A stretch of DNA of 20,301 nt, taken from positions 1 through 20,301 of the IMG/VR virus record IMGVR_UViG_3300008267_001220; one strand, given 5' to 3'. Below, piece after piece: positions 1 to 20,301 of this stretch. The position numbers were made by a program, and so were the translations under genes. The notes below the pieces were generated by a model. The model worked only from the letters and a program-made list of their open reading frames with translations. It searched no databases and was not told the DNA's origin. This DNA is from a virus. Each line of letters opens with the position of its first letter. Within the stretch, counting starts at the first letter, position 1.

Positions 1-230
1 TGCAGTTTGGTACCACGACCAGATGCAGCCTTTGAAATGCGATTTGCTTCTTCGGTGCCAACTCTTTGGCGCCATTCGTAGATTGCTTTTTTGTTGTAGT
101 TTGATAAAACTGTAGTGATAGATGGGTAGGACTTTCCTCCCGGTGTTTTATATGTCCTACCCGATTCTGTTGTTTCTGATTCTAATTCAAAATCCAATTC
201 ACTTAATTTTACATGATTAAAAGTTTTCAT
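1..230 (-). CDS. PD-(D/E)XK exonuclease, MGME1-like (partial, N-terminus only)
   Basis: Only the first 76 codons are present; the gene runs off the left edge of the window. The visible part carries the N-terminal signature of MGME1/Cas4-type PD-(D/E)XK exonucleases found in T4-like phages: YPSITTVL at about residues 35-42, then YEWRQRVGTEEANRIS (about 51-66) and a RGT motif near residue 73. In this family these elements precede the catalytic core, which lies outside the window. The likely role is single-strand DNA exonuclease activity in replication or recombination; that is inferred from the family. The ATG overlaps the stop of the upstream 61-aa gene as TAATG, so the two are translationally coupled. 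Confidence 0.75.
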   Translation of the reverse strand, partial: MKTFNHVKLSELDFELESETTESGRTYKTPGGKSYPSITTVLSNYNKKAIYEWRQRVGTEEANRISKAASGRGTKL

Positions 231-415
231 TATGTCTGTGTTTTATATCCTTCATAGATCCATGGGAAATGTTGACGAATATACCTTTCTCTATTTTTTT
301 GTATATTTTCTTTTGACCAATCACCTAATTCATTCTCATCAACTTCTTTCAATTCTCCCTTAAAGTGTTGTTGCAAAAGTGCTGCTTTTGTTTCAATACC
401 TTTTCGTTTTGCCAT
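230..415 (-). CDS. Small charged protein of unknown function (61 aa)
   Basis: Not recognised. The 61-residue product is rich in Lys, Glu and Gln, has no membrane segment or signal peptide, and ends in an aromatic patch (FPWIYEGY). A good ribosome binding site, AAGGAG, lies 5 nt before the ATG. Its stop overlaps the start of the MGME1-like exonuclease (TAATG), so it may be an accessory of that nuclease; this is only a contextual guess. Confidence 0.7.
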   Translation of the reverse strand: MAKRKGIETKAALLQQHFKGELKEVDENELGDWSKENIQKNRERYIRQHFPWIYEGYKTQT

Positions 416-448
416 ACTATCTCCTTGAAGGATGTTGACATAACAAAG

Positions 449-754
449 CTACTTCCCATATTTTTTCTTATGTAATGTATCGACAACTCTTTTGGTTTTT
501 ACTTCTTTGATGGAGCGTTTGCCGTGTTTCTCGGCAACAGCAGAACCTTTGTGGTTCTCTGATATTCTGGAGAGAACTTCTTTGAAACCTGAGGGAACTT
601 TATCTTTGATGGATACACCACCGACAATAGCTGCGGCAGTTAGTAAGGGTTGAATGTTCGGGTTATTTTTAAGATATTCTTCACGCTCAGAAATCTTCAT
701 AAGCGCATCAAATTCTTCACCCGATTCAGTATCAATAAAACTATATGTGGGCAT
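449..754 (-). CDS. Conserved phage protein with FmdB-like N-terminus (101 aa)
   Basis: The N-terminus MPTYSFIDTESGEEF resembles the start of FmdB-type zinc-ribbon proteins (MPTYxYxC...), but no cysteine is present, so a zinc site is absent. Similar cysteine-free proteins are, as I recall, common in T4-like marine phages, usually of unknown function. The C-terminal third is basic (KRSIKEVKTKRVV and a KKKYGK tail), which could suit nucleic-acid contact. The first 14 nt overlap the end of the preceding gene. Function unknown. Confidence 0.75.
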   Translation of the reverse strand: MPTYSFIDTESGEEFDALMKISEREEYLKNNPNIQPLLTAAAIVGGVSIKDKVPSGFKEVLSRISENHKGSAVAEKHGKRSIKEVKTKRVVDTLHKKKYGK

Positions 755-1304
755 TATTTGTATTTATCACAGGAGAAAACCAGAAAGGCACTTGTCTTTT
801 TGTCCACTTGGCAAAATGCGCCTTTCGTTCATTATAGTATTTATGATACGATTTCAAAGAATCACCCGCTATTTTGCATTCATCCGGCATTGCTGGTGTT
901 GGTGGATAAAAGTCACCGCCAGGCATTTTAGTTGGTGGCATATCGAGGCAATTTAATAAACGGCTACAGGCGTGTCGTTTACCATAACGAAAAGTGTATT
1001 CTTTACACAAAAATTCCCACATTGTAAACAACCACCTGTAGTTCGCAACATTGGCACGAACCCATACACCAGATGGGTGATTGACATGAGAGGCTTTCAT
1101 CAGTCTTTCTTCACGCTCATCAGGCAGGCGCCAACGCTTAATTTTTCGACCATTTGCGGTCTTGTCATAATATTCGGTGCCATCAAGCACTCGATGTGCT
1201 GTTGACATAAGTTGTGCATACTCGATAATCATTTTTACACAATGTTTATCAAGGTGCATTTCAGCACAGGCCTGAGGTTCACGATCAAGATAAAAGATAT
1301 TCAA
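741..1304 (-). CDS. Conserved phage protein of unknown function with His/Cys-rich core (187 aa), TTG start
   Basis: This matches my memory of a conserved phage family with an N-terminus like NIFYLDxxPxxCAxxHxDKHCVKM, then AQLMSTAHRVLDG and HVNHPSGVWVR. The invariant-looking His, Cys, Asp and Lys residues (about 13-24 and 72-76) suggest a metal or catalytic site, but I know no proven activity. The initiator is TTG, directly after the TAA of the upstream gene (TAATTG). A GGGAG Shine-Dalgarno 7 nt upstream and the family N-terminus support this start. The gene belongs to the run from the LPP20-like lipoprotein down to the exonuclease. Confidence 0.8.
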   Translation of the reverse strand: MNIFYLDREPQACAEMHLDKHCVKMIIEYAQLMSTAHRVLDGTEYYDKTANGRKIKRWRLPDEREERLMKASHVNHPSGVWVRANVANYRWLFTMWEFLCKEYTFRYGKRHACSRLLNCLDMPPTKMPGGDFYPPTPAMPDECKIAGDSLKSYHKYYNERKAHFAKWTKRQVPFWFSPVINTNNAHI

Positions 1305-1490
1305 TTACCAACTCCCATCATCAATCCAAAGTCTTACGGATAAAAACAAAAAAGAAATGCCGTGTTCATTGTCACTTCCCCATTCTGTGTTGCGTTGATA
1401 TCTTGGCACAAAATTCCAATGAAAAGGATTAAAATTGATTGTAACAGTTAAACCGCTGTATTTGAGGTAATTATAAAAGTTTTCAAACAT
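1305..1490 (-). CDS. Small conserved phage protein ending in IDDGSW (61 aa)
   Basis: A 61-aa product with the pattern TVTINFNPFHWNFVPRY followed by FLFLSVRLWIDDGSW, a small family I recognise from tailed phages with no assigned function. It is rich in aromatics and looks like a compact beta protein. An in-frame GTG lies 9 nt further upstream, but the AGGAG motif is 10 nt before the ATG at 1490 and only 1 nt before the GTG, so the ATG is preferred. The ATG follows the stop of the FlgT-like gene by 2 nt, indicating coupling. Confidence 0.7.
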   Translation of the reverse strand: MFENFYNYLKYSGLTVTINFNPFHWNFVPRYQRNTEWGSDNEHGISFLFLSVRLWIDDGSW

Positions 1491-1492
1491 GA

Positions 1493-2443
1493 TTAACACT
1501 CTCCTACCGACATTGAAATTTTATTAATATTTTTTAACTTCTTAGGTTCTACTTCAATAATTGTTTGCCTGTTAATACCATACCAATCAATTGTAAAAAC
1601 ATTTTTACTTTGTATATCTTCACAAATACCAAAATCATTATATTTCACATATGTTGGTTTGTGAATATAATGCATCATCATCTTTCGATAGCTCTCATTG
1701 AAAGAATTGATGTAAACACGGTTTTCTTTAAAACCAGTTGGTGCCCATTGTATATACACTTGATGCCTGGTGTTTTGATTTGAAGTATCTCTTTCTAACA
1801 TTTCAAGAAAATTTATAATTTCTTTTTTGAATTCTTTGTTCCATTTTACTTCGTAGTTAATTGCCAATCGAACATTCTTACTATCACTTGGTACTACTTT
1901 GACCGATTTAATTGTCACATCCAAACCAGATTCTCTGATTTGCTTCATATAGTATTTTGTAACTACTTCTTTTTGTAAAAATGCATTTTTGGCAGTTTGA
2001 TGTTGCATAAACAAATCATTACCATTCACTTGAATCGTTTGCGAATCACCTTGGAGCTTTCGCATAAACTTCATCGGCGAAACTTTTGCAACAACTTCAC
2101 AAGTAATTGGCACACCATCACAATTTTTCACTTTGTAAGAATTGACAACACCAGAAGAATATTGTGCAACCAAATCTCGGACAACTTTATCTCCACTTAC
2201 AGTTTGTTCGGAGAGAATTAAAACACCAACCGCATTTTGAACTGCCATATTTAAAGCGTTCTCAATAGCGATTGGTTGTGTTTCTCCAATACCTTTTGTT
2301 GTTACTGTGATTTCTTCGGGAACAGATTTTGATGCAAAAAATTCAACTCCTTTGATAATTAAAGAAACATAATCCATTGGCGAAATGGCATTTGCCTTTG
2401 TAGCAAATGCCATTAATATAACTCCAAAAATATATTTTTTCAT
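1493..2443 (-). CDS. Exported protein with FlgT-N-like domain (316 aa)
   Basis: Residues 1-19 form a Sec signal peptide (MKKYIFGVILMAF...ANA), with likely cleavage before Ile20. Residues about 45-110 match the FlgT N-terminal / LPP20-related fold pattern: EITVTTKGIGETQPIAIENA, then ALNMAVQNAVGV and a paired Cys (CDGVPITC). In bacteria such domains occur in periplasmic or outer-membrane assembly proteins (FlgT of the flagellar H-ring). The remaining 200 residues are not recognised. It lies 19 nt after an LPP20-like lipoprotein gene, so the two probably act together in the host envelope. Pelagimyophages have been reported to carry curli-secretion genes, which is an analogy only. The upstream ribosome binding site is weak. 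Confidence 0.7.
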   Translation of the reverse strand: MKKYIFGVILMAFATKANAISPMDYVSLIIKGVEFFASKSVPEEITVTTKGIGETQPIAIENALNMAVQNAVGVLILSEQTVSGDKVVRDLVAQYSSGVVNSYKVKNCDGVPITCEVVAKVSPMKFMRKLQGDSQTIQVNGNDLFMQHQTAKNAFLQKEVVTKYYMKQIRESGLDVTIKSVKVVPSDSKNVRLAINYEVKWNKEFKKEIINFLEMLERDTSNQNTRHQVYIQWAPTGFKENRVYINSFNESYRKMMMHYIHKPTYVKYNDFGICEDIQSKNVFTIDWYGINRQTIIEVEPKKLKNINKISMSVGEC

Positions 2444-2462
2444 TTAACAAACGCAATTCATT

Positions 2463-3002
2463 TTAGTTTCCCATTAATGCACGAACTTGCTTTGCGGCAG
2501 AAATATCTTTTGTGCCAGTTCTGACAACTACCCGAACAGTATTGGTTGCGGTATCATAACTTTTGGATTCAACATAAACACCTTGCAAGATTGCCTTCGA
2601 TTTCGACTTGATGTTTTGTTGTACCTCATAAGCAATTTTAGAATTCACTTCATTATTTGCCTGACCATTGGTTGTCTGACCTTGTTGTAGTGATTCGGTT
2701 GCAGTATTTGCAAACTTATCGCCTTCAAGTTCATTCTTCATAAACTCTGAAATCTTTTGTTTAGCACGCATATTGGCAATAATGAATGCCTCTTCTTGAG
2801 CTGAGGGCAAAGTAGAAGTAACTCGAGCAGTTCCTGCCGACTGTAAAGTTTCAAATTGACCTTCTTTGTTAAAAGTCACTTTGATATCGCCGCCCATAAA
2901 TTCAGCCGTAACCGATTCTGGACCTTCAACCTTTTGTTTATTGATTGCCGAACACGCCGTCAAGAGTGCCACAGTAGAAAGTATAACAACTTGCTTTAAC
3001 AT
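2463..3002 (-). CDS. LPP20-like lipoprotein (179 aa)
   Basis: The N-terminus MLKQVVILSTVALLTAC is a lipoprotein signal with lipobox LTAC (Cys17). The mature part contains the LPP20-type alternation: SAGTARVTSTLPSAQEEAF followed by IIANMRAKQKISEFM, then TVRVVVRTG near the C-terminus. A Gln/Asn-rich stretch (about 100-125) separates the halves. I chose the ATG at 3002 because GGAG lies 6 nt before it; the in-frame ATG 12 nt upstream overlaps that GGAG. The product should be anchored in the host outer or inner membrane on the periplasmic face. It precedes the FlgT-N-like gene. The 76-nt leader has a TACAAT box but no convincing -35. Confidence 0.75.
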   Translation of the reverse strand: MLKQVVILSTVALLTACSAINKQKVEGPESVTAEFMGGDIKVTFNKEGQFETLQSAGTARVTSTLPSAQEEAFIIANMRAKQKISEFMKNELEGDKFANTATESLQQGQTTNGQANNEVNSKIAYEVQQNIKSKSKAILQGVYVESKSYDTATNTVRVVVRTGTKDISAAKQVRALMGN

Positions 3003-3078
3003 TTGAATCTCCATAATTAATTAATTTCTTCACAAACAAGACTACATTGTAACATAAAAACACCGAAATTTGCGGCAA

Positions 3079-3294
3079 TTAATAAAAGACATATTTCTGT
3101 ACCGTTATATTACTATTTGGTTTTGGTTCACCTGGTTTTAATTTTCGGCAATTAACATTCATTTTAGAATCTGCCTGTTTTAAAGCTCTTTGAACCAAGA
3201 ATTGCTTATCTAGGCATTGTTCGAATGTTTTGAATTCCTGATAAACTGCAAAATTACTTGTCGTTCCCAACCAAATAACGAGAGCCCAATCCAT
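3079..3294 (-). CDS. Small phage protein (71 aa), possibly membrane-associated
   Basis: Begins with a short hydrophobic stretch (MDWALVIWLGTTSNFAVY) and continues with EFKTFEQCLDKQFLVQRAL and a second Cys (VNCRKL). The pattern of a hydrophobic start plus two cysteines fits a small secreted or membrane-attached protein, but no clear cleavage site is seen. The ATG directly follows the TAA of the MazG-like gene (TAAATG). Function unknown. Confidence 0.7.
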   Translation of the reverse strand: MDWALVIWLGTTSNFAVYQEFKTFEQCLDKQFLVQRALKQADSKMNVNCRKLKPGEPKPNSNITVQKYVFY

Positions 3295-3582
3295 TTAATT
3301 CACCATTTCAGGTTGTTCATCAAAAATATTAGACCACTTTTTCAATTTAATTTTCTTTTGAAGTGCTGCCATATTTGCTGACGATTCATCGATAATGCCT
3401 GCTTCAAACATCAGGTCAATCATAGCAATTAAATCACCAACTTCTTCGGTTAATCGCTGACGGTTAGTTCTGTCATTGTATTCAGAATCATAACCAAAGC
3501 GAAAAACCTTACTAATCGCCTGTGTCACTTCAGCACATTCTTCTTGGCAGATTAGTAAGATTTGTTTTTCGCTTTCTTTCAT
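3295..3582 (-). CDS. MazG-like nucleotide pyrophosphohydrolase (95 aa)
   Basis: A single MazG-like all-alpha NTP-PPase domain. The metal-binding motif EExxE is at residues 14-18 (EECAE) and the second ExxD at 47-50 (EVGD), within LTEEVGDLIAMIDLM. MazG-type enzymes hydrolyse (d)NTPs to (d)NMPs and pyrophosphate. Phage versions are proposed to clean nucleotide pools or affect ppGpp, but the substrate here cannot be told from sequence. At 95 aa it is the short single-domain form. It starts 1 nt after the stop of the hidden 59-aa ORF (TAATATG) and is followed without gap by the 71-aa gene. Confidence 0.85.
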   Translation of the reverse strand: MKESEKQILLICQEECAEVTQAISKVFRFGYDSEYNDRTNRQRLTEEVGDLIAMIDLMFEAGIIDESSANMAALQKKIKLKKWSNIFDEQPEMVN

Positions 3583-3583
3583 A

Positions 3584-3763
3584 TTAAATCCGTTTCACAA
3601 TCTTAAAAGGTTTGTCACTCATTGGTGTAACAAACAATTTAACACCGAACCTTGCACAAGTTTCAAAAGGCACTTCTGATTTCTTCGGTACAATGAAGAA
3701 CGAACCAGGTTTTGCCATCATAAACTTTGCAGCTTTTTCACTTACATTTAACATTTGAATCAT
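3584..3763 (-). CDS. Small protein (59 aa) upstream of the MazG-like gene
   Basis: A 59-residue ORF fills the gap between the basic winged-helix gene and the MazG-like gene. The product starts MIQMLNVSEKAAKFMMAKPG and ends DKPFKIVKRI. GGAG lies 6 nt before the ATG (GGAGATTTAAATG), and its stop is 1 nt before the MazG-like start, both typical of real genes here. There is no membrane segment. A second in-frame ATG is 9 nt downstream. Not recognised. Confidence 0.65.
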   Translation of the reverse strand: MIQMLNVSEKAAKFMMAKPGSFFIVPKKSEVPFETCARFGVKLFVTPMSDKPFKIVKRI

Positions 3764-3869
3764 TTAAATCTCCATAATAAAAATAAGGGGCACACTAAGC
3801 GTTTCACAACGAGTGGCTGTTGTTTAAGAGTAGGCGTGACGATCCCGCTCACTCCCCCAATTTAATAAA
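3764..3869 (-). other. Intergenic leader with partial dyad element
   Basis: This gap separates the winged-helix-like gene from the 59-aa gene. It holds an inverted repeat ACAAC-N8-GTTGT (3806-3823), the same arm bases and spacing as the TGTTG-N8-CAACA promoter dyads but in inverted order. It also holds TGTTGTTTAAGAG (3818-3830), 12 of 13 bases identical to half of the dyad at 7148-7160. I see no good -35/-10 pair, no U-rich terminator and no ORF. Confidence 0.4.
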
Positions 3870-4349
3870 TTAAGCTGCTTCTTGTACTTCAACGATTTCT
3901 AAATCGGCATCAGCAGCATTCTTTTCAATTGCCTTTTTAGCAATTGGTGCAGCGTTCAAGTCTTTCAGTTTAGAAACTTTAGGTGTTTTAACCTTTTTAG
4001 TTTTTACAACTTTGGTAGACTTTGCAGCAGCCCGTTGTGCTTTTTTCTGCACTTTATCTTCTTCTTTCTTTAATGCCTCAGCAAAAACTTTTTGTCGCCG
4101 ATCAAGATATTTTTTCATCTCATCAATGTTTACCAACTGATAACCAGAAATCTTGCGACCAGTTTTTACTGCCCTTACAACCCCACCGGTAACTTTAATA
4201 CGCCAGATGAAAGTCGATAGTCGGTAGAGAGGAACATTTTTCATCTCAGGCATTGCCTCTAGAGATTCTTTTGTAACTGCAACACCGGTTAACATCACTT
4301 TTAGCACTTTTTCCCATTGAAGGATTTTGGCTTGTTTAGCAACACGCAT
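3870..4349 (-). CDS. Winged-helix-like protein with Lys/Ala-rich basic tail (159 aa)
   Basis: Residues about 10-72 look like a small winged-helix domain: VLKVMLTGVAVTKESLEAM, then LYRLSTFIWRIKVTGGVVR and a wing-like KTGRKISGYQLVN. Residues 75-140 are Lys/Ala-rich and histone-H1-like (KKAQRAAAKSTKVVKTKKVK), ending in an acidic tip. This suggests a DNA-binding or regulatory protein; no target is known. The ATG at 4349 has AAAGGAG 9 nt upstream; longer in-frame starts would lie in the promoter. It has its own sigma70 promoter (4384-4412), with a leader of about 30 nt. It could be a regulator of the shared promoter dyads, but this is speculation. Confidence 0.75.
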   Translation of the reverse strand: MRVAKQAKILQWEKVLKVMLTGVAVTKESLEAMPEMKNVPLYRLSTFIWRIKVTGGVVRAVKTGRKISGYQLVNIDEMKKYLDRRQKVFAEALKKEEDKVQKKAQRAAAKSTKVVKTKKVKTPKVSKLKDLNAAPIAKKAIEKNAADADLEIVEVQEAA

Positions 4350-4383
4350 AATGTAAAACTCCTTTATCAAATTTAGAAAATAC

Positions 4384-4412
4384 ATCATAACACACAAAGG
4401 CACAATTGTCAA
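4384..4412 (-). promoter_or_regulatory. Sigma70 promoter of the winged-helix gene
   Basis: On the minus strand TTGACA (4407-4412), 17-bp spacer, TATGAT (4384-4389). The -35 sits in the wider context GCTTGACAA shared by three other promoters here. The predicted start, near 4377, gives a leader of about 28 nt before the ATG at 4349. Unlike three of the others, no TGTTG-N8-CAACA dyad lies upstream. Confidence 0.85.
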
Positions 4413-4436
4413 GCATTTAGAACAAAAATCGGCAAA

Positions 4437-4655
4437 CTAATTCCAATCCTTTTGTGCAAATGCTGATTCATAATAACCTGCCATGTAGGCAGCGATTTCT
4501 TCTTCACTCATATCAACCGCTTCAATCTTGGTTGACTGATGAGTGGCACCAGTAAAGTAATGCGGTTCAGCAGGTCGACCGTACCACGCATCAGCAGAAC
4601 CACGGTCATAGGCACCACCGTGCCGAGTAAAAATTTCACGCTCTGAGTAATTCAT
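4437..4655 (-). CDS. Small conserved phage protein, YDRGSADAWYGR family (72 aa)
   Basis: Contains the motif GGAYDRGSADAWYGRPAEPH near the N-terminus and EEEIAAYMAGYYESA near the C-terminus, a pattern I recognise from many tailed phages. The RGxADAxYGR part loosely resembles ribosome modulation factor, but no function is proven. It starts 1 nt after the stop of the 249-aa gene (TAATATG) and is the last gene of the operon begun at 5683. Confidence 0.75.
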   Translation of the reverse strand: MNYSEREIFTRHGGAYDRGSADAWYGRPAEPHYFTGATHQSTKIEAVDMSEEEIAAYMAGYYESAFAQKDWN

Positions 4656-4656
4656 A

Positions 4657-5406
4657 TTAAGCAGCCTTCATCATAAAAATAGGATACTTCACAAAACCAG
4701 TCGTATCTTTTTTTGCCTTACCTTTGGCATACAGACCGACCACCACACCTTTAGGATCTAAAAATCTTAGATCACTTTCATCGCCATTGAAAACTTTCAT
4801 ACCGTTCCACATTTCAGGCATTGGCGAATTTTTCTTAATACCAAATACGGTTGCAACATTCATACCTGCTCGAATCGCATTGAGAGTGTCAAGAGCATTA
4901 TCATCAGCTTCGGAGAATGTCAAATGATAATTGGCAATGCCATTCACTTTGCGACCAAGAATTTTGGTGTAATCATAGAATTGGACTTCACTAAACGCCG
5001 CAAAAATGTTACGATACAATTTATCGCCACGATTCACTTCGTATTTTTCCCAGGCAAGATCAGATGTGCCATTCAAACGAAAAACAGGAACCAGATTCTT
5101 CTTAACACATTGTTTGATTGCTAATTCAATGTCTTTGACCAATTGCAACATAAACTCAGTACGATTCTCAAAAAAGAATTTTGTTTTGCGAATACGAGCT
5201 TGTTGAATTGCATTGGTCGTTTCGCCTTTTTTAATCATACCGCCACGACCTGAAGTATTCAAACAAGCCGTGGTACAACCTTTGGTGCGTTTTGCACATA
5301 CCTCATAACCTGAAAGATTCGCAGGTGCAAGGTGTAGAATATAGGTCATATAACCTTGTTTCATACCTTTCAAAACTTTGGGATTGCCAATAGATAATAA
5401 TTTCAT
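4657..5406 (-). CDS. Conserved phage protein with CX6CX3C motif (249 aa)
   Basis: A full-length member of a phage family I recall as DUF7227-like. Three cysteines, C37, C44 and C48 (CAKRTKGCTTACLN), are followed by TSGRGGM, and a central RLNGTSDLAWEKY motif (about 115-127). The Cys pattern could hold an Fe-S cluster or zinc, and the RxNGxSD segment recalls the TIM-barrel-like phage Gp37/Gp68 (DUF5131) group; both are inference. Shine-Dalgarno GTGAGG is 5 nt before the ATG. It sits between the 89-aa and 72-aa genes in one operon. Confidence 0.75.
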   Translation of the reverse strand: MKLLSIGNPKVLKGMKQGYMTYILHLAPANLSGYEVCAKRTKGCTTACLNTSGRGGMIKKGETTNAIQQARIRKTKFFFENRTEFMLQLVKDIELAIKQCVKKNLVPVFRLNGTSDLAWEKYEVNRGDKLYRNIFAAFSEVQFYDYTKILGRKVNGIANYHLTFSEADDNALDTLNAIRAGMNVATVFGIKKNSPMPEMWNGMKVFNGDESDLRFLDPKGVVVGLYAKGKAKKDTTGFVKYPIFMMKAA

Positions 5407-5413
5407 ATAAACC

Positions 5414-5683
5414 TCACATTGAAAAATAAGTTTCGGAAGAAGGCGAGCAATAATACGGTGTATCGTAGCGCTCTTTAAATTCTACGCCGGTCAGTATATT
5501 CTTTTTGGTGACCATTGTTTCAAAAATTGCATAACGAAATTTATCACTGCCGTATTGCTTGGCCATTTCTTTTTCCAAACCATCTTTTGTGACATTGACA
5601 AAATCAATTTGCGCTACCATTCGCTCGCCTCTGTGACACCGGCGGTCTATTTTGAAAATCTCTACCGTATAATCGTTTCGCAT
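5414..5683 (-). CDS. Small phage protein (89 aa), first gene of operon
   Basis: Begins MRNDYTVEIFKIDRRCHRGE and ends DTPYYCSPSSETYFSM; a soluble alpha/beta-looking protein with two cysteines. I recall similar YTVEIYxxDRRCxxGERxV proteins in phages, with no known role. Shine-Dalgarno AAAGG lies 7 nt upstream. It follows a perfect sigma70 promoter (5714-5742), with a leader of about 24 nt. Confidence 0.75.
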   Translation of the reverse strand: MRNDYTVEIFKIDRRCHRGERMVAQIDFVNVTKDGLEKEMAKQYGSDKFRYAIFETMVTKKNILTGVEFKERYDTPYYCSPSSETYFSM

Positions 5684-5713
5684 AATATAACCTTTCTCAA
5701 TTTCAATATAACC

Positions 5714-5742
5714 ATTATACTACAAATCGGCAGTATTGTCAA
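5714..5742 (-). promoter_or_regulatory. Perfect consensus sigma70 promoter
   Basis: Minus strand TTGACA (5737-5742), 17-bp spacer, TATAAT (5714-5719): a full match to the E. coli sigma70 consensus. The predicted start is near 5707, 24 nt before the 89-aa gene. The -35 is within GCTTGACAA. The 18-bp dyad (5749-5766) and a 30-bp palindrome (5784-5813) lie directly upstream. Confidence 0.92.
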
Positions 5743-5748
5743 GCGGGG

Positions 5749-5766
5749 TGTTGCGTAGAAACAACA
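5749..5766 (-). promoter_or_regulatory. TGTTG-N8-CAACA dyad upstream of promoter (copy 1)
   Basis: Perfect 5-bp arms around 8 unconserved bases, 6 bp upstream of the -35 box. The dyad centre lies near -50 relative to the predicted start. The same arms, spacing and position recur at 7148-7165 and 12872-12889. A 5-bp stem with an 8-base loop is too weak for a terminator, so an operator or activator site is more likely. Confidence 0.6.
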
Positions 5767-5783
5767 GTCTGAGCACTAGACCT

Positions 5784-5813
5784 GGTATGTGAGTGAGTAC
5801 TTACTAACATACC
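5784..5813. repeat. 30-bp near-perfect palindrome (repeat copy 1)
   Basis: Arms GGTATGT and ACATACC flank an inner palindrome centred on AGTACT; 13 of 15 base pairs match. It contains AGTGAGTACTTACTAACAT (5792-5810), repeated exactly at 7185-7203. It begins at the TAG of the preceding gene and lies upstream of promoter dyad copy 1. It has no following U-tract. Confidence 0.7.
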
Positions 5814-6154
5814 TATCGCCGCATATTTGCCTGATCTTTTGCCTCTTCATCTGTGAAAATTGGTACGGCATTTGATTTGTGTAAAGTACCAATACCTTTC
5901 ATCTTATCACCAGTGTATTGTAATATTTCTTTTTTGTAAGCAACATAATCGTTGCTGTTCAAAGAAGGATAATGTGGTGTTTCACGGCGATATGGTTTTG
6001 GTTGTTGCAAAGATTTAATCGCAATTTTTTCACCAAGTGTTTTAGACTTTGGTGCATATTTGGCAATCAATTCTTCCCACTCTCTGGCAAGTTCACGCTG
6101 TTCGGCGGTGGGCTTGCGCTTTCTGGATCGTTGATGTGTATAAATGATTGTCAT
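5813..6154 (-). CDS. Conserved phage protein, GIGTLHKSNAVP family (113 aa)
   Basis: Starts MTIIYTHQRSRKRKPTAEQR, continues with a predicted helix (ELAREWEELIAKYAP), then YRRETPHYPSL, YTGDKMKGIGTLHKSNAVP and EEAKDQANMRR at the C-terminus. I recognise the last two blocks as strongly conserved in a phage family of unknown function. The basic N-terminus could contact nucleic acid. The ATG at 6154 follows the previous TAA by one base (TAATATG); longer in-frame starts would run through the upstream gene. Its stop codon abuts the 30-bp palindrome. Confidence 0.75.
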   Translation of the reverse strand: MTIIYTHQRSRKRKPTAEQRELAREWEELIAKYAPKSKTLGEKIAIKSLQQPKPYRRETPHYPSLNSNDYVAYKKEILQYTGDKMKGIGTLHKSNAVPIFTDEEAKDQANMRR

Positions 6155-6155
6155 A

Positions 6156-6341
6156 TTAGCAAACAGGATCTTGTACTTCAATATCAAGTAAATCTTTATC
6201 TTGTAAATTAAAACTGATATAATTGGCCATGGCTTCGCCAGTTCCTTTTGAAATACACTCCGATAATATCTGCAATTCTTCTGCATTCATTTGATTAATT
6301 TCACTTGCGATACGAATAACTTTTAAAGTATTTACTTTCAT
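6156..6341 (-). CDS. Small helical protein (61 aa)
   Basis: The product (MKVNTLKVIRIASEINQMNA...) is mostly predicted helix and acidic at its end. TTGGAG lies 6 nt before the ATG at 6341; an in-frame ATG 12 nt upstream lacks a comparable site. It sits between the 104-aa and 113-aa genes in the operon from the promoter at 7113-7141. Not recognised. Confidence 0.65.
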   Translation of the reverse strand: MKVNTLKVIRIASEINQMNAEELQILSECISKGTGEAMANYISFNLQDKDLLDIEVQDPVC

Positions 6342-6353
6342 AATAAACTCCAA

Positions 6354-6668
6354 TTAAAATGCAATAGATTCAAAACCAAAAGGCGCAACAAACTTGGTCA
6401 CACCATCTTCACGCTTTACAATATCACCAACCGATACCGAGTGCATATCGTCAATGCGAGTAATTTTTTCTTCAGGACCAATGTTACCAATTTGGAATAC
6501 TTCTTCAAAATCGTCAGCATCAATCTCTGCTACTTTAGCATACAGACCACTTGCTTTCTCAATCGCTTGTGTGGTAGGATTCATAATTGTGTCAAGGTAC
6601 ATTTCACGCAAGACACCATTTTCATAATCTTTGTCGGACAGGTTGATTTGATATAAATTAAATTTCAT
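6354..6668 (-). CDS. Conserved phage protein with HSVSVGDIV motif (104 aa)
   Basis: The pattern YQINLSDKDYENG near the N-terminus and DDMHSVSVGDIVKR followed by a terminal GFESIAF is shared by a broad group of phage and plasmid proteins related to YodL-like domains. The function of these short proteins is unknown. It is soluble and acidic. It follows the SWIM-domain gene by 2 nt and is part of the same operon. Confidence 0.75.
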   Translation of the reverse strand: MKFNLYQINLSDKDYENGVLREMYLDTIMNPTTQAIEKASGLYAKVAEIDADDFEEVFQIGNIGPEEKITRIDDMHSVSVGDIVKREDGVTKFVAPFGFESIAF

Positions 6669-6670
6669 AA

Positions 6671-7084
6671 TTAAACTCCAAGTTTATTTGCTACTGCTTT
6701 CACATGACTACAGGTTCTACGATAGCCATACCCGGTACAACCACAACTCAACTGCTTTGTATTAATTTGAAAAGACACCTCATAGGTTTTGTTTTTAGAT
6801 TTCGACTTTACTTTAAACACACGAACAAAAGCTGACGGCATTGCATTTTCTTGCCGTTCTTCTTTATAATTTTTGGGAATTAATTTAGATAAACCGACAT
6901 GATTGACTTCCACAAATTTGCGGTATTTCTTGTCAATAATATACGGTGAATTTAATTTATGAATCGTTTTATCTTTTACATTATAATAAGCGATAATACG
7001 ATTTTTTGGATCAAGTAAATAGGTATGATTATAAACAGTATAATCACATATCCACTCGGTTGTTTCTTTCAGTATTTTAAACAT
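6671..7084 (-). CDS. SWIM-type zinc-finger protein (137 aa)
   Basis: The C-terminus carries a SWIM motif CxCx8CxH: C114, C116, C125 and H127, in QLSCGCTGYGYRRTCSHVKA. SWIM domains bind zinc and contact DNA or protein. The N-terminal 100 residues are an unassigned, aromatic- and Lys-rich region ending in KVKSKSKNKTYEVSF, the strand that usually precedes SWIM. I use the ATG at 7084; an in-frame TTG at 7099 is possible, and neither has a good Shine-Dalgarno. It is the first gene after the promoter at 7113-7141, with a leader of about 20 nt. Confidence 0.75.
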   Translation of the reverse strand: MFKILKETTEWICDYTVYNHTYLLDPKNRIIAYYNVKDKTIHKLNSPYIIDKKYRKFVEVNHVGLSKLIPKNYKEERQENAMPSAFVRVFKVKSKSKNKTYEVSFQINTKQLSCGCTGYGYRRTCSHVKAVANKLGV

Positions 7085-7112
7085 AATAAGCGCTATCAAT
7101 CATTATGAGGCC

Positions 7113-7141
7113 ATTATCTCATAATTTGCCTATCTTGTCAA
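7113..7141 (-). promoter_or_regulatory. Sigma70 promoter of the SWIM-gene operon
   Basis: Minus strand TTGACA (7136-7141), 17-bp spacer, GATAAT (7113-7118), in the shared context GCTTGACAA. The predicted start is near 7106. Upstream lie the 18-bp dyad, a 10-bp-period direct repeat and a palindrome. Confidence 0.88.
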
Positions 7142-7147
7142 GCACTT

Positions 7148-7165
7148 TGTTGTTTAAAAGCAACA
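7148..7165 (-). promoter_or_regulatory. TGTTG-N8-CAACA dyad upstream of promoter (copy 2)
   Basis: Same arms and 8-bp spacing as at 5749-5766, again 6 bp upstream of the -35. The inner eight bases differ between copies, as expected for a dimer-binding site with a tolerant centre. Confidence 0.6.
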
Positions 7166-7182
7166 GTATAAAACAGTATAAG
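7163..7182. repeat. Two tandem 10-bp repeats
   Basis: ACAGTATAAA is followed at once by ACAGTATAAG, identical in nine of ten bases, with a period of one DNA helical turn. They overlap the upstream arm of dyad copy 2 and end at the palindrome at 7182-7201. The arrangement could hold protein bound on one helix face. The repeat is absent at the other promoters. Confidence 0.6.
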
Positions 7183-7201
7183 TTAGTGAGTACTTACTAA
7201 C
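7182..7201. repeat. 20-bp near-perfect palindrome (repeat copy 2)
   Basis: GTTAGTGAGTACTTACTAAC is palindromic except for one pair. It lies within a 19-base identity (7185-7203) with 5792-5810. It covers the TAG stop of the 57-aa gene and stands upstream of promoter dyad copy 2, the same order as at the other locus. The outer arms seen at 5784-5813 are missing. Confidence 0.7.
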
Positions 7202-7370
7202 ATCCCTCTTGTAGGAGACGCTGTTCCAATGTCTCTCGCCAATCTTCCTCATATTCGGCAAGTTTAAGGCGACCTAACTCTTTTTGTAAAATTTCTTTTT
7301 CGGCAGAATCAGATGCTATCTTATTTTCTAATTCTGCTATTTGTTTTAGAAGCAATTCTCTATACGACAT
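7197..7370 (-). CDS. Small coiled-coil protein (57 aa)
   Basis: A 57-residue ORF with heptad-like Leu/Ile spacing (ELLLKQIAELENKIASDSAE, then KEILQKELGRL), ending WRETLEQRLLQEGC. It is very probably a short coiled coil. An AGGAG motif lies 10 nt before the ATG. It overlaps the 51-aa gene by 11 nt, and its stop lies in the palindromic repeat. Function unknown. Confidence 0.65.
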   Translation of the reverse strand: MSYRELLLKQIAELENKIASDSAEKEILQKELGRLKLAEYEEDWRETLEQRLLQEGC

Positions 7371-7515
7371 AATCTTCTTTCTCCTGTTTTACTAATCGGT
7401 AAAATGATTTGTCATGGTGCCTGGGTTTTTCAAAGTGTTTACCACCTTGTTGGTCTTTATTTTTCTTAAATTTTGTTTTTGTTGGTTTTTGAAACTTCTT
7501 GCCGCCTGTTAGCAT
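7360..7515 (-). CDS. Small basic protein (51 aa)
   Basis: The product MLTGGKKFQKPTKTKFKKNK... is strongly basic over its first 40 residues and probably unstructured, fitting an RNA- or DNA-binding peptide. GGGAGG occurs 13 nt before the ATG, a long spacing. It lies directly after clpP and overlaps the 57-aa gene by 11 nt. Similar Lys-rich mini-proteins are common in phages but carry no assigned role. Confidence 0.55.
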   Translation of the reverse strand: MLTGGKKFQKPTKTKFKKNKDQQGGKHFEKPRHHDKSFYRLVKQEKEDYVV

Positions 7516-7533
7516 TTCTGAAAATTAACCTCC

Positions 7534-8109
7534 CTATAAAATATAATCAGCAATACCAAGTTCAACGAGTTCTTCAGCCTTCAACCAAACATCGGATGCA
7601 GGAAGAAGTTTTCGTTTAATTGTAGAACCATTGAGGTCGGTACAAGTTTTTAACAACTCTACCATACGCTCATTGACATTATCACATTCTTTTGAAAACG
7701 ATTTAATATCGTGGTGCTTTGTTTCACTTATTTCATCACTATATTGATGCGAAAGAATACTAGCATTTTTGGCAATATAACGATGGTCTCTAGTGCCTGC
7801 CGCAAAGATAAGAAATGCAGACGACATAACATTACCAAGACCAACTGTTTTAATTGTGTGCTTAGAATTTCGCATTAAGTCTATTAAAGCAAATGCATCA
7901 TTCAAAAGACCACCAGTGGAATTGATATAGAGTGTTAATTCTTTTTCTTCATCGCTGGTATTTTCATAAATCAACCAACGAATTGCATCATTAATGTTTT
8001 CTTCGGTAATATCACCGTTGAGAACAAATGTATGATTTTTAAGTAAATTAAGACCGATGATATCATCTGCACCTAATCCCTCATGTTTTTGAATATCTTT
8101 ATTTACCAT
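7534..8109 (-). CDS. clpP: ClpP-like serine protease (191 aa)
   Basis: A complete S14-family protein of the usual length. Register against E. coli ClpP gives the triad Ser96 (GNVMSSAF), His121 (ILSHQYSD) and Asp173 (ASDVWLKAEELVELGIAD); the Gly-to-Ser (4) and Ser-to-His (25) distances are identical to E. coli. INSTGG at 62-67 matches the conserved pre-nucleophile glycine loop. An active tetradecameric peptidase is therefore plausible. Partners could be host ClpX/ClpA, to redirect host proteolysis, or it may act in virion processing; neither is shown. The N-terminal axial-loop region is atypical. The start overlaps galE by 11 nt, and a perfect promoter lies in galE about 40 nt upstream. Confidence 0.92.
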   Translation of the reverse strand: MVNKDIQKHEGLGADDIIGLNLLKNHTFVLNGDITEENINDAIRWLIYENTSDEEKELTLYINSTGGLLNDAFALIDLMRNSKHTIKTVGLGNVMSSAFLIFAAGTRDHRYIAKNASILSHQYSDEISETKHHDIKSFSKECDNVNERMVELLKTCTDLNGSTIKRKLLPASDVWLKAEELVELGIADYIL

Positions 8110-9049
8110 TTTGTTTAAGATGCCAATTATAAGCTGTTTGTAGAATAGATATTATATCATGTTTTGGGGTGTATGTCAATATTTTTTTGGCAAGAGTTAT
8201 ATCGGCAACCAACATATCTGGATCACCAATTCGCCTTGGTAAAGTTACCATATTTGTCATAGAAGATTTTGTGATTTCAATGATTTTTTTAATAACAGAA
8301 ATTACCGATTCACCTTTGCCGGTACCAAGATTAAGTATGTGCGATTCTTTGCCTGCCATAAGGTGATCGGCAGCAAGGATATGAGCAATGGCAACATCGC
8401 TAACATGAACATAATCTCTGACACAGGTGCCATCTTCTGTATTATAATTTGTTCCATATATTTCAACATCATTATTTAGATTTTGTAAGATTTTAGGAAT
8501 TAGATGTGTTTCTGGTACATGATTTTCACCAAACTCCCCATCTGGATCTGAACCAGCGAGATTGAAATATCTAAAAATAATATAATTTAAACCAGATTGA
8601 CGAATTGCCAGTTCTGCACAATATTTACTTCCCGCATAGGGATTGTTGAGAGGATTCACTTCATCGATTTCTGTTATTGTTTCTGTTTTCGATTTGTAAA
8701 CGCCAGCTGTTGAAGAGTAGATAATATTTTTTGTACCCCAATACAACATGGCATTTAACAATGTGTTTGTACCAGCAGTATTATTATGATAATAAACTGT
8801 TGGTTCTTTTACTGATTCCCCAACTTCTATTTTTCCGGCTAAATGAAAAACAACATCAATTTTTATTTTATCGAAAAGTGTATGTAATGCCTTAGAATCA
8901 TTTACATCACAAGTTTGAAAAAAATCAACATATTGATTTGATGTGTGTTTCACATCTATTCCAACTACTTTCCATCCTGATTTTTTTAATTCTTTAGCTA
9001 AGTGTGAGCCAAGATAGCCAGACACACCAGTGATCAAAGCGGTTTTCAT
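8099..9049 (-). CDS. galE: UDP-glucose 4-epimerase (316 aa)
   Basis: An extended short-chain dehydrogenase fold. The NAD-binding motif TGVSGYLGSH is at 7-16. The catalytic set is present: SST at 112-114 and YxxxK at Tyr138/Lys142 (NPYAGSKYCAE). FRYFNLAGSDPDGEFGE (159-175) and the VRDYVHVSDVA block are GalE signatures. GalE interconverts UDP-glucose and UDP-galactose using bound NAD. In this setting, next to a glycosyltransferase with an ATGA overlap, it probably supplies a sugar donor for glycan modification of the host surface, DNA or virion. At 316 aa it is slightly shorter than E. coli GalE (338). A related epimerase specificity cannot be excluded. Confidence 0.88.
   Translation of the reverse strand: MKTALITGVSGYLGSHLAKELKKSGWKVVGIDVKHTSNQYVDFFQTCDVNDSKALHTLFDKIKIDVVFHLAGKIEVGESVKEPTVYYHNNTAGTNTLLNAMLYWGTKNIIYSSTAGVYKSKTETITEIDEVNPLNNPYAGSKYCAELAIRQSGLNYIIFRYFNLAGSDPDGEFGENHVPETHLIPKILQNLNNDVEIYGTNYNTEDGTCVRDYVHVSDVAIAHILAADHLMAGKESHILNLGTGKGESVISVIKKIIEITKSSMTNMVTLPRRIGDPDMLVADITLAKKILTYTPKHDIISILQTAYNWHLKQNGK
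8151..8179 (-). promoter_or_regulatory. Perfect consensus sigma70 promoter inside galE, driving clpP
   Basis: Minus strand TTGACA (8174-8179), exactly 17 bp, TATAAT (8151-8156), within the last codons of galE. The predicted start near 8144 is about 35 nt upstream of the clpP ATG. The surrounding bases differ from the GCTTGACAA context of the other promoters, and no dyad is present. It would let clpP and the two small genes after it be expressed apart from galE. Confidence 0.8.
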
Positions 9050-9807
9050 GCTGTCAATAGTATGCCAGGACCAATTTCAATTTGATGTAAATTATTGCCA
9101 TTTTTCCATGGAAACTTTTCACCATATTTTTCTTTCATCGCTTTATTACCTTGATCAAAGAAATCTTTAGTGACAGAATTTGCATTTCCGTCTAACCGAT
9201 AGCAAAGTGTATGGGCATGAGTACAATCAAATTTAGGAAAATGCATTGATAGATTCGAAAAGAATTGTCTATCAGCACCCCATTGGCCATACCATGCGTG
9301 TCCTATGCGAACAGCAATATCACGCTTAACGGCAAAAGAAGAGGTGTCAATATGGAACACCTGATTATTAAAATATACAGGCCACTTACCAAGCGATTCA
9401 CAGTTGTCATCACAGATATATTCTCCGTCTTTATTATAAATTTTTCGTAAAGAATAAGCCCAATCATTTCCAGATTGAATCTTATCCACCAATTTTTGAA
9501 CATGACAAGGCTCGTACCAATTGTCTTCATCAAGGTAACAAATAATATCAGCGTTAACCAAAAAAGAAGATGCAGCATAAACTCTATGTCCATACCAACC
9601 CTTGCCAATGTTTTCTTCCAAGACGATGGTTTTTGTTTTAGGTGTTGCTGAAGTTTTAAACAATCGCTTTCGTACCATGTCTTCATGTCCACCACCATCT
9701 ATGAATATGTAATGAGTTAAATCTTGATAAGTTTGATCCCGAACACTTTCTAAACATTTATTTAAAGTGTCGGAATTAATTGTTGGAGTTACAACAGCTA
9801 CTTTCAT
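9046..9807 (-). CDS. Family 2 (GT-A) glycosyltransferase (253 aa)
   Basis: The N-terminus MKVAVVTPTINSDTLNKCLE followed by SVRDQTYQDL is the classic GT2 nucleotide-binding start. The metal-binding DXD is D93-E94-D95 (CYLDEDNWYEP), and WGADRQFF (176-183) supplies the likely catalytic Asp179. Sugar and acceptor are unknown. It overlaps galE by 4 nt, suggesting use of UDP-galactose or a similar sugar. I prefer the ATG at 9807; an in-frame GTG at 9813 overlaps the previous stop. Neither has a strong Shine-Dalgarno. No membrane segment is visible, so it is probably cytoplasmic. Confidence 0.85.
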   Translation of the reverse strand: MKVAVVTPTINSDTLNKCLESVRDQTYQDLTHYIFIDGGGHEDMVRKRLFKTSATPKTKTIVLEENIGKGWYGHRVYAASSFLVNADIICYLDEDNWYEPCHVQKLVDKIQSGNDWAYSLRKIYNKDGEYICDDNCESLGKWPVYFNNQVFHIDTSSFAVKRDIAVRIGHAWYGQWGADRQFFSNLSMHFPKFDCTHAHTLCYRLDGNANSVTKDFFDQGNKAMKEKYGEKFPWKNGNNLHQIEIGPGILLTA

Positions 9808-9809
9808 AA

Positions 9810-10232
9810 TCACATTTCAGGAAAAGATTCTTGTATGAGTTTAATCGTTAGATTTTTTACTTTGAACTTTTTTTGAATTACATCTACCAAGATTGTAGCT
9901 TCATCTTTATGTAATGATTCTAAAATCACTAACAATAATGATGCCTGTTTTTCTGGCGTTAATCCCTCAGGTCTCTGAGCATTGTGTTTGATAAATCTGT
10001 AGAGTTTTGGAACTTCACTATCAAGATATGTGTAATTTAATCCTGCTGGTTCAATTGCAGGCCTATACTTTGGAACAACAACATCAAATTCGACAGTTGG
10101 ATCTAAAGCATAAACTAGAAATTTTCTCAATCTAGGATTGTCATACTTCCTTAAAATGGCAATTCTATCTGCCTTTGTTTCTGCTTTTTCGAATTCATCA
10201 AAAATTTCAAAAAATAATTTACCCTTAATCAT
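9810..10232 (-). CDS. DUF6433-like conserved phage protein (140 aa)
   Basis: A soluble alpha-helical protein with the pattern FFEIFDEFEKAETKADRIAI near the N-terminus, FLVYALDPTVEFDVV, and YRFIKHNAQRPEGLTPEKQ with a following LLVILESLHKDEA. I recognise this as a family common in T4-like marine phages (DUF6433, from memory). Its role is not established. Its constant place beside the RNase H-type nuclease hints at replication. It overlaps the RNase H stop by 1 nt (TAATG) and the glycosyltransferase start region downstream. Confidence 0.75.
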   Translation of the reverse strand: MIKGKLFFEIFDEFEKAETKADRIAILRKYDNPRLRKFLVYALDPTVEFDVVVPKYRPAIEPAGLNYTYLDSEVPKLYRFIKHNAQRPEGLTPEKQASLLLVILESLHKDEATILVDVIQKKFKVKNLTIKLIQESFPEM

Positions 10233-11080
10233 TAAAAATCATCCAATACTTCAAGTAGGTTTTTGAGACGGTTCGCAATCATGTAATTCATAAATTCTTG
10301 CTTTGTATGACCTTTTGCGCTCTCATATGTATCTAGTATTTCGACCACTAATTTTTGTGGTATTTTTGTTAGATCTATTAATATTTCGTTACGAGAATAA
10401 TTACGAAGCATTTCATCGTTACAAAACTCTTTTGGATCTTGATTCATCCAGTTTATGATTTTAGCTTCAGTAATTGGTTTTTGTCTACCACCGGTAACAA
10501 ATACATCATCAGCTGAAAGTATGTTAGGGATACCATCACCTTTATCGCCACGAATAATCATTTGTTTAAGTTGCGCCGCAGGTAAAGGTTCTTTGATATA
10601 TTTTTTTAGAATAGGTGAAAATTGCTCAACATTAGGAAACTTTTGCAGTTGAGCAAAATCTTTATCACTCGAAAGAATCATAATCTTTTGAGTTGCTGAA
10701 TATTTTTGTGCCAATACTGCAATAATGTCATCTGCCTCACAAGTATCAATTGAAATCACTTTGTAAGGCGAATTATCTTTTAACTCATCACGAATTTTAT
10801 TAAGACATTCAAAAATAGTATTCCAATCGTGACCAGAGGCATCACGAGCTTTCTTACGACCAGCTTTGTAGTGAGGATAAATCTCGCGGCGCCAATAGTT
10901 TTTGTTATCACAAGCAATAACAATTTCAGGTCCATGTGATTCTTTAAACTTCTTCACATAGGTACGAATAGTATTCAAAATCATATGGCGTACCAAAGTT
11001 TCTTCTACTTGTGTTTTAGAAGAACCGATTTGTTCCATCAGATTTGAGATTGCTACTTGATTGTAATCGAAAATTATCAT
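10232..11080 (-). CDS. rnh: T4 RNase H-type 5'-3' flap exonuclease (282 aa)
   Basis: A FEN/T4 RNase H family nuclease that removes RNA primers and flaps during lagging-strand synthesis. Acidic metal ligands are in their expected places: Asp5 (IIFDYNQ), Asp58 (IACDN), Glu115/Asp117/Asp118 (CEADDI), Asp139/Asp141 (SSDKDF), and the helix-hairpin-helix region RGDKGDGIPN (177-186). YPHYKAGRKK (68-77) is the substrate-contacting basic segment. Length is close to T4 RNase H (305 aa). The ATG at 11080 gives the family N-terminus; a TTG five codons upstream is less likely. There is no clear Shine-Dalgarno. A TATAAT box lies only 6 bp before the ATG without a matching -35. Confidence 0.9.
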   Translation of the reverse strand: MIIFDYNQVAISNLMEQIGSSKTQVEETLVRHMILNTIRTYVKKFKESHGPEIVIACDNKNYWRREIYPHYKAGRKKARDASGHDWNTIFECLNKIRDELKDNSPYKVISIDTCEADDIIAVLAQKYSATQKIMILSSDKDFAQLQKFPNVEQFSPILKKYIKEPLPAAQLKQMIIRGDKGDGIPNILSADDVFVTGGRQKPITEAKIINWMNQDPKEFCNDEMLRNYSRNEILIDLTKIPQKLVVEILDTYESAKGHTKQEFMNYMIANRLKNLLEVLDDF

Positions 11081-11122
11081 TTCACTATTATACAATAAAA
11101 AATGTCAAAAATACGGCAAAAT

Positions 11123-11557
11123 TTATTCGTTATCCCTTTTATTGATTTCAAAAATTAAATTGGTAACAAAATCGTGATCGAGTTCGGTAGAGTTATTATC
11201 TTCAAAAGGAATAATATCGACCTCATCATTCTCAACATCATACCAAGCCCAAATGCAAACTTCTTCTTTTGGCCGGTGTATCAAAGCCCAAGGTGTTAGG
11301 TCGTGCGGAGGAAATTCTTCCGTCAAAGAATTTTTATGAACAAACACCGCAAAACCTATCATATTTTCATTGGCATTTTCTTCATCGGTATCTTCATCAT
11401 ATCCATAACCATCAAATATAATTTTAACGCCGAACGGTGCATCACCAGATTGATCACCAGGTTCTAAATGACCGTCATCCATTGTACAAATGAATTCACG
11501 CACCCAACCTTCTACGATTTCGGTGTAATCACGATCATCATTCAGATATATCGTCAT
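11123..11557 (-). CDS. Acidic phage protein of unknown function (144 aa)
   Basis: A very acidic protein with aromatic residues (IIFDGYGYDED, ALIHRPKEEVCIWAWYDVEN, DEVDIIPFED), with no signal or membrane segment. It is acidic enough to suggest a DNA-mimic-like surface, but this is only compositional. The ATG at 11557 has GGGAGG 6 nt upstream; the longer in-frame ORF start lies in the preceding gene and is rejected. It overlaps the 63-aa gene by 20 nt and ends the operon from the promoter at 12836-12864. Confidence 0.7.
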   Translation of the reverse strand: MTIYLNDDRDYTEIVEGWVREFICTMDDGHLEPGDQSGDAPFGVKIIFDGYGYDEDTDEENANENMIGFAVFVHKNSLTEEFPPHDLTPWALIHRPKEEVCIWAWYDVENDEVDIIPFEDNNSTELDHDFVTNLIFEINKRDNE

Positions 11558-11729
11558 CTTCTTCCTCCCAATGTCTGCAATAAAATTGATCACCCATCTT
11601 ATCAATTTGTTCTTGTGGATAACCTTCACTTACAAGCCAAGCCATCAAATCTTCTGGTGCAGGACTTGGCACAACTTTTGGAAACCCATATTTCCATCCG
11701 CCTGGCGGATCAATCATATGCACTTTCAT
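11538..11729 (-). CDS. Small phage protein, MKVHMIDPPxGWKYGFPK family (63 aa)
   Basis: The start MKVHMIDPPGGWKYGFPKVV and the end GDQFYCRHWEEEDDDISE resemble a short family I have seen in phages of aquatic bacteria, with unknown function. It overlaps the gene before by 4 nt (ATGA) and the gene after by 20 nt, so all three are translationally coupled. Confidence 0.75.
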   Translation of the reverse strand: MKVHMIDPPGGWKYGFPKVVPSPAPEDLMAWLVSEGYPQEQIDKMGDQFYCRHWEEEDDDISE

Positions 11730-12805
11730 TTTGTTACTTTCAATAAAATAGTATCTGCATTAATACGACCTGTTAACTTACTGTCAACAGCACGAATACT
11801 TTCCATCACATTACGAAGAAACACTTTACCACCATTTAACACTTCAGGCAGCATCTCATCTGGTTTACGCAATTTCTTTTGAATAGATTTGCTTTCTACG
11901 AAATTCAGAATCGATGAACCTTTTACTGATAGACCACCAGCATCTTCAGCATGATACACACCAAGTTTACGGGTCTTTGTGTTGTATACCCATAACGACA
12001 TAGCACCAATTATATCAGTAGACTTCACAGAGGTCAAGCTTAATTCTTTAAATTCAGGCATAAAATTCATCTTCGCCGTTAATTGTTCAGGTGACTTTGC
12101 CTTGCGTTTTCTTGGCTTACGACTTGCAGTTGTAATTGCTGAAACTTTTTGGCAATCAAGAATTACTTGATCACAATAGGCAATAATCTTTTTAACTTCA
12201 GTTTTCGAAAAATTAGAATATCCCTCTTTCAATTCTTTATCATCGGTATTTAAAACCTCATCAAACTCATTTCGTTTAGTTTTTATCCAATCGACAATAA
12301 ATTTTGTTTGACCATCTTTAATAGCCAATGTATGCATAACAGCAAATGGCATAACATTTGCAGTAAATTTTGAATCAATAAGTATGTCGATTTGTCCTTC
12401 TAATTCACCAATACACTCATTTGCCTTTTCACGAATTCGGTCTTGAATACTTGGACCTTTTTTAACTTTTTCAATTACAATGTTTGTTTGAACTTTTGCG
12501 ATCTCTTCACGGATCAATTCAACTTGTTCATCAAACCATTTTTGGCGTTCTTCTGATAACACACCGCCATTTGCAACGATTCGACAAATGAAGCCGAATT
12601 GTGGTGGTTTTGTTTTAACAACCGAAGATGCATCCAATTTCAATTTCTTTTTAATGAAATCGTTGGCGTATTTTTGCGAATCTTTGGATTTTTTATTTTG
12701 AGAGTACCATGACAATGTTGATCCCAATTCACTATCATTAATAACACCAGAAAATTTTGGTTCTTTACCAACAAACTTTTCATTCGCATCAAGTATTCTT
12801 GCCAT
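11726..12805 (-). CDS. Conserved phage protein (359 aa), function unknown
   Basis: A large soluble protein. The N-terminus reads MARILDANEKFVGKEPKFSG. A helical middle (about 85-225) is rich in Glu and Lys, then comes a short basic linker (SRKPRKRKAKSPEQL, about 231-245). The C-terminal domain contains MSLWVYNTKTRKLGVYHAED and an SVKGSSILNF motif. I recall similar proteins of about this size in T4-like marine phages, all unassigned. The two-part architecture with a basic hinge suggests nucleic-acid contact, unproven. GGAG lies 7 nt before the ATG. It is the first gene after the promoter at 12836-12864. Confidence 0.75.
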   Translation of the reverse strand: MARILDANEKFVGKEPKFSGVINDSELGSTLSWYSQNKKSKDSQKYANDFIKKKLKLDASSVVKTKPPQFGFICRIVANGGVLSEERQKWFDEQVELIREEIAKVQTNIVIEKVKKGPSIQDRIREKANECIGELEGQIDILIDSKFTANVMPFAVMHTLAIKDGQTKFIVDWIKTKRNEFDEVLNTDDKELKEGYSNFSKTEVKKIIAYCDQVILDCQKVSAITTASRKPRKRKAKSPEQLTAKMNFMPEFKELSLTSVKSTDIIGAMSLWVYNTKTRKLGVYHAEDAGGLSVKGSSILNFVESKSIQKKLRKPDEMLPEVLNGGKVFLRNVMESIRAVDSKLTGRINADTILLKVTK

Positions 12806-12835
12806 TACAAATCTCCATTATTTACTTAGAGTACA

Positions 12836-12864
12836 ATTCTAACATAATATATTTATTTTGTCAA
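12836..12864 (-). promoter_or_regulatory. Sigma70 promoter of the 359-aa gene operon
   Basis: Minus strand TTGACA (12859-12864), 17-bp spacer, TAGAAT (12836-12841), again in GCTTGACAA context. The predicted start near 12829 is about 24 nt before the ATG at 12805. A dyad and strong hairpin lie immediately upstream. Confidence 0.85.
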
Positions 12865-12865
12865 G

Positions 12866-12895
12866 CCCTAGTGTTGCATAAAAACAACACTAGGG
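12866..12895. promoter_or_regulatory. 11-bp hairpin containing the TGTTG-N8-CAACA dyad (copy 3)
   Basis: CCCTAGTGTTG and CAACACTAGGG form a perfect 11-bp stem with an 8-base loop. The inner part (12872-12889) is the same TGTTG-N8-CAACA element found at two other promoters, here 7 bp upstream of the -35. The longer stem may also terminate or protect the transcript of the exported-protein operon that stops at 12908, but neither strand has a U-tract after it, so a classic intrinsic terminator is not supported. Confidence 0.65.
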
Positions 12896-12907
12896 AGGCA
12901 TCACATA

Positions 12908-13417
12908 TTACAATAAATCTTGATCTTCGACCTTTGGTGCTGCTGGTCTTACCGGTGGTGGCGGCATTGTTGGTGGAGGTGGCATTGATGCCGATGTTGG
13001 AGTTGGAATTCCAGGCGGTGGTGGCATTGTTGAAGTTGACATACCTGGAGGCGGTGGCATTGTTGGTCTTGGAATTGCTGAACCAGGTGTTGTTGGAGAA
13101 GATGGCGGAAGACCAGGTTTATTAACGCCAGATGCAGCATCAATTGCTTTTGCTCTTAAATCTTTATCATCACCAGCCAACATAATACCAGACAAAGTAC
13201 CAGTTAGAAAAGTTGCGATTGGAATAATGAGTTCAAAAAACTTATTATCAACCGGGCTCATGCCATTCATTGGTTGTGTAACAAAAATCAATGAATACAA
13301 AACAACAAACACAATACCAAATAGTGTTAAACCTAAAACAATACCAATGAAGAATTTTAAACGAGCATTTAATTCCTCTGTAGTATATTTTTCTGGACTA
13401 AACATTTCTCTAATCAT
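12908..13417 (-). CDS. Membrane protein with Pro-rich tail (169 aa)
   Basis: Two hydrophobic segments, about 21-47 and 60-81, are followed by a conserved-looking AGDDKDLRAKAIDAA stretch. A Pro-rich tail (about 101-160) contains repeated PPPPG/PPPP blocks such as MPPPPGMSTSTMPPPPGIPT. Two helices plus a soluble tail could suit a holin-like or envelope-spanning role, but no family is recognised. The tail length probably varies between relatives, being repetitive. It overlaps the lipoprotein gene by 4 nt (ATGA) and is the last gene of the seven-gene exported block. Confidence 0.75.
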   Translation of the reverse strand: MIREMFSPEKYTTEELNARLKFFIGIVLGLTLFGIVFVVLYSLIFVTQPMNGMSPVDNKFFELIIPIATFLTGTLSGIMLAGDDKDLRAKAIDAASGVNKPGLPPSSPTTPGSAIPRPTMPPPPGMSTSTMPPPPGIPTPTSASMPPPPTMPPPPVRPAAPKVEDQDLL

Positions 13418-13653
13418 TTACATACTCCTTTATTCATTATAGGTTGTGGTGCATTAAAATTTGTTTTTGATCCATTTCCATTTTTTTCATAATGTCTTAA
13501 ATCCTCTGGACAAGTTCCGTTGGCACTACAAAATGGCTTCTGACACAATTTTTCATTCCAATTTTCAGGATCTTGACATGGATAACGATATCTCTCACTA
13601 CAACCTGTTAGAACAAATAATGGCATCAACCAAACAAACCATGTTTTCTTCAT
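13414..13653 (-). CDS. Small Cys-rich lipoprotein (79 aa)
   Basis: Signal MKKTWFVWLMPLFVLTGC with lipobox LTGC (Cys18). The mature protein is about 62 residues with further cysteines (YPCQDP, KLCQKPFC, GTCPEDL), suggesting disulfides in the periplasm. It sits between two membrane-protein genes and overlaps the next by 4 nt. Small phage lipoproteins can be o-spanins or superinfection-exclusion proteins; neither is demonstrated here. Confidence 0.8.
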   Translation of the reverse strand: MKKTWFVWLMPLFVLTGCSERYRYPCQDPENWNEKLCQKPFCSANGTCPEDLRHYEKNGNGSKTNFNAPQPIMNKGVCK

Positions 13654-13665
13654 AACTACCCCTTA

Positions 13666-14142
13666 TTATTTAGCTAATGGATTATCCATTGCTTTTTGGA
13701 TTTTATTATCTACTTCCTTACGAAGATTACGAATGTCTTGGTCCGTTTCACGAGCCAATTGCTTACTATCACGCTCAACTTGCTCAACGACCTTCTCTAA
13801 GCGGCGAATGTCGTTTTTAATATCATTCTTAATATCACGGGTGTAATCAGTAGACTTTGCAGAGTTTTCTTCCACAATAGCCAACTTCTTTTCAATCTCA
13901 GTCAAATCTGGTGCTATATAGTTTTGAATTTTCTTTTGCATATCTTGGTAAGATTTATAAACTTCAAATGCCCCATAAAGACCACCAAGAACAGTAGACA
14001 CAATTGTTGCAGCCACCATCAGTTTAGCAGGTGTAAATTCATAACCACCAATACTAATAACAGTATCTTTACTAGCATACTTTTTTACTGCTGCTTCTGC
14101 AGCATCAATTTTTTTATTAACATCTTTAATTTCTTCTGCCAT
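13666..14142 (-). CDS. Single-TM coiled-coil protein (158 aa)
   Basis: A short helical N-terminus, a transmembrane segment at about 39-61 (AKLMVAATIVSTVLGGLYGA), then a long predicted coiled coil from about 66 to 155 with charged heptads (DIKNDIKNDIRRLEKVVEQV). This layout of one membrane anchor and an extended coiled coil resembles i-spanins in outline, but the coil is long and the family is not recognised. Its ATG follows the stop of the 35-aa ORF by one base. Confidence 0.8.
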   Translation of the reverse strand: MAEEIKDVNKKIDAAEAAVKKYASKDTVISIGGYEFTPAKLMVAATIVSTVLGGLYGAFEVYKSYQDMQKKIQNYIAPDLTEIEKKLAIVEENSAKSTDYTRDIKNDIKNDIRRLEKVVEQVERDSKQLARETDQDIRNLRKEVDNKIQKAMDNPLAK

Positions 14143-14143
14143 T

Positions 14144-14251
14144 TTACTTCCTTATTTCATATTTGGTTATTTGATTGAATTGATGATCTAGCCAAAGCCC
14201 AAAAAAACTAGCTATGACGCAAAACGCTGCAAACCAATGCGCCGGTCTCAT
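14144..14251 (-). CDS. 35-aa membrane mini-protein
   Basis: The product reads MRPAHWFAAFCVIASFFGLW followed by LDHQFNQITKYEIRK: one transmembrane helix (about 6-21) and a short polar tail. Its ATG overlaps the TGA of the preceding gene (ATGA), and its TAA lies one base before the next ATG, so it fills the gap exactly. Such spacing argues strongly for a real gene. Function unknown; it may be a small partner of the coiled-coil membrane proteins on either side. Confidence 0.7.
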   Translation of the reverse strand: MRPAHWFAAFCVIASFFGLWLDHQFNQITKYEIRK

Positions 14252-14685
14252 ATTTTGTAACCCTTAAACAAATAAACTAAAATAGAAACGATTCCTAGTA
14301 TCCACCAGAAAAGATCATTTACCTTATCTTTATCTTTTTGTACAAGTTTCATTTCTTCTTCATCGTGTTTATTAATCTCTTGTTTTATTTGTTGAACTCG
14401 TTGCCATGCTTCTTTACCATATTTGTTGATTATATCTTTCTCCATTTTTTGAAGCATTTCTTTTCGTTCTTGTTCTTCTTGGAACTTTTCAAATGCTTTA
14501 AATTCAGCATTTATAAGCATTCTTTCTTTTGATTTTTTTTCTAACTCTCTACTTTTATGTGCTTGTTTTACAGCTTCATTGTTATCAGATTGTATGTCTG
14601 TAACAATTTTAGCAGTATCTTTAGCAAGTTTTTGAGTATCTTTAAGAAGATTTAATTCTTTAGATATATTGTCTAAATCGCTCAT
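14248..14685 (-). CDS. C-terminally anchored coiled-coil protein (145 aa)
   Basis: Almost entirely charged helix (residues 5-122) with a recognisable NKYGKEAWQRVQQIKQEI block, then one transmembrane segment at about 125-141 (LFWWILGIVSILVYLFKGY). The tail anchor suggests a protein held at the inner membrane facing the cytoplasm. It overlaps both neighbours by ATGA. The family is not known to me by function. Confidence 0.8.
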   Translation of the reverse strand: MSDLDNISKELNLLKDTQKLAKDTAKIVTDIQSDNNEAVKQAHKSRELEKKSKERMLINAEFKAFEKFQEEQERKEMLQKMEKDIINKYGKEAWQRVQQIKQEINKHDEEEMKLVQKDKDKVNDLFWWILGIVSILVYLFKGYKI

Positions 14686-15983
14686 TTGTATTGCTGATTA
14701 ACCATTTCTTCGTGTAATCTATCAGACCCACCAAACATTCTACGACCAGCATTCCTATTGTCAACTACATCTTTTCCATACAATTTTTTCATTTGTCTTT
14801 CTAAAACATCTGGAACATTTGCTTGGGCATATAAAGAAAACCCCGGAACAAAACTCATACTGTCTATAATTTTTGGTTGTGCTGCAACTTGTTTTTCAAA
14901 CTCGGTCATACCAGCTGTGTTTTCTTCTTTCTTACGAGATTTCTTTTCTTTTTCTTCTTTTGATTTTTTGTCATTTTTAGATTCACCATTTGTTTTAGAA
15001 GAATTAGAATTTAAACTATACAAAGAAAGATCTTCTTCATCATCTTGTTTTGCTGTTCCTGTTCCATATAATCTGCCAGAAGAAGTTGCGCTAGAAGTTA
15101 AACTTACAACAGCAGTAACATCAGCTGGCGAAGCAGATGTTGTTTGAACTTGCATAGAAGATTCTAATGTGCTATCGCTAGTTGTGCTATTTGAAGAAGA
15201 AGATGACACGGACAATAAATTTTGCAAAAAATTAGCCCTAGAATATGCTTGCTGATAACCAGGACACGAAGGATCATAGAGAGCACTAATAGAACATTGT
15301 TGTGTCAAGTATGCTGCGGCATAACCAGGACAAGTTGGAGAAGATAAAGGATTAGTAGAACAGGCATTACTGGTTGAATTTACAGACCAATCTTGTAATG
15401 ATTGTCCAGGAATGCCTCTACCAAAATAAAACTTCTGCATCTCGCCAAGAGCTATATCACCTGTTATGCCAGCAGTTACATCTTGATTTCTAACACCAAG
15501 TTGAGTATATGATGCTCCAATATATCCAGATGGGCGAATCTCCAAACTAAATGAATTCAGATTACTTTGATTACTGATTTCTGGAATGTTGTTCCAGAAA
15601 TATCTTTGGTATGTTGTTGTGCCTTCTGTTCTAAATGATGATGTTGCTATAGGATATAGATCTGTCCATAAAGCTGAAATCATATAATTAAACTGTGGAC
15701 CAAGTTGTGTATTAGAAGGAACTAAATCAACGCCAGCACAACAATAAGCCCAAGCAGCAGGATTAGATGACGATCCTGGTAATGGAGAAGCAGGATCAAA
15801 AAATGAAACTATACCATTAGAGTGCATCCACGAATTTGTAAACACTCTATTGTAAAATGGAAATCCAAATTGTAATGGCACATGAACATACGAATCATCT
15901 GTAAATGTTGGTGTGGTTATTGTTGGCGTTTGACCGTATGCCACACCACAAAAAAACAATAAGGACAGTAAAAGCTTTCTCAC
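14682..15983 (-). CDS. Large exported protein with NIDO-like domain and CPGY repeats (433 aa)
   Basis: Signal peptide at 1-17 (MRKLLLSLLFFCGVAYG). Residues about 25-190 look like a NIDO-type beta domain: FTDDSYVHVPLQFGFPFYNR, then SNGIVSFFDP and ALWTDLYP. Two Cys repeats follow: NPLSSPTCPGYAAAYLTQQC and ALYDPSCPGYQQAY (CPGY at 218-221 and 240-243). Next come a Ser/Thr-rich linker (255-310), a Lys/Glu-rich stretch (335-355) and a conserved-looking C-terminus (365-425). NIDO-like folds occur in extracellular adhesion proteins, so a cell-surface role is inferred. It is coupled by ATGA overlap to the 184-aa secreted protein before it and the anchored coil after it. Confidence 0.75.
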   Translation of the reverse strand: MRKLLLSLLFFCGVAYGQTPTITTPTFTDDSYVHVPLQFGFPFYNRVFTNSWMHSNGIVSFFDPASPLPGSSSNPAAWAYCCAGVDLVPSNTQLGPQFNYMISALWTDLYPIATSSFRTEGTTTYQRYFWNNIPEISNQSNLNSFSLEIRPSGYIGASYTQLGVRNQDVTAGITGDIALGEMQKFYFGRGIPGQSLQDWSVNSTSNACSTNPLSSPTCPGYAAAYLTQQCSISALYDPSCPGYQQAYSRANFLQNLLSVSSSSSNSTTSDSTLESSMQVQTTSASPADVTAVVSLTSSATSSGRLYGTGTAKQDDEEDLSLYSLNSNSSKTNGESKNDKKSKEEKEKKSRKKEENTAGMTEFEKQVAAQPKIIDSMSFVPGFSLYAQANVPDVLERQMKKLYGKDVVDNRNAGRRMFGGSDRLHEEMVNQQYK

Positions 15984-16534
15984 TTGCAGCCTAATCTCTC
16001 TTTAATTGTTGGATCATCGCCTGCATAATCTTTACAAATAAATTGGTCTTTCTTCACTTCAGGTTTTTTAGGTGCAGATACTCCATAAAAACCAATATCT
16101 AAACTTTTTGTTGTAACTCCTCTTTTTTCCCATTCTTCTTTAGCATCAGAGCCAATTTTACCGTCAACAGGGCATGGAGTACCTGCGGCATTCATAGCCG
16201 TAAAAATACGCTCGTCTTGGCATAGAGTTGCTACTGCGGCAACTTTCATACCCATGTCATAAAGATTTTTTGCTAGTTTAATTCTTTCGCAATTCATATC
16301 TCTCATTGTACCGCCCATAGAGATACCAAGAATTTGTGTTTGTACTGCGCCAGATGCAGCTACGGCGCAAACATCGTTATTAATAGTTGTGATTGCTGGA
16401 GCTACCGCAGTTGGAGGAGGACTTTTTAAAGTCGTTTCTGTGGTGCTTCGAGAAGTTGAATCTGTGACGATTGGTTGAGCATAAGCAAAACTAGATGCTA
16501 CAACCATGAATGCTGAGACCAAAATGCGTTTCAT
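15980..16534 (-). CDS. Exported Cys-containing protein (184 aa)
   Basis: Signal peptide MKRILVSAFMVVASSFAYA with cleavage before Gln20. A low-complexity Ser/Thr/Pro segment (24-45) precedes a conserved-looking core: NNDVCAVAASGAVQTQILGI, then MRDMNCERIKLAKNLYDMGM and VAAVATLCQDERIF, followed by AGTPCPVDGKIG. I recall this core in T4-like marine phages beside the large exported protein, with no assigned function. The cysteines probably form periplasmic disulfides. It is the first gene of the exported block, about 80 nt after the tRNA pair. Confidence 0.78.
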   Translation of the reverse strand: MKRILVSAFMVVASSFAYAQPIVTDSTSRSTTETTLKSPPPTAVAPAITTINNDVCAVAASGAVQTQILGISMGGTMRDMNCERIKLAKNLYDMGMKVAAVATLCQDERIFTAMNAAGTPCPVDGKIGSDAKEEWEKRGVTTKSLDIGFYGVSAPKKPEVKKDQFICKDYAGDDPTIKERLGCK

Positions 16535-16612
16535 ACTTGCCTTTCTTATGATTCACATACTATAAACCACAAGACTGACAAAAATCACTACTAGGAATCT
16601 ATTTAGTAAAGT

Positions 16613-16687
16613 TGGTGCACCAGGTAGGAATTGAACCCACACTCAAGCGATTATGAGTCGCCTGCTTTACCATTAAGCTACTGGTGC
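16613..16687 (-). tRNA. tRNA with CAU anticodon (Met, or Ile2 if lysidine-modified)
   Basis: A full cloverleaf: acceptor GCACCAG/CTGGTGC, D stem GCTT/AAGC, anticodon stem GGCGA/TCGCT with loop CTCATAA, 5-nt variable loop, T arm GTGGG-TTCAATT-CCTAC, discriminator A and encoded CCA. The first pair is G-C, so it is not an initiator. A CAU anticodon may be elongator Met or Ile(AUA); sequence alone does not decide. Confidence 0.95.
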
Positions 16688-16692
16688 AGGAT

Positions 16693-16768
16693 TGGCCTGA
16701 CCGGCAGGAATTGAACCTGCGACCCTCTGCTTAGAAGGCAGATGTTCTATCCTCTGAACTACGGTCAG
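16693..16768 (-). tRNA. tRNA-Arg (UCU)
   Basis: Acceptor CTGACCG/CGGTCAG, D stem GTTC/GAAC, anticodon stem TCTGC/GCAGA with loop CTTCTAA (anticodon TCT), T arm GCAGG-TTCAATT-CCTGC, discriminator G and encoded CCA. It reads AGA codons, which are common in AT-rich phages. Only 5 nt separate it from the CAU tRNA, so both are probably cut from one transcript. Confidence 0.95.
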
Positions 16769-16773
16769 TATTT

Positions 16774-17007
16774 TTAGCCGATATATTCTTTTGGCATCGC
16801 TTCATTTATGATTTTTCCATCAAGGTCTGTGTAAACGACAAACTTTTCATCATCAATCATCGCAGCGCCTTCAAAAAAAGATGTATTGTAATCAGAATTA
16901 GCAGCAATTTTTTTTGCTTCTTCTTCATTTTCAGCAAAAACTACATGAACTTCAGCAAAAGTTGAAATTGTTTCAACTGCAAAACGCTTTTTTTCACTCA
17001 TTTTCAT
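16774..17007 (-). CDS. Small protein (77 aa, or 75 from second ATG)
   Basis: A compact alpha/beta-looking protein (FAVETISTFAEVHVVFAENE, then EEAKKIAANSDYN and KFVVYTDLDG). No family recognised. AGGA is 5 nt from the first ATG (17007) and 9 nt from an in-frame ATG at 17001; the second may be the true start. It ends 5 nt before tRNA-Arg, so the tRNAs likely share its transcript. Confidence 0.7.
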   Translation of the reverse strand: MKMSEKKRFAVETISTFAEVHVVFAENEEEAKKIAANSDYNTSFFEGAAMIDDEKFVVYTDLDGKIINEAMPKEYIG

Positions 17008-17012
17008 TTTTC

Positions 17013-17294
17013 CTAAATTTTATAATCAATTTTTGTCACGGAATCCCAGCGGAAACTGCGCCAATCATTTTTTTCAAGATCAAAAACAGCAAGTGCATCA
17101 TCGGATTTTGATTTTCCGCTGTTTTTTGGCATTTTTTCGCTAGGAATTTTGTTTTCAGCAAGAGTGCAGAGCATTTTTCGCTCAGTTCCGTCTTTTTTTG
17201 TGAACGAAATTGTCACTTCTTGTGTTTTTAGCAAGGCCTGCATACGATCACGGCCCTCTTTTGTATCAATTTCACTTTTGTTGTTGAATTTCAT
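17013..17294 (-). CDS. DUF2693-like SH3-fold phage protein (93 aa)
   Basis: The pattern MQALLKTQEVTISFTKKDGT followed by ERKMLCTL, IPSEKMPKN and LEKNDWRSFRWDSVTKIDY matches the DUF2693 / T4-like small SH3-type family, known from many phages but without assigned function. The ATG at 17294 (MKFNNKSE) has GAGG 6 nt upstream; longer starts lie deep in the previous gene. It overlaps that gene by 23 nt. Confidence 0.75.
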   Translation of the reverse strand: MKFNNKSEIDTKEGRDRMQALLKTQEVTISFTKKDGTERKMLCTLAENKIPSEKMPKNSGKSKSDDALAVFDLEKNDWRSFRWDSVTKIDYKI

Positions 17295-17865
17295 CTTCTT
17301 CCTCATCATCTTCTTCCCATTCAGCACGCTCTTCGAGCATTTCACGCAAATTCCAATTCTCTAAAAGATCATCAGGAATCATATCAAGCGATTCTAAATC
17401 AGAATACTCATACTGTTCAACATCACCATATTGAAAACGGCCAATAAACGCCATGCCTTCTTCATGCCACTCAGCAAACACATTCAAATCATCACCGTAT
17501 TTGCCAGAACTGATGTTATTATACAATTCAGTAGGAGGTCCCCAAGGCGAATCAAACCAAAATTTGATTACATCATTCTCATCGTCATATTCTTCCACAT
17601 TCCAATCATTTGCATCACAGTTCCATTTGCAACCCCATTCACCAATGCCAAATGAATACCAATCAGAGTATCCGTATTTCTCTGCCAGTCCTTCTTTTGG
17701 TTTTTCATGGAAACTTACATTACCAACATCCTTCAATTCTTGAGGACAAGGCGCAAAGAAATCAAACCAGTCCTTACCATTATTGGTTTCTAGGAAGGTT
17801 TCAAATTCTTTAACTTTTTCTTTTGCTGCTACTAACTCAAAGGTATTATTGCACCAATTAGGCAT
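17272..17865 (-). CDS. Api92-like protein with ferredoxin-like fold (197 aa)
   Basis: Starts MPNWCNNTFELVAAKEKVKE, the typical opening of the Api92/YubB-type family (MPNWCxN...), and carries WGCKWNCDANDW and FWFDSPWGPPTELY, the other conserved blocks. These proteins are common in phages and plasmids and have no proven biochemical role. The C-terminus is a low-complexity acidic run (EEDDEEEDE). It is very acidic overall. The N-terminal MPNWC match fixes the start. Confidence 0.82.
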   Translation of the reverse strand: MPNWCNNTFELVAAKEKVKEFETFLETNNGKDWFDFFAPCPQELKDVGNVSFHEKPKEGLAEKYGYSDWYSFGIGEWGCKWNCDANDWNVEEYDDENDVIKFWFDSPWGPPTELYNNISSGKYGDDLNVFAEWHEEGMAFIGRFQYGDVEQYEYSDLESLDMIPDDLLENWNLREMLEERAEWEEDDEEEDEIQQQK

Positions 17866-17881
17866 AACGAACTCACTTTCT

Positions 17882-18274
17882 TCATTTAGTTTCTAATATT
17901 GAATTTAAACAACCTATCATTCTTCTCATTGTAATATGGCCAAGTGTTCTTTTGAGGTAATCATCGAACCATTCTGATGATTTTTCCGTTTTCTTCACCA
18001 TACAACCATAAAGATTTGCACCGGCAAGATTATTTACATATGTTGATGCATCTGTAAAGATTGCCTCAAACGAATCATCAAAACACGGTTCACCATTTGC
18101 ATCTGATTTAAAGAAAGCAACATGGTACATATTTCCATTGTCCGTATTGTCAACTGGTTTGGCAGCTGATAGTTCGGCATCTTTGAAAGAAAAATACGAA
18201 ATAATCAATTCAGATTTTTCACTACCTGGCAAAAAATAAATGCCATCGTGTTCTATTTCTTTTTTATTTGGCAT
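17882..18274 (-). CDS. Phage protein of unknown function (130 aa)
   Basis: Not recognised. The protein reads as a mixed alpha/beta domain (GIYFLPGSEKSELIISYFSF, then MYHVAFFKSDANGEPCFDDS) with a helical, basic C-terminus (DDYLKRTLGHITMRRMIGCL). Its ATG overlaps the end of the 50-aa basic gene by 11 nt. It precedes the Api92-like gene by 16 nt. Confidence 0.7.
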   Translation of the reverse strand: MPNKKEIEHDGIYFLPGSEKSELIISYFSFKDAELSAAKPVDNTDNGNMYHVAFFKSDANGEPCFDDSFEAIFTDASTYVNNLAGANLYGCMVKKTEKSSEWFDDYLKRTLGHITMRRMIGCLNSILETK

Positions 18275-18416
18275 ACAATTCCTTTGTAAAAGATTGTTTA
18301 TCCACTTTACGATTATATCGCTTACGGCTTTCTACAACACGCTGCCGGTATTTAGGTGTTCTCAAATCTTTTGCAATCAAATTGCGTGGCTTCTTTATTT
18401 CAATTTTTATAATCAT
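18264..18416 (-). CDS. Small basic phage protein, KPRNxxAKxLRTPKYRQRVV family (50 aa)
   Basis: MIIKIEIKKPRNLIAKDLRT followed by PKYRQRVVESRKRYNRK is a short Arg/Lys-rich family seen in very many tailed phages, with unknown function. I chose the ATG at 18416, preceded by GGTGAG; the longer in-frame ORF has a less usual N-terminus. The start region shares a 19-base exact repeat with that of the oxygenase gene. Confidence 0.75.
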   Translation of the reverse strand: MIIKIEIKKPRNLIAKDLRTPKYRQRVVESRKRYNRKVDKQSFTKELYAK

Positions 18417-18431
18417 AATCTCACCATAATT
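18413..18431 (-). repeat. 19-bp direct repeat at start codon (copy 1; copy 2 at 19062-19080)
   Basis: TCATAATCTCACCATAATT on the plus strand occurs exactly at both places. In each it covers a translation start (GGTGAGATTATGA on the minus strand) with GGTGAG as ribosome binding site. It probably reflects copying of an initiation region. Confidence 0.75.
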
Positions 18432-18476
18432 TATTTTTGGAATTAAGCATTTCAATTGCCATTCTGTTTTTTCTAT

Positions 18477-19065
18477 CTATAAAATCAATTCAGTCAGGCC
18501 TTCGTTATTACCTATCTTCTTTGCAAAAGTATTAAACGCCAGACTTACTCTTGTTTTCTTAGTTAATCCATCAGGTACAGATTCAACCGTATGAGTAAGA
18601 CTTGACGGAAAGATAATAATTTGCCCACTTTTAATTGAAAGCCACCACGAATCAGAATTCCAAAGATTGAATTCTGAGTACTCAGGTTTCATTTCTTTAT
18701 GGTTTGAATGATGAAATGTAATTTTATCACGACCATCTTCTACATCAACATATAACACACCTGAATACAAACTATTGGGATGATAATGTGGAAAGTGACA
18801 TTCTCCTGGGGCAGTAAAATTAAGCCAAGATTGTGTTATAAACGGGTCAACTTTTGCCTTCCATATTTCTTGGGCATATTCTGTTACACACTCTTCAACA
18901 CGACTCTACTCTATTAAGCAAATAATTATCTACAGATGATTTATTGGTATGTGATAAGCGCATCTTCTGGTTGCATAAACAAATATGTTCCTCTTCACTC
19001 AGTTCAAAACCAAGATCAAAGAACGCCACAGGAATTGGAAACAATAGTTCTAATTTATTTGTCAT
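18477..19065 (-). pseudogene. 2OG-Fe(II) oxygenase, frameshifted
   Basis: Two reading frames together form one 2OG-Fe(II) oxygenase of the 2OG-FeII_Oxy_5 type. The first (18895-19065, 56 aa) starts MTNKLELLFPIPVAFFDLGF. The second is open from 18905 to 18477 and contains SWLNFTAPGECHFPHYHPNS, YSGVLYVDVEDG, FPSSLTHTVESV (distal His) and TRVSLAFNTF (the 2OG-binding Arg). The frames join between 18908 and 18895, where one extra base, or a deletion removing a few codons, would explain the break. No slippery site is evident. The iron-binding residues are intact, so the lesion is either recent or a sequence error. The second frame contains an ATG at 18770 but no visible Shine-Dalgarno. It is coupled upstream by ATGA to the membrane protein. 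Confidence 0.82.
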
Positions 19066-19301
19066 AATCTCACCATAATTCCAAGTATATAAACAAAAAG
19101 TAATCCAGCATTCACAGTAATCATCGCCTTGTCTTGTATCATATAACCCCAAACCAAAAACAATAGCGCACCAAGATTCAACAAATAGATATTAAGTGGA
19201 TCAATCATAAGTGCTGTACAGACAGCACCGCCCAAAGTAATGATTGTTGCAATCCATTTTGTAATGGCAATTAAATCAATTTTGTAAACTGTTGTAAGCA
19301 T
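19062..19301 (-). CDS. Small multi-pass membrane protein (79 aa)
   Basis: Three hydrophobic segments can be drawn: about 14-34 (ITKWIATIITLGGAVCTALM), 36-52 (LNIYLLNLGALLFLVWG) and 58-78. The pattern of WIAT, plus NIYLLNLGALLFLVWG, resembles a small membrane family of T4-like marine phages that I recall as DUF6552; function unknown. The start overlaps the previous gene by 31 nt with no strong ribosome site, and the stop overlaps the oxygenase start (ATGA). Confidence 0.75.
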   Translation of the reverse strand: MLTTVYKIDLIAITKWIATIITLGGAVCTALMIDPLNIYLLNLGALLFLVWGYMIQDKAMITVNAGLLFVYILGIMVRL

Positions 19302-19501
19302 TTTTTGGCATCAGTATATTGTGTGTTCATTTTTTGTTCAAGTAATTCATAATTCAAGCATTGTAGTAGAGTTTCTGCATCACACTTATCTTCAGAAGAT
19401 AAAGAAGAAAACCAAGAAATGAATTGTCCCTCATCCCTGCAATTCCAAATAATGTGTAGCATTGCTGCTTGTTTTTTTGTAAGACCGTTCATTTCAATCA
19501 T
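19271..19501 (-). CDS. Small helical phage protein, LTKKQAAMLHIIW family (76 aa)
   Basis: MIEMNGLTKKQAAMLHIIWN followed by SWFSSLSSEDKCDAETLLQC: an all-helical protein whose core I recall from T4-like marine phages, unassigned. The ATG at 19501 overlaps the previous stop (ATGA); a second ATG at 19492 is possible. The 3' end overlaps the membrane-protein gene by 31 nt. Confidence 0.72.
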   Translation of the reverse strand: MIEMNGLTKKQAAMLHIIWNCRDEGQFISWFSSLSSEDKCDAETLLQCLNYELLEQKMNTQYTDAKKCLQQFTKLI

Positions 19502-19701
19502 TTGTCATTTTCTGCCCACATTGCTGACTTAACCTGTTTCTGTGTTGGTTCATCTATAGCCCACCATTCTAACCAGCCATATTTTAAATTGCGTTTTGCT
19601 ATGTCATATAAAACCACATTCGCATGGGGTGATTTAAACTTTACAATCTGACCTTCAAACTCAGGCCTTGAGTGTGCGTTTGTTCCAGTCATTAGTACCA
19701 T
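19498..19701 (-). CDS. Small phage protein (67 aa)
   Basis: The product (MVLMTGTNAHSRPEFEGQIV, then YGWLEWWAIDEPTQKQV) is unrecognised. A strong GGAGGTG lies 8 nt before the ATG at 19701, deciding for this start over an in-frame ATG 9 nt later that overlaps the upstream stop as TAATG. It overlaps both neighbours. Confidence 0.72.
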   Translation of the reverse strand: MVLMTGTNAHSRPEFEGQIVKFKSPHANVVLYDIAKRNLKYGWLEWWAIDEPTQKQVKSAMWAENDK

Positions 19702-20036
19702 GTTCTATGCACCTCCGCAATATGTTCCATACCATCATACTCCTTAATCTCCCAAACCACATTCTCAGGAATTTCAACAACTTTCAAAGACGCATACTGC
19801 CCACTCGCCTTTTTCGGTTTCAAGGCCTCCACGATTTCTACCAATATCGGATCGTTTCTGTTTATATCTCCATCCCAAAATAACTTATCATTGGCCTTAT
19901 CTAACCAAAACAAAGTCATACCAGAGGGCTGCCGAAATTCTTCTTCCCATACCTGATTTGTTCGAGTGAGGTACATTCTTATTGCTTCATCACTTAGACC
20001 AAACCCACCAAAGTCACGATTGATTACAATCTTCAT
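19692..20036 (-). CDS. Conserved phage protein, MKIVINRDFGGFGLSD family (114 aa)
   Basis: MKIVINRDFGGFGLSDEAIR is a start I recognise from a phage protein family without known function; the rest (LVEIVEALKPKKASGQYASL, KVVEIPENVVWEIKEYDG) fits its C-terminal block. AAGGAG is 8 nt before the ATG at 20036; the longer in-frame ORF runs inside the upstream gene and is rejected. It is coupled by ATGA to that gene. Confidence 0.8.
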   Translation of the reverse strand: MKIVINRDFGGFGLSDEAIRMYLTRTNQVWEEEFRQPSGMTLFWLDKANDKLFWDGDINRNDPILVEIVEALKPKKASGQYASLKVVEIPENVVWEIKEYDGMEHIAEVHRTWY

Positions 20037-20301
20037 GTGTTCTTCTCCTTTAGTTTGGCTTCCATTGATTTCCATGTGCTTTGGAAATCTTCCCAATTCC
20101 AACAACTCCAAGCCTCATCATCAGTCAGTCCAACCCATTCACGCTTTGGTTCTGCTGATATGGTTACGCCATCGCCATCACGCTCATCGTAGGCAACACA
20201 GCCACGCTCCCAGCAACCACGGTCTAGGACGAAGGCTTCCCCTGTGACTTCGGGGGTGACTTCGGGGGTGCAGTAGTTAGGTTTACCCCCGCAGTAAGAC
20301 T
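20033..20301 (-). CDS. Partial CDS of unknown function (C-terminal 88 aa)
   Basis: The frame is open from the window edge to a TGA overlapping the next ATG (ATGA). The visible part starts SYCGGKPNYCTPEV and contains a TPEVTPEV repeat, made by two tandem 12-bp units around 20246-20269. It continues FVLDRGCWERGCVAYDERDG, WVGLTDDEAWSCWNWEDF and a basic helix to the end. It is Cys- and Trp-rich. The start lies outside the window. Family not recognised. Confidence 0.7.
   Translation of the reverse strand, partial: SYCGGKPNYCTPEVTPEVTGEAFVLDRGCWERGCVAYDERDGDGVTISAEPKREWVGLTDDEAWSCWNWEDFQSTWKSMEAKLKEKNT

Follow-up and report, generated by a model that had tools for sequence, protein, structure and literature searches.

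Many uncultured T4-like phages carry the same short palindrome directly in front of certain strong promoters, where it is probably a docking site for a protein that aids RNA polymerase. Such a role is predicted because the distances between palindrome and promoter keep the palindrome on one face of the helix. More specifically, we consider it fairly probable that TGTTGY-N6-RCAACA is a homodimer site at a subset of promoters of the host-sigma70 type, phased with them and serving activation or recruitment in a class I-like manner. The phased dyad offers a searchable handle on the transcription programmes of uncultured T4-like phages: it would mark a co-regulated gene set, together with its start sites, in many phages at once, and provides a ready target sequence for fishing out the regulator.

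Dyad copies and promoters in the window

An exact pattern search of the window, that is, the whole 20,301-bp stretch of viral DNA analysed, returned exactly three matches to TGTTG-N8-CAACA, namely the three dyads listed in the first-pass annotation: copy 1 at 5749-5766 (TGTTGTTTCTACGCAACA), copy 2 at 7148-7165 (TGTTGCTTTTAAACAACA) and copy 3 at 12872-12889 (TGTTGTTTTTATGCAACA). All three are read on the minus strand, which is the coding strand for all genes near them. Dinucleotide shuffling gave an expectation of 0.01 copies in the window as against the three found, and three copies were reached in none of 100 shuffles. The inner 8 bp are constrained to Y-N6-R in all three copies. At copy 3 the symmetry extends beyond the dyad, into a longer inverted repeat on the minus strand (12866-12895, CCCTAGTGTTG-N8-CAACACTAGGG).

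A promoter on the minus strand follows each copy. The sigma70-type promoter of copy 1 (5714-5742) consists of TTGACA (5742-5737), a 17-bp spacer and TATAAT (5719-5714); that of copy 2 (7113-7141) of TTGACA (7141-7136), 17 bp and GATAAT (7118-7113); and that of copy 3 (12836-12864) of TTGACA (12864-12859), 17 bp and TAGAAT (12841-12836). The gaps of 6, 6 and 7 bp between dyad and TTGACA that had been described are correct on this strand, and by arithmetic the dyad centre falls at about -50.5 relative to the start, taking the first T of TTGACA as -35. The promoters at 4412-4384 and 8179-8151 indeed have no dyad. The promoter at 8179-8151 sits within a GalE-like ORF.

The first gene of the copy 1 unit (5414-5683, minus strand) encodes 89 aa of unknown function, and its homologues stand behind dyad promoters at three loci (L006, L141 and L250). 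Behind copy 2, the first gene (6671-7084, minus strand) encodes a protein whose cysteine-rich C-terminus looks, by eye, like a SWIM zinc finger; its homologues follow dyad promoters at six loci (L067, L070, L116, L123, L330 and L335). The gene behind copy 3 (11726-12805, minus strand) encodes a 359-aa member of phrog_11903, of unknown function. A second, separate palindrome, to which no strand was assigned, lies upstream of copy 1 directly after a stop codon (5786-5814, GTTAGTAAGTACTCACTCAC), and the same palindrome precedes copy 2, where it includes part of the stop codon of ORF 7197-7370 or all of it (7179-7207, GTTAGTAAGTACTCACTAAC). It was considered as part of the dyad element and rejected, as most of its copies elsewhere are without a promoter.

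Distribution of the element in viral and cellular genomes

At least 120 loci in IMG/VR have the dyad followed by 4-9 bp and TTGACA, with a good -10 box at 16-18 bp in most of the matches listed, and at least 120 loci are found even when a gap of 6, a spacer of 17 and TATAAT are all fixed. Given that almost all of the IMG/VR matches listed have Y..R as their inner base pair, we define the element as TGTTGY-N6-RCAACA, and the window dyads are a local case of this widespread element. A control pattern with scrambled arms, GTTGT-N8-ACAAC, matched 101 loci in the entire IMG/VR collection under far looser settings (gap 0-30, spacer 16-18, TANNNT); these loci had a flat gap distribution and no Y..R bias. 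In two sets of fetched contigs, both picked for holding at least one dyad, dyads outnumbered matches to a reversed control pattern by 65 to 2 and by 59 to 1.

By comparison, 257 Gb of bacterial and archaeal genomes yielded 42 matches to the strict dyad-promoter architecture. Most of these are either chance matches, members of unrelated recurring families or, in several cases, apparently viral contigs that strayed into MAGs; no host regulon of the same layout was seen among them. Judged from the viral loci, the low control counts and these cellular matches, the element is strongly enriched in viruses. The same cellular search weighs on the idea that phages exploit a host regulator of the CRP/FNR type with a TTGY-N6-RCAA core. 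The half-site of the dyad resembles the TTG-type sites of that family, and a CRP-type helix-turn-helix domain (PF13545) was found in none of 23 phage contigs, so that a phage-encoded CRP/FNR-type binder was rejected and any binder of this type would have to come from the host. With so few cellular matches and no regulon among them, however, we regard a host CRP/FNR-type binder as quite unlikely.

Contigs with the dyad encode T4-type genes, including a clamp loader, UvsX-like, RegA-like (PF01818), RNase H-like and CobS/CobT-like proteins. Among named phages, cyanophages have the clamp loaders most similar to theirs, at approximately 60% identity, and the nearest relative of the RNase H encoded in the window is in Methylophilales phage Melnitz (49.5%), which has been reported to lack identifiable middle promoters (PMC9004378). 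Among the ten named relatives scanned, the strict dyad was absent from Cr30, Melnitz, DC31, DLP_6, phiM12, XacN1, SynMITS9220M01 and RHph_I1_18. Variovorax phage V45v66 has one dyad 7 bp 5' of TTGACA but with a poor -10 box, and BUCT-ZZ01 has two, neither with a good promoter. In contig G033, the dyad promoters of the tRNA region are followed by leaders ('GTTCTTTAAAAATTTGTAGAGT') that resemble proteobacterial boxA.

Linkage to promoters and conservation at orthologous promoters

Four T4-like contigs of 121-172 kb (G035, G040, G033 and G036) hold 36 dyads in total, of which 35 lie upstream of a correctly oriented sigma70-type promoter scoring at least 10/12, and 33 do so with a gap of no more than 20 bp. 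The motif is thus not as frequent away from promoters as at them. Conversely, 24 of the 89 strict promoters in these contigs have a dyad; the dyad therefore marks a subset of strong promoters, as the first-pass annotation had proposed. No dyad in the four contigs overlaps the -35 or -10 box or the start site.

We also gathered 80 CobS-like loci by protein similarity, blind to the motif, 76 of which have upstream DNA. Perfect arms were present upstream of 42 of the 76 genes, and arms with one or two mismatches upstream of 13 more. In 36 non-redundant upstream regions, dyad and promoter (at least 10/12, gap 5-8) occurred together in 29, both were missing in 7 and neither was ever found alone; arithmetic puts the chance of this at 1 in 8.3 million, assuming independence and before allowing for relatedness. 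At the third promoter of the window, the relatives L320-L322 have different inner and flanking bases but the same arms, and L323-L326 have a promoter and no dyad. The expectation that arms and spacing are conserved at orthologous promoters is therefore borne out at the CobS promoters, and for copy 3 in part, the dyad being kept in three of the seven relatives with the intergenic promoter.

The pattern of conservation bears on whether the dyad might be a module like an UP element, read by the C-terminal domain of the RNA polymerase alpha subunit (alphaCTD) alone, with TGTTG/CAACA as a shape-setting frame. At a gap of 6, the A/T-rich inner segment would span approximately -47 to -54, within the contact region of UP elements (PMC5101437), and alphaCTD sites are helically phased as well. 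Nevertheless, the ten G/C-containing arm bases are the invariant part and the inner segment is variable, which counts against a direct alphaCTD site, where the reverse would be seen: at the CobS promoters, conservation does not lie in A/T tracts, as arm positions reach 1.5-2.0 bits and most inner positions 0.5-1.3 bits. We consider such a module very improbable.

Helical phasing relative to the -35 box

Across 225 non-redundant dyad promoters, nearly all dyads lie upstream of the -35 box without overlap, at a gap of 5-10 or of at least 13 bp. The gap peaks at 6-7 (with a shoulder at 9-10), 15-16, 25 and 35-36 bp and dips at 11-12, 17, 22-24 and 31 bp. As gaps of 4-9 are over-sampled by the scan for a dyad, 4-9 bp and TTGACA, the test for periodicity was confined to gaps 11-41, where it gave P <0.001 at 10-11 bp against smoothed nulls. 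Once promoters sharing 60% identity had been merged (n=74), a period of 10.5 bp fitted best (P ~0.0002), that is, allowed distances differ by full turns, although the best-fitting period is less sharp for gaps 11-30 only and its exact value should not be over-read. Taking one site per locus gave the same result, and the gaps of the scrambled-arm control showed no periodicity (P ≥0.3). The phasing indicates a DNA-bound dimer that would contact RNA polymerase from a fixed face. When the promoter strand is read, the inner segment may be A-rich (134 cases) or T-rich (73), in keeping with a symmetric site.

Phasing to the -35 box is not expected of an RNA hairpin, which we weighed as a terminator or as a processing or insulation signal for the upstream transcript. 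Dyads often stand behind a stop codon, and copy 3 forms an 11-bp stem (RNA fold, -20.1 kcal/mol) that covaries in L320-L322, where the flanks differ but have the same extension (CCTGCC/GGCAGG) and an equally paired stem. At least five extra flank pairs were found at 12 of 184 sites (1.7 expected), and at L547 the dyad forms part of a stem that has a T-tract. On the other hand, the fold energies of copies 1 and 2 are a mere -4.7 and -3.4 kcal/mol, in stems of 5-6 bp without a U-tract, and copy 3 has a strong stem and likewise no U-tract, so the G+C-rich stem plus U-tract of an intrinsic terminator is found in none of the three. Compensatory changes that would maintain a stem are not seen in general either: the arms are invariant, and flank complementarity goes beyond chance at those 12 sites only, not at most sites. 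Moreover, a C.A mismatch, unfavourable for a hairpin, occupies the inner pair position in 68 of 225 dyads, and some dyads already follow a tRNA or a complete intrinsic terminator (within 40 bp before the dyad in 10 of 225). A hairpin was rejected as the general function on flank complementarity, folding energies, mismatches and phasing, and we hold it to be highly unlikely; an added hairpin-like role is possible at a few sites, e.g., copy 3.

A dimeric DNA-binding protein near -50, the reading put forward in the first-pass annotation, is supported by near-invariant arms amid drifting inner and flanking bases, by promoter linkage, by the C.A mismatches and by the phased spacing. We suggest that a homodimeric, sequence-specific protein binds TGTTGY-N6-RCAACA. 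At gaps of 6-7 the bound dimer would be centred about 50 bp upstream of the start, and at the larger phased gaps it would sit one to three full helical turns beyond that, facing RNA polymerase from the same side at every phased distance. The simplest mechanism would be activation or recruitment as by class I activators, with the flexible alpha C-terminal domains making the contact. Some features speak against this proposal. The partner promoters have near-consensus -35 and -10 boxes, and such promoters usually need no activator; the gap of the near cluster varies over 5-10 bp even among orthologues, which argues against a rigid contact; and -50 is not a classical class I or class II position of CRP.

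The strength of the promoters is also the main argument for the dyad being an operator, at which a phage or host repressor would block alphaCTD or UP-element contacts or bend the DNA for stage-specific silencing, since consensus promoters may need shut-off and no activator. The near cluster occupies the UP-element position, and in Melnitz, 11 promoters have a related dyad, TGTT-N5-AACA, between their -35 and -10 boxes, where repressors typically bind. Phasing out to a gap of 35-36 is hard to reconcile with simple blocking, however, and none of the contigs examined has a dyad over the -35 or -10 box or the start site. Repression thus appears rather unlikely to us, and less likely than activation.

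A candidate regulator

The first genes behind the dyads encode many small unknown proteins, with no obvious shared regulator among them. A small winged-helix protein resembling PF14090 is a lead only. The Pfam PF14090 model found too few genomes, and a profile built from phage proteins (A1) was far more sensitive; with it, a single copy was found in all but one of the 13 contigs of at least 120 kb that bear dyads (12 of 13) and in 2 of 10 named phages, counts of co-occurrence that are uncorrected for phage relatedness. Of 60 loci that extend far enough, 57 have its gene immediately after the one for the CobS-like protein and thus in the CobS operon, which is often headed by a dyad promoter. 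In an AlphaFold model (pLDDT 86.8), the protein folds as a winged helix and has one additional helix at its C-terminus. In this fold the candidate would be akin to PadR-family and other winged-helix regulators, and PadR-operator complexes are among its structural matches, but these matches are weak (E ~0.05 or more, TM ~0.5). Dyad and protein also occur apart: contig G035 has 11 dyads without the protein, which is conversely encoded by G004, Melnitz and DLP_6 in the absence of any strict dyad.

We tentatively raise the possibility, itself rather doubtful, that a broad uncultured T4-like clade encodes a PF14090-like activator. Bound to TGTTGY-N6-RCAACA in phase with the -35 box, it would raise the expression of a defined early regulon. 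If true, the clade would possess a phage-wide regulon atop strong host-type promoters and an activator system distinct from MotA/AsiA.

Comparison with known systems

Activator-type sites upstream of promoters are familiar as such. For the dyad family, with its particular sequence and distribution, no published description was found in the open-access literature searched. T4 middle promoters share with the present ones the T4-like phages and the pairing of host sigma70 with a phage DNA-binding factor, putative here. The MotA box is non-palindromic and replaces the -35 box at about -30, whereas here the -35 box is intact, with TTGACA at all three window promoters and the dyad upstream of it. 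UP elements, as at T4 early and rRNA promoters, resemble the dyad in position (-40 to -60) and in the A/T-rich inner segment; the dyad differs in its sharp palindromic, G/C-containing arms of about 2 bits per position.

In class I activation, alphaCTD is touched by an activator bound at about -61.5 (PMC5101437). Like the class I sites of E. coli CAP/CRP, the dyad lies upstream of the -35 box on one helical face, and by arithmetic its centres are at about -60.5 and -70.5 in the gap-16 and gap-26 classes. It differs in that the commonest centre is about -50.5, the -35 and -10 boxes are near consensus and the phage contigs encode no CRP-type protein. Finally, phage Mu encodes the middle/late activators Mor and C. 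Mor is a dimer that interacts with both alphaCTD and sigma from a dyad whose centre is at -43.5 (PMC4287176). Mor/C and the system proposed here would have in common a phage-encoded dimer, here only predicted, and a dyad upstream of a host-sigma70 promoter; the Mor dyad, however, overlaps the -35 box of a promoter that requires its activator, whereas the dyad described here clears the -35 box.

Sequence context of the dyad in phage contigs

A second palindrome, the 20-bp GTNAGTRAGTACTYACTNAC, lies at 5786-5814 and 7179-7207, upstream of the minus-strand dyad copies 1 (5749-5766) and 2 (7148-7165) in the window. When it was searched alone by pattern scan, at least 120 IMG/VR loci were recovered; among the matches listed, most palindromes had no promoter and they were often clustered with variants centred on AGCGCT or GGTC. 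One possibility is that freshwater genomes carry this palindrome as an iterated repeat.

At locus L547 (2372 and region), a complete intrinsic terminator, GGCTTGTTG-N8-CAACAAGCC-TTTTTT, is built around one TGTTG-N8-CAACA dyad and stands upstream of a promoter. In the tRNA region of the long T4-like contig G033 (94239-95396), dyad promoters are followed by GTTCTTTAAAAATTTGTAGAGT. This sequence resembles boxA in the leaders of rRNA operons from proteobacteria and gives a clue to the host.

Comparison with bacterial promoters and phage Melnitz

Five Planctomycete genomes (L283, L284, L286, L291, and L297) carry a TGTTGYTTTTTTGCAACA-like dyad, 7 bp and then TTGACA-17/18-TATAAT, ahead of an NtrB-like histidine kinase gene whose start is almost leaderless. 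Seven contigs from Eisenbacteria and other MAGs (L289, L294, L298, L305, L307, L312, and L316) share a TGTTGCG-type dyad, 25 bp and TTGACA-16-TATAAT in conserved surroundings. Further, G+C-centred dyads (TGTTGCTGCNGCGCAACA and similar) occur in Rhodocyclales (L299, L302, and L318) 7-8 bp upstream of TTGACA-16-TAGAAT, and have GCGGTGCACCAT in common downstream; they probably belong to another regulator.

In Methylophilales phage Melnitz (MZ577097; L790-L797), 11 promoters have a conserved TTGTT/TGTT-N5-AACA dyad (TTGACWTTTGTTNNNNNAACATGTATAMT) within the -35/-10 spacer, which is a typical repressor position. No spacer-located dyads of this type were detected in four dyad-bearing contigs searched. 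According to a profile search, Melnitz also encodes a protein distantly homologous to the winged-helix candidate, the PF14090-like lead for the dyad-binding regulator. Furthermore, the window ORFs at 1493-3014 and 14682-16534, whose N-termini appear signal-peptide-like or lipoprotein-like by eye, possibly represent a secretion or curli-like cluster, such as that reportedly present in Melnitz.
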